Assembly (NCBI GenBank): GCA_903813345.2 | Contig: CAIIXF020000005.1 | Span: 12,899,375 to 12,963,374, forward strand | Origin: Owenia fusiformis | Lineage: Eukaryota; Annelida; Polychaeta; Sabellida; Oweniidae | Direction: 5' to 3' | Length of the DNA stretch: 64,000 nucleotides | Shown: positions 1-64,000 of the stretch, in pieces | Position numbering within the stretch: position 1 is the stretch's first letter | Layout of the letters: each line of letters starts with the position of its first letter | Made by a program: the position numbers and the translations under genes | Notes under the pieces: model-generated | Databases searched by the model: none | Told to the model about the DNA's origin: nothing | The model's input: the letters and a program-made list of their open reading frames with translations, nothing else

Positions 1-489
1 TATCATACCATGTCACAGACTGTCATATTATGTGACATACCATGTCACTCACTGTCATTTATTGTTACATACCATGCCACTCACTGTCATATTTTGTAAC
101 ATACAACGTCACACACTGTCATATCATGTATCATACCATGTCACAGACTGTCATATCATATCATGTCAGTCACTGGCATTTGTTATACATACCATGTCAC
201 TCACTGTCATATCTTGAAACATACCATGTCACTTACTGTCATACCTTGTAATATACCATGTCACTCACTGTCAGATCTTATAACACCATGTCACTCATTG
301 CCATATCTTGATCATACTACGTAACTCACTGTCAAATCATGTAGCATACTGTGTTACTCACTGTCATATCTTGTAACACCATGTCACTCATTGTCATATC
401 TTGAAACATACCATGTCACTTACAATCATATTTGTAACATACAATGGCACTCAATGTCATATCATATATCATACCATGTCACTGACTGT
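1..489. repeat. 32-bp satellite array
   Basis: A word of the form CCATGTCACTCACTGTCATA recurs at about 8, 40, 72, 104, 136, 192 and 224 and on to about 480, giving a 32-bp period with point changes and small indels. The array starts before the window. The open frames in it exist only because the unit is read repeatedly. Confidence 0.92.
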
Positions 490-2440
490 CATTTTTGAAA
501 AGTGGCCATAATTTTTACTTTTTTTTACTATAACTCGAAAAGTAGTGGAGCTATTTTCTTCATATTTGGTATATGAATACTTTAAGCATGGCACACTGTC
601 TAATAAGAGGAGGGAAAGCCCCAGAGTTTCAAGATGACAGACATAATTACCTCTCTTGCTTACCACCATCGTTCGTTCGAATTTTCATCGGCTAGTTATC
701 AAATACTACACTTCGATGGGATGTTATAATTGATATAGGCATATTCCGTACACCTTTCTTTATCTTGATGTGAAATGAGAAGCTATGATATTGGTTAACA
801 CGCCAGAAATGAACATAATATTATTCGAAGCGTATTTCGAAAATTTTGAAACCGCCATTGATGACGTCATTTGTTTGTCGACTTTTGACCAATCAGCGAC
901 CGTGTCATCTCAATACAGATTTACATTATAAGCGTATGTCATCTTTGAACCCTGGTGTTTCTCCCCCTCTGCTGTCTAATGATACTTTTGGTAGAAGGCG
1001 GCCATTTTGAAAAATGGCCGCCATTTTAACGTATTTTACTATAACTTGAAAAGTAGTGGAGCAATTTTGTTCATATTTGGAATATGAATACTATAGGCAT
1101 GGCACACTGTCTAATGACTCTTTTGATAGAAGGCGGCCATTTTAAAAAATGGCCGTCATTTTAACATATTTTACTATAACTCGAAAAGTAGTGGAGCGAT
1201 TTTGTTCATATTTGGTATGTGGATACTATAAGCATGGCACACTGTCTAATGGCACTTTTGGTAGAAGGCGGCCATTTTAACGTATTTTACTATAACTTGA
1301 AAAGTAGTTGAGCAATTTTGTTCATATTTGGAATGTGAATACCATAAGCATGGCACACTGTCTAATGACACATTTAATAGAAGGCGGACATTTTGAAAAA
1401 TGACCACCATTTTGAAAAATTGCCGCCATTTTAACGTATTTTACCATAACCCGAAAAGTAGTGGAGCAATTTTGTCCATAATTGGTATATGGATACTACA
1501 AGCATGGCACTCTGTCTAATGACACTTTTGGTAGAAGGCGGCCATTTTGAAAAATGGCCACAATTTTAATGTATTTTACTATAACTCGAAAGGTAGTGGA
1601 GCGATTTTGTTCATATTTGGTATGTGAATACTATAGGCATGGCACACCGTCTAATAACACTTTTGGTGGAAGGCGACCATTTTGAAAAATGGCGACCATT
1701 TTTACTTTTATAACTATAAATTGAAAAGTAGTGGAGCGATTTTGTTCATATTTGGTATGTGAATACTATAAGCATGGCACACTGTCGAATAACACTTTTG
1801 GTGGAGGCGACCATTTTGAAAAATGGCGACCATTTTTACATTTTTTACTATAACTCAAAATGTAGTAGAGCGATTTTGTTCATATTTTATATGTGAATAC
1901 TTTAAGCATGGCACACTGTCTAATGACACTTTGGGTAGTAGGCGACCATTTTGAAAAATGGTGACCATTTTTACTTTTATAACTATAAATTGAAAAGTAG
2001 TGGAGCGATTTTGTTCATATTTGGTATGTGAATACTATAAGCATGGCACACTGTCTAATGACACTTTGGGTAGTAGGCGACCATTCTGAAAAATGGCGAC
2101 CATTTTTACTTTCATAACTATAAATTGAAAAGAAGTGGAGCGATTTTGTTCATATTTGGTATGTAAATACTATAAGCATGGCACACTGTCTAATGACACT
2201 TTGGGTAGTAGGCGACCGTTTTGAAAAATTGCGACCATTTTTACATTTTTTACTATAACTCAAAAAGTAGTAGAGCGATTTTGTTCATATTTTATATGTG
2301 AATACTTTAAGCATGGCGCACTTTCTAATGACACTTTGGGTAGTAGACGACCATTTTGAAAAATGGCGACCATTTTTACTTTTTTAACTTTAAATTGAAA
2401 AGTAGTGGAGCGATTTTGTTCATATTTGGTAAATGAATCT
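490..2440. repeat. 135-bp satellite array
   Basis: The phrase GGCACACTGTCTAAT falls at 590, 1101, 1236, 1352, 1506, 1641, 1776, 1910, 2045, 2180 and 2314, so most steps are 134-135 bp. Each unit also holds AAAAATGGCGACCATTTTTA and GTAGTGGAGCGATTTTGTTC. Between about 605 and 980 the array is interrupted by unrelated sequence. Two sub-variants differ at GGCGGCC and GGCGACC, as expected when neighbouring units are homogenised together. Confidence 0.93.
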
Positions 2441-2551
2441 TATTTGCTTATTTCAGGATGTATGACATGGGTAATCAGCATGTCAAAAACATATAGATAG
2501 AATATGGTGGAATAACAGCAGGGAATAGATGGAAAAACAGATTGCATGTGG

Positions 2552-2659
2552 AATTGCAGCAATACTTCACCTGTATTTATCGTGAAAAACAACTTTTATT
2601 TAATGAATTGCCGCAATACTTCACCTGTATTTATCGTGAAAAACAACTTTTATTTAATT
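2552..2659. repeat. Tandem duplication, 54-bp unit x 2
   Basis: Two nearly identical 54-bp units begin AATTGCAGCAATACTTCACC and AATTGCCGCAATACTTCACC. They look recent because only about one base differs. Confidence 0.9.
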
Positions 2660-3788
2660 CACTGGAAGGAGCTGTTGACAGATGAACAATTAGGATGATA
2701 AATGATATGAGATGGCTTGAGAAATGACAACATTACATCACCAGGATTTATATACATATATATTAGCTGATTAAAAAATAAAAAGACATATACAACAATA
2801 GGCATAATATATGATACAAGATGGCGCACAAGGATTTATGTACATACTACAAATCATATTCATAGATACTTAAATGATACCAGATGGAATGATGATGTGT
2901 GACAGTTGTGATTCTTATAGACCATGATATGAGTCAAGTGTGGAGATGCCCCCTCCCCCACACACAAACAATAGCATTATGAATCAAGTGTGTACATGCC
3001 ACCCCTCCCAATAGACTTTAGCAAAATTTCAAAGATTAAAGACTGATGTTGATATAATTCAGCACAATGATGAAAAATGGAAATTTTTTGCAAGCGTAAT
3101 ATAGTATGGTAATTACATAGAGATGTGTGATGGCTTGATAGCATATACTTTGATCAGCATTAGTCAAGTTCTGAAATCACTTTATCCCGCAGCAAATTTT
3201 TTTACCCAGCGCCGGGACATGTCAGGTCTCAATCAATTATATCCCGACGTTTGCAAAAAAAAAATTACGGGACAGTGAGTTTGAGAAACTGACTGTCCCG
3301 AGGCTCAGTGCTACAAAGTGCTCATACGGGATAAAGGTGTTTGCAATTGCGACTATCCCGCGAGCCCTATAAAATTACGTGACAGTGTATCTGTGATTCA
3401 TTATATCCCGCTCTGTGAAAAACATTTGTCGGGCTCGGGACTAATAATCAGATCTGAAAGAGTGTAATGTCTCTTCATACACATTATAGATATTGTAGTA
3501 CATTAAATTCGTTCATACTCACTGGTTTAGGTACATTTTATTCGTTCTGACACATTGATTAATTAACAACGTTAGAATGAACAACGTTTTGGTTCATGCA
3601 CAATGAAGAAAGTACAAATCATTTGCTTATGCATGTTGGAGAATGGACACAAAATATTTATTCATACATGCAGGAGAAAGTACAAAAAAATCTGTTCATT
3701 GAAAGTGGAGAACCCAATTATATACTTTCTCCAGTTTGTATGAACAAATTCATCAATGTGTTTCATGCAACACATTTTAATTTGTAAT
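2660..3788. other. Gene-free stretch with TATCCCG/GGGAC block
   Basis: No convincing exon is visible. From 3180 to 3435 there are repeated TATCCCG, CGGGACA and CGGGAT words in both orientations, the same vocabulary as the palindromes at 11690-13999. This suggests a decayed relative of those elements. The rest is plain AT-rich sequence. Confidence 0.5.
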
Positions 3789-3792
3789 TTAA

Positions 3793-4543
3793 GGTGCTAT
3801 GTAAGTTAACAGAAAAGACAAAACAAAAAATGTCAAAACCATGCTGGATTCTGAAATTTTTTTGAACCAAGATAACAGAGTTCTGTTGGACCTCCAGTCA
3901 GTTTAACTAGTTCAACATATTTACATGACCGGGAACACAAGGAAAATGGTCAGAATGACCATAAACATGATAAAATAACCTTTTCAGCCCTCTGAAAATG
4001 TGACTGAAAAATAGCTAAAAGTAGGTGCTCAGGAAAGGTCAATGAACAGAATCTCTTGATTTTTTCAGAAAATGTGTCTAATATATTGTTCTAAATGATA
4101 CAATCTTTGAAATTTTTAAAAATTGTCTGAAACAATAATTGCTGTAGTTAAAAGGAAAATAGATCGATTTTAAATTCAGTTTTTTTTCATTTTTTTCTTT
4201 TTCTGAGAATGATATGAATTTTTTAAAATTGTATCATTTAGAGTAATATATTGGGCACATTTTATGAAATAGTCAAAGGATTCTCTTCAGTGACCTTTCC
4301 TGGGCACCTACTCTTAGCTATTTTTCAGTCACATTTTCAGAGGGCTGAAAAGGTTATTTCATCATGTTTATGGTCATTCTGACCATTTTCTTTGTGTTCC
4401 CAGTCATGTAAATGATATGTGGAACTAATTAAACTGAGTGGAGGTCCAAACAGAACTCTGTTATCTTGATTCAAAAAATTTCAAAATCCAGCATGGTTTT
4501 GACATTTTTTGTTTTGTCATTTCCTGTTAACTTCCATAGCACC
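3793..4543. mobile_element. 751-bp foldback element flanked by TTAA
   Basis: The left end GGTGCTATGTAAGTTAACAG and the right end (reverse complement GGTGCTATGGAAGTTAACAG) start arms of about 300 bp that can be followed base by base towards a centre near 4170. Both outer edges are TTAA (3789-3792 and 4544-4547). TTAA duplications are characteristic of the piggyBac and Kolobok superfamilies, so this is probably a non-autonomous member of one of them. No transposase frame is present. AATTT as a 5-bp duplication is an alternative reading of the same edges. Confidence 0.85.
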
Positions 4544-4547
4544 TTAA

Positions 4548-5212
4548 TTTGCATTTCCAAGTAAGATTTTTTAGAATTGTGCCTGTTTGTGAAATTTACT
4601 CAATAAACTAACCATAAATGTCTGCAATAATAGAAAAATCAATAGTGATTTTTTGGGCATTTTGGTAAAGCCTTTGGTTTGTAATGGGAAGATTGTCTTT
4701 ATCACTAGAACTGTTCTGCATGGGGTCTTTTGCACAATTGATAAATAAATTATATACTATACTAATACATTACTATATAGATTTGCAATGTCTAGGTTTT
4801 ATTCAAGTAACTGACTCCACTGAGTGTGTATTCAAATGTTATGCTTATAAAATGTATCGACTCCTATACTACCTTTTGAATGAAAATAAACTCTTCCAAA
4901 AGTGATGGACCTTAGTGCACCCATGCCATGGTAAGGACCTTAGGTTGGCATGCCAAAATGTAAAATCTCTATTAGGGTGACCACCTATTACTGGTCAAGG
5001 CACTTTTATATAAAATATGTATTGTTAGATTGTTAACAACTTGACATATTGAACTTGAAAATTACCATTGGTCAATGTGAGTTCACACATAAAGTATGTA
5101 TTGCTACATGTTAACAACTTGACATATTGAACTTGTGAGATACAAAACGTAGCATTATGACACATGTGATACATAATACATGTGAATTATGCTATTCTTT
5201 TAGCACATTTGT
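4548..5212. other. Gene-free stretch with short direct repeat
   Basis: No gene is visible. Two imperfect ~45-bp copies containing TTAACAACTTGACATATTGA lie at about 5011-5060 and 5091-5135. A 73-codon frame at 4684-4905 has no protein-like features. Confidence 0.4.
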
Positions 5213-5535
5213 ATGAGTGATTTAATGGATAGTATTCTATGGGCTCAACTCCCTTTCCAGAATTATAATAACAAAGAAATTGAAACAATCATATTGAAAA
5301 GGAATGACTTTGAAGATCTTTTATTTAATCCATTCACTAACAATAAAAATGACATTGATCGTGACACATTAGACATAGAGACTCAACGATTGATTAATAG
5401 TTGCAAATCTGAACATAAGAAGCATGCCTCAAAACTTTAACAAATTATTAGCAGTTAACTAGTTTCTATGTATTAAGGAAGGACATTGCTACAAGTATTG
5501 ATGAATGTGAAAACTTAATTATTGAACTCATAAAT

Positions 5536-5925
5536 CGACATGGTAAAATATCATAGTATCCATTGAATATCGACCACCAGATAAAGACATGTCTGATTTT
5601 AATAAATCTTTACACAGATTCCTTGCTATTGTTAATTCTGAGAAAAAAGAATGTATACTAATGGGAGACTTCAATATCAATCTTATGAACCCAAACCATT
5701 CAGAAACTATGAAATTCTTTAATACTGTTATAGCACAGTTTTATGCCAACTATTTTCAGACCAACGAGAATAACGACAGATACAGCAACTCTAATTGATA
5801 ATATATTCACAAATCAACCCAACCTTTATGATTCAGGACTAATTACTACTGATATATCTGACCATTTTCCTGATGCAAATCTCGATTTTAAGGTTACCAA
5901 AAAAGGAAGAAATATACAAATTTAG
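5536..5925 (+). pseudogene. LINE endonuclease domain, C-terminal part, frameshifted
   Basis: The first frame reads VSIEYRPPDKDMSDFN and then CILMGDFNINLMNP, the GDFN motif of AP-endonuclease-like LINE nucleases. Around 5743-5798 the sense continues in another frame as PTRITTDTATLIDNIFTN and DISDHFPD, which carries the terminal SDH motif of this nuclease family. The N-terminal catalytic residues are not visible. This domain would nick the target DNA for target-primed reverse transcription; here it is broken by at least one frameshift and lacks its beginning. Confidence 0.85.
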
Positions 5926-6261
5926 GGAGATAAATGATTTTTAATAAAAAACTATTAAAAGAGCAGAGAAAATGTACTAAGCAAATAAGTTTAAACTGAT
6001 ACAAAGTGATTTGAAAGGTACTTGGTCCTTGATCAATGACAATTTAAAACGAAAACAACATAAGAAAACATCACCAAATTAATTTTTTTATAAGATAACA
6101 AAAAAATTACTAAACCAAAAGAGATTGCAGAAAAATTTAATAATTTTTTCGGTAATGTTGACACTAGTCTTGCCAACAAAATACCTAATTCTAAAAATAC
6201 TCCTTCTTTATACTTAAACAAAATTCAAGGAGACTTTAACAAAAGTATATTTCTATCAGAG

Positions 6262-7385
6262 GTGAATTTTGATGAAATGGATAAGATTCTTAATAACTTA
6301 GAAGTTGGCGAAGATCAAATAAAACCAATCATAGTGAAATATATGAAAGATAAGTTAATTTTCCCACTGACCCATATTTGCAATTTATCAATGAAAAATG
6401 GAGTTTTCCCAAATAAACTAAAAACGCAAAAGTCACCCCCGTTTATAAGAAACAAGATGAGCATCGGTTTAATAACTATCGACCTATTTCATTACTTCCA
6501 GTCTTTTCTAAGATTCTTGAAAGAGTTATGGCAAACAGAATAGTTGATTTTTGTGAACAACAATATGGATTTAGAAAAAATAGATCAACTTATATGGCAC
6601 TTATAAATTTTCTAGAATCACTTCGTTCCTCACTTATAGATAAAAAATTTAACATAGAGATATTTATAGATCTATCAAAAGCTTTTGACACCGTAAATCA
6701 AGATTCTGTTGGAAAAATTACATTTTATGGAATAAGGGGTACTGCTTATAATTGGTTTCCTTGTTACTTATCAAATCGATCTCAAATTACTGAAAATGAT
6801 GGTTGTGTATCAAACCCTACAGAAATATCGTGTGGTGTACCTCAAGGATCAATTCTTGGACCAATTGTATTTGTAATATATATCAATGACATTGTGAAGG
6901 CAACTACTACTCTTAAACTAACAATTTTTTGCTGATGACACAACTTTACTTGGTTCTGGTAAAGATTTAAAGACATTAGTTCATTCTATCAACAATGACC
7001 TCATAACATTAGATGACTTGCTAAAGGTTAACAAACGTTCAGCTAACATAGACAAAACTAAATTTATGTTATTTTCCTTCCGTAGAATCACTCAGAATGA
7101 ATCCCATCTTCTGAATATAAAGATACGACAAATTAATCTAGAACGAATAAACACAACTAACTTTTTGGGAATTATAATTGATGATAATTTATCATGAGAA
7201 GATCATATCAGACAAGTTTCTCTTAAGATCTCCCAAATACTAGGTATATTATTTAAGGTACATAACAAGTTAAACTTTGAATCTTTAAGATCAATTTATT
7301 ATTCACTAATATATAGTCACTTGAAGTATTGCATTATTATATGGGGAACTGCAATTAAAGACTCATGGATAGAGTTTTTAAACTG
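6262..7385 (+). pseudogene. LINE reverse transcriptase, frameshifted
   Basis: The frame at 6262-6430 gives the fingers region (SMKNGVFPNKLK). Between about 6430 and 6530 the sense moves to another frame with RFNNYRPISLLPVFSKIL. The frame at 6528-6935 contains QQYGFRKNRST, then FIDLSKAFDTV (motif A), then CGVPQGSILGP (motif B). Motif C, FADDTTLLGSG, follows at about 6928 in a third frame, so one frameshift lies just before the catalytic aspartates. The thumb continues to about 7380 with an in-frame TGA near 7196. The motif wording fits the Jockey/CR1 group; I cannot assign the clade. No function is expected. Confidence 0.9.
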
Positions 7386-8450
7386 CAAAAACAGTTTCTG
7401 AGACTTATTTCAAATAGCCTAAGAGAGACACCTTCTGCCCCCCCCCTCCCACCTTTTTAAAAAAAATATAAGCTTCTTGATGTATTTGAGGTATATAAAC
7501 TTAATGCTGCTCTGTTTGTATTTAATTGCATAAAAAGACCAAATGAATTTCCTACAACCACGTATAATGATTACTTTATTGCGAACAGTTTAATCCATTA
7601 TGGAGATACAAGAAATAGATTTGATCTTAGAGCTATAACTTTAAATCAACATTTGGTCAAAATCTATAAAGCGTACAGGTCATATTATCTGGAATGAACT
7701 TCCAAACTCAATTAGAGAAATCAATAGCAGGGATGAATCTAGAACTTATTACAATAAATTACTTTTGAAAAATCATAAATCTTAATTGTATTTATGTATG
7801 TATGTGTGTTAAATGTTATATGTATGTATAGACAATATTTTCCATAGCAAAAGCCATATAGTTGTTACTTTTGCTAATTTTGCTTTACATGTGAAAATGA
7901 GTCCCCCATAACTATATTCATACAGTAATAGTTTTACATTGTATAATATGTTTATGTATATTATAGTGTAAATGTATGTTATATCATAAATATAGAGTAA
8001 AATCAAGATAGTATAATGTAGAAAATGCTGAATGTAATATAATATCTGCATTTATCATTTTTCCATTTTCTTCATTTATTCAAATTTAGTTTTTTATAAC
8101 ATTCAGCAAGAAGTAGTATAGTGAACAAGCCATTATTTCATAACATACTATTGTAATTAAATGCTTTATATATCCAAAAGGAAATTAAGCTGTTAAAATA
8201 TTGTATTAAATGTATGTAATATTACTGCTGAATAAAAAAGAGTCCTGGAATTGGTTGCGTACAAAATAAAGAATTAAAGAACATGTCGGTATTATCCACT
8301 GATAAGTTTAACTTCAAAGGCAAATCGAACACGAAACATATCTCAATTGGAGATGATGTGGTAATAATAAACTAATGTCTCGATTACATGTATTACTGTG
8401 CACATAAGTACTCACACTATTCTAACTCGTTTATTGATGATTGTACTTAC

Positions 8451-8562
8451 TAGAAACTAATGTTCCTATTAGCAGATTAGAACCACTTAAATTTATGGTA
8501 CCAAAATTATCCATATAATTCACATCATTGTTATCATACGCGTAGTCTTCCTCAACAGCCAT
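8451..8562 (-). CDS. First coding exon of an unrecognised gene (37 codons)
   Basis: On the minus strand an ATG at 8562-8560 opens 37 codons that reach a strong donor, TTTCTA|GTAAGT, leaving phase 1. The peptide begins MAVEEDYAYDNNDVNY and ends NLSGSNLLIGTLVS. It is acidic and rich in Asn and Tyr, has one NLS glycosylation sequon, and finishes in a hydrophobic run. That pattern would suit the outer tail of a membrane receptor leading into a first membrane segment, but this is inference. No signal peptide is obvious. No acceptor lies directly upstream of the ATG, so this is probably exon 1 or contains the 5' UTR. The next exon must lie below 8449; none was found, and the LINE and satellites fill that space. 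The protein family is not recognised. Confidence 0.55.
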
Positions 8563-9130
8563 ATAATAGATCAGTAAGTAGAAGAAAAAAGCTTGTTATA
8601 ATGTTCCGACAGACATGCAGTGATTTAATAGTGATTCAAGAAATATCGAGAGATAATCTTGAGATAAAATAACTGAGATACAAACTTTAATTAGTAGACA
8701 CAAAAGAAGAAATTTATCTTTGATATGGAGATTGCTGTTATTAACTCAGATGGACTTTCTAAAATTGTTCATATTATGATGAGTCGTTCAAAAATTTCAT
8801 GAGGAACTCGGCTGTCTCAAAAGTTTGTTTTATAGTCAAGTCTGCCAGGATTTTAAAGATGGTGGCTTTAGAATGATAGATCCTCAAATATTCTCTAAAG
8901 CTAACCTAGAATACAAATATTAACAAAAAACAGTACATGGCAATCCGTGGCTCTAAGTATCATCGGAGTTAAACATATGGAAGAATGTGAATATGATTGT
9001 CTCAAAGGTGTCAGAATTATTTCACCATTATTAACCATTGTTTTTTCTAACAATTATATATGATTGAGTTTGTTTCTATATATTACTCATCATTTTAATG
9101 CTCAAACAACTAAGGAAAAATATAACAAAA
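8563..9130. other. Gene-free stretch upstream of the minus-strand first exon
   Basis: No further coding frame is visible. If 8451-8562 is a true first exon, its promoter should lie here; I see no clear TATA box or initiator that would fix a start site. Confidence 0.3.
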
Positions 9131-9135
9131 ATACA

Positions 9136-9222
9136 TTGGTCCAAGTTGACTAGGGTCCGGGTTGACTTGGGTACAAGTTAACTAGGGTCCAAGTTGACTA
9201 GGATCCAAGTTAACTAGGAACC
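9136..9222. repeat. Short minisatellite, ~17-bp unit
   Basis: About five imperfect copies of AAGTTGACTAGGGTCC follow head to tail. The sequence on both sides is plain AT-rich DNA. Confidence 0.85.
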
Positions 9223-10320
9223 ATATGAATAGTCACACAATCTTTTAACGGCAATGCGCACTCACATGTAAAGTACAGTGCGTAAGGAATAGTATAGTTT
9301 CCATATAGCTTTTGAAATCTCGCTAAATCTCGTTTTTCGTGAGATTTTAAGAGACTTGCATATTAGACCTCTAATGACTTACATTACCTTCTTTTAAATG
9401 GTATATTTGAATTCAGTGGAATGTTTTCTCCTAAAATAGCTTTGATTTACACAGTTATGTAATTTGAATAATTTTCTATGACAATTTAAAAAAAAGTTGG
9501 GCCAAATGTCCATAGATGCAATGCTAAAATTCTTTAAAACCGTGGATTATTTGTATGTCAATCAACATTAGCATGTTTAATCACAACATGTTCATAAACA
9601 GGGTCATCATGTGGTATATCATTCAAGTTTTATACAGATTCAACAAACACACTTTGATAAATCATGAAATTAAGCCACTTTTCCAAGATTTTAGCATGTA
9701 AGTGAATGGAGCTCTAGCCAGAGTTAAAAGCTGAATAAAAGATGGCAGCACGAGATTTCATTGATTTTTCTGCCATTTAGAAACTATCCTATTAAATTGG
9801 TGCGCAAAGGTTTCCCCAGGCTAACTGCAAATAGCATAACAAATGGAACTTACTGTTACCACACGATATGAAAAAGCAAGTAACATTCAATTTTCTTCTT
9901 AGATATTGATAATTTAGGTTTTTTGTATAACTTTAATCTGTTCATTATTCAACATCTCATTCTCATTATCAATCTTCCACCATTATAGAGAGTGACTTAT
10001 CTTATTTTAATGTTTGATGTTTACCAAACCAAATATGTATATTGGCCTAGGCGTGTGTGTAATTCACATTCACATCACAAAATGTGATTTATATGAACTA
10101 AATAACCTTGAAAAAGAAAATGATTGAATAATTCATGTAAGATGAAGGAATGATTTGACCATTTCTTGCGAGAGAGAGACATGATTGAATACTAGTAATT
10201 CACGTATACGAGGATAGGGTGATTGAAAAATTCATGTGAAGGGTAGGAACAATTGAATAATTTAAATGAGAGGTAGGAATGATTTAAGCTACTGATTTAA
10301 CAATTCATTTGAAAGAAAGG
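9223..10320. other. Gene-free stretch
   Basis: No supported gene is present. One short minus-strand segment (about 9391-9433) has a fair acceptor and a GTAATG donor but only 43 bp of open sequence, too little to call. From about 10100 the sequence grades into the minisatellite that follows. Confidence 0.35.
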
Positions 10321-11130
10321 CAATTATTGAATAATTTTTGTAAAAGGAAGGAATGATTGAGCTATTTTGTGAGAGGTAGGAATGATTGAGCTATTTTGTG
10401 AGAGGTAGGAATGATTGAGTAATTCTTTTGAAAGGAAGGAATGATTTAGCTATTTTGTGAGAGGTAGGAATGATTGAGTAATTCTTTTGAAAGGAAGGAA
10501 TGATTTAGCTATTTTGTGAGAGGTAGGAATGATTGAGTAATTCTTTTGAAAGGAAGGAATGATTGAGCTATTTTGTGAGAGGTAGGAATGATTGAGCTAT
10601 TTTGTGAGAGGTAGGAATGATTGAGTAATTCTTTTGAAAGGAAGGAATGATTTAGCTATTTTGTGAGAGGTAGGAATGATTGAGTAATTCTTTTGAAAGG
10701 AAGGAATGATTGAGCTATTTTGTGAGAGGTAGGAATGATTGAGTAATTCTTTTGAAAGGAAGGAATGATTGAGCTATTTTGTGAGAGGTAGGAATGATTG
10801 AATAATTCTTGTGAAAGGAAGGAATGATTGAGCTATTTTGTGAGAGGTAGGAATGATTGAGTAATTCTTTTGAAAGGAAGGAATGATTGAGCTATTTTGT
10901 GAGAGGTAGGAATGATTGAGTAATTCTTTTGAAAGGAAGGAATGATTGAGCTATTTTGTGAGAGGTAGGAATGATTGAGTAATTCTTTTGAAAGGAAGGA
11001 ATGATTGAGCTATTTTGTGAGAGGTAGGAATGATTGAGTAATTCTTTTGAAAGGAAGGAATGATTGAGCTATTTTGTGAGAGGTAGGAATGATTGAGTAA
11101 TTCTTTTGAAAGGAAGGAATGATGACATAC
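10321..11130. repeat. 59-bp minisatellite made of two ~30-bp half-units
   Basis: The composite unit joins GCTATTTTGTGAGAGGTAG to GAATGATTGAGTAATTCTTT and repeats about 13 times with a 59-bp period; the sequence shifts one column per 60-base line. The half-units share GGAATGATTGAG, so the 59-bp unit arose by divergence of an older ~30-bp repeat. Less regular copies start near 10130. The minus-strand open frame at 10951-11181 is only the repeat read through. Confidence 0.93.
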
Positions 11131-11689
11131 TTCTTGTAAGTGGAAGGATTCAACTATTCTTGTGAGGTAAAAGCCGTACATTTAGAAGGACGACAAAATA
11201 ACGCCAACAACATAAAAAGAGGGCCATTTTGTTTTTGATCTACATGCATTAAATAAATAATTCTATTAATATATAATTAATATTAAAACTGAAAATGCAC
11301 ACAGGTACATATCATTCAGTAATATATAGAAATTATTTAATGGGAGGTCTTTGATACAGGGTACATCTGAGGGAAAAACAATATAGATGAAGAGGGATAT
11401 ACCCTGTATCAAAAATCGAGCATTCAATAATTGATTTATCCTATTACTTAGTAGATTATGAGAATTAAATATGCATTGAATGTTAGGGAACACTAATGTA
11501 GTGATTCAAACGATAAATACAATCAAAACATGAATATTTTATCTCAATTTAAAGTCCTCAACAATTTTTGTTTTTTAAAACTCATCAGCTTTTAACATTT
11601 AACAGTGTATGAAATTAATAGTTATCAAATAGAGCCAGTATTACCAAGGAATTCAAAAGAGCACAGAAAGAAATTCCCGGGAATTGCTG
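11131..11689. other. Gene-free stretch with a short inverted repeat
   Basis: No gene is visible. A pair of inverted words (TTTGATACAGGGTA near 11350 and TACCCTGTATCAAA near 11400) could form a hairpin with a ~40-nt loop. The minus-strand frame at 11266-11493 runs over this hairpin and has no protein-like features. Confidence 0.4.
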
Positions 11690-11749
11690 ATGAGCGGGTG
11701 ATAAATATATCTCCCGCTCACCTCAGCGGGAGATATATCACCCGCTCAC
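11690..11749. repeat. 60-bp near-perfect palindrome
   Basis: TGAGCGGGTGATA runs through TATATCTCCCGCT and is mirrored by AGCGGGAGATATA and TATCACCCGCTCA. It uses the CCCGC/ATAT vocabulary of the larger elements that follow. Confidence 0.85.
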
Positions 11750-11816
11750 CTTAGATATCGATTATATTCCCGCGTGTTATTTACCTATAACACTACTAAG
11801 TATGGGATAAATTCCT

Positions 11817-12082
11817 TTATCCTACACTTAGTGTACTAAATGTATAATAACATTAAAAAATAAATTTGATATTTATTGGCAAAATGAATATCCGGAGGAT
11901 ATCGTTACGATATACTCCGGGCGGAGGATATCGTGACGATATACTCCGGAAAACCCAATATGCGGAGGATATTGTGACGATATACTCCGCTTGTTGATTT
12001 CCCGCCAAATTGACTCTATTTGGCATGGAATTCATTTTGCAATGATATTATACATTTAGTACACTCCTTGTAAGTGTAGGAT
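11817..12082. mobile_element. ~265-bp foldback MITE with triple internal palindrome
   Basis: The left end TATCCTACACTTAGTGTACT is matched in reverse at the right end (AGTACACTCCTTGTAAGTGTAGGATA). Inside, three short palindromes of the form GCGGAGGATATCGTGACGAT + ATACTCCGC lie at about 11892-11920, 11921-11949 and 11961-11990. No coding capacity. Boundaries are approximate and no duplication was fixed. Confidence 0.7.
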
Positions 12083-12090
12083 AATAAGAA

Positions 12091-12226
12091 CATCCTATGA
12101 TTTTTTCAGAATATCATTTTAATCTACTCGGTGATATTGATATATGCACTCGTTCGCTTCGCTCTCTCGTGCAGATATCAATATCACCTCGTAGATAAAA
12201 ATGATATTCCTCAAAATCATAGGATA
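12091..12226. mobile_element. Palindrome, copy 1 of the CATCCTATGA family
   Basis: Arms run from CATCCTATGATTTTTTCAGA to AAAATCATAGGATATC, with a centre reading GCACTCGTTCGCTTCGCTCT. The same outer arms and a TCGCT-rich centre recur at 40852-40980, so this is a family of foldback elements. Almost the whole length can pair with itself. Confidence 0.8.
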
Positions 12227-12235
12227 TCCTATAAT

Positions 12236-13400
12236 TATCCCATACTTGGACGTGTTACAGGTACATAAAGCCGGTTTGTAAAAACTTATATTTTCATCAG
12301 CGGGCAGATATAGCTTTACGTCCCGCTCCGAGCGGGCAGGTATAGAATATCTGCCCGCGACGTCATAATCGCCGTTCGCATATTTGTTCATAATTTGTAA
12401 CGTTCGCGTAATGACTGAAAACGGCAATGAAGAAAACACAGACAATCGGGATCTGTTTGATGGTTTAAAAAAGGGAAGGAGCATCCACTTAATAAATTAA
12501 AAATTCGAGAAAATAAATGTGGGAATATTTGAAAGAACAGGAAAATCCGCCCACGGCCAAGAAAACAAAACTGGACGTGAATATTCTAAAATATTTCCAC
12601 GATTGAACAATGTGAACCAGATGACCAATATTGGTATGGGATAAACGTATTATCCTATAGTCGGTTCAGGATATTGGGATTATCCCTTGGCCAATATAAT
12701 ATATTTTCCCTCGGGACCTGCGGCCCTCGGACAAATATATTATATTTGCCTCGGGATAATCCCAATATCCTGAACCTCATATAGGATAATCTCTATTTAT
12801 CCCATACTTGGACGTGTTACAGGTACATAAAGCCGGTTTGTAAAAACTTATATTTTCATCAGCGGGCAGATATAGAGATTATCCTATATGAGGTTCAGGA
12901 TATTGGGATTATCCCGAGGCCAATATAATATATCTGCCCGAGGGCCGTAGGTCCCGAGGGAAGATATATAATATTGGTCAAGGGATAATCCCAATATCCT
13001 TAACCGACTATAGGATGATCTGTTTATCCCATACCAATCACATTGTTCAATTGTTGCAACAAATCGTGGAATTATTTTTGAATATTCATGTCCAGTTTTT
13101 CATTCTTGTCCGTAGCCGGATTTTCCTGTTCAAATATTTGATTATTAACGGGACATACTGCTCCTTCCCTTCTTTAAATCATCAAACAGATCGCGATTGT
13201 TTGCGTTTTTATCCATTGTCGTTTACAGTACGAACGTTACAAAAAAGAACCAATACGGGAACAGCGATTATGACGTAGCGGGCAGATATGCTATATCTGC
13301 CCGCTCGGAGCGGGACGTAAAGCTATATCTGCCCGCTGATGAAAATATAAGTTTTTACAAACCGGCTTTATGTACCTGGAACACGTCCAAGTATGGGATA
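12236..13400. mobile_element. ~1.16-kb inverted-repeat compound element
   Basis: The left end CCCATACTTGGACGTGTTAC is repeated near 12799 in the same direction and near 13400 in reverse. From both sides the sequence passes through GCGGGCAGATATAG and GTCATAATCGCC words towards two central palindromes of the GGGATTATCCC type (about 12655-12775 and 12872-13010). The centre of one reads CTCGGGACCTGCGGCCCTCG and of the other CCGAGGGCCGTAGGTCCCGA. It looks like one foldback element with a nested or duplicated copy. The open frames across it have no recognisable domain. Confidence 0.75.
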
Positions 13401-13408
13401 AATAGGGG

Positions 13409-13549
13409 TTATGCACTGGGAGGTTTTAGATACAGGGAATATCCCGAGGGATATACAATATATCTTCCCGAGGGACCGAAGAGACCGAGGGAAGATGTAT
13501 TGTATATCCCAAGGGATATTCCATGTATCCAAACCGACCGTGCATAACT
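13409..13549. mobile_element. Palindrome of the GGGATATAC family
   Basis: Arms GTTATGCACTGGGAGGTTTT and the reverse-matching AAACCGACCGTGCATAAC enclose GGGATATACAATATATCTTC, a centre reading CGAGGGACCGAAGAGACCGA, and the mirrored arm. Relatives lie at 30790-31015 and 63539-63677. Confidence 0.85.
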
Positions 13550-13552
13550 GGT

Positions 13553-13899
13553 GTATCTCATACTTGAGTGGGTTTAGGGTAGATATAACCTTTTCCACCT
13601 TTTTCAAATGACAAGATATTTATATTTAACATTTTCGTAATATTCTTTTTGTTCAATACAATGAAATTGTAACATTTAATTTAAAAAAAATTAAATTTTA
13701 AAATTAAAAAATTAAAACTTTAGATATTTTTAAAAACTTTTTTAAACTTTTGAAAAATTCCCGGGAGCGGGATGGATATATTATATCTGCCCGCATTTGG
13801 CCTGGAGCGGGACATATACAATATATCCTGCCCGCTCCTCAGATACGATATATATTCCCGAGTGATATCTACCCCAAACCCACTCAAGTATGAGATACA
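13553..13899. mobile_element. ~347-bp MITE ending in GTATCTCATACTTGAG
   Basis: The ends GTATCTCATACTTGAGTGGG and CCCACTCAAGTATGAGATAC are perfect inverted repeats of at least 20 bp. The AT-rich middle is followed by TATATCTGCCCGC and GGAGCGGGACATA words. A second copy, cut off by the window end, starts near 63680, again immediately after a GGGATATAC-type palindrome, so the two modules travel together. Confidence 0.8.
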
Positions 13900-14000
13900 T
13901 AGCTATACGTCCCGCTTCGAGCGGCAGATATAGTATATCTGCCCGCTACGTCATAATCGCCGCTCGCATATTTGTTCATAATTTGTAACGTTCGCGTAAT

Positions 14001-14500
14001 NNNNNNNNNNNNNNNNNNNNNNNNNNNNNNNNNNNNNNNNNNNNNNNNNNNNNNNNNNNNNNNNNNNNNNNNNNNNNNNNNNNNNNNNNNNNNNNNNNNN
14101 NNNNNNNNNNNNNNNNNNNNNNNNNNNNNNNNNNNNNNNNNNNNNNNNNNNNNNNNNNNNNNNNNNNNNNNNNNNNNNNNNNNNNNNNNNNNNNNNNNNN
14201 NNNNNNNNNNNNNNNNNNNNNNNNNNNNNNNNNNNNNNNNNNNNNNNNNNNNNNNNNNNNNNNNNNNNNNNNNNNNNNNNNNNNNNNNNNNNNNNNNNNN
14301 NNNNNNNNNNNNNNNNNNNNNNNNNNNNNNNNNNNNNNNNNNNNNNNNNNNNNNNNNNNNNNNNNNNNNNNNNNNNNNNNNNNNNNNNNNNNNNNNNNNN
14401 NNNNNNNNNNNNNNNNNNNNNNNNNNNNNNNNNNNNNNNNNNNNNNNNNNNNNNNNNNNNNNNNNNNNNNNNNNNNNNNNNNNNNNNNNNNNNNNNNNNN
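14001..14500. other. Assembly gap (500 N)
   Basis: Exactly 500 Ns. The left edge (13940-14000) matches 12355-12411, so the missing piece should begin with more of that palindromic element; the placeholder length may not be the real size. Confidence 0.99.
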
Positions 14501-15149
14501 TTTCCATGTAATTGTTATAATGGGTAAGAAATGGAATATTGAATTGCTTATATTTTGTTTTCAGGACTCGCAAGAGACGCTCTTGTTTGAGCCTCTATAG
14601 GGCAAGAAAAAATTGTGTCTAGCTTTATTTATGAAACCAATTTGTCAAAAAGATAGCAATGAAGAGGCAAAAGAAGAATTAGCATCAAGTTCTGATGAAT
14701 ATGACAAAATTAATAACAATGAATCTGGGATACATATTTGAACGAGCTTCGCGTAACCGTCAATCAATTTTTTGCGTAACCGCAAATTAAAAATACAATA
14801 TTATGGCTCATGTAGAACATATTAGGTGGTTTTCAATGCTCAATTGGCTTTTTATGATCGTATGTAGGTTGAATCTATATACCCCGAGGTCGTTAGGCAA
14901 TGTAGACCATGTCCTAACGACAAAAATAAACAAATTACTAAATTTTGTGTAGTTTTGAATTTCAAACTCAACAGTTTTTCGCTTATTTCATGTTATCCCG
15001 GGCATCAATTTGCAAAGAATACGTTCAATATATACATTACTAAATGCATCACCGAATGCGATGCCTACAAAAATCGTTCATCCTTTCATTGATACACAGT
15101 AGAAGAAAATAATGCACCAACCTTAGTTTTCTGTTCCATCGCGGCCATT
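14501..15149. other. Gene-free stretch after the gap
   Basis: No firm gene. An acceptor-like TTTTGTTTTCAG near 14563 is followed by frames that stop quickly. A short open run at 14631-14741 (reads MKPICQKDSNEEAKEE, acidic, then a stop) lacks a good acceptor in frame and is not called. Confidence 0.35.
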
Positions 15150-17313
15150 TTTATGTCACCACCAAAAGTGGTGACATATTGTTATGGTCTCCGTTTTTTT
15201 GCGACGGCGGTTGGCGTCCGGCGGTTGGTGGTTGGCGTCCGGCGGTTGGCGTCTGGCGGTTGGCGTCTGTAACAATTTCTTACAACTTCCTATAACTTAA
15301 CAAATACTGTTTAGACTGACTTCAATTTTTTTCTAAATCATCTACATGTTCTCAGAAGTTCAAATCTGACTTTAGATTTGACATTTGACCTTCAATGACC
15401 TTCTCAAGGTCAAAAAGGTCTTTTTTCAACTTGCTTCACATTGACTAAATTTTTTTTCAAAATCATCTACATGTTCTCAGAAATTCAAATCTGACTTTAG
15501 ATTTGACATTTGACCTTCAAATCTGACTTTAGATTTGACATTTGACCTTCAATGACCTTCTCAAGGTCAAAAAAGGTCAAAAAGGTCTGTTTTCAACTTG
15601 CATCAAATTGACTAAATTTTTTTTTCAAAATCATCTACATGTTCTCAGAAATTCAAATCTGACTTAAGATTTGACATTTGACCTTCGATGACCTTCTCAA
15701 GGTCAAAAAAGGTCAAAAAGGTCTGTTTTAAACTTGCTTCAAATTGACTAAAAAAAATTTTCAAAATCATCTACGTGTTCTCAGAAATTCAAATCTGACT
15801 TTAGATTTGACTTAAGATTTGACATTTGACCTTCAATGACCTTCTCAAAGTCAAAAAAGGTCAAAAAGGTCTTTTTTCAACTTGCTTCAAATTGACTAAA
15901 TTTTTTTTTCAAAATCACCTACATGTTCTCAGAAATTCAAATCTGACTTTAGATTTGACATTTGACCTTCAATGACCTTCTCAAGGTCAAAAAAGGTCAA
16001 AAAGGTCTGTTTTCAACTTGCTTCAAATTGACTAAATTTTTTTTTCAAAATCATCTACGTGTTCTCAGAAATTCAAATCGGACTTAAGATTTGACTTAAG
16101 ATTTGACATTTGACCTTCAATGACCTTCTCAAGGTCAAAAAAGGTCAAAAAGGTCTGTTTTCAACTTGCTTCAAATTGACTAAAAAAAATTTTCAAAATC
16201 ATCTACGTGTTCTCAGAAATTCAAATCTGACTTTAGATTTGACTTAAGATTTGACATTTGACCTTCAATGACCTTCTCAAAGTCAAAAAAGGTCAAAAAG
16301 GTCTTTTTTCAACTTGCTTCAAATTGACAAAAATTTTTTTTCAAAATCATCTGCATGTTCTCAGAAATTCAAATCTGACTTAAGATTTGACATTTGACCT
16401 TCAATGACCTTCTCAATGTCAAAAAAGGTCAAAAAGGTATTTTTTCATCTTGCTTCAAATTGACTAATTTCTTTTTTCAAAATCAGCTACATGTTCTCAG
16501 AAATTCAAATCTGACTTTAGATTTGACATTTGACCTTAAATGACCTTCTCAAGGTCAAAAAAGGTAAAAAAGGTCTGTTTTCAACTTGCTTCAAATTGAC
16601 TAAAAAAAAATTTCAAAATCATCTACGTGTTCTCAGAAATTCAAATCTGACTTTAGATTTGACTTAAGATTTGACATTTGACCTTCAATGACCTTCTCAA
16701 TGTCAAAAAAGGTCAAAAAGATCTTTTTTCAACTTGCTTCAAATTGACTAATTTTTTTTTTCAAAATCATCTACATGTTCTCAGAAATTCAAATCTGACT
16801 TTAGATTTGACATTTGACCTTCAATGACCTTCTCAATGTCAAAAAAGGTCAAAAAGGTATTTTTTCATCTTGCTTCAAATTGACTAAATTTTTTTTCAAA
16901 ATCATCTACATGTTCTCAAAAATTCAAATATGACTTTAGATTTGACTTTAGATTTGACATTTGACCTTCAATGACCTTCTCAAGGTCAAAAAAGGTCAAA
17001 AAGGTCTTTTTTCAACTTGCTTCAAATTGACTATTTTTTTTTTCAAAATCATCTACATGTTCTCAGAAATTCAAATCTGACTTTGGATTTGACATTTGAC
17101 CTTTAATGACCTTCTCAAGGTCAAAAAAGGTCAAAAAGGTCTGTTTTCAACTTGCTTCAAATTGACCAATTTTTTTTTTCAAAATCATCTACATCTTTTC
17201 AGAAGTTCAAATTTGACTTTACAAGTTCTCAGAAATTCAAATCTGACTTAAGTTTGAACTCATAATATTGTGAGCAACTAGGTGGTGACATTTTGTCATG
17301 TTAATGCCTTGTT
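15150..17313. mobile_element. Element carrying an internal ~140-bp satellite
   Basis: It begins near AAGTGGTGACATATTGTTAT (15166), passes through a GGCGGTTGGCGTC tandem, and ends with GACATTTTGTCATGTTAATG and CCTTGTT (17313). The same two ends lie only ~110 bp apart at 43416-43529, so this is the long form of a repeat family. From 15300 to 17240 it holds about a dozen copies of a 115-160-bp unit containing CAAATCTGACTTTAGATTTG, TGACCTTCAATGACCTTCTC and GGTCAAAAAGGTC. The variable length comes from duplicated GACTTTAGATTTGA words. There is no coding capacity. Confidence 0.8.
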
Positions 17314-17562
17314 ATTGGATAAATCAGTGATCGTAGTCGTCTAATTCCGTTTTCAGAGGTGTCGTAACCGTCATGCTATAACACCGTGATAATGCATGGT
17401 ATATGTGCATGATACGCACTCTACTATACCTTGCATTTGGTGATCATGGACAACCCATTTGGCTTATTAGTAAAGATTATGTTATTTGTTTTAATGTGTC
17501 TGTTCCTTATTAATGGTTTATCGGATGACTGTTGATGTTAGAAAGGTACTTTCAAAAATATA

Positions 17563-17720
17563 CACTGCATCAAATGTGGAATTTCTAGTAATTTCTAGAC
17601 GTGCTTAGTCGGTCTAGGAACTCCGTGTATCTAGAGATTTCTAGGCGTGCTTAGACGTGCTTAGAGCTGGCGTGGACAGAGCGTGACTAGAGTCTAGAAA
17701 TCTCTAGGCACGCCGTGGTT
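17563..17720. repeat. Partial copy of the CACTG / TCTAGACGTGCTTAG family
   Basis: CACTGCATCAAATGTGGAAT matches the left end of the element at 33901-34793. It is followed by the same TTTCTAGACGTGCTTAG and TCTAGAGATTTCTAG words in both orientations. No right end was found. Confidence 0.65.
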
Positions 17721-19926
17721 AGACACAAGACAAAATTAGTCGTTATTTAATTGCCATGTGAGATTTTGCGCTATATGGAAACATTTAAATTATAATTTAC
17801 CGCACGTGTTAATATTTCGTGTTTTGCTTTAGCTAAATACGGGATATCAAATCAAAAAGAGTATGTTTTCACTTTATATCCGACTTGAGTCACGAAAAGT
17901 ACATCGCAACATGGCTTCTTAATTGTTAACTTGTTATAAATTAAGAGGGTCTGTTTAAATGCCTATTTCCACTAATCAACACCCATTATTTTCGCATTGA
18001 CAAGTACCAGGGCCGAATCCAGCATTTGCTAAGGGGATGACTTTTGAATTATTCCAGGGGTGAGGTCACATTTGATATTTGCTCAAAAATTACACGAAAA
18101 CTGCTCAAAATGGTGAAAGAATAATTGGCCGGTGGATGCAGTATTATTTTAAACAATACATTATTGTCGGCGAAGGGGAGGGGGCTAACATATAGTTGAA
18201 ATTACATAATACGCTACCTTGGTGATCTAGAAACATAATCTTGTCATAAACAACTACTGATTATTATGTGAACGGATATTTGTAAATTTGGTTTAAAAAG
18301 AAACTGAATATAGGGTAAAAATGAGGGAGACACAGACGTCGGAAGAGTGGGGATAAAATCTAATCAACACTAAGCTGAGACAGAATGAGAATCATATGTC
18401 TGGACTCACAAGATTTTCATAAACATATTTGTTGATTGCTCACGAAAACAAAAACAAATTTCAGGGTTCATTGGCATCACACAATATTTGCAAAATGGGG
18501 GAGTGCATTTTCCCAGGATTTTAAACAATGCTTTACTTCAAATGTCGCCCCTCATACTAGCATAGTACGCTTTAACTGTCAGATTCAGTAGCACCCTGCC
18601 CTTGATATATTAATACATAGTTTTCTTGTACCCCTTTTCAAAAATACAACGAACTAAATACATAGTAATAATGATCTTGGAATTGATTTCTTTGATCTGT
18701 AATCTAGATCACACAATAACTAATTAACTGTTTGATTGCGTTTTTGCTTCTTCAAAGACGGGATATCCCAAAATTACCTTGATTACAGCATTGGCTTTCA
18801 AGAGAGTCCATGATTGCAGTCTACATGGTCTATAGGCTATTTTTAATTCCTCGATATTTTAGTTGTGTATCTTTGAATCTGATTATCATATACAATTTAC
18901 TTTAACCAATTTTACCCGTTTTTTGAACTTCAAAACTGTCACATACATATTGGTGGTCACTAATCATATTAGGACCAATAACAAATAACATAATTAAAAC
19001 TGGAAAACATACAATACATATTCATCATCTCATCTATTTCTCCGGTTTGTATCTCCCGGTAATCTTTATGCCTTGAGCCACCCCCCCCCCCTTACAGATA
19101 CTTTAGATACACTTATTTTGACGCTACTTAATTTGACGAATTTGCTCAATTTCAAATATTGGCGGCTATTTAATTTGGCGGAATCAGGACTGAAGTTTAA
19201 TTTTTGTCTATGTTTATGCATGGGCTTTAAAAAGATTATCTTGAAAGCCCATGGTTTATGTCATTAGGACGGGTATTTACTAAGATATTTTCTGTATTTA
19301 TTTTGGGATAATGTATGACATGTTGATGACATGCTCAGTTGACAGGAAAAGGGGCCCCACAAGTTTAATTTCTGAAGTGCATTTGACAAAAATTCCAAAC
19401 TGAAATTTGACGGATTTTAATTTGGCGGATTTTCTGACTCCGTCAATCCGTCTAATTAAAACGGGAGCCAAATTAAGTATCTTCAGTTATATCAATATTA
19501 TTTTGTATCTATCTGACATTATAATTTCGAAGAGAGATTCTCCGGGGAACATTCTGGATTTCGAACATAATAAACTTAATTTGAAATTGAATCTGAAATT
19601 CTGTCAGAATGGAATACATGGACCTGGTTACATGGTTTATCTTATTCTAAATGGACAAATAAGATCGCAGGGGCAGGAAACTCCCCCGTTGTTGACATTT
19701 TGTTCATATAAAAGGCATTTGCATTAATCCTTTTGATAACTTTCTTTCGTAGTTGGTCTCTTGACCCGAAACATTCTGTACAGGGTACCTACCCCTAAAT
19801 CCCATATTAAAGCCCTTATATTTGCCGGGTACATACATACCCCCCTCCCTCTCAAGCCGTACTTTTGCTGTTCCCCACAGCTGAGTTCATTTGTGAACTA
19901 TTATTTTGTATAATGAATCCTGGTGG
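17721..19926. other. Gene-free stretch
   Basis: No supported exon. It holds AT-rich sequence, a poly-C run (19079-19092) and repeated TTTGGCGG/TTTGACGG words between 19120 and 19470 that may be remains of a repeat. The 106-codon frame at 19407-19727 covers that repeat and shows no domain. Confidence 0.35.
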
Positions 19927-19931
19927 ATGTG

Positions 19932-20720
19932 CAGTGGCGTAGGAACAATATACGCCAAAACGCCAATGCGTAGTGTTGAAAAGCTAGAATGGAATAGCTT
20001 AATAATTTCCTTATGTTCTTTAGTCATATTTCCTCATTGTTAATAAATTGTTTGTGATCTCGAGCACACTAAAGAAATGTTTTTGGAAACCATGTAATAT
20101 GTTCGATTTTTTCAATAGTACTCTTTGCAAGGTTTTTGTTCCTCTGTTACTTTTTTCTAGCTTCGGCCACGATAAATGGCACTTTTTGGCGTAAAAATCA
20201 AGGTGATTTGGGGTAGAGGGTTATGATAGTTGGAAGTTTAAGCCAGTAAAAATGAAAGTACATTTCAACTTCAGTTCTAGGAAAGCAATTACCCTAATTT
20301 CTATTTTATTTGAAATATAATAGATTATTATTTTAGGAAATAAAGCATTTAGGCACCAATAGTTATTTTGAAAGGAAAAAACAATTTACCACAAAATGTC
20401 ACGTTGACTTTTGCATGGGCTTTATTTATCTTATAAAAAAAGTTGAAGACATTAGAGTTATGTTGTATCATTGATCACGGACATGTTTCTATTGATCATA
20501 CTAGTTTCTTTAATCTGTATTGTTGAGATTTAAAAGATCGGCATTCCATGGTGATTTTATATCATGAAAAACATTCGAACATTTTAAGCACAATTAGAAA
20601 GGTATTACCATAAAAATTACCTTTTACGAGCATAAAAGAGGCGTTTTGATTCGTTAAGATTTGACACATTTTTTTCATATTTTTGGCGTAGTGTTGAATT
20701 TACACCTTCCTACGCCCCTG
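19932..20720. mobile_element. 789-bp hAT-like non-autonomous element
   Basis: The ends CAGTGGCGTAGGAA and TTCCTACGCCCCTG are inverted, and CAG-GGCGTAG ends are typical of hAT elements. A second internal inverted match (GGCGTAGTGTTGAA) lies inside both ends. ATGTG directly flanks both sides (19927-19931, 20721-20725); a full 8-bp duplication is not conserved. No transposase frame remains. Confidence 0.75.
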
Positions 20721-20725
20721 ATGTG

Positions 20726-23183
20726 ATATCTGTAAAATATACAAAATGTACATTATATATGCGGTCTGGGGTGTGGGGGGGGGCTCACTTTAAAAAAACA
20801 ATTTGGGAGGTCTCACTTTTGACAATCAGAGGCAAAGGTCTCAAATTTGTTAAACAAAGCATGGAATGCCCATGAACCAATTATGAATATTATCAAATGA
20901 AAACAAAATATTAATTCCTTATAATCCAAATACTTCCTTGTTTTTATAACTGCTGAACCACCTTGATTACAGAAGACATACCGTGGAGTAGTCTAGAAAT
21001 AGTTTTTCAAGCTTAGGACCTATAGCCATTTATCATGTGGATCGACACTGTTTATTTATTTGCATAGATATGTTACTGGCCTTGGGAGGCACATGATGCC
21101 TTCTAGCAATTTCAGATTTGTATTGTTTGAACTTCTATTTTGTTTAATGCACACTTCTGATCACCATATCAAATCATTTGAATCGTAAAGATGATCATTC
21201 AAATAATTTTGATTGAGGAAAATGTAAATATACAATTTACAATTCAATACATAATTTGCACGAGTCTTAGGTTTGAATGAATTAAAATGACGTAAGCTAA
21301 GTGTAAAATTTTTGAAAAAAGCCTATCAAAAGACGAATTGTTTTTTGAATACTTTGCGAGGAAATCAATATTGATGTACCGTATTGAAGTCATAAACAAC
21401 AGCTTCGAGATGTCAGCCCGAAAACTATCTCCCGGTTGTCATGTTTATCTGGGAAACTGCTGGTTGTAATCATAATAGGACACACGGCAAAAAATGTGTA
21501 TCAAAATCCGTTGAAACATTCCAAAAAGGGCATATTTTGTATTCACCTTGACATAATGTACATGTAACTGTGTCTAGGTGATCTTCAGTCAGTGACAGTT
21601 GTAAAGACTAGTTGCAACTTGAAAAAGAAAAAAAAGAAAAAGAAAAAAAGACACTAGTTGCAACTGGTGATGTTTTCCATGGAAAGCCGTGAGCACGCTT
21701 TGCAAACTATCTCTGGACTCTCTCTCTCCGGACGGCAGAGGGGGGGGGGGGGGGGGGGGTTGCGATGAGCGCGAAGGCACCCCCCCCCCAAAAAAAGCTC
21801 ATAAAAAATATAACCATTAGATAGAAGAAATGAGCTTTCAATTTTTTTATTTGAAGTTTCAATCTCATTTTTGAAGAATTTTGAAAGATGCATCAATTTT
21901 TGTAAAATTCAAAATAAATCTTAACATTTTTTGGGCTCGCTTAATAAGTTATGCCACGATCGCACATCATGACATCTCATTTCTTCTCAGTCCTGAGATG
22001 ATGTTTCAGGTGAAACAGAAAGATGCTATGAGTATCAGAATGGGATCGCACCACATGGGGAGTAGTTTCCAGAAAGATTAGAATAGGGTGGGTGGGGTAG
22101 CCTTGCCCAAGTCGTATCTTTTTCCTATATTGATTTCTATTATTCAAGATCAGATAAGTAAAAAATACCGACTTGGAAAAGGCCGGGGAAAAGGCTAAGG
22201 ATGGGGGTGCAAGAAGGTATCCCGGTGTAAAAGAAATCATGGTCTCCTGGGGATTATGGTCCCCTTTCTTAAAGGCCCTTACTGGCCCTGATTGTGGATA
22301 CGATAATAAGGGAAAGAGTTGTATTTAGGTCACCATATAAATCAATGGAAAGTAGGACCATAATTTGATAGGACCACCTACCCTTTTACACCGGCATAAA
22401 TAATGTCAGATCAACATCCTAGATATAGTGATATCTGGACACCCCCTCCCCCATCTAACGGCCCTGAGATTCAATCGCTCTTTGAAAGTGTCCAAAAAAT
22501 GATGAAAACTGCATGTGATTGAAATTTTGGCCAGTAAGAGTTCCAGCCCCCCCCCTCCCCATCTACCCTTGGCTCTTACCATGGACATGGAGGAAATTTA
22601 GGAGTCATTTTCAAATGCCCGATTACAAGATTACAGTGATTTATTTCCCCCCTTACATAACAGTGTTGTTGGTGGGCAGATGAATTCGAGTATGTATTGA
22701 TCTAGTTAATTAGTGATTACAGATAGATTAAAGGAAAAGTGACTTGAAAGTGAATTCTCAAAATTGAGAATTCTGATTGTAATCAAAACTATATGAATTG
22801 ATACTAATCGCACGGACATGGACTAGTATTTTGAATCATTTCATATCCTATCCAACAGCAAGTGAAATCAAATGATCAAGCTACATTATTTATTGAAACT
22901 TAAATAAGGGACAATATTTTTTTTTACCTCTTATGTTAGTTTCAGATGTTGCTTGCAATTTCTTGAGTTTTTGAGGCGTACTAATGGCCACTTGTATAAT
23001 CATTAGAGTTTTTAATGCGCACTTTTGGTCTATAGGCCTGTCATTGAGGTACATTCTAAAATTGTCTCGGTTTATCAGGTTTAGATTTGGTCATTTTGAC
23101 TATATATAATTGTTAAGTTTTAAGCGCAGTTTTGGTCTATATGCTTATAATAGAAAACTTTAAGGAGATGATTTGGTCTACGC
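20726..23183. other. Gene-free stretch with dispersed repeats
   Basis: No supported exon. It contains a copy of a dispersed family at about 21735-21960 (poly-G, GAGCTTTCAATTTTTTTATT, TTTTTGTAAAATTCAAAATA), with other copies at 32640-32830, 34028-34215, 47950-48120 and 48370-48545. G-runs also lie at 20770-20785 and C-runs at 22550. Confidence 0.5.
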
Positions 23184-23263
23184 TACACTTTGCATTCGTT
23201 TGACTTAACTTCTTAAAAGAGAGCTTCGTCTTCGTAGTTTAACTAGACTCTGCACGCAGGGTA
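23184..23263. mobile_element. 80-bp minimal derivative of the 42606-45343 element
   Basis: It starts TACACTTTGCATTCGTTTGA and ends TCTGCACGCAGGGTA. The first ~47 bp match the left end and the last ~33 bp the right end of the 2.74-kb element at 42606-45343. It is flanked by GGTCTACGC (23175-23183) and GGTCTACTA (23264-23272), a 7/9 match to a 9-bp target duplication, the same size as the perfect one at the large copy. Confidence 0.85.
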
Positions 23264-23265
23264 GG

Positions 23266-24290
23266 TCTACTAGACAGGTTCCAATTCAAATAATTCAAGT
23301 TTTTGAGGCATTTTTTAGAAAAAGCAACAGACCTATTTTTACTAGATCAGTTTTTCATGCTGATAAAGATATTAAAAGATGACAGCTCAACGGGGTGGTC
23401 ACGACACTAAATTTTGGCATTTTTACCCCCCTAGGAAAATATTCTAGGGGGTACTATGAAACTAGTTCATAACTCAAAGGATATATGAGCTATTGTGCTG
23501 AGTTGTACACCATACATTGCTAGTACAAATATGAATACTATCCTAAAGTTATGGGTTAATACCCTTATTGGTCTCAGAAAAATACAAAAAACAGGAAAAA
23601 GATACGCAATTTTTGTCTTGCCAATTTTATATTTGTAGCTTCAAGCACAATATGAGAGCTTTAACAGCTCCCCGGGGGGTTCACTGTATATAAAACTCGA
23701 CGGGGGTCCTAGGCTGAAGCCTCAAATATCAATATGTTCCCATACCAACCAAAATATAGGACCAATGCCATACCAAATGTCCAAATATAGGACCAATGCC
23801 ATACCAAATGCCGAATTATGGGACCAATGCCATACCAAATGTCAAAATGTAGGACCAATGCCATACCAAATGTCCAAATATGGAACCAATGCCATACCTT
23901 ATTCAAAGTAAATGAAATATAGGATCAATGTCATACAAATTTGCAACTACTGGACCAATGCCATACCATTCTCATACCAGAAGAGCAAAAGTCCGACCAT
24001 TGCCATACCTCAGAAGTCAGAAATTTCCGGGCATTCCCATACCAAATCCTAAAATATGGGTCCATTGCCATACCAAACGTTGAAAAAGGTACCCCACATG
24101 CGCCGAGGATCCCCGTCAAGGTTTATATATAGTGAACCCCCCGGGAACAGCTCATAGTAGTATTTTAAAAACATTTCCAAGCTATGTGTGGTATTGTAAT
24201 ACATCTATTTTAGTTATGAAGTACTATTTTGTAATTTTAATATGACTTTATAGTGCCCTATCCCTGGAAAATTGAAGAAAGTGGATGTGG
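23266..24290. repeat. Left arm of a long inverted repeat
   Basis: Starting at GACAGGTTCCAATT, this arm is matched in reverse by 27795-28355, through words such as AAAGATGACAGCTCAACGGG and ATAGTGCCCTATCCCTGG. The 475-bp insertion at 23671-24145 is absent from the other arm. Identity looks about 80-85% by eye, so the pair is old. Confidence 0.85.
23671..24145. mobile_element. 475-bp hAT-like MITE with internal 31-bp minisatellite
   Basis: The ends CCCGGGGGGTTCACTGTATA and (reverse complement) CCCGGGGGGTTCACTATATA form ~40-bp terminal inverted repeats. AACAGCTC lies on both sides (23663-23670, 24146-24153), a perfect 8-bp duplication as made by hAT-type transposases. The other inverted-repeat arm has a single AACAGCTC (27931-27938, reverse), i.e. 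the empty site. The interior is about ten imperfect copies of AGGACCAATGCCATACCAAA plus 11 bp. Confidence 0.93.
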
Positions 24291-24594
24291 TGAATTTTAT
24301 CATTTTGCAGCATTAAGTTAGAAACATGTATTGATAGACACCAAATCAATAAATTCATACCATCATCAAATGTTAGGTGACATTCTAATTCATTTATTAC
24401 TAGAATATAGGACTTAAGATATTTTATATGTAAGTTTTCAATTAAGTACATGTATCATAATGAAATCTAGTTAATCACATACTAGAGAGGTTGGCATACA
24501 GTCTGGACATTGACATAAAGTCTAAACATTATAATCATCAATTGATCTCATTTGAACAACTAAACTATGGTGGTCATCATGCACAAGTAATGTT

Positions 24595-25429
24595 TAGTAG
24601 AACCTGCTAAGTGGAACACCTCCGTAAGTGGAACACCTCCCAAGTGGAACGCCTTTTCAAAGTCCCGTTTTAAAAACCCATTGACTTAATGTTAATTGAA
24701 CCTCTGTAAGTGGAACACCTCCAAACTTGAACAGTGAACACCCCATATTGAAAAATTAACATGCTAAGTGGAACAGTCAATTTCCATAGATTTCAATACT
24801 GATAATGTAAACAGAATTAATCTCCTTCAATGATATCTGGGTATGAAAACAGGTAATACTGTGATAATTGGCAAATTAGGATTTTAATGGATTAACCTCC
24901 TATAGAGGTCAACATGTGATGCAACCAATAATTAATTTGATAATCAGCAAATTAGGATTTCATAAGATTTTCATTCAGAAAATTGGATTAACCTCCTGTA
25001 GAACTGGACACGTGATGCTACCACTAATTAATATCCATTGCTGTTTGTTTCAAACTTAATAAGTAAGATTAAAAGTGTCATTTAAAAACAATTGAATTAT
25101 TTGCAGTAGGAACAAGTCTTTAAAACTTAATTGCCCAATCCTTGTACCTGAGACTGGCACAATTAGGAGGATTAAGAATGTCAGAAAACATTTTTGGCAG
25201 AATGAGGAGGATTAAGAATGTCAGATACCTTTTTGAGTAAAATAAATGGATTATTAATGGTATATACCTGCCCTGTAATGAAGGGAGAATCATATTTCCA
25301 ATGATACATATAAATCCTATATTTGATCTTGTATGTTCCCTGCGAACCCAAAACCTCCGTAAGTGGAACACCTTCTAAGTGGAACGCTTTGTGGCAGAAT
25401 GGAGTGTTCCACTTACACAGGTTCTACTG
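24595..25429. mobile_element. ~835-bp Tigger/pogo-like non-autonomous element
   Basis: The left end AGTAGAACCTGCTAAGTGG and right end CCACTTACACAGGTTCTACTG are inverted, and CAGTAGAACCT ends with a TA target fit the pogo/Tigger branch of Tc1/mariner. GTAAGTGGAACACCTCC recurs several times near both ends. TA is present on the right (25430-25431) but mutated on the left. No transposase remains. Confidence 0.7.
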
Positions 25430-27794
25430 TATTTACATAATAATGTTATAAAGGAGCATGTAGGTTATCGCAAACAACTTCAGACAATTCTAACTTGAAT
25501 TATGAATATTTTCTGACCATGAACATGGGTATATCTTTTAGATCTATTCATTATCTTCAAGAAAAGTAAATATAATGATTAATCAGACCTAAGTGATATT
25601 AAAGGGAATGGCCCAATCAACATACTTTTTACTAAAAATGTTGACCTAATTTTTACCAAAGATGCAACCTTTAAAGCAGATATGAAATGGTATTTTTAAC
25701 CTAAAGGAATCAGTATAAACTTTTGATAAAGTGTATTTGGACATGTTTTCTCATCAGTAGTGTGAAAATTATTTCACTCTAAGGATCGTTATAGCTGCTT
25801 ATCAGCAATATTCGAATTGGTTGTGACTTTATTATTTGCCCCCACGTTATCTCTCTCTCTGGTCCCGATGTGGCCTGTTTTGGTCCATTAGACCATGACG
25901 TCATAATGCCAAAATGTTTTGTTATTTGTTTACACAACAATCCTATGGTTGTCGTGACGTGTGATTACTAAGGAACCAATAGACCAAAGCTATATTTTGT
26001 ATATGACGTTACTAATCACGTGGGGGCCAATTTGAATGATCAGTTAGTTTTATTTCGTTATCTATGACCGTTAGCAGTTATCTTACATTTATTTTATAAC
26101 GGCTATCGCAAGAACTCAACGTTTGGCTTACAATGGAGAAAACCGCATTTTTGTAGCTGCAAGTTGAGAAAAGCTATTTCAGTTGTCCTTTAATTATATT
26201 GTTGAATGCATAATTAGAATATGCTTTGAGGCATGTTCTATTTCCTAAGAGGAAAAGTGGATTGCTCCAGGGACTTTAAAGACACTGAATTTGGATGACC
26301 AAAATGAACTGAAACCAACGGATAGCATGAATTATTTCAAAGGGGAAATAACATGGGGAACACTAATCTTAGGGGAATTCAGTTTTCTTTTCAAGAGCTA
26401 TTTGATACATTTAAATAAAGAATAGAAATGCATTAAACATTAATAAAATGATAGCATTTTTGGTGAAAATGAGGTCAACAACTTTGAAAAAATATATTGA
26501 TGGGTTGATTGCTAGTGAAATATCTCCGAGTCCGATTGACTTTATTATCCCTGTATACCCTGACTTCATGGTCAGAAAATAGTCATAATCAAAGATATAA
26601 CTGTCTGAAATTGTTTGTGATAACTTACCTGAACCTTTCCAGGTCAAATCAGGAGTGACAAAATTATTTCCACCAAATTTTTGACATGTCTTCAAATACG
26701 ATAATATTTTCTTCATAAGATAGAGTGTCACTTGTGAAATTTATTGATTGACCTGAGATCGTACCATATCTTTATGACATAGATTTATGTTTGTTTAATT
26801 GTTGTTTGCCACTTTTCGACAATTGTCAAAATTTGGGGGTTTTGGGGGAGGGGTACAATTAGGTTAAAAATTCACCTGATTCAGACTATCCTTAAATGAG
26901 CTCTGATTCACCCGAGAGCATAACTTTTTCAAAACATGTAAGTGTTATTTTTGGACCACTCACATTAATGTTTCGTCTAATTTTCCCTCAGAGTTTCATC
27001 ATCATTGTCCAAATCTTATGCCATATTTGTTGAGATATATGAATGTTCATTATTAAAATCTTGCCTTCCTTTGCAGTTGGAAAAGATTCGGCATTAGGTG
27101 TTATAAGTCCCAGAGCACGATAAATAAAAAAATAACAACAAAATGACATAGAACTGATAGATGTTTTCTCCTGTGCGTGTCAGCCTTGGTCTACCAAATT
27201 GCTATTCAGTGGGAAGAAACTCATTTTTCAGTTTCCATTTTAATTTCCTGACAAATAGGGCGATCATCCCAGGATTTTTTCTATGATCTATGTGTCGCCA
27301 TAGCAACTTCTGTTGTAGAGAACAATAGAACAATAGAAAAGATTACTTTACCATAATTTTAATCATCCCACATTGTAGACATATTTAGAATTAAAAATAT
27401 GAAGAGAATGACAAAACCCCTTAAAACACATTTCTTAGGAAACAAATAGTGTCGTATTCTTGTTACTATGGCAACAGAGTTTTTTCTTTTTGTCATTTTT
27501 GTGATACAGATTACCTATCATACCAGGACCAAATCCTAAAAATTTGAATTCAGTATCTTCATTAGTATCTTAGATATATAGGTTTATTATAGTGTCCCCT
27601 GCAGATTTTATCGGATTATATAAGGAAAATGCTCTGAAGAGGGTTGCCCAAGGATGCCACTTAACAGTTCTGGTATTTTCCCAACCCTCTATTCATGGGA
27701 ATAGTTAACCATTGTAAAGCTACTCATTGTTAAGTGACAGAATTGATTGTATCTTCAACTAAGAAGACAATAAAATGTTAAAACCAGAAGAAAA
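25430..27794. other. Spacer between the inverted-repeat arms
   Basis: Mostly AT-rich, without a firm gene. A possible plus-strand terminal exon at 27077-27123 has a good acceptor (CTTCCTTTGCAG), reads GKDSALGVISPRAR in phase 1, then TAA directly followed by AATAAA. It is too short to call. Confidence 0.3.
26629..26730 (-). CDS. Candidate internal exon, unrecognised (33 codons)
   Basis: On the minus strand a segment between CACAAG and the strong donor TTCAG|GTAAGTTA is open in one frame with phase 1 at both ends (102 bp = 2+99+1). It reads TLYLMKKILSYLKTCQKF and then GGNNFVTPDLTWKGS. The acceptor has only a moderate pyrimidine tract and no partner exon was found on this strand nearby. It lies between the arms of the 23266-28355 inverted repeat, so it could be a remnant of a transposon gene rather than a host exon. 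Confidence 0.25.
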
Positions 27795-28355
27795 CCACAC
27801 CAACTTTCTTCTATTTACCAGGGGTAGGGCACTATAAAGTCATATTAAAATTACAAAATAGTACTTCATCACTATAATAGATGTATTACAATATCACACA
27901 TAGCTTGGGAATTTGTTAGAATACTACTTTGAGCTGTTTAAGTTATCATATTTTGCTTGAAGCTACAAATATAAAATAAGCAAGAAAAAAATGACAAAAA
28001 TTGCATATCTTTTTCTAATTAATTGTATTTTTCCGAAACCAACAAAGATATCAACCTATAACTTTAGAGTAGTATTCATCTCTGTACTAACAATGTATGC
28101 TGTAGAACTCAGAACAATAGTTTATATATCCTTTGAGTTATGAACTAATATTATAGTACCCCCTAAAATAATTTCACAGGGGGGTAAAAACGCTAAAATT
28201 CAGTGTCGTGACCACCCCGTTGAGCTGTCATCTTTTAATATCTTTATCAACATGAAAAACTGATCCAGAAAAAATAGGTCTGTTGCTTTTTCTAAAAAAT
28301 GCCTCAAAAACCCTTTCCCTTGAGATATTCTGAAATTGGAACCTGTCTATACGCC
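27795..28355. repeat. Right arm of the long inverted repeat
   Basis: Reverse complement of the left arm at 23266-24290 without the hAT-like insertion. It ends at GGAACCTGTC, the mirror of GACAGGTTCC. The sequences further out (TTTTTGAGGCGTA with TAGACC) look distantly related on both sides, so the original element may have been longer. Confidence 0.85.
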
Positions 28356-29000
28356 ATAACAAAACCTTTAAAAAGAGGCATACTATTGGTCTAGAGCGGA
28401 AAGTAAGGCGTATTAGAGGTCTACTTTTAGTTTACGCCTCAAAAACCTATCAAAACGTAATTTGAATAAATGAACGTTAATGTCCTCTTTATGGAACATT
28501 AGACCTTGATAACTCTGAGTTACCATATTCGGGTGGGGTACATCTTTTACTTTTTACATTTTATATTGATCATATTTTTGCCCTCCGGCTACTGGGCAAA
28601 GTCCGATTACTGGTACAGAGAAATAGAGCCCAATCTAGAAAATACCCCCTCCCCCCCCATACATTCACTATAATTAAGTCGTTGGTGAGTTCGGATGTTT
28701 TTCAAGTTTAAGTTTATGCTCAATCCAGATAACATCTTCTTTATAATAAAAATAAAAAGTACTTTTATGTAGATATATAACTCCGATATCTATACATTTC
28801 CTGTAAGAATGTGGCAACGAAAATGGGGCAACAAGACCTGGGCCTAATGCAATTCTAGTTATCTGTTTCCTGGTTTGTTTGACACGGAGACATGTTTGAA
28901 ATGGGTAAACATTGCAATCGGTATGTTTCAAGGAGGCCTCGGGGGGAATGACGACCCATGAAACCTAGACATGTTTATAAATTATAGATCAAGATATAAT
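28356..29000. other. Gene-free stretch
   Basis: No exon with usable splice sites was seen. The 85-codon minus-strand frame at 28674-28931 shows no domain. Confidence 0.3.
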
Positions 29001-29005
29001 ATTTT

Positions 29006-29175
29006 CAGGCCCGTAGCCAGGATTTACCGGGGGAGCGGTTTTACCATGGGGGGGGGGGGGGGGGGGGGGGTTGCCAAGGGAGTGGGGGGGAGGGCTTTTT
29101 GACAGTTTTGGCAAAACATCATTTGGCCAGGAGGGGGAGCGACCGCTCCCTCCGCTCCCCTTGGCTACGGGCCTG
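29006..29175. mobile_element. 170-bp MITE with CAGGCCCGTAGCC ends
   Basis: The ends CAGGCCCGTAGCCAGG and CCTTGGCTACGGGCCTG are inverted repeats of the hAT-like CAG-type. The interior has a long poly-G run and GGGGGAGCGGTTTT mirrored by GGGAGCGACCGCTCCC. A related copy is at 31965-32130. No clear target duplication is visible. Confidence 0.75.
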
Positions 29176-29387
29176 AATTCGGAAAGCAGCTAAAAGGTCG
29201 TCGTTTTGTGAAGAGGGGATGGGTGATTAGCAGCATTAGAAGTCGAACGAATGCAAGGGTAGCCATAGACTATTATGTCATTATGCTAAATCATGTCATC
29301 TACATGTACATTGGTACACTTACAAAATAAGGAAATAAATTGTTCAATCAATCAATTACTTTTTGCTATCATCTAATGACGCTACAG

Positions 29388-29627
29388 AACAAATTTGTCT
29401 CCGGAATAACTGGAAGTTTTAATAACAATCATGTACAATTTTCTGGGAACGATAGATGTATGTGCAATGTCCGAATAAATGATTGTGGCAAAGATTGCGA
29501 TTTGCTAGATTCTGATTTTGGAATTTCTTTGATCAAATTGTACCTCACACGCAATGTCAGAAGTGAGATTGAATGTCCAAATAGCATGGTGAAAGCCCGA
29601 CTAAGAGATGCCATTCCATTTTCTTGA
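29388..29627 (+). CDS. Probable 3' terminal coding exon, unrecognised Cys-containing protein
   Basis: The sequence CTAATGACGCTACAG supplies a branch-point-like word and an acceptor, followed by 79 codons and TGA in phase 0. The peptide starts NKFVSGITGSFNNNHVQF, has CMC, then NDCGKDCDLLDSDFG, then LIKLYLTRNVRSEIEC, and ends RLRDAIPFS. Five Cys and a mixed polar composition suggest a secreted or extracellular domain, but I recognise no family. An AATAAA lies about 240 bp downstream (near 29866), which fits a last exon. Alternatively GAA|GTGAGA inside the frame could be a donor in phase 1, making it an internal exon. The rest of the gene would lie upstream on the plus strand; I did not find it. 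Composition differs from the surrounding repeats. Confidence 0.45.
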   Translation, partial: NKFVSGITGSFNNNHVQFSGNDRCMCNVRINDCGKDCDLLDSDFGISLIKLYLTRNVRSEIECPNSMVKARLRDAIPFS

Positions 29628-30789
29628 CTGGAGATTTATCGCTCAATCCCACACTAGACATTTAATGTTAAATAACAGTGAGATCTAAAATTCATATCTT
29701 AAAATCTAAAGTCGAGTTTCAGAGATTATAATTTCATTGGTAAAATGCAATCAGAAAGAACCTTTAGATTGCTGGGTCTAACACCTTAATAGTAGAGTAT
29801 ACCCCCTCCCAAATCACAACCACGGTCTATTTTTTAATTAAAACTCTTTCCCTATCCTATAATGAAAATAAATATAATTGGAGTGAATTGCATGCATTTC
29901 GAATGAAGTTATCATATTTTTAGTATTTTATTAGTTCAAACAGGTTTACATAAGATGCATAGAAGTGACAAAGGGAAACATTTCAATTTCTAACTCTACA
30001 ATTGTAATCATACATGTACATACCAGACACATGTGTACATGTGCATCATCATGATCTTCACTGGACATTATAAAAATGGGAGAATAGGGGAGGGGGGACT
30101 TGGATTACGTCCTTTAGAATGCAGGTTTAGAAAACTGCAATAGATGCCATTTTTCATGATAGGGGGGTTATGAAGGAGCTTGTTCGTAACGTGCAGAATT
30201 ATGGTCCTTTTGGAATAAGTTCTACCTTTCGTAGTATTATTCCGATTACTAGTAAGTATAAACACGAGGTGCCAACTCCGACCGTTAATTTGAATTTTAT
30301 ACCTACACCTGTTTGGAAATCAAGGATTGTGAATCAATATACTGCACCGTTTTTCTTCAAATTTGTTCCACTAAAAGAAAACAAATTTTTCTGATGGTTA
30401 GATTATACTGTTATACAGACTGAGAGTCCCTCCTTTTAGCGGCGTTTGGATCCCCAGCTGTCAGTGAGAAGCGCTTCACACAGCTTGGGACCGGCCCCGA
30501 CAGCAATGCACCGACAGAGAGGCATTTTTGTTTTGCTTTTAATGGAACAAAAACGGTGCATTATGAGACTCATAATCTTTGATTTTTAAACACATGGTAG
30601 GTTTGAAATTCAAACTAACGGTCGTAGTTAGGACTCTGTGATAAATGTTTAAGGCCCGGGGTTTAAGGGATATTGAATTATTAGGGGCCCTGGAGGAACC
30701 AATGTGGAGGGGTCATAATATTACAAGTTCACGTGCACTTTGTCTCTAAAACGTGTAGTTTAACTCCTCTCAAATGATAAAGTTAATAC
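29628..30789. other. Gene-free stretch
   Basis: Contains AT-rich sequence and, at about 30280-30480, a diverged copy of the repeat also seen at 32284-32450 (CCGTTAATTTGAATTTT and CTGCACCGTTTTTCTTCAAA), followed by GAGTCCCT and GTTTGGATCCCCAGCTG. The 74-codon frame at 30170-30394 lies largely in that repeat. Confidence 0.45.
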
Positions 30790-31015
30790 ATACACTGGAA
30801 TGTTTTGGATATAGGGAATATCCTGAGGGATATACAATATATCTTCCCGAGGGCCCAAAGAGACCAAGGGAAGATATATTGTATATCCCAAGGGATATAA
30901 TGCGGGTCATACGATTGATATGTCCCGGATCCTTGCTGGAGCGGGACATACGAGAAATATTTACCCGGATCTGAAATATATTCCCGGTTGATGTCTCTGA
31001 AACCTCATCAGGTAT
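30790..31015. mobile_element. Palindrome of the GGGATATAC family, second copy
   Basis: TTTTGGATATAGGGAATATC leads to GGGATATACAATATATCTTC, a centre reading CGAGGGCCCAAAGAGACCAA, and the mirrored arm, then TGGAGCGGGACATACGAGA and CCCGGTTGATGTCTCTGAAA. The outer right part has diverged from the 13409-13899 arrangement but keeps the same module order. Confidence 0.8.
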
Positions 31016-31964
31016 GGAATACGTAGTATTATGTACAGCAAGGTCTAGAATAATTTGCGAATCTGGAAGGGAGAGATTGACAAGGGGACATCCCAAGGTG
31101 GTTCCGAAGCAAATAACTAGGGGTGGAATTAAATATCTTAATGGGTAGGGGGTATCTGATCTGCAAACCCGTCTTTTTGGCTCGGTCTTGAAATTCTTTA
31201 GCGCAAATGTTTTTACGATGTTAGTCCCCGCTTTTTGAAAATTGTTAAAACACACTCAGACCTGAAAGTGGCACGTACAACACAATAAGGAAGTAAAGAA
31301 CAAAATATCTCATTAATACGGTTGACTGTATAATTCTCTCAATTTGCCATTTCTCATTGATGTCGAGTGTTATACTGTGCGTTGGTGGTATTGATGGACT
31401 GGTAAGGATTATGACGACGATAGCATTTTTAAAGCTTTGACTTGTTTGAATTATCCCCCCCCTCATAAGTCATTCACATTCATTCAAAATATGAAAAATC
31501 AAAAACTTAGGAAAGCAACTGACTACATCGATCAATATGCCTTTTATAAAATGCCTCTTATAGCAATGCCCCGAGCAATGCAGTAAAACGGTTGAAACTG
31601 GAAGCGTAATTGAATAAAGAAGCACAAAAAGTAAGCTAAGGTTAACTAATAAAAACAAGACAAGCAACATTCTATCTACAATCAAGCTGAAATAAACATG
31701 TGCAATCTCTTAGCCCGGAAGGGGAGGGGTTAAGAGGATGTGAGCGACCAAACGTTTGTACAAAATCATGGCGTTTTTCTCAGTGATTTTTAAGTGATTT
31801 GGGGCCAAAATGTGACCTCTTGGATTTTGGATTAAAAAGCAAACCACCCCCTTGTCAAACCTGACATTAATAAGTAATAAGAAATCAAAACAATAGATAC
31901 TTGGAAAGAAGTAGATCATCACCGCCAACAGAGAGAGCTACATTACTAATTATTATAAATATCT
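31016..31964. other. Gene-free stretch
   Basis: No exon supported. From 31700 to 31860 lies a degraded relative of the next MITE (CAAAATCATGGCGTTTTTCT, AGTGATTTTTAAGTGATTT). The minus-strand frame 30770-31255 mainly runs over the palindrome at 30790-31015. Confidence 0.4.
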
Positions 31965-32130
31965 CAGGCCCCTGGCCAAAAATTCTTTCAAAATCATGCA
32001 GTTTTTCACCATTTTGAGCACTTCTCAAGTGATTTTAGCCATATTTGGGCCAAAATTGTCAAATGTGAACCCCCCCCCTGGAAATTTTTGAAAAATGAAC
32101 CCCCCTTGGCAAATCCTGGCTACGGGCCTG
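31965..32130. mobile_element. 166-bp MITE with CAGGCCC ends
   Basis: CAGGCCCCTGGCC and the reverse-matching GGCTACGGGCCTG bound a poly-C-containing interior. Related to 29006-29175 by its ends. Confidence 0.65.
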
Positions 32131-33900
32131 AATAAAAAGATAACGCAAAGACCATAATTATGAACTTTCAAGTCGTATAACATGTAACTGTTGGCATAAC
32201 ATAACGTATAAACGCCCTGTAGTATAGCCCTGTAACGAAAGATTTCAAAACAGCCTTCGTTAAGCTTTAATCAATCGGCCCTGACTTCGACCGTTAATTT
32301 GAATTTTTGGCCTTCCAGATGCTCGAAAATCAAGGATTGCGAGTCTCATACTGCACCGTTTTTCTTCAAACTTATACCATTAAAGCAAAACGAAATTGCC
32401 TTTCTGTCGGTGCATTACTTTATTGTAAAGAGTCCCTCGTTCTAGCAGCGTTTTGGTCCCCAGCTGTTAGAAGGCCTTCTTACACCTGGGGACCAAAATG
32501 CCGCTGGAAGTAGGGACTCTGTTTAAGAGAAAAGTGTACTAACAGAAAGGGATTTTTATTATGCTTTGAATGAAACAAGTTTGAATAAAAACAAGTTTAA
32601 AACACAATAGGCGTTTGGGTGCGATAACCAATAAAAAATAGAACCATGAGATAGAAGAAGAAAAGGGTAAAATGTTTTTTATTTTGGGCCTCTAGCTCAA
32701 TTTTGAAAGAAGTTGCATCAATATTTGTAAAATTCAAAATAAATTTAGTGGTCTGTTTTAGCCACAATGGTACCCCCCTGACTGATAACCGAAATTCGTT
32801 TGGGCATCACCCCCCCCCCGACTGAAAGCTGACATGATTGTACATTTTGAGATTCGATCAACTTGAGTTCTTCTGGGAATGGTGCATCGACATAACATGG
32901 ACTGGTGAAATACATGATGGTATCCCGATCATTGGAATGGTTAATGGTGTATTTGAAAAGTGCTCACAATGGTGAAGAGCTGCACGCTTTTGAAAGATCT
33001 AGACTTTTTGGCCGGGGGGGGGGGACTTTCACCAACCCTTCCAAAGGGACACGATACATTTCTCGAGGGCTCAGAGGGCCAGAGGTTAATATCATGTTGT
33101 CACAGTGTATAAAACCATAGGCCAAATTCAATTCCGATCATGATATTCCTAACTCTCTTCAAAGAAATCTGAAGTTCGAAGTCCATATCTAAACTTTGTA
33201 TGATGAAACAAAACCAGAAGTCTTATATCATAAGTCTACAAAATATCCGATGACTTAAAATGACATTTTGAAATATAAAATTTTATTGAATAATATAAAC
33301 ACACCAGCATCAAAAGAAATCAACGAAACAATATAACAGCGACCAAACAAAATCGCTTGTTGCTCAGATGTCTATGACTTTAACTGTGTCAGGGCATGAT
33401 GATGAAATTACCATTCGCCTGTGTTTAATAGGCTCAAACAGAGCTTCATACTCCTTTCGTTTCAAAATCTCTTAATTTTGAAATGGGAGATGAATTCAAT
33501 CTTTGTTAGCGAGTTTTGAGGTGAATGCAATTTTTGTGAGAGGGATTGGTCAGGACAATGCGATTTTCTTTTCGAGCGATGGACGATGGGCGGTAAACAC
33601 AATATCGCGTCTTCATTACGTACCCCTTCCATTAGATTGGCAATCGTGTGTTTTCATTTCGAAGCATATCAATATTTAAATCTAATTATTTCCTCAATTG
33701 CAATGCTAGATCTAGTAGTTCAGTTATTTGTGATATTTGACGAATTTATCTAAATCGCCAATCATAATCGGGCTTTGATTAGATAGGTGGCCGAAAAGGG
33801 GATCCTGTTACTAATTTTATGGAGGGGGGGGGGGGGTGTATGTAATATCGACCACCGTCCAAACAATTATTTCCTGTTCAATATGATTCGCAAGTATGAT
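32131..33900. other. Gene-free stretch with a hairpin and a dispersed repeat
   Basis: No exon is supported. A hairpin lies at 32429-32521 and a copy of the dispersed poly-G family at about 32640-32830 (ACCATGAGATAGAAGAAGAA, GCTCAATTTTGAAAGAAGTT). G-runs lie at 33013-33022 and 33822-33836. Confidence 0.4.
32429..32521. repeat. ~93-bp hairpin
   Basis: AGAGTCCCTCGTTCTAGC and TTTTGGTCCCCAGCTGT are mirrored by ACACCTGGGGACCAAAA and GCTGGAAGTAGGGACTCT. The stem is about 40 bp with a short loop. A partial diverged copy of its left arm is at about 30421-30465. Confidence 0.8.
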
Positions 33901-34793
33901 CACTGTGCATCAAATGTGGAATTTCTTGCAATTTCTAGACGTACCTGTAGGATGGTCTAGAAACTCCACGTATCTACCGGGAGAGGCAACTTAAATGAAT
34001 ATGTAAATTGCGTCCATAGAAAGAAGCAAGGGGGGGGGGGGTGCAATAAAGATAAAACCATGAGAAAGAAAAAGCTCAATTTTGAAGAAATTTTTGTAAA
34101 ATTTAAAATAAATCATATTTTTATGGCTTGTTTATGCAACAATCGCATCCCCGTGACTGAAAATCGAGAAGTTTTTTGCGATCGAAGCCCCCCCCCCCAT
34201 CCTGAATGAAAGCTGGCTTCGCCCCTGCCCTATGATACATTGCAGACACAATAGATGAACACATAGTTTTTTCATCCATTTGGTCAGACGCACAATAATA
34301 ATACTATTCTAGTATCTTGCTTGATACCCGGGGTTTGATGTAACAACTTGATAGTTGTTACTAATTATCAGTACAGCTTGTTTGGTATTTTATTATTCAA
34401 TCATATATGTAAAACGTCATGGTTTACGTGAACAGTTCGTTATACAAAATAATAAATAAAATAGATAAAAGATAAAAAGAAATTAGTATATTTCAGTGAA
34501 AATATGTCTAAATTATGAATGTTGATCATAATTGCTTATAACAATATACATTCACCTGATTCGATAATTACTTTATTCTAGATTTCAATCATTAGTCTCA
34601 AGGCGTGCCAAGACTTTTTATCACACTCTAAGCACGTCTTTGCACTGCGTGTGCTTAGACGTGCCTAGAGATGTCTAGAGTTGGTTTCATCGCGTACCTA
34701 GACGTGTCAAAACTAGTCACGCCTAAGCACCTGGCGTGCTTAGACTTAGTTTCTAGACGTGCTTAGTCTAGAAATTCCATTTTTCACGCAGTG
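33901..34793. mobile_element. ~893-bp element with CACTG ends
   Basis: The left end CACTGTGCATCAAATGTGGA and right end (reverse complement CACTGCGTGAAAAATGGAAT) are followed on both sides by TTTCTAGAC and GTGCTTAG words. The flanks ATGAT and ATACT agree at three of five positions, so a 5-bp duplication is possible but not proven. It has engulfed a copy of the poly-G family (34028-34215). No coding capacity. Partial copy at 17563. Confidence 0.7.
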
Positions 34794-34810
34794 ATACTAA
34801 ACAATATAAT

Positions 34811-34829
34811 TAGACAAACAGAGTATATG

Positions 34830-34870
<41 letters not shown>

Positions 34871-34886
34871 TTTTATAATCAATTTT

Positions 34887-34917
<31 letters not shown>

Positions 34918-34976
34918 ATGTATATGTGTATGTATATGTATATGTATGTATGTATGTATATATGTATGTATGTAAC
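34811..34976. repeat. (TATATG)n microsatellite
   Basis: Long run of TATATG, TA and TATG units. The plus-strand open frame across it (YVYVYVYV) is an artefact of the repeat. Confidence 0.95.
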
Positions 34977-35647
34977 TACGATGAATCTAGGCCAGGGGAA
35001 AACAATCGTGCATCGGTTTTGAAAATCGAATAGTTGTGTTATGATTGGCCTGAATGAGATACATGTATATCATGCCGATCTTTATATATTTATAACCCAG
35101 CATATATAAATTTATCCTTTCTAACGTACGTAAATTTTTCTTGTAGTGAGCTGTTCGTACGATTTTAATATAAAAACGTCAAAGCATATGTGGGCTGCAA
35201 CTGGTTGCAACGTCAACATATATCTCCATGGACACAAAGGGAGTTCTGGAAAAATACATGTATCAGGCGAAAAATTTTTAAACACGTAATTCTGTTTTAC
35301 AGATATTCTGAATATGTTCGATCTTTACCTAAATTGATAGCCTTTTCTTATGATGAAATATAGTTCAGAAATATAAATATATTTTTTTACTGGATATTAT
35401 ACTCGATCTGAGATCTATATTATGATTCGAACATGAAAACTCACCAAAATTTTGCAAAATCGTCACTTCATTACTACTTCTGGTTTAGCGTTTAGCTCTG
35501 AACAAAACACGGATAAGGTATTGTATCGACGAATTAATACCGAGTGAAATATCAACTTTGTTCACAGTTTATAGAAAGGGTGCAGTCTTGGTCGAATACT
35601 AAAACGATACCCACAAAAGTGTTAGTTATCCAATGATATGCTTCCAG
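34977..35647. other. Gene-free stretch
   Basis: AT-rich sequence with no supported exon, RNA gene or repeat. Confidence 0.3.
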
Positions 35648-35756
35648 GTGGATTCAAAAAACCGTTTGGGAGGATTATGGATATATACACGAAGCAGATA
35701 TATATTTGGAAGATGGCAGTAATTGTGGCTTTAGACCTGACTGGCATTTGGAGAGA
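35648..35756 (+). CDS. Candidate internal exon, unrecognised (35 codons)
   Basis: ATGCTTCCAG supplies an acceptor and GAGAGA|GTAAGT a good donor; the interval is open in one frame (phase 1 in, phase 2 out) and reads GFKKPFGRIMDIYTKQIY then IWKMAVIVALDLTGIWR. It does not join directly to the phase-0 exon at 38957, so it would need another exon between them or belong to a different transcript. The opposite strand is open too, with a hydrophobic run, so chance is possible. Confidence 0.25.
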
Positions 35757-35807
35757 GTAAGTTAACTGAGAGATATTGGAGAGCTTTCGATAAAAGTTGT
35801 TTTGTAA

Positions 35808-38605
35808 TGCCTTGGTCACATTTGCTCCGATTTTCACTACGGCGCCCGATCAATTGAGTATTTTGTTCAAAATTGAATACAATATAGATCAAAACACTCA
35901 ATCGGCCGGGCGCCGGCCGATGGATCGGAGCAAATGGGACCCAGTCTTAAACGTATACGTAAACTTGTTCTTTAAAGGGTCGTGTCACACTAAAATCAAT
36001 TTGAAATTGATTTTCTTGAATTCTTCTCATTTGATATAAATATTTTCCGTGTTGTAAAGCATATTCATCATTTAGTCACTGCAAATGTAATAGCTGCTGC
36101 ATCGTTGTAATCTGTACATTGTCAACTTAAGCTAATATCTAGCTCGTGTGGCGTGGTGTTCTCCAAACAAGACCATTTAACGTGGTTCATTACACGAACG
36201 AGTGAATAATTTCACAGTTCTTATAAAGGGTGCATTTCGGCTGCCAACGGGCGCAATCCACCCGCACAGCACTTAATGAGTCTTATCAGCAGGTATCACG
36301 AAAAAGAACAAAAAGCTCCGCCGCGATGCAAATTAAACGCTCACATGTTATCAACAATAACAGCTCATTCAAGCGGACTTAAACCTTATAAAACCGCTAT
36401 GCCGAGGAAAACACTCAATCGACCGGGCGCCGGCCGATGGATCGGAGCAAATGTGACCCAGGCATTACAGGCTCTCCTTATCACAACCTGTCTTGTGCTC
36501 AATTGATGATTTGCGATCACCGAATGGATTCTGTCTTTTAGTGACGTCACAATTAGGTCACCCAGCTTTAGATGCTTGATTTTGAGAGATTATCTTCTAT
36601 ATTTCGTGCTTTATTGATTTATTTTTCACGAAAGCGTTCTATTTGACTAGATCAACATTCATGCCAAGCACATACCAAGTCTAAGGTCTTACTGACATGA
36701 TTTAGATAGCGGTTTAGCGCCCCCCGATTTTGACAAAAACGGGGGGCGCTTATAGGCATCGATGTTTAGTATGAATTTCACCCAAACTTCGCATATATAT
36801 AGACATACTCATGATCTAGTCAAATAGGCATACCTGGTAAATATCCGACCCATGGTTTTTATATAAGAAACGACAATATTTTTAGCTCAAAACTGCCACG
36901 TGTCCGCCATTTCGTGATTCCATCATGTCTAATATCATTTCTATATGACGTCATACCAATAAGACGAAATACATGACAACAGTATCCATAAACAAAATTC
37001 CTGAATTCTGATCGCAAACAACACATGAGGTTAACTTCGAAAAAATAACTATCGATGCTGTTGTTGCACATATATGCCTAGGTCACATAGCCGCCGGGCG
37101 CCGGCCGATGCGTAGTCATCGGCCGATTTCTAAATCGACCGGGCGCCGGTGACTTTTCACCGATGTCTTGATCTAATCGTGAGTATGGTCACATTAGTAC
37201 AGGCATCGTACGGCGCCCGCAATCAATTGAATCTGAAAGACATCGTACGGGTATCGCAAGGCTATCTGCCGATGGCCGTGCAGCACCAGCCAGGACATCG
37301 GTCCTCTAGATTCAATTCCTGTATGACCCAGTATGACTGTTCAACATGGCGTGAATGCAAGATTTGAAAACGAAATACTTCGATTGACAGGACTTCGAGG
37401 ATAATAATGTTTTCATGCAATAAAAATCAGAAAAAGAAGATCCTCTTTTGAGTAAATAGGTTCAATATTTAGAAAAATGCTGACATAATTTTTCGAATTG
37501 TTTGATTGATATTTTTTATCATCATGGGTACTTCAATTGAAAGAAAACATATTGTTTTAATAAAAAACACTGTATTTATGCCCTGAAAGTACTCATGGTG
37601 AAAGATATGACCGTCTAAAATCACTTGCCATACTGCACATGGTCTCTTCATCAAAGTGCACTGTGACCTTAATTCATTTTTAGATCTTTCATATAAACAG
37701 ATACTATGTCTATCCGATGCTATTAGCAAAATTCCCTATTTCTGCATCTTTCTTTTGTCTGTTCTCGCAAAGAGAATTAGTTTGGTCATAAAAAAGATGG
37801 CCTATCTTTAAAGAAATTGGCAATTTTTTCTTCTATTTCAAGTGGTACACCCTCTTCCCTAGACACATCTAAATCTTCATCATTCACCAGCTCACTAGAA
37901 TTGTTATTGTCTTTTCGACCTGTCTTCCCAAGACCTTCCTCATATATGTCCCATTGGCCTTATCCCCTCTATCCTTAGCCTTTGGCATACTACGTTGTAA
38001 TTGAGACGTAGTGAACTTTCGTATTAAAATTGTGACCCTTGAAAATACTGTACCCACAAAAACATTCAGAAGGTTTTTAAAATAAATGATTTGTAATGGT
38101 ATATGCATGAGTGAATATACGCATAAAAATGGATCACTCTATCTATGACAGACATACACGATTAATGTCAATATAATAAAAACTAGATCAACCACCCACC
38201 CACCCAGCCATTCAAATGTGTGTCATATTGTTTTACAGGAAGCCTAATCGTTCCATTTATGTTTTATAAAAAATATCTTACAGTGTGTAGTGATTATAAT
38301 TCCTTACCTCATTATTTTAAAACCTTCATATCACTTTTTAAGTAATCATTATTAAGATTTATCAAACAAATCAGCACGCGAAATCCCAAGATGACCGTGC
38401 GATGCCACCGGGCGCCGTAAGATAATCGTACGATGACCGCGATAAAACTCTGCCGGCGCCCATACGATGTCTAAAAATCGGCCGATGAGTGGCGATCATC
38501 GCCCGGCGCCCGTACGATGCCCGGGCTCGCCGGCCGATTTCGAACAAAATAACCATCGGCCGGGCGCTGTAGTGAAAATCGGAGCCTATGTGACCAAGGC
38601 AATAC
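35808..38605. mobile_element. Nested cluster of GCCTTGGTCACAT-ended, GC-rich elements
   Basis: The outermost ends GCCTTGGTCACATTTGCTCC (35808) and (reverse complement) GCCTTGGTCACATAGGCTCC (38605) continue as CGATTTTCACTAC and GCGCCCG on both sides. AAT flanks both edges, a possible 3-bp duplication. Further copies of the same end, in either orientation, lie at about 35896-35945, 36412-36466 and 37083-37210, so the region is several copies nested or recombined. Subterminal GGGCGCCGGCCGAT words recur at least six times and make G+C-rich islands in an AT-rich setting. No transposase frame was found; the frames across it are repeat-driven. Confidence 0.75.
36716..36750. repeat. Perfect 12-bp-stem hairpin
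   Basis: AGCGCCCCCCG and CGGGGGGCGCT flank an 11-13-nt loop (ATTTTGACAAAAA). Very G+C-rich stem in AT-rich DNA. Confidence 0.85.
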
Positions 38606-38956
38606 CAATGCACATGCATCAATGATGAAGAATTAATGAGTATTTGACAATAATAGGTCGTGATTTTGTATGGAGGATATAAAGTTTAGCTTTACTTGAG
38701 AATTTCATCACTTTCGCACAGAATTAATTCAATGAAAAACACAATGCATGCGTGGTTTAAGATCAATAAATAATACATAACTTTCTATATACCTCCTCTA
38801 TGGTTATACATGTAACAACACAAAACTTGTGGTAGAAATTGATCTTATATTTAATTCAGGAATGTTCTGTTTCTTCGTAAAGGGTGCATTCCTTTACAGA
38901 AACCGGACTAAACGCCATTTACTTTACACAGCTTGTTGTACTTTTATGTATTTTAG
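38606..38956. other. Gene-free stretch upstream of the first TSP1/EGF-gene exon seen
   Basis: AT-rich sequence ending in the pyrimidine-rich acceptor of the 38957 exon. Nothing else is supported. Confidence 0.35.
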
Positions 38957-39050
38957 TTTGATATTACGGACAGAAATACTGACGTTAGGCTTGAGATGAA
39001 CGAAGAATATTGGTTTGACCCAGGAGACAAAAGATCATTTAGATTTTCAG
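38957..39050 (+). CDS. TSP1/EGF gene, N-terminal-side exon (phase 0 to 1)
   Basis: The acceptor CTTTTATGTATTTTAG and donor TTTTCAG|GTAATG bound 94 bp that are open only in the frame starting phase 0: FDITDRNTDVRLEMNEEY then WFDPGDKRSFRFS. The last base (G) completes a Val codon (G+TT) with the TSP1 exon at 46269, giving VNGAWSEW, a natural start for a TSP1 repeat. The region is acidic and has no recognised domain. Earlier exons, including the signal peptide, must lie upstream; none ending in phase 0 was identified. The intron that follows is 7.2 kb and full of transposons. Membership of this exon in the gene rests on phase and sense, not on a transcript. Confidence 0.6.
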
Positions 39051-39399
39051 GTAATGTTAAAAATGTATTATTCCACAGTTAGCATGATATTCATTGGATA
39101 ACATGTGAAAATAAAAACGGTATTTTTGTAATCAGTGGTAAAATATGATATTTTTGACAAATTTTCACTTAACCATAGCGTACGGTTTTTTAGCCATGAC
39201 ATACGACGCCGTATGCGATGGTTAATGGATTTTTGCTACTTCAGACTCAAAACGAGGCTAAGTGTCAACATGTCTATGTCTATGTCTATGTCAATAATCT
39301 GCAAAAGGCTAATAAGCCCATATAAAGCAGATATATAATTTAACAGTGATAGAATTTGAATAGAATATGATTTAAAACCTTAACATTTAAAAATAGATC

Positions 39400-40740
39400 T
39401 ATGGTTTACAACTCATTTTACCTGGGGAGACTGTCAGGCTAACCGCGTTGACATCACCCCTTTTACCAGTAGTGCAGGCTTGTTGCTGTGCACTGGGGAC
39501 CCTTTACATTAAAACATAGATCTATATTAAAAACACACCTATTTAATTGCAATTATTGACATAGGCATAGTATGATGATTTAAAACTACTTAGACTGTCA
39601 CAGTCTAAGATGTCACCAGGTAGAGTGTTCCATTTAGCTATTGTCCTAGGGAAATAGCTAAATTTGTATGCATCCGTTCTAGCTGATGGTTGTATGAACT
39701 TAGAAGGATGATACAACCTAGTGTTGGTATTGATCTGTTGGCGGAAGTATGGAGGCACGTCGATGGCTGCTAGGTTCTGCTTTCCTTTGTAGAAAAGGAA
39801 AACTCTAGCAGCCTCTCGACGCTCCTTCAGTGGCTCCCACTGTAGGTCTTGAAGAGCTTTGGTGACGCAGCCTGGTTCCCTTGAGTGACATTTGGTTACA
39901 AACCTGGCTGCTCTTCTCTGTACCTGTTCCAACATATCAATATCTTTTTGTCGGTATGGATCCCATGCCGAGCTGGCATACTCTAAATTAGGCCGGACTA
40001 GTGACTTATACGCCTGAGCCTTCACTTTTTCAGGGCATTGATGGAGGTTGCGCCTGAGAAATCCAAGCACCTTATTGGCTTTGGATACAATAGTTTGAAT
40101 ATGTGTAGTCCAGCGTAAGTTATTTGTGATGTCAATTCCTAGGTATGGGATGTGTGTTACCGACTTAAGGTTTTCCCCTAGCATGGTGTAATTGTGCATG
40201 ATAGGGGATTTACCTTTGTGAATATTTAGCACATAGCATTTTGATGGATGGAATTTCATTTGCCATGTTGATGCCCAGGAGACCAGTTTATCAAGATTCT
40301 CCTGTAGTGTTAATGCATCTTGCTTGCTTTCGACTGTCATGAATAAAAGGCTGTCGTCGGCAAAAAGCTTAAGACTGGCTGAGGATGATAGGTTATTGCC
40401 CATATCATTGATATAAACAAGGAAACAGAGTGGTCCAAGAACTGTTCCTTGAGGAACTCCTGATTTTACTGGAGTTTTTGAACTTGATTCACCATCGAGC
40501 ACTACCTGTTGTGATCTTCCCACAAGCCAGGATCTGAACCAGTTCAAGTTATTATTGCGAATTCCATAATAGTCGAGTTTGAGCAAGAGGCGTTCGTGAG
40601 CCACCGTGTCAAACGCTTTGGAAAAGTCTAATACCAACATGTCTGTTTGTTTATTGTTGTCGAGGGCCCGGGCTATATTCTCTATTGTATTGACAAGTTG
40701 TGTTTCACATGAGTGCTTTGACCTGAATCCATGTTGGAAT
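39400..40740 (-). mobile_element. Young 5'-truncated LINE (CR1-like)
   Basis: The minus-strand reverse-transcriptase frame is uninterrupted, with a 3' region of about 140 bp ending near 39400. G+C is clearly higher than in the neighbours. The copy begins abruptly near 40740, where AT-rich sequence resumes, so it is 5'-truncated as usual for LINE insertion. It lies in reverse orientation in the intron between 39050 and 46269. Confidence 0.88.
39543..40739 (-). CDS. LINE reverse transcriptase, 5'-truncated open frame
   Basis: Open for ~399 codons to the stop at 39543; the first Met is at 40640, but the true protein starts before the truncation because the sense is continuous upstream (FQHGFRSKHSCETQLV). 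Motif A is LVLDFSKAFDTVAHERLL, motif B is SGVPQGTVLGP, and motif C is LKLFADDSLLF with both catalytic Asp. Then follow the thumb (LGIDITNNLRW) and the C-terminal region with RRAARFVTKCHSREPG and ending in SFKSSYYAYV. The enzyme copies its own RNA at a nicked chromosomal target. Endonuclease and 5' domains are missing, so the copy cannot move alone. No frameshift or stop within 1.2 kb indicates a recent insertion. Wording fits CR1-like elements; the clade is not certain. Confidence 0.92.
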   Translation of the reverse strand, partial: FQHGFRSKHSCETQLVNTIENIARALDNNKQTDMLVLDFSKAFDTVAHERLLLKLDYYGIRNNNLNWFRSWLVGRSQQVVLDGESSSKTPVKSGVPQGTVLGPLCFLVYINDMGNNLSSSASLKLFADDSLLFMTVESKQDALTLQENLDKLVSWASTWQMKFHPSKCYVLNIHKGKSPIMHNYTMLGENLKSVTHIPYLGIDITNNLRWTTHIQTIVSKANKVLGFLRRNLHQCPEKVKAQAYKSLVRPNLEYASSAWDPYRQKDIDMLEQVQRRAARFVTKCHSREPGCVTKALQDLQWEPLKERREAARVFLFYKGKQNLAAIDVPPYFRQQINTNTRLYHPSKFIQPSARTDAYKFSYFPRTIAKWNTLPGDILDCDSLSSFKSSYYAYVNNCN

Positions 40741-40851
40741 TTTACTAGAATTTAAAACATCGCCGGATCGTTTGGAAAATTCGAATTAAATAACTTAATT
40801 TCCGACAATTCTGATGATGACTTTAACTATGGAATAAAAAGAACATCCTAT

Positions 40852-40980
40852 GATTTACTCGTGATATGGTTTTAATCCACTCATGGATATTGATATCTGC
40901 ACTCTCTCGCTACGCTCGCTCGTGCACATATCATATCCATTCGTGGATAAAAATCATATCACTCGTAAATCATAGGATAT
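40852..40980. mobile_element. Palindrome, copy 2 of the CATCCTATGA family
   Basis: CATCCTATGATTTACTCGTG and its mirror CACTCGTAAATCATAGGATA enclose a centre reading CTCTCGCTACGCTCGCTCGT. Same architecture as 12091-12226. Confidence 0.8.
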
Positions 40981-41112
40981 CCTCTATTTATAAGCTGATT
41001 TATCTATCTACCGTTTGCACGGAGGATAGTTGTCACGTGACCTTCACAGTTGATTTCCCTCGTTCAAAGTGTAAGTTTTTTCGTTTAAGCCATAAAAACG
41101 ATAAATATCATA

Positions 41113-42172
41113 TACAAGGGCCGAGCAATATATTCGCTACTTTTTGCTCTCAAATTGTTAATAATAAAGTATCTTACCTGAAATTTTCCAAAATAATAGA
41201 AAAAACATTTTTCTGTAATATCACCAAATGTGCATTTATTTGGTTACATCCGTAATATTTTACATGGCATTGAATATTGGTTGATAGTGACCACCGGAGC
41301 TGACATTTGTGACAATGTTTCAGAAAACAACTTTTATACAAAATGTCCTTTTTGTTAATTAAGACAGTTACTCCTCATTCCACGCCTCATTCTCAAAATA
41401 GTGTCCATCTGCAGCTATGCATTTTCTACATCGGGAAAGCCAGTCTTGATAGGCCTGTTGCAGTCCGTTTCCATTTCCATATAGGTCTTTTAGGGCCTTA
41501 TGGACGGCCTCCACCACTTCTTCACGGTCACCAAACCTCTGCCCGCGTAGCTCATTCTTCAGTTTGCCGAAAATGTCATCATCAACTGAGTTGCGTCCCA
41601 GTTCAAACCTTTTAAACCAATGTCTAATAAAGTAATTGCTCCCACAAGCTTCCCCATATGTAGTTCTACAGTCCTCCACAGCTTTTTTTAATGTTTGTCC
41701 CTTTTTCACTGATATTTTTATACAAAGCCTCTGTTCTTTTAGATTTGCATTTACCATGCTTGCTTCTTGATGCAACTCAGGAAGCAGAGTCTCCCTTTTG
41801 TGATGCATATGCAGATCAATTGTGACCTCTTTATTGTTTGAAAAGAACATCTATGACATCGCAACCATTGTTCTGAATATTGGATCAATGTCCAGTAAAC
41901 AATGTTTATAAAAATTACCCAAACTGAATGTTTTTGTTATGAGAAATGGGCATATAAAGATATTGTTGCATGTGCAATTGCAGTAAAATTATGGGCAGCT
42001 CCGGTGGCTCATTCCTCCCGTTGCTATGACAACCATAATTTTTTGCCATATTTGGCAATGGGCAAAAGATGCGCAATTCTTCACTCTATGTCTGTACCAA
42101 ATTTCAATGGAAATAAACAAATATAAAAGAAAATAAAGCAAAAATTAGCGAATATATTGCTCGGCCCTTGTA
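41113..42172 (-). mobile_element. Mariner-like element, internally deleted
   Basis: Terminal inverted repeats TACAAGGGCCGAGCAATA + TATTCGCTA (left) and their mirror (right) are about 35 bp long and nearly identical. TA flanks both ends (41111-41112, 42173-42174), the universal Tc1/mariner target. The total length is 1060 bp, against about 1.3 kb for complete mariners. It holds one minus-strand frame, described separately. Confidence 0.92.
41368..41850 (-). CDS. Mariner transposase lacking its catalytic core
   Basis: A 160-aa frame on the minus strand inside the mariner-like element. Residues ~35-92 match the mariner N-terminal helix-turn-helix (EQRLCIKISVKKGQTLK, HWFKRFELGRNSVDDD), which binds the terminal repeats. 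Residues ~93-160 match the mariner C-terminus (LKNELRGQRFGDREEVVEAV, WLSRCRKCIAADGHYFE). The DDE/D catalytic domain that should separate them is missing, with the two parts joined in frame; complete mariner transposases are about 345 aa. The protein could still bind the element's ends but not cut, so it might act as an inhibitor of related elements. That is inference. Start uncertain: Met at 41850 or the later MVNANLKEQR. Confidence 0.85.
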   Translation of the reverse strand: MFFSNNKEVTIDLHMHHKRETLLPELHQEASMVNANLKEQRLCIKISVKKGQTLKKAVEDCRTTYGEACGSNYFIRHWFKRFELGRNSVDDDIFGKLKNELRGQRFGDREEVVEAVHKALKDLYGNGNGLQQAYQDWLSRCRKCIAADGHYFENEAWNEE

Positions 42173-42174
42173 TA

Positions 42175-42596
42175 TACTAAGTTGAATCTCGCGTCACTTA
42201 TGCATCCTATCGCAGTCTTTTTAATAAACAAACCTAAATTCATATGATCATTCACTGCATATTTATTAGATATGTCGCTGTTTTTCGTTTCGAAAAGGAT
42301 GCTCTTCGACCAGCTAGATCAAATTCAATGTGATGCCCTCAGTTCAAATTTTGAATGGTTTCTAAAATCCCAAGTGAGACATAATAATATAATTAGACTG
42401 TTGACTGAGAGTTAAAAAGCTGTCAAAAATAATTCATTTATAACAATCTTTGAAATGCACAGCCACTCCCCGTGTATGTACTTATGTAATTTAGCTTTCA
42501 CATCCAGGTCAAGATTTCCGTTGCCATAGGAACGCATCCAAACAAAAATAACTGGATCTAATCAACAATATCAAGATAAATCTAACATTCGCATTT
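42175..42596. other. Gene-free intron stretch
   Basis: AT-rich; the right-hand end (GCATTTGTGATACGG) is the displaced left tip of the palindrome at 45353-45547. Confidence 0.5.
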
Positions 42597-43415
42597 GTGA
42601 TACGGTACCCTTTGCATTCGTTTGACTTCACTTCTTAAAAGAGAGCTTCGTTTTCACTCTTTCAAACTAAAATAAACCTGTGAACTCACCGCGCCAATCA
42701 GTGTTCGTCGGCCAAATTTGACCGACGTTTGTGGAAGCCCAAGTATACTTGGCTACCCAACTATTCTGACTCTTACCTGACCCAAGTATTCCGAGTTTGC
42801 TAATTTTTTCAAATACACTCGATAGATGTCTTGTTTTTTATTGTGGTTTGTAACTTTGTACAATCAGCCTCCTCGGTCTTGCTTTGCAGCACAGGTTTCT
42901 CATATTACACATGACCTTAGATCTTGTGTCTCATGTTTCCAGTTGCAAAAAATCTTGATCTATTAAACAGACATAAAAATGTTTTCAACTATGTTTTAGA
43001 AGTGTTAATGTACTAATATAGATTATAGTATTAAGCTTACTTCTAATCTCGGCATGTTTGTGTTTATAGACTAATAAGAGACTTCTAACATAGATACAGA
43101 TGAATTCATTGGGTGTATGGGAAAATAAACTACATAAAGAGCGCTGAGCAGGCTGATATAGTGACCAAGATTTAAATATTGAAAATTCATGTAGCTACAT
43201 TTACTGAAATTCAAACATATTTTATCTGATAAATTCAACGCTAATTGAATATTTTTTTGTCGACTCTGACCTTCTCAGGTTTGATGTTTTTGTCAAGCTC
43301 AGCCGACTTCTCCTAGAAAGTTTACGAATTACATATGTATTTGCTAAATGCCAGCGAATAGGTGCACGTTATGGTTAAAGATTTAATTGATACGCATCAA
43401 GGAGTGGGAGTCTAC

Positions 43416-43529
43416 AAGTGGTGACATATTGTTATAGTCTCTAACTTTTTGTGGACGGCATTCTGTGCTTGGCGTTCGGCGCCTGTAACAAATGCCAGGG
43501 ACGACATTTTGCATGTTAATGCCTTGTTA
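43416..43529. mobile_element. 114-bp short form of the 15150-17313 element
   Basis: It opens AAGTGGTGACATATTGTTAT and closes GCATGTTAATGCCTTGTT, with TGGACGGC and GGCGTTCGGCGCCTGTAACA between. It lacks the satellite that fills the long copy. Confidence 0.75.
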
Positions 43530-43644
43530 AAATAAATTGCTGTCACTGTCACTAGCAAAGATGTCATAAAATCGTAACGAGGAAATCATTTTATTACTAT
43601 TGGATTTTTGTTTTCAGGAATACTCTCATGTTTATTTACACGAA

Positions 43645-44418
43645 TAAAGGATCTAGTGCGCCCTCCATTATGATCTCCCCATGAACAAAAATAAATTCAT
43701 CTGAATTTTCGAAATGAATATACTGCTTTTATTATTACATTTATATGTACATTAGTATCCTGTTGACCTATATTCAGCACTGTATTGATGAATGGGCCAC
43801 TTATTAGGGCCAATATTCAATCATAAAGTGTACAGGGGTAGAGATGCCAAATCAGGAAGTATTTTTGTGTCTGTCAAAATCCATTTGCATCCTACACATC
43901 CCTACATCTTATCCAAATATGTTATGAATTAATGAAACATAACAGTATAATCTTTGGATTTACAAAGTTATATGGCATTTCATAAGTGTAAAAGTTGCTT
44001 TTGAAGCATTTTTCTATAGCCATTTTGTAAGAAAAAATGATGAAAAAATGTATAATCTTTTCATTTGAAGTATCACCTGAATCGATTGCAAACTTTATAT
44101 TTGCACATCTGATGTGATATACCAGTTGTGTCATATTGTGAAATTATTTAATTTGCAATCGATTCAGGTCATAGTGTATTTTAAGTATTTTTGTGAAAAT
44201 CAATAGAAACCAATGACCTTCATTGGAATCTGATGATATCAACATCTCGATGAAACACATACACCCTTGCTGAACTCAATGACCTCAACCTCAGCCCATG
44301 TGGGTCCAAATGCTTAGATATTTTCCGAAGTATTATGTGACATTGTGTTCTTTATGTTACACCTAAAATGAATAATTTTGTTCATGGGGAAATCATAATG
44401 GAAAGTGCACTAGATCCT
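43645..44418. mobile_element. ~774-bp foldback element
   Basis: Arms AAAGGATCTAGTGCGCCCTC and (reverse complement) AAAGGATCTAGTGCACTTTC continue as CATTATGAT-TCCCCATGAAC on both sides. TTTACA lies just outside each arm and may be part of a target duplication. A second hairpin with TGAATCGATTGCAAA lies at about 44080-44170. It is nested inside the 42606-45343 element. Confidence 0.75.
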
Positions 44419-45343
44419 TTGGTCCAAATTTACATAAAAAGTAAAAAGCGCACAGAAGATATACAGTGGCTGTAAAAAATACTTACGTTCCAGGGACGGA
44501 TCTGAAAATCAAGAGTAGGGGGTCCTAAATCTGAAAATTTGAGCCCAGTTTATAAAAACAGGCTCAAAAATAAAATAAATCATGCTCAGTAATGCCGAGT
44601 TGTTACCTTAATTGCTTAATTTATGTGGAGAGGGAAGATTTTTTGCCCTATACGTTTTTTGGCCCTCACTGTTTGGGGCCCTCCAAAGGGGAGGGCCGGG
44701 CCCCTGTCCTCCACCAGATCGACCATTGCGTTTTACCTTATGTATGATACAACACGCATATTTAATAATAGGGTCCTCCGCCCTTGTTATTTTTCTTAAA
44801 TCAATGATAGTATGTTTTACATACCGAGCGGAGGTAGTCATTTATATCATTTATAAAAACATGAGTGGTTTCCAAATTAATTTCAGGAGCCATCTTTTGA
44901 ATATACGTGGAATCCATTGACAAATGATTAAAAAACTAACGCAGACATCTATTGAGTGTATTCGAAAAAATAAGTAAACCCAGAATACTTGGGTCAGGTC
45001 AGTATACTTCGGCAAGAATCAGAATAGATGGGTAGCCAAGAATACTTGGGCCTTCACAGACGTTCTATATATGGTCATTCCTTCTGATGTCATCGTTGAG
45101 CCCGGAATTGACCAATGACATGAGCATATTTAATTAGAACGCATTAAATATGCATATTAAAGAACGCATTTGGCGTGTGTTTCTTCAAACTCGCTGAATG
45201 GTGGAAGAAAGGTCAGCGCGTAGGTCAGAAGTGATTTATTACTCAAACTGTCACCGGTACCCGTCGTTGGGGCGGGGCTACTAAACTGTAATATGGTCTC
45301 TACTAGGCAGAGTGTAGTTTAACTAGACTCTGCACGCAGGGTA

Positions 45344-45547
45344 GTGATACGGGTGAATATGCCATACTCACCTGTGGTGTATGGCATATTCTGCAAGTGA
45401 GTATGACATATTCCGCAGGTGAGTATCGGGTATTCACTGAAATCAATGTATCGCCTATTCACTGCGGAATATCGCATACTCACCTGCGGAATATGCCATA
45501 TACCGCAGGTGAGTATTGTATGACATATTCACCCGTATCACAAATGC
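45344..45547. repeat. Palindrome of ~23-bp GTGAGTATGACATATTCCGC units, split by an insertion
   Basis: Short units GTGAGTAT-CATATTCCGCAG run in one direction and then in reverse about a centre near 45447. The right end reads ATTCACCCGTATCACAAATGC; its mirror, GCATTTGTGATACGG, is found 2.74 kb away at 42591-42605, on the other side of the 42606-45343 element. The palindrome therefore existed before that insertion. Confidence 0.8.
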
Positions 45548-45929
45548 CGCGCAACCCGAACACTTACCACTTTACTTTATAGAAAAAGGAAAATTAATTC
45601 AATGTACTCCCTCCACATACCTAGAATACCGCAGTGTTTCCGTCTACACATGTAAACTCGACCGCAGCGATTCTTGAAAATGAGAATGTCATCATTTTTA
45701 GACTGGATTTTCGGACAGATGGTATATCTTTGTGATTTGACTAGTTATTCGATGCTCTTATTTTGACTCAACTAATCATATGAATCAGCAAATGCTTTTA
45801 CTAATTTTGATAATTCCTTCATAAACCTCTTCCAAATTGTTGCAAACATCAACAATAAGCCAAGTAAAACATGAATATCACACCCATAGAATACACGAAA
45901 CAAGTAGCACATACCTTTTATTCCCATTA
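45548..45929. other. Gene-free intron stretch
   Basis: The minus-strand frame 45772-45969 has a hydrophobic run (VLLGLLLMFATIW) but overlaps the MITE at 45930 and has no supporting splice site or family match. Confidence 0.35.
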
Positions 45930-46066
45930 ATAGGGAGTTTAAGCTTGCATATAAAAATCGAAACGCCAACCCATACGTATTACCAATCGCCCATACAGAT
46001 GCATCGCTTAAATATTTTCCGTTGACGTTTAGGTTGTGAAAAACATTGCAAGCTTAATCTCCCTAT
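45930..46066. mobile_element. 137-bp MITE with TA duplication
   Basis: ATAGGGAGTTTAAGCTTGCA and its mirror TGCAAGCTTAATCTCCCTAT differ at one position. TA flanks both sides (45928-45929, 46067-46068), as in Tc1/mariner-derived MITEs. Confidence 0.8.
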
Positions 46067-46268
46067 TATCGAAATCGTTGGACGGATGGTTATTTCCACT
46101 CGCAATTTTTATCCTGGGGCGTTTCTAATTCCTTGTTTGGATTCAGTAATGAAACGCTCCAGTGTGAATGTACGAGCGTTTGGGTTATACACAATGAAAT
46201 ATAGCCCGTTGAAATATACAACATTCGATCGATGTTACAGATTTTCTTTGATTCATTTTGTTTTTCAG

Positions 46269-46448
46269 TTAATGGTGCATGGTCAGAATGGGGCCAATAT
46301 GGGCAGAGTTGTAGCGACGACTGTTATTCAAAAAGGGAACGTCGTTGTAATGATCCATCACCGAGATATGGAGGACAAAATTGTTATAACATGAACGATG
46401 ATAAAGAGTATATGAAATGCTATTCCATCAGTCCTAGTAGATGTAGAG
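46269..46448 (+). CDS. TSP1/EGF gene, thrombospondin type-1 domain exon (phase 1-1)
   Basis: The acceptor TTTTGTTTTTCAG and donor TAGAG|GTAAAT bound 180 bp in one open frame. The peptide NGAWSEWGQYGQSC then SDDCYSKRERRCNDPSPRYG then GQNC is a textbook TSP1 repeat: paired Trp (W-S-E-W), a basic ladder (KRERR), the P-S-P-R-Y-G-G turn and six Cys in usual order, followed by a short Cys-containing tail (SISPSRCR). TSP1 modules sit outside the cell, bind glycosaminoglycans and protein partners, and often carry C-mannosylated Trp. The symmetrical phase-1 boundaries are the classic signature of a shuffled extracellular module. Part of a plus-strand multi-exon gene continuing at 49168. Confidence 0.92.
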
Positions 46449-46956
46449 GTAAATCGTTCCAAGAAAAACGTTTTAATGCTTTCTTATTAAGTCTCCGATT
46501 TATCATCTGACAAACGCGTTCCTTTCAACAATTAAAGGTCGAGTGCCCGGAAATATTACACAATTGAACATGTTGAACAACTAATATACATACTTTTTGT
46601 GGCTTGGTTGAATGGCTATGAATCCCAAGTTCCGATGTGTCTCATGAAGAAGATAATAGAGTGACAAGGATTATGTCAAGCGGAGTTCATAATTTTTGCA
46701 AATTTTCTTCTTGGATCGAAACTTTCATTTTAATTCGATTAATTTACGATAGGTGGCAAAAGGTCTAAAGGTAGGTCACGTGACGCAAAACAACGAATCA
46801 AATGACAAGAAAACAATGATCAATTCGCCAGATGGCGTAGTGAAAGGAGGTCAATTCTACGACAAACGAAAACCGTTTAGCTCAGCTTCAATTTTGCTCT
46901 GAGTTGAACGAAACTGAAACTCCTTTCGCCGATATCTAAGTCGAAATTGGGACTTT
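46449..46956. other. Gene-free intron stretch
   Basis: AT-rich sequence, no repeat or exon recognised. Confidence 0.3.
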
Positions 46957-47330
46957 ATAGTAGCCCGGACAGAATTGTTCAAGGGTCACTTTTTCTTTAA
47001 TAACTTTTTTTATTTTCAGTTTTACCAAAATCTGAAATACTTAATCTGAAAACTACAGTAAGATTAACTTTCAACTGAACATACAAATCCACAATGCATA
47101 CCACCATTTTTGAACAAATATGAGACAAAATGGTGAATTATGCATTTGCGTCACTCATACTATGAACGCCTATAATACCAATAAATTAAGAGATGTTCCT
47201 TAAATATTTTTTTCTATGTCAGAATTCTACTCTAGTTTTCAAATATGTAATTAGATTTTGATAATACTGAAAACTAGCAAAGTTATTAAAGAAAAAGTGA
47301 CCATTGAACAATTCTGTCCGGGCTACTATG
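46957..47330. mobile_element. 374-bp MITE with ~60-bp terminal inverted repeats
   Basis: ATAGTAGCCCGGACAGAATT begins an arm running through TTCAAGGGTCACTTTTTCTT; the mirror ends AATTCTGTCCGGGCTACTAT. Target duplication not clear. The interior is AT-rich. Confidence 0.85.
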
Positions 47331-47805
47331 ATACATAATTACAAGAGCTTAATACATGCACAGAATAGCGACGATAAAATCCCTTGAAATGAGGACCAAG
47401 TGATTAAAGAGTTGAAGTGACGGTTATGTCCGCCATTTGTGACAACTGTATCTGACTTTACCGTTGTCAGGCTATTCCGGTGTGAGGTTTGCCCACAGCG
47501 CAATATTGGCCAAGGAATGTAACTATCTCTCTGATGATCATGAAATACTGTAGGCTGGTAGGAGATTGAATGATGTACACATGTACCAAATATCAGGGAG
47601 AATTTTTCTAAAATGACAACGATATGGGGAAAATAGCGGCAGGGATGCCGTTTTATTCGACCACTCTGTATTTATTTGACATCCTGTAGAACAACTAGAA
47701 ATTGTCAAGATGCAATTAAAACAGCTAGCACATAACAAAACATAAGCACCCTTCAAAAATGATGCTTTATCACAACTGATCTACATATAGGTTCCAAATC
47801 GGGAT
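47331..47805. other. Gene-free intron stretch
   Basis: No exon or repeat recognised. A segment near 47560-47640 (GTACCAAATATCAGGGAGAA, AAATAGCGGCAGG) resembles one near 58150-58215, so a diverged dispersed repeat is possible. Confidence 0.3.
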
Positions 47806-48681
47806 CACTGAAGGGTTTGTAAAAAAAACGGGTACCGGTTACCGGGTAGTAAATCCTCGGTGCTGGGTTCAAACTTGGTACCCGGTCGAAAAAAACGGGT
47901 ACCCAAAAAACGAAAAATAAGAATATATAATATAATTAAATCATTAGAAAACGTGTAAGATTTGTTTTGAATTTACAAAAATGTATGTAACTTCCTTCAA
48001 AATTGAGCTAGAAGCTTCAAATAAAAAGCATTTTAAGGCTCTTTTCTTTCTCTATCATCATGGTCATATTTTCATTGGTTTCTTTTTTTTTGGGGGGGGG
48101 GGGAGGGGCTACGCCTATGACATTGCAAGACGTAACAATTTACACTTCAGTGGACGTTTCGTCGAAAATTGGGATAACTTAAATTATGATTAATAATCAA
48201 AATCGTACACGTTGCATCATGTAAATTAACACACGTCACCTCTCTGCTGAAGTAACGATAGCTATTTACAGATTTAAATCATAATCAAAACAATTCACGT
48301 ACCAACATACGAACTATTAAAGATAGAGTAAGATTGATTTGTCATGTTTTTCAAATCGTCTTACAATGTCATAGGCGTAGCCAGGAGGGGAGTCGTTGGT
48401 GCGATCGCACCCCCCATAACCAATGAAAATATGACCATGATGATAGAGGAAGAAAAGAGCATTCAAATGCTTTTTTGAAGCGTCTGGCTCAATTTTGAAG
48501 GAAGTTACATACATTTTTGTAAATTCAAAACAAATCTTACACGTTTTCTAATGATCTTATTATGTTATATATTCGTTTTTTGGGTACCCGTTTTTTTCGA
48601 CCGGGTACCGGGTACCAAGTTTGAACCCAGCATGGAGGATTTACTACCCGGTACCCGGTTTTTTCTACAAATCCTTCACTG
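47806..48681. mobile_element. ~876-bp foldback with GGTACCGGGTA arms
   Basis: The left arm starts CACTGAAGGGTTTGTA and runs through GGGTACCGGTTACCGGGTAG; the right arm mirrors it (CTACCCGGTACCCGG, then CAAATCCTTCACTG). Inside the arms lie two inverted copies of the dispersed poly-G family (47950-48120 and 48370-48545), so the fold continues inward for about 300 bp on each side. No coding frame of interest. Confidence 0.8.
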
Positions 48682-49167
48682 AATTAGAAAATCAAAATAT
48701 AAAACTCAAACCTCACCCGTACTGTCTCTGTCGAATCGTGTCTCTAACCTACAGTCTCTTAGATTATGTCCTTCACATCATTCTACAACGTTAACTTCAC
48801 TTTTAATCAGTTTATTAAGGAAAAAATAATAAGACATAAGCCATGGCTTATTTAAAAGATCTCCTTCTGCTTTTGAAGATAAACAAACAATCAGAATATT
48901 GAAAAGACCCCTTTCCTGTGACCTGGCTCATATACATGTATGTTACGCCATAATTCAGGTAGGGTGTAGTGGTTTTGGTGTCTGTGACTATGTTTTAGGG
49001 GGAAACAATTTCAGCCATGTCTTTCCCAGAGTAATTTAACCCTTAATTTATGTGGACATCCAAGATGACCCGGATGCTAACAAATGGATATGTTGCCATA
49101 ATTCAGAAAATAGATCAGTTACCAAAGAGCGTTTATGAAAATTTAATGTGTTCTTTTTCTATTCCAG
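48682..49167. other. Gene-free intron stretch
   Basis: Ends in the pyrimidine-rich acceptor of the 49168 exon. Nothing else supported. Confidence 0.3.
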
Positions 49168-49302
49168 AATACCCCATAGATGGCTGTAACCATACCATAT
49201 GTCGTAACGTCGACGGTAATTGCAGTGCGAATTGTGAAAGATGTGAACATGACTATGGAACGCATGGGAGAGCGTATGAAAATAGAGGTAGTACATGTGC
49301 TG
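49168..49302 (+). CDS. TSP1/EGF gene, Cys-rich exon (phase 1-1)
   Basis: The acceptor TTCTTTTTCTATTCCAG and donor TGCTG|GTAAGT bound 135 bp (2+132+1). Joined to the previous exon the first codon is GAA (Glu); the peptide reads YPIDGCNHTICRNVDGNC then SANCERCEHDYGTHGRAY then ENRGSTCA. Six Cys in 45 residues with a C-x3-C-x2-C cluster indicate a small disulfide-bonded extracellular module. One N-H-T sequon is present. The module runs straight into the EGF-like exon at 50462 (phase 1 again), so the last Cys may pair across the exon boundary. I cannot name the subfamily. Confidence 0.85.
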
Positions 49303-49401
49303 GTAAGTAATATCCTATAGCCAACAAATTTTTATCTTGGTCAATAACTAGGTCAAATTTTACATTTTAACCTTCTATTGATTATCCCCGTTCCCCGTTC
49401 C

Positions 49402-49510
49402 TTCCTTCCTTCCTTCCTTCCTTCCTTCCTTCCTTCCTTCCTTCCTTCCTTCCTTCCTTCCTTCCTTCCTTCCTTCCTTCCCTTCCTTCCTCCCTCCCTC
49501 CCTCCCTCCC
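49402..49510. repeat. (CTTC)n / (CCTC)n microsatellite
   Basis: Uninterrupted CTTC tetramers grading into CCTC; looser CTTC-rich DNA continues to about 49590. The open frame across it (LPSFLPSF) is repeat-driven. Confidence 0.97.
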
Positions 49511-49589
49511 TACCTTCTTTCCTATCATTCCTTCCTATTCTATCCTATCATTTCTATCTCTCCTTCCTTCCTATCATTTCCTTCCTAGG

Positions 49590-50290
49590 GTTGGAGCCAC
49601 AATTAGGGTTGGGGTTAAGGTTAGAGTCAGTGCTAGAGTTAGAGCGAGACTTAAGGTTAGCTTTGAATTGAGGTAAGAGGTGAAGTAAGCGTTAGCAACG
49701 GATCTTTGTACTTCTGGCTCGAGTTTTAATATTTTAATGTAAGCAATGGCATTTCAAGGTTTCACTTTTTAACTTCAAGGGCCTCCTTAAAACATCAATT
49801 CGAAGATCTACTATCTGCCTCAAAAGCGGACATCGTAAGCATTTCAAAATTGAAAACCAAATTAAGATGGCCAATTACTTCTCGAGTTATAAGCGTTTAA
49901 AGTTCACGTATGACGGATCGTCGCTATTTTGTCTTCTGGGGCCTCCGTTGAATATTCGAACATGTTTTCTATCTGCTTCAGAGGCGGGCATCATAAGCAC
50001 TTCAGAACTGCAAACCGAATTGAAATCATCCCATTACTTCTCGAGTTATAAGCTTTTGAAGTTCACGTATGCCTGGTCGCATCAGTATTATTAGGACTCC
50101 AGATTCATCTGTCTTAATTATTGCTTTCCATCGGACGTTTTTCAGAAAAATGTCTACACACGTTTTCTACCAAACTAGAAGAGTTAACCTAAATCTGCTT
50201 ACATGGTTACTTTTGGGTTGGGTCAAGGATGCTCGGAAATTGGGTCAAATGTTTATCTAGGTCAAAGATCAAGACCTAGGTTAAATCCTA
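49590..50290. repeat. Intron repeat block, 160-bp duplication and inverted-family end
   Basis: CTTCTCGAGTTATAAGCGTT (49877) recurs 160 bp later as CTTCTCGAGTTATAAGCTTT, with homologous sequence before each. At 50089 TTATTAGGACTCCAGAT begins a stretch (to about 50280, with GGAAATTGGGTCAAATGTTT and ATCTAGGTCAAAG) that is inverted relative to 53640-53875. Open frames here have no domain. Confidence 0.6.
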
Positions 50291-50461
50291 TTTTTTCCAA
50301 TTTTCGCCGTCATTCTTTAATTTTTCGTCTCAATTCATGTTTCATAGTTCCAAGCAGATTTTGAGGAGATAACAGGAAAGTTAATCATTAATACACACCT
50401 CATTGGCATGTAATATAAACCAAAAGTTTTTGTTCTATGCATTGAATTTTTACATTTCAAG

Positions 50462-50563
50462 AATTGTGTTCATGGAGAAGTAATTTGTGTTACCCGGGAA
50501 CATGTGAAGCGGGGCTCATATGTACCTGTTCAGATGGATTTTCTGGCTACCATTGCACTACAA
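50462..50563 (+). CDS. TSP1/EGF gene, EGF-like exon (phase 1-1)
   Basis: The acceptor TTTTTACATTTCAAG and donor ACAA|GTGAGT bound 102 bp (2+99+1). With the carried G the first codon is GAA, then LCSWRSNLCYPGTCEAG and LICTCSDGFSGYHCTT. The spacing C-x6-C-x4-C-x5-C-x-C-x8-C, with the conserved G-F-x-G-x-x-C end, is an EGF-like domain. No calcium-binding D/N-x-D/N-E start is visible, so it is likely the non-calcium type. Follows the Cys-rich exon in phase and is separated from the next exon by only 385 bp. Supports a secreted or single-pass surface protein. Confidence 0.9.
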
Positions 50564-50948
50564 GTGAGTATTCGAGATTCAAACACACTGTTCTGCATGA
50601 TTGTGAAATATTTCTTTAAACCCCAAATGCGTCAAACTCTCAGCAAACCATGTTATTAAATTGCGTTAATTTGTGGCATTCTTGGATTTTGATGTCTTCT
50701 TTCTTTTTATTACGTACATTTTCATATATTGTACTTCAAGAGATCTTGAATATATTCAAAGAAAGAATGATTATGGAGGTCTTATTTAAAGAAACTGAAA
50801 TTAACTAAAATATCACGACATATATATATTTACAAAATCAAAGGTGAATAAAAATTGAAGCATTTCGTTCTTATATCCACGGACTTTCTGCAGGTCCGTG
50901 TTATATCATATTTATTTTAAATTACAAATCAAAGTTTTCGTTGATTAG

Positions 50949-51072
50949 TTGAAGCAAAACCTGATTTTCCAAAGTGCGAGGCGACATTGGTTATGGTTGA
51001 AAACGACAACAAAGTATTAACGCAATGCAACGACACTCTACCTATCACAGCTATATACACAAACATGTTGAG
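50949..51072 (+). CDS. TSP1/EGF gene, exon after the EGF module (phase 1-2)
   Basis: The acceptor TTTTCGTTGATTAG and donor TTGAG|GTAAGT bound 124 bp. The carried A gives ATT (Ile), then EAKPDFPKCEATLVMVEN then DNKVLTQCNDTLPITAIYTN and ML. Two Cys 18 apart and alternating hydrophobic residues suggest the start of a beta-rich extracellular domain continuing in the 56039 exon. Not recognised. The phase change to 2 shows that this domain is split by an internal intron rather than being a single-exon module. The intron that follows (5 kb) holds repeats and several foldback elements. Confidence 0.82.
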
Positions 51073-51384
51073 GTAAGTAGTACACAGTGCTAATGCTTTG
51101 ATATTTGAACTATATCAGGCATATATGACATGGAAACTCTGTAGTATGACAATTTTATCATATATCGTGCGTGGGCGACACAGTTCAACGATATCTTCCA
51201 CCGCTTAAAGATGCATTATGCCATAGGTTTCTCCCCCAGACAATCAATGATTTCTTATTGTTATTGCTCATATAACTAGATTTTGGAAATTGAACGAGTT
51301 CAATTTCAGACTCCAGATCTAGACTTTTTTTAGCCGAGTCATCCAGAATAAGCCAAGTCATCCAAAATAAGCTAAGTCATCCAG

Positions 51385-51590
51385 CAAAAGATGGATGGAT
51401 GGATGGATGGATGGATGAAAAAGGAAGGAAGGATAGGATAGAATAGGAAGGAACGATAGGATAGAATAGGAAAGAAGGATAGAATAGAATAGAAAGAAGG
51501 GATAGAATAGGAAGGATAGGAAGGAGAGGATACGAAGCAAGGGTAGATAGGAAGGATAGGATAGGATCAGAAAGGAAGGATGGATGCATT
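51385..51590. repeat. (GGAT)n / GGAAGGATAGGATA microsatellite
   Basis: Pure GGAT at 51391-51416, then degenerate AGGAAGGATAGAATAG units. The minus-strand open frames here (SILSYSILSF) are repeat-driven. Confidence 0.95.
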
Positions 51591-52880
51591 TTTCAATATT
51601 TTCTTCTCCACTTTTGACTTTCTATCAGGATACCATCAGATCGATTTTTCTTGAAATTTCAAAACGCCATAACTTCCGAACCCGAAGTCGGATCGAAATT
51701 TGATTTGCAGATTCGGATTCCTGACAAAATTCTACTCCTAATTCATAACTCATACGTTAAATTTGGCGAATTTTTATTTTGACCTACTTTTCGGACACGC
51801 CATAACTTCGGAACCGGAAGTCGAATCGAAATTTGGTTAGCAGATTTGGTTTTCTGGGAAAATTCTATTCTTAATTCATAACTCAAACGTTAAATTTGGA
51901 GAACTTTTTAAATTGACCTACTTTTCGGACACCATATCTCAAAAGTGGGTCAAAATACTTTCTGACGGCAAAAGGCTTACGCTATTAGCACACTCTTGGC
52001 TACATGTATACACAATTTCGAGGAATATAATTAAAGTGTAGTGTCAGAATCGCAAAAATAAGGATAAACTATGAATTTGACCTAGATTTTGACCTAGGGA
52101 TTTTGGTGTCCAAATTTTGAAAAATTAGGTAGCCTTCGAGGTTCCCTTCTTTCATAGGCTTTCATTATTTTAAGCTGTAATTAGTCCATATCTTGTATTT
52201 TACACTTCAAAAAAATCTTTTTTCCCATTGACATAACATGTCAATGGGAAAAACATAACAGACATAACAGGGGGGACCAAATTTAGCGATTTTTGAGCTT
52301 TCAAAATGTCATAACTTCCGAACCAGAAGTCGGATTGAAATTTAGTTTGCAGATTCGGATTCCCGAGAAAATTCTATACTTAATTCATAACTCAAACGTC
52401 AAATTTGGAGAATTTTTTATTTTGACCTACTTTTCGGACACCCTATCTCAAAAGTGGGGCAAAATACTTTCTGACGGCAAAAGGCTAACACTATTAGCAC
52501 ACTGTTGGCTACATGTATACAAAATTTCGAAGAATATAATTAATCTGTAGTGTCAGAATCGCAAAAATAAGAAAAAACTTTGAATTTGACCTAGATTCTG
52601 ACCTAGGCATTTTGATGTCCAAATTTTAAAGCTAGATGGCTTTTGAGGTCCCATTCTTTTAAAAGCTTTCATTATATTTAGCTGAACTCAGTCTATATTT
52701 CGTATTTTTCACTTCAAAAAAATCTTTTTTCCCATTGACTTAACATGGGCACCAAATTTAGCGATTTTTGAGATTTCAAAACGACATAACTTCCTAACAG
52801 TAACTTCCTAACAGGAAGTCTGATTCGGTTTTGGTTTTCAGATTCAGAATTCTGAGAAAATTTCCCATAAGACTAATATC
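51591..52880. repeat. Diverged tandem repeat block, at least three units
   Basis: CATAACTTCCGAACC-GAAGTCGGAT recurs at about 51668, 51790, 52310 and 52785, each followed by GCAGATTCGGATTC, AATTCATAACTCA and TTGACCTACTTTTCGGACA. The 51900-52230 and 52440-52760 stretches are parallel copies (CTTTCTGACGGCAAAAGGCT, AAAATCTTTTTTCCCATTGAC). Function unknown; it may be one transposon with internal duplications. Confidence 0.7.
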
Positions 52881-52887
52881 CTGGGCC

Positions 52888-53483
52888 CCGTTTTTGTACC
52901 GTTCGTAGTAACGAACGTTCGCAATTCGTAAATTCGTAAATATTTAAAAAGTTACGAATGAGTTACGAATTCGTAAAGTTGCGAATGGATCATTTTTGTA
53001 CGCTTTCGTAAGTCATTCGTAACTTTCCAATTGTTTAGAGTAAGATTAACGAATAGGTTGACGTCATATTCCACAGTTGTCAGGACAGATAGTACAACAA
53101 ACAGGGTTGATCAAAATAATAAAACCAAAGTCATACAATAAGAACTTTATTAAAATAAAGATTCCTTGAAAAGTACTAAAATAGATATAGAAATAGGTTG
53201 ATAATGCGTTGATAACGGTGTTGCCCTTTGTGTTCTCTGATTTAGAATGACAAAACGTCACAAATCACAATATAAATGAATAAATAAGAGGCCGTTCGCA
53301 AAGTTACGAAAGGGTCAGAGGTGGTATTAAATCTACGAACGAAAACAGGCATGACGTCACTATTTTCGTAAATTTACGAATCGTTCGTAACTTTACGAAT
53401 CTTACGAAAATGCAACTTTGCGAAATTCGCAAATTAAACAATGGACTTACGAACGTTCGTTACTACGAACGGTACAAAAACGG
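52888..53483. mobile_element. 596-bp foldback MITE rich in TTCGTAA/TTACGAA
   Basis: CCGTTTTTGTACCGTTCGTA and its mirror TACGAACGGTACAAAAACGG are perfect 20-bp ends. Each arm is packed with TTACGAA and TTCGTAA words (more than twelve), which pair in many registers. It sits inside the preceding tandem block, whose TGAGAAAATTTCCC/GAAGAAC context is interrupted by it. Confidence 0.88.
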
Positions 53484-54380
53484 ATATTTGATTCGAAGAA
53501 CTTATTTTTGGACCTCGTTTTCGGACACTGATATCTCGAAATCGGTTTGAGATATCAAAAAACTAAATCGACCCTAGGTTTCCTACTTTTTTATAAGGAA
53601 CACAATGAAAAAAACCCGGATCGAAAATATTGAAGGACGACCGAGAAAATCGAAAAAAGTGACAAAGTACTGGATTTGACCTAGTTCTTGACCTTTGACC
53701 TAGATAAAAATTTGACCCAATTTCCGAGGAACTAGATACTGGACCTAAATTGACCAAATGATTGACTTCACTGAAGACCTTATGGTTATTGAGAAAACTG
53801 GTTTAGAAAAAGAAGAAGAAGAAGAATAAGAAAACTGACGAAAACAATAGACTCCAGATTTCATCTGGAGTCTAATAATATCTCACATACCATGGATATA
53901 TCTTGAGAATGACTTTTGGGTATATTATTGCCGAAATATCGGAAATAATCAACAGAACAACCAGAATTAAACACAATCGATTCCCCGGCTATCGAGGGGA
54001 ATCCCCAATTTGTCACACAAGTGCCCACAAGCGCCTTGAACCAGGGAGCCAATCAGGTTGATGATAAACAAATTGAACGACCAATCAGATAACAGGAGGA
54101 CTTTCCCGGAATAGTCAAACTTCAAATTGAATTAATTTCTTCGAAAATAATTAGATCGGCCAGCACAATCGCAAAATTAACACTGAAAGAGGGGGATTTT
54201 GGACTTCTTCTTTGGTAAGTCGATGGGTATATATTTGGTGAAACTCGATATGCAAAAAAGTCCAGAGTGGTCTTGATTGTGCTATCATATGGCATAGAGC
54301 CTCTTTAAGGAAAGGTAACTGGAAATATATGATACGGTAAAGGTCATGAATCGTGGCGCTCAATATATGAACAATTGATC
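53484..54380. repeat. Tail of the intron repeat block
   Basis: CTCGTTTTCGGACACTGATA continues the preceding tandem block. 53640-53720 is the inverted match to 50200-50280. ACTCCAGATTTCATCTGGAGT (53848-53868) is a short hairpin, and TCTAATAATA at its end mirrors TATTATTAGG at 50087. An (AAG)n run lies at 53808-53828. No gene. Confidence 0.55.
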
Positions 54381-55140
54381 TTATCACATGCTCTGTAAAA
54401 TTCCAGTAATCTGATTGGTTGATTACCGTGTGAGTTTTCCCGTCTCACACGGCCGTCTCACACGTTACTAGAGGCAACCAGTGATGATCAATAGCAACGA
54501 TGTGACGTCACTGATTATATCACTTCTAGCTAAGGAAAACAATATGACGTCATACTATTTCACAAACAAGTACGAATACAACGGTATGACGTCATATTGT
54601 TTCAAAGCGAAATCAAAAATTATAGTAGTTACCAGAAGTACTGAACACAATCATAACTGACCAAATCAAAATGATTCAAAATTCCTAGACATGTGATAAA
54701 ATCGTCATCACACGTTTCAGCTTATGTGATACAGGAAATATTCCACTCGGGTAACAATGTATCACCACTCAAGCTTCGCTTTCGTGGATGATACAGTATT
54801 ACCTTTCGTGGAATATTTCCTGTATCACATGCTGAAACGTGTGATAACTGATATTATCACATGCTCTGTAAAATTCCAGTAATCTGATTGGTTGATTACC
54901 GTGTGAGTTTTCCCGTCTCACACGGCCGTCTCACACGTTACTAGAGGCAACCAGTGATGATCAATAGCAACGATGTGACGTCACTGATTATATCACTTCT
55001 AGCTAAGGAAAACAATATGACGTCTGAGAAGTACCGAACACAATCATAACTGACCAAATCAAAATGCTTCAAAATTCCTAGACATGTGATAAAATCGTCA
55101 TCACACGTTTCAGCTTATGTGATACAGGAAATATTCCACA
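54381..55140. mobile_element. Tandemly duplicated foldback element (TTATCACATGCTCTG)
   Basis: TTATCACATGCTCTGTAAAA starts a unit at 54381 and again at 54854, 473 bp later, with near-identical CTGATTGGTTGATTACCG and GTCTCACACGGCCGTCTCAC following. Copy 1 contains a palindrome at 54696-54847 (TCATCACACGTTTCAGC ... GCTGAAACGTGTGATAA). Copy 2 lacks an internal ~75-bp segment and its right arm. Confidence 0.8.
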
Positions 55141-56038
55141 GTTTCAATGTCATATAAGCCTGGTTATCAAATAATTGCGTCAACTATTAAGTAGTTTAAT
55201 TCAATGAAAACTAAAAATATCGAAATCGACAATAACGCAGATGCGAGTAGGTAGTTACCAGATTCACCACCAGGTGGCTCGTTCGGGTCAGATAGCATGG
55301 CGAGTATAGTAGAAAGTTCCCTTTAACTTAAATTACATCTATTTGCGTGGTTCAATTTTCATTTCACCCTTATGTATCTAATAGTTAGGCAAATTAAAAT
55401 ATGTCCAGTAAAAGAAAATGTTATCCGTCCAATACAAGAAAAGATAATTCACGTTTTGTGATTTTCTAACATGGGGTCTATGAGGAATCAACCCGAACAA
55501 GAAGTCACATTTTCAAAAAAATTAAATTTTCAAAGATGATAGACAATTTTCGAAACCATATTTCTAGATGTACATTTACATGCAGATTTCAAATATGACA
55601 TCGCTTTGACTGAATTTTGAATATTAATGACGTAAATCAAGATTATTTCTACTCGCATGTAGACTATTACCGTCCGCCATCTTAAATGCGAAGGTGATGG
55701 CCGTAAGCTTCGCTTGATACTGACCAGTAATGATATACACTTCTAAATCCATTAGTGTTTTTCAGATACATTCCGAAATTGAAATGTTTTTCTCTTCAAA
55801 GTGATAGCCTATATTAAATATGTTCTCAAACATTCATTGCTTTGCCTAATGTGTTAAATGAACTAATACGGCAAAGATTAAGACAGTCCGGGTAAAGGAA
55901 ACCGAGGCGAGACCCCCTCATCAGCTTGTATTATGAGTGATAACTTATGTTTGTCCATTTGTTAAGCTTGTTACAGTCGATTTTACATTATTAATTAATC
56001 AAGTGTAATGATTATCAGCTTCATATTTTGATCTACAG
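55141..56038. other. Gene-free intron stretch
   Basis: AT-rich sequence ending in the acceptor CATATTTTGATCTACAG of the 56039 exon. No other feature supported. Confidence 0.3.
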
Positions 56039-56172
56039 CATAAACAGAATCGATGTGGAATGGAAGACGATCTTTCAAAATTTTCCGCGACCTACGTTTC
56101 CTGACAACTATAAGATAGAGACTTTTAGGTTAGGGATTACTGCATCTTCAGGCCGTCTGTTCCTAGAAAGGG
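56039..56172 (+). CDS. TSP1/EGF gene, last exon seen in the window (phase 2-1)
   Basis: The acceptor CTACAG and donor AGAAAGG|G|GTAAG bound 134 bp (1+132+1). AG+C completes Ser, then INRIDVEWKTIFQNFPRP then TFPDNYKIETFRLGITASS and GRLFLER. It continues the domain begun at 50949; aromatic and basic residues alternate with hydrophobics, as in a beta-sandwich, but no family is recognised. No stop codon, so the gene continues in phase 1; the next exon should be beyond 63489 because a 7.2-kb transposon begins 73 bp downstream. Phase agreement across six exons is the main support. Confidence 0.8.
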
Positions 56173-57811
56173 GTAAGTTGATAAGGATTGCGCATACTAG
56201 CATTAATAGGGTTGCCGTAAACCGGGGGCCGAAGATCATATAATCACTGTTCCACAACTGGATGACTCTAACTGCAGTTAGCTTCATTCAAGATGGTGGA
56301 CAAAATTCGTTCGTTTCCGATAAATCTCCAATTACAGCCAAACCAAGCTGAATCTTGATCCCAAAAGTTTCGCCATGCAAACTCATAAAGATATTATTGT
56401 AAACAACCACAAATAAAGGCTCACGCACCCGCGATATTAGAGAAATTGAAAGAAAACGGCTTCACTTAGAATGACTCTAACTGAAGTTAGTGATGACGTA
56501 GGAATGAAGCTAACTGAAACGGGGAATGAAGCTAACTCAATGGGATGAATATATGGACGGCCCTGTCTGTTGTTATAAGATATCTAAATGTCATTGACTG
56601 TTGTTATTGGTTGTAGCCATTTGTATTTTGACATGGAGTGAGTTTCTATTCAATCCCATGGCCGGTGATCGTAGAAATTGGACGGAGGGGAGCAGACAAA
56701 TTCTGGTAGAAATGTCAACAAATCTGGAAAATTTACTTTTTCAAGACAAAATTTAGTTTACGATTGAATGGCCAAATGAATAGGCTTACGGTATGGTAAA
56801 ATATTGTAAGTATTCCGGATTAAAGTATATGATGTAAAAGGCGAAATGCCGCAAACGTCCGAAAGTCAATGTTTTGCTAGTCAAGCAAGAATGGTCTACA
56901 CGACCTGTAATTAAAAAACTTGTAAGTGACATTATCGTCACAAAATTAATGTCATTGCTGAGTAATTAAGTTCCCATACGTAATATAAAAAATAATTGAA
57001 GGGGCGGAGGGGGGGGGGCAATATTTCTATTATTCTTCTATTACTATTTTTATTTCTATTACAACTTCACCAAAATTCTTGTATTTCAAAATGAACTCAT
57101 AAAACGTACAATGTAATATGAAGCTGGATTTTACAGCTCTGAAGAATGAAAAATGGGGAATTTTAAGTTATATGACTTCAAGTCTAGAAACATCTCTTGT
57201 CATGTCTGATATACATAAATGCTCCCCGATGCTCAATAAATAAATGACTTATCCATCACAGATAATCGTCACATTTTTTCAAGTAGACTAAATGAAGTAG
57301 GAAAACCGATTGCGTTCCAATCGACTGTGCGACAATATATACAGGATCATGTTCCCCCTGGGACTATTAGACATTAGTCAGTTACTGAACATGTCCCTCC
57401 ATTAATTCACCCGTCCCCTTCTTGGCGGTACCAGGCTAGGCGTATACATGTACTGATAACATGCATACCAGCATACAAATAATTCAACAAAAGGGGTAGG
57501 CTGCATGATACTTCAAGACTTGAGTGACTTCGTTAAGATAAAGTAGCAAATGTAGGCTAATGACGTACTCTTTATTGTTATTTACGGTAGTCTAGTGTAA
57601 AACCAAACTTTCCATAAATTGGACAAATATTGTGCTTTTGTGTTATTCTATCAACAAGCTAAATGATTTTAATTTGAAATATACTTAAATAGTAATTATA
57701 TTTAGTTTATGTAACTGGTTTCATGACCATCAATCATTTATGTATCCGTGTATACGGAGTTGCAGAATGTGAGTGTCATCTCCCGGGTAAAGTAAAGGCA
57801 TATTTTCTGCA

Positions 57812-57906
57812 CTAGACGAAAATAAATCGTGTAATGCCGCTGTCACATCTATCCATCTTCTTCATTATTTCCAGCACTCTTTTCATTACCCCTTCAAGTT
57901 CAGTTT
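57812..57906 (-). CDS. Mini-exon gene, terminal exon with stop
   Basis: On the minus strand GATTTATTGCAG is followed by 95 bp (2 + 30 codons + TAG). It reads TELEGVMKRVLEIMKKMD then RCDSGITRFIFV and stops. The first half is a plausible amphipathic helix (L-x2-V-x3-V-x2-I). The carried G from the previous exon makes GAA (Glu). An AATAAA lies about 240 bp downstream (near 57570), fitting a 3' UTR. The family is not recognised. Confidence 0.6.
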
Positions 57907-58457
57907 CTGCAATAAATCAAATTAAATTACCAACATTTACACGATTGTGCTTCAAATAATCCATTATTATATCTTGATCAATTGTATTAAATGTTATAGG
58001 AGCATTCGCAAACAGCTATTTGTACTACAGGGTTAACGTAATTCGAAACCATGCATTTTACTCATATCTTTTGGCTATACCACAGGAGGATGAACATTAA
58101 CATTGTGACTATCAGTCCGATGGTTATCAAATGTGTTAGAAAATTGAATGATGGACAAATGTGCCAAATATCAGTGAGTAATTTCTTAAAATAAAAAAGA
58201 GGAAAATAGCGACAGCATTTCCATTTTTACCCGTAGATAATTATTTTGTTAAAGACTGATTAAATTAAAATTGTTTAAGAGTACTCAAACAACCAACATG
58301 TCTTAATTAATCGAATTTCACAATTCCCATTGGCAGACTTGGGGGATGAGGCATACGTATGTTAACGAAATGTGAAAGCAGAGGGTGTTGGCCAAATTAT
58401 ATTTTGTTTGAAGGGTGCTTCCCAATTACCCTATTTTTATCAAGTGTCTCTCATTAC

Positions 58458-58502
58458 CTGTAATATCACTTTTGACATCTTCGATTCTCTCTTCGTCAGT
58501 TC
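58458..58502 (-). CDS. Mini-exon gene, 45-bp internal exon (phase 1-1)
   Basis: CTTACAG and ATTACAG|GTAATG bound 45 bp on the minus strand. The peptide TDEERIEDVKSDIT is very acidic. The carried G makes GGA (Gly) at its start and GAA at the junction with the last exon. Very small symmetrical exons are easily skipped, so alternative splicing is possible. Confidence 0.55.
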
Positions 58503-58742
58503 CTGTAAGATAAGTGAATTTATACGTATAAAATTTGAACCAAATTATTATTTGAGTTATCAGATGTTACATTTTTATGGAGTGGTGACCATTTTGAATT
58601 AAACGGGCATTTTAATTAGTTATCGCCCTTACACACAGACGGACGGTCGGCTTCTCTATTTCCCTAAGAACTTCGTTCGGTGGGATAAAAAAAAGTCATT
58701 AAGTACGTAGTTACGGCGTCAAATTATTTAAAGACAACTCAC

Positions 58743-58814
58743 CTTCTGTCTCATCCAGATCCAAAGCAATCTGTTTATCTGCTCGATCGATGGGAGATTG
58801 TGCCTGTTCTTCAA
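58743..58814 (-). CDS. Mini-exon gene, 72-bp internal exon (phase 1-1)
   Basis: TTTTACATAG and GACAGAAG|GTGAGT bound 72 bp on the minus strand in one open frame: EEQAQSPIDRADKQIALD then LDETE. With the two exons downstream it makes an acidic C-terminus (D/E-rich, then a helical tail). Earlier exons are not certain; a short segment ending TTCAAG|GTAAGC (donor at 60151-60152) fits the phase. The three exons agree in phase and strand, and splice sites are all good, so a real transcript is likely, but whether it is a host gene or a gene carried by the 56245-63489 element is open. Confidence 0.55.
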
Positions 58815-59187
58815 CTATGTAAAATATAAATAAAATAAGTATGTCAATTACGAGTATAAAATGACATGAATGAATGCGTATATCTCTTATTCAGAGTCTA
58901 TATCTGTATATTGACGTATGATAAACTACATTTTTGACATTATTTTTATTTTGCACACACATGATACACATTATATATCCCGGGGTATACTGTAGGCCTT
59001 TCGAAGTTGCTGTTTCACAATCAAAGTAAAATAAGCCATTTGACATACTATGAGACATATTTAGTGAAAGAAGAAGCATTCTATATTTTGTCCAATGACC
59101 CACCACGATACAGACTCATAGTCGTCCTTTACTTTACTCCAAGGGGTTTACATTTGACCATTTCGACCCAAAATTACTTGCAAATGG

Positions 59188-60028
59188 ACACGACGTGTTC
59201 TAGTGAAAGAAGAACCCCATTTAGTACCTTTATAAAGCCCGGTATACACCAATGGGGCAAAATCCCACTTGCCCCATCGAGTCCCATCTTGCCCCATCGA
59301 ATCCAAATTTGCCCCATCGAATCCCACAAAGTCCCATGGGACCTTGATGACTTTGCCCCATCGTGCCCCATGGAGTCCCATCAAGCCCCATGGAGTCCCA
59401 TCAAATCCCACCGTGCCCCATTGGTGTATGTCGGGCTTCACACAACACGTCATATGATCGAAAATCCCACGATGCCCCATGGAAAGAATGAACATGTTCA
59501 TTCTCAATGGGACTCCATGGGACTTCGTGGGATTTTGCCCCATCTTGCCCCATCGAGTCCCACCGAGTCCCACGTGGGACTTCATGGGACTTCATGGGAC
59601 CTCATGGGACCTCGTGGGACTCGATGGGGCAAGATGGGGCAAATATGGGGCAAAATCCCAAAAGGTCCCACGCAATGTTAAGTCTATGGAGGTCCCAACT
59701 TGCCCCATTGGTGTATACCGGGCTTTAGGGCCATCACGAGACGTGTTCTAGTGAAAGAAGAACCTCAATTTCGTATATAGCCCTAAAGTCCGGTATACAC
59801 CAATGGGGCAAGTTGGGACCTCCATAGACTTAACATTGCGTGGGACCTCGTGGGACCTTTTGGGATTTTGCCCCATGAAGTCAGTGGGACTCCATGGGAC
59901 TCCGTGGGATTTTGCCCCATCTTGCAAACTATGGACAACCACGAGGCGTGTTCTAGTGATAGAAGTAGACTTGATTACCTATGTTCTATAGAACACAACA
60001 CGAGACGTATTCTTGTGAAAGAAGCAAT
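59188..60028. repeat. GGGAC/GGGGC array in inverted modules
   Basis: Dense TCATGGGAC and CGATGGGGCAA words run in both orientations. Modules start at GGTATACACCAATGGGGCAA (about 59241 and 59796) and end at its mirror (about 59420 and 59715). Between modules GACGTGTTCTAGTGAAAGAA recurs at about 59188, 59738, 59945 and 60003. At 59572-59650 GGG runs fall every ten bases, meeting the usual G-quadruplex pattern. All six frames are nearly stop-free, which produces long but meaningless open frames. Confidence 0.85.
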
Positions 60029-60190
60029 TCACTATAGCTTCATGGTTAATAGGGACTTGTAGTATTCAACTTTGACAAATTTTCATATTTTATGAGATGT
60101 TTCAATGGAGAGGTTTCACTGGAGTTATTAAAACATCTATATAGCTTACCTTGAATACCATGTGCTTGTCTTTTAAAGGGTTCCGATTAG

Positions 60191-60741
60191 TTATCCCGTT
60201 CCCGGACTATGGTCCTGTGAACATCTCAATCTTTTGCCTGTGCGATTACAACATGGGAGAATTTTTTACTGATCTTACACTTCAGATACCTACTTCAATA
60301 GATTCCTTGGTAATTTAGCATTCTTTTCGTGTAGTTGAATCCACAATTGTCTGGGTTTATCGGCAGAACGAAGACATTTTCGTTTTTGATCGCAATATTT
60401 GCGTGTAACATTTCAACCGTCAAATTCCTCCATATTGGTACTTCCGGGCTACATCCGGGACAGCCAAACGGGGGATTCCCCTTTTAAATCCAACCGCCAT
60501 TTTGAAAAGTGATGGAATCTCTCTCGATGAAAAAGAGAAAATGTTCCCGTTCTGCCGATATACCCAGACAATCGGCGGTTCCAATATATTAGAAGTTACA
60601 TCTTGAGTTCTATAATGCATTGAGGTAGGTATCTTAAGTGTAAGGGGCGTAGATAATTCTCCCAAGTTGTAATCGTACCCGGGTAATCGTACAGGCAAAT
60701 GAATGCGATCAGTGCAGGACTATAGTCCGGGAACGGGATAA
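60191..60741. mobile_element. 551-bp foldback with 8-bp duplication CCGATTAG
   Basis: TTATCCCGTTCCCGGACTAT and its mirror ATAGTCCGGGAACGGGATAA start arms of about 180 bp. CCGATTAG is repeated perfectly on both sides (60183-60190, 60742-60749), the size made by hAT and P-type transposases. It lies within the 56245-63489 element, so it is younger than that. Confidence 0.92.
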
Positions 60742-60749
60742 CCGATTAG

Positions 60750-61236
60750 CATCCCGTATAAAAACAATATGGCGGCTCCAGGCGAATCAACTGGATCAGT
60801 CCATTTTTAAGAAATAAGGGGAGTTCTGTAAAATCCAGTTTATTGAAATTGTCTTTGAGATAAAGTAATCCATTTATAATGATTTTGAAAACGTTATCCA
60901 AAGAGTGATTGCGTTCAAATAATACATGTACAACAGCCAATATAAATTCTTGTATTAGAAACCGGTTTGTCTTGCTTTGTTTCATTTGTAGGATATTTCA
61001 TATGCCAAGCTGTGTGCTATTACGTTATGGGGAAATTTAGATGCCAATTTTTCCTTATTATACACAAATAGAAGATCCTTCACCCATAAATGTGGAATTG
61101 ATTTGTCAAAATAAAAATCACCCTTTTATAAATGTGTGACGATCTATAATATACTTATGCTATATAACAGTTAGAGGTGTTGACACAACGACCTCGAACC
61201 TGTGAACCCTTGAGTATTATTCCGGGATCGGGCCTT
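60750..61236. other. Gene-free stretch
   Basis: AT-rich. The minus-strand frame 60746-60985 has no domain and no splice support. Confidence 0.3.
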
Positions 61237-61541
61237 TTATACTAAACGGTGAGCAACACCAGAAACGAGCGTTCGATTTGCTAAACGATATGCGTCACCC
61301 TTTAAGTCCAGTTTCATAGAAGTCGGGTCAGCGATTACTTTGTTTCCCTTTGCTTGTAGTTCTTTGACTTTCACTAACGATACATTGAAATGTCTTGATG
61401 CGTATTTGTGTCTACCACTGGCGGGGTCGATCATATGTTCACGTTTACTAAAATTTTCAGTGATGTGATTGTTCAAACAATGGCTGAGAATTGCGTCAAT
61501 TTCATCATCTTGTCTCGGGCAATAATAGCACATGTATTGAG
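61237..61541 (-). CDS. Terminal exon with CCHH zinc-finger-like motif
   Basis: On the minus strand TTATCAATTCCAG leads to 100 codons and TAA (phase 1 in). It starts QYMCYYCPRQDDEIDAIL then SHCLNNHITENFSKREHM; C-Y-Y-C, twelve residues, then H-x4-H is a classic zinc-binding spacing. It continues IDPASGRHKYASRHFNVS then LVKVKELQAKGNKVIADP and ends VAHRLV. The Cys-to-His spacing suggests DNA, RNA or protein binding; no larger family is recognised. The frame also stays open upstream of the acceptor to a Met at 61635 (132 aa), so an unspliced single-exon version is possible. It lies inside the 56245-63489 element, on the same strand as the mini-exon gene. Because it ends in its own stop, it is probably a separate gene. 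Confidence 0.55.
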
Positions 61542-61645
61542 CTGGAATTGATAAGTAATATACATTGACCAAAAAGGTTTTTACAACATTATATTCTGCA
61601 TGACAATACTCGTATGCGCAATCATGGGCTTTCAATAGACAAACT

Positions 61646-61789
61646 TTGACCGATGGTAACCAGGTAACATAATGTAAAACCTAGTTCCTCATTGAAATAT
61701 CCATGGTGTATGCACTGTTGACCGATGGTAACCAGGTAAAATAATGTAAAACCTAGTTCCTCATTGAAATATCCATGGTGTATGCACTG
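61646..61789. repeat. 72-bp tandem duplication
   Basis: TTGACCGATGGTAACCAGGT begins a unit at 61646 and again at 61718; the two differ at about one base. The second unit is cut by the foldback element starting at 61785. Confidence 0.93.
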
Positions 61790-62321
61790 GTGATCCACTC
61801 GATTACGCTGGTTACCAAAACGAACCGTTTTGGTAACAAAATGTCGGAACGTCGAAGGCACGATTTTTCTTTTTTCCTTATTTCACGCGTTGTAGGCAGA
61901 ATCTCCACGACGTTTTTTCTCACAACGTACATCAGTATCATATGTTCTAGAAAATTTACATGTTTGCGAAAAAATAGCTCAGAGAAAAACAGAATCGTCG
62001 ATTTACTTCCTCACTTAAGTTACATAAACGGTTTTTCGAAAAACAGTTAAGATCTGCACTTTTAAGCCAAACCGTTTATGTAACTTAAGTGAGGAAGTAA
62101 ATCGACGATTCTGTTGTCTTCTGGACTATTTGTTCGCAAATATGTACACTTTCTTAAACATATGATACTGATACACGTTTGTGTTAAAAAATGTCGTGGG
62201 AATTCTGCCTACAACGTGTAAAATAAGGAAACGAGAAAAATCGTACCTTCCGGATGTTCCGACATTTTGTTACCAAAACGAACCGTTTTTGTAACCAGCG
62301 TAATCGAGTGGATCACCAGTG
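61785..62321. mobile_element. 537-bp foldback with CACTG ends and GTATG duplication
   Basis: CACTGGTGATCCACTCGATT and its mirror begin arms of about 240 bp that meet near 62050 and share GGTTACCAAAACGAACCGTT and CGTCGATTTACTTCCTCACT. GTATG lies on both sides (61780-61784, 62322-62326), a perfect 5-bp duplication. Same CACTG start and duplication length as the larger element that contains it, but the rest of the ends differ. Confidence 0.9.
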
Positions 62322-62326
62322 GTATG

Positions 62327-63200
62327 GCTTATAGAAGAAAATCAAAACGAACCTGCCATTTCAGTTTAGTTCAGTTTCCCGTCACGACTCACTACTCATA
62401 CTAATACCAACTGTAGTGGTCCAGTTAGATTTACATCCTAGGATATATCCGTGTCTTAACTTATTAGTAGCTGTTTATCTCGTATTATCCATTGTGTGAT
62501 CCATTGCCAGTGTGATCTGTAGTATTCTTAACTACTGTACTATCCCTTGGAATGCACAGCCTGTGGGGGAACGAGTGCGGTTAATGTTTTCTTTAACCCT
62601 GACATGTACGCACCAACTACTTAATATTTACACAGAACAATTAACCACCAGTATCATGGGAAGGCATCATCTGTGGTCACGTGGTTACATAACAAGACAA
62701 AGCCCAGTGGGTATGACAAAACACAGTCTCTCACAAATATCCTAATTAATTAAGGAAATGTGTTCGAAGTTTAAAAAAGGGAGAATAAGAAGGTGAATTC
62801 TGTCATAGGCAATAATTTAGTAAACCGTATATTATTTTGATAATGCATTGAACAAATAAAAATGAACATTGCCTTTAACTGCATGTCTTCAATATTCAGG
62901 TTGTTACATCATTGTATACAATATTGTTGCTTCACGATAAAAGAAACCCTTTTTATCCATCATTCGCTTACAATTTAGAATGATAATATTCTCCGGTGCT
63001 ATTCGAATCGGGGGGGGGGGGTGCTTTTTGATAGTTTTGTTTAGAAAATCGTGCGAAAAGTCCTCAGAGTGGTGAAAACCTGCGGGAATTTGAAATAATT
63101 TCTGGCCAGGGAGGGGGAAACTACCGAACCTCCAGCTTCCCCTGGTTACGGAACTGCTTATTGGTAATTTGTATAGCCCATTATAAATCTCCATTCAGTT
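62327..63200. other. Gene-free stretch
   Basis: No supported exon. The 77-codon frame at 62512-62745 has no domain. 63005-63160 is a decayed MITE related to 29006-29175 (poly-G, GGCCAGGGAGGGGG, CCCTGGTTACGG). Confidence 0.4.
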
Positions 63201-63538
63201 AGAGTCATCAATGGTGAAATCTATGTTGGAGTTAGCTTCATTATCAACCTCAGTTAGAGTCATTCTAAGTGAAGCCGTTTTCTTTCAATTTCTCTAATAT
63301 CGCGGGTGCTTGAGCCTTTATTTGTGGTTGTTTACAATTATATCTTTATTAGTTTGCATGGCGAAATTTTTGGGATCAAGATTCAGCTTGGTTTGGCTGT
63401 AATTGGAGATTTATCGAAAACGAACGAATTTTATCCACCATCTTGAATGAAGCTAACTGCAGTTAGAGTCATCCAGTTGTGGAACAGTGATAATGGTTTT
63501 GAAAAAATATCATTTATATCCATGGGTAGATATATAAG

Positions 63539-64000
63539 GGTTATGTTCTGGGAGGTTTTGGATACAGGGTTTATCCCAAGGGAAATATGTGTATCTCACG
63601 AGGGACCGCAGGGACCGAGGGAGATACACATATTTCCCGCGGGATAAACACTGTATCCAAAACCGACCGTACATAACTGGTGTATCTCATACTTGAGTGG
63701 GTTTGGGGTAGATATAACCTTTACCACCTTTTTCAAATGACAAGATAGGCCTATACTGTAAAAGCACAATTTATATTTAACATTTTCATAATATTCCTTC
63801 AGCTCAATACAATAGAATTGTAACATTTAAACTTTTTGAAAAATTTTAAACTTCTGAAATTTAAATTTTAAATTTTTTTAAACTTTTGAAAAATTCCCGG
63901 GAGCGGGATGGATATATTATATCTGCCCGCATTTGTCCTGGAGCGGGACATAAACAATATATCCTGCCCGCTCCTCAGATATGATATATATTCCCGGGTG
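63539..64000. mobile_element. Palindrome and MITE pair, third copy, cut by window end
   Basis: GTTATGTTCTGGGAGGTTTT to AAACCGACCGTACATAAC (63539-63677) is a palindrome with the centre CGAGGGACCGCAGGGACCGA. TGTATCTCATACTTGAGTGG then opens the companion MITE, matching 13553 onwards for about 310 bp until the window ends. The module order is identical to 13409-13899. Confidence 0.88.

Follow-up and report, generated by a model that had tools for sequence, protein, structure and literature searches.

A transposon with inverted CACTG ends

We analysed a stretch of 64,000 nucleotides of the Owenia fusiformis genome (the window). Positions 56245–63489 are occupied by a single 7.2-kb element with inverted CACTG ends, and the 5-bp sequence ATAAT is repeated directly outside both borders. 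The inverted match of the two ends spans 257 nt (95.7% identity) and includes the duplicated bases; the arms are therefore 251–252 bp long. The earlier note on this sequence had given the inverted CACTG ends, the perfect outer ATAAT and the coordinates exactly but had put the arms at about 230 bp. Exact ATGAMKCTAACT sites occur ten times in the window, all within the two ends, and with up to one mismatch there are 12 sites, compared with a mean of 1.64 and a maximum of 6 in 100 shuffles. The features are collected in Table 1.

Table 1. Features of the CACTG element and its flanks (window coordinates)
Feature	Position	Strand	Basis or remark
Left target-site duplication, ATAAT	56240–56244		Sequence and flank comparison across copies
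Left terminal inverted repeat, L-type end, begins CACTGTTCCACAACTGG	56245–56496	+	Inverted match, genome copies
Left-end subterminal ATGAMKCTAACT sites (n=5: 56262, 56276, 56471, 56504, 56526)	56262–56537		Exact-site count
Exon 4 remnant (ETELEGVMKRVLEIMKKMDRCD..., then stop)	57812–57906	−	Conceptual splicing, comparison of copies
Internal-deletion junction within exon 4	57841–57842		Comparison with longer and 3.7-kb copies
Exon 3, 45 nt	58458–58502	−	Conceptual splicing, comparison of copies
Exon 2, 72 nt	58743–58814	−	Conceptual splicing, comparison of copies
Nested palindromic MITE, 8-bp flanking CCGATTAG (read by eye)	60191–60741		Missing from copy L011
Exon 1, CCHH finger, in-frame ATG (MCYYCPRQDDEIDAILSHCLNNH...)	61299–61533	−	Conceptual splicing, genome matches
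Nested palindromic element CACTGGTGATCC, GTATG duplication either side	61785–62321		First 59 bp = family-2 end, 95%
Right-end subterminal ATGAMKCTAACT sites (n=5: 63197, 63230, 63252, 63447, 63461)	63197–63472		Exact-site count
Right terminal inverted repeat, R-type end	63238–63489	−	Inverted match, genome copies
Right target-site duplication, ATAAT	63490–63494		Sequence and flank comparison across copies

Using the left end to search the O. fusiformis genome, we found at least 40 ends at 97–100% identity, including the window's own (40 scored of 614 first-look candidates). Twenty copies of this family (family 1) were examined. Both flanks were readable in 17 (copies L026–L028, each lacking one flank, were left out of the scoring), and 16 of these had matching duplications, 13 of 5 bp and three of 6 bp; the remaining copy had none. 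Left and right ends differ consistently from each other. The left and right segments are common to the copies and the interiors partly so, with internal cut points that differ. The borders, the duplications around the whole unit and the many copies found with the ends confirm the observation in the window, a single transposon bounded by CACTG ends.

A spliced gene on the minus strand

On the minus strand of the window element, a CCHH finger exon and three mini-exons can be joined at GT/AG junctions, all in phase 1, yielding an open reading of 148 amino acids. These phase-compatible exons had been recognized before and do exist, but the CCHH exon is the first and not, as had been proposed, the terminal one. 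A genome search with the 148-aa conceptual protein, in which 73 candidates were scored, gave 28 matches. Half of them (14) are at least 78% identical and lie without exception in family-1 copies; the other 14, at 25–32%, lie elsewhere. The internal exons therefore recur between copies and, at 78% identity or more, are confined to them; beyond family 1, exon 1 reaches at most about 32%. The CCHH exon also matched an 838-aa frame, which is presumably a BCL11-like host gene and was discarded as a relative.

Two other CACTG families carry a diverged CCHH exon just within an end. The distance from the end to this exon is about 400 bp in the C1 copy of family 2, which is 6077 bp long with the duplication AATTA, and about 370 bp in two copies of family 3 (2162 and 2171 bp, duplications CAGAT and CTTAA), so that all three copies read to both ends in these families carry 5-bp duplications. 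In the window element the first exon is about 2 kb inside the end, 0.5 kb of which is a nested element. The ends of the three families start with CACTGT, CACTGG and CACTGG.

Homology of the window copy to the longer copies L014_15 and L016 stops at 57842, and homology to the 3.7-kb copies L013 and L027 starts at 57841. Exon 4 extends further in an 11.2-kb sister copy than in the window. The copies have the same ends, are colinear with the longer ones and are shortened in their interior at differing points. These comparisons identify the window copy as a nonautonomous internal-deletion derivative with its gene broken inside exon 4. The idea of an autonomous element does not fit this copy, because its gene is cut by the deletion.

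Exon 4 points to a candidate nuclease frame

We took the extended exon-4 peptide unaltered from copy L014 and searched the genome with it; all ten candidates matched. Five family-1 copies were matched, with the window copy, L011 and L019 scoring weakly (E 0.28). Four loci with 52–57% identity lie just downstream of family-3-like CCHH exons. The match at chromosome C11 was 75% identical (E 1.5e-15), and there a CCHH exon (about 31% identical to exon 1 of the window), the exon-4 relative and a 1221-aa frame follow one another on one strand, an order that refers to the gene stretch only.

In an NCBIfam search, the C11 frame had a weak lambda-exonuclease-type match: TIGR03033 gave E-values of 2.3e-4 for a 256-aa piece and 1.4e-3 for an 892-aa piece, with a score of 21.3 bits that is far under the curated cut-off of 68.05. 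Residues 243–467 match places marked by the PF09588 (YqaJ) profile, which found 40 places in the genome. A query representing uncharacterised YqaJ-type proteins of marine invertebrates matched the genome strongly, with 76 matches among 102 scored (best 53%), the C11 frame included. PHROGs matches were weak, the best being an HNH endonuclease family at residues 606–700 (E 0.0028). The Pfam search of the frame gave nothing significant, and no strand-transfer domain was identified in it by Pfam, PHROGs or NCBIfam searches. The AlphaFold model obtained for the nuclease region from a single sequence (pLDDT 38) was too poor for a structure search. Compared pairwise, extended exon 4 and the YqaJ-type query domain showed no significant similarity (478 of 5000 shuffles were equally good).

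The coordinates of the 78 domain places were cross-matched with those of the 68 CCHH places. Only one same-strand pair was closer than 5 kb, the one at C11; uniform placement would yield 0.027 such pairs. One pair 39.7 kb apart on the same strand and another 6.4 kb apart on opposite strands were discounted as links. Within 45 kb of the nuclease relatives with 1438- and 1467-aa frames there was no CCHH match, and by eye none of the 40 PF09588 places coincided with a CCHH or end place.

Searches for a transposase

The earlier note had seen no known transposase domain. In agreement with this, Pfam scans covering all six reading frames of the window element gave nothing above a curated cut-off, and so no named transposase domain. 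Neither the conceptual protein nor the C11 frame had a significant match among PDB sequences, Rfam had no match in the window at gathering thresholds, and viral contigs contained no relatives of either protein query, of the CCHH alignment or of the end sequence.

Origin of the element

Taken together, our findings make it likely that the window element is a nonautonomous copy, shortened by an internal deletion, from a lineage of cut-and-paste transposons with CACTG ends and 5-bp duplications, in which the complete gene joins the CCHH exon to a lambda-exonuclease (YqaJ-type) frame. Such a gene would start inside one end with the CCHH finger exon, pass through small phase-1 exons and, in its complete form, continue into a long frame with the nuclease domain; in the window copy, the deletion would have cut it inside exon 4. 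C11 would be a mobile member of the lineage or derived from one. The encoded proteins may act in trans on the ends, where the ATGAMKCTAACT repeats would be putative binding sites and the CCHH finger a possible binder. A DDE-type or other strand-transfer enzyme may be encoded in a second gene or towards the C-terminal end of this one. We regard as a tentative possibility the bolder proposal that these animal DNA transposons, with their CACTG ends and 5-bp duplications, form a lineage or superfamily not described so far, combining a CCHH finger with a lambda-exonuclease-type nuclease in one spliced gene and moved either by a new C-terminal strand-transfer domain or by a route in which the nuclease itself takes part.

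The window exons look like the truncated front of the lineage's own gene rather than captured cargo, because exon 4 is longer in a sister copy and its 75% identical relative at C11 stands between a CCHH exon and the nuclease frame. Cargo or host-derived genes, which the earlier note had considered, are also disfavoured by the restriction of the exons at 78% identity or more to element copies and by the diverged exon 1 in two families. A related scenario is a Pack-type capture, in which a nonautonomous CACTG element took over the 5' exons of a host CCHH-nuclease gene and then spread. This would fit subfamily B, 12 of the 20 examined family-1 copies, which has an alternative middle without exons. 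It would also fit the few relatives of the C11 nuclease frame (24 genome matches) and the finding that, among the nuclease-type loci, a CCHH exon could be detected a short way upstream in C11 alone. C11 is known from the gene stretch alone; its exon 4 is 75% identical, whereas exon 1 outside the element copies reaches at most about 32%. However, a strongly diverged first exon of the same kind lies inside an end in three families with different ends, and exon 4 recurs after a CCHH exon at the four loci with 52–57% identity. The same 5' exons would thus have to have been picked up independently several times, and we consider this scenario unlikely.

We are similarly doubtful that this is a hAT5 element moved by a hAT transposase encoded elsewhere in the genome. 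According to an excerpt of PMC12730594, hAT groups with 5-bp and with 6-bp duplications exist, and duplications of at least 5 bp were found in 16 of 17 readable copies. Moreover, hAT dimerisation domains are common in this genome, with at least 137 matches (150 of 182 candidates scored). However, by eye none of these places lay inside the examined copies or beside a CCHH exon, the nearest being about 9 kb outside copy L025, and the six frames of the window element, an internally deleted copy, contain no hAT domain.

A Transib or RAG-like element that has lost a RAG1-type transposase is very improbable. The CAC start and the 5-bp duplications agree with such an origin, which the earlier note had brought up; an excerpt of PMC7204232 gives 5-bp duplications for both groups. 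However, the ends diverge after CACT: the protostome RAG-like consensus in that excerpt, CACTWMCAAACKTYKBB, fails at position 5 in all three families. A RAG1 profile had no match in the genome (3 candidates scored; control genomes were equally silent), Pfam searches gave no RAG1 or RAG2 match, and by profile the gene is unrelated. Finally, two independent short MITEs around unrelated host exons, an alternative named beforehand and suggested by the MITE-like size of a single end (about 250 bp), can be dismissed almost entirely, because in 16 of 17 readable copies a single duplication encloses the complete unit, the ends differ consistently and interiors are common to copies.

If the preferred reading of a truncated lineage gene is correct, large nuclease-bearing genes of unclear role would be tied to mobile DNA with defined ends, and their function would therefore become testable. 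With ends, binding-site-like repeats and a candidate gene at hand, it can be tested which protein moves the element. More generally, walking along exons through sister copies with different breakpoints shows whether a truncated gene belongs to the transposon itself or was captured as cargo.

Comparison with known transposon groups

An excerpt of PMC12730594 describes the CMCT group (EnSpm/CACTA, Mirage, Chapaev, Transib, Plavaka and others) as having mostly CA...TG termini and duplications of 2–5 bp; an excerpt of another paper gives 2–4 bp for CMC. The group has a DDE transposase with C(2)C and H(3-4)H motifs. The window element resembles this group in its termini and duplication size but differs in that Pfam scans of it found no such transposase.

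In most ISL2EU elements of the PHIS superfamily one gene encodes a YqaJ exonuclease domain, and the target duplications of these elements are AT dinucleotides, as stated in an excerpt of PMC4482050; they also encode a separate transposase frame with DDE, HTH and THAP parts. In contrast, the lineage described here has CACTG ends and varied 5-bp duplications, AT dinucleotide duplications being absent from the family-1 copies; no DDE frame was seen, and the nuclease frame lies downstream of CCHH and exon-4 sequences. The two may have in common a YqaJ-type nuclease gene, for which the candidate here is the frame at C11, which is known from the gene stretch alone and lies beside related exons.

Borders, ends and copies of the element

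The 7.2-kb element is bordered by ATAAT on both outer sides, as the earlier note had claimed. The inverted ends described there are also present, although not at the proposed length of ~230 bp: the arms match over 257 nt at 95.7%, the duplication counted in. A scan of the whole 64 kb found ten exact ATGAMKCTAACT sites, five per end of the element, and none elsewhere in the window.

An assembly-wide search with the left end, as the earlier note had proposed, covered 498 Mb in 525 contigs; 40 matches were scored among 614 candidates, so that the end lies in at least 40 places, all 40 at 97–100% identity. We compared the window copy with 19 others, in which left and right ends can be told apart by sequence. 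Both flanks were readable in 17 of the 20 copies and matched over 5 bp in 13 and over 6 bp in three; in the exception, L017, the first base is mutated and the match is only 2 bp. The duplications imply cut-and-paste transposition with a 5-bp stagger.

Eight copies (subfamily A) are roughly colinear with the window, and 12 (subfamily B) have a different middle of ~1.6 kb or more plus tandem duplications; the two subfamilies have ~677 bp at the left end and ~880 bp at the right end in common. Among frames of at least 100 aa across the copies, none was transposase-like as judged by eye, and the longest were low-complexity repeats in the 11.2-kb copy L014_15. The six-frame profile scan covered the window copy.

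Features of the window and of two further copies (L011, L014/L015)
Location	Feature	Ends	Flanks or remarks
56245-63489	Window element		ATAAT on either flank
61785-62321	Nested near-perfect palindrome (MITE)	CACTGGTGATCC	GTATG duplication
61646-61789	72-bp tandem duplication	units end GTATGCACTG	directly adjoins CACTG end of nested palindrome; also in L011
60191-60741	Palindromic MITE	TTATCCCGTTCCCGG	8-bp CCGATTAG either side; absent from L011, which gives its empty site
59233-59925	Dense direct and inverted repeats, TGGGACTTCA / TTGCCCCATCG type	TAAAGCCCGGTATACACC	looks like a further nested palindromic element plus fragment
39543-40751	402-aa frame		reverse-transcriptase-like
41368-41850	160-aa frame		mariner-like by eye
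L011, 6713-8172	Two right ends		TCAGTGAAAACA after each; ~1.2-kb tandem duplication taking in right end and flank
L014/L015 (C3:2357575-2368751), element 6300-9000	~2.7 kb of degenerate tandem repeats		these give rise to spurious open frames as long as 821 aa

A probably truncated gene on the minus strand

The three phase-compatible mini-exons and the CCHH exon noticed earlier on the minus strand hold up: four exons with GT/AG junctions, all in phase 1, give a 148-aa reading. The CCHH exon, taken then for the terminal one, is in fact the first. The window and L011 have it complete and open; L014_15 has a broken version, and L016, L019 and L026 have only part of it. Exons 2–4 and their splice sites are preserved in the window, L011 and L019; L014_15 and L016 retain exons 2, 3 and the initial part of exon 4.

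Exon 4 varies in length. It stops at one junction in the window, L011 and L019 (window position 57842/57841), continues as CDDFVSVLQAIVAGKLDTNICLHLLLDIGQCLKKF in L014_15, where it is also frameshifted upstream, and runs to a different breakpoint in L016. The differing lengths resemble the outcome of nested internal deletions in a longer sequence.

A candidate for the longer gene on chromosome C11

A YqaJ-type query sequence gave 76 matches in the genome (102 candidates scored). One lies inside a 1221-aa open frame on C11, of which we read 2679 bases and which has a CCHH exon 3.8 kb upstream on its own strand; no other CCHH–nuclease pair was found on one strand within 5 kb. The decisive test was a search with the extended exon-4 peptide of L014, which is independent of that query. 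Its match on C11, at C11:19854551-19854682, has 75% identity (E 1.5e-15) and lies between the CCHH exon and the 1221-aa frame. All ten candidates lay in family-1 copies (the family of the window element), at C11, or a short way downstream of a CCHH exon; matches in the window, L011 and L019 reached E 0.28 only.

Residues 243–394 of the C11 frame matched the lambda-exonuclease family profile TIGR03033 of NCBIfam, with E 2.3e-4 for a 256-aa piece and E 1.4e-3 for an 892-aa piece, the score of 21.3 bits being below the curated cut-off of 68.05. A Pfam search of the frame found nothing significant; residues 243–467 match genome places also marked by the YqaJ profile. Of the long relatives, the closest two are YqaJ-positive frames of 1438 aa (at C11:10.096 Mb) and 1467 aa (at C5:4.848 Mb). 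Neither has a CCHH match within 45 kb, which counts against a CCHH-nuclease gene of the transposon; their first exons could have diverged, or these genes could lie outside the transposon.

YqaJ domains also occur in single open frames of 2362–2378 aa at C331:13974, C486:31968 and C3:16789085, which are another nuclease-bearing repeat family.

Other CACTG families with a first exon of the same kind

The 148-aa protein had 28 matches in the genome, 14 of them at 78% or more, all in family-1 copies, and 14 at 25–32% outside these. Seven of the latter were inspected. Three belong to family 2, with ends CACTGGTGATCC; a copy on C1 with both ends read is 6077 bp long with AATTA duplications. Four belong to family 3, with a common start at CACTGGGGATGAACTGG; the two copies read to the far end have arms of 248 bp, with CAGAT duplicated around one and CTTAA around the other. 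The tip is CACTG-N7-ACTGG in families 1 and 3 and CACTG-N7-GCTCG in family 2. The CCHH exon lies ~0.4 kb inside the end in families 2 and 3 and ~2 kb inside in the window, the 537-bp nested element counted in. That nested palindrome has 59 bp in common with the family-2 end at 95%, and is a MITE that has a family-2 tip and sits inside a family-1 element.

Interpretation and classification

We conclude that the window copy derives by deletion from a transposon lineage with a probable CCHH-nuclease gene of its own. That the element is mobilised in trans is inferred, as are the role of the repeats and which enzyme carries out strand transfer. No description of such an element was found in the portions of the open-licence PMC literature consulted. 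By the published definitions, membership of hAT5 or CMCT (PMC12730594) is possible, ISL2EU membership (PMC4482050) fails on a tested feature, and so does RAG-like membership (PMC7204232).
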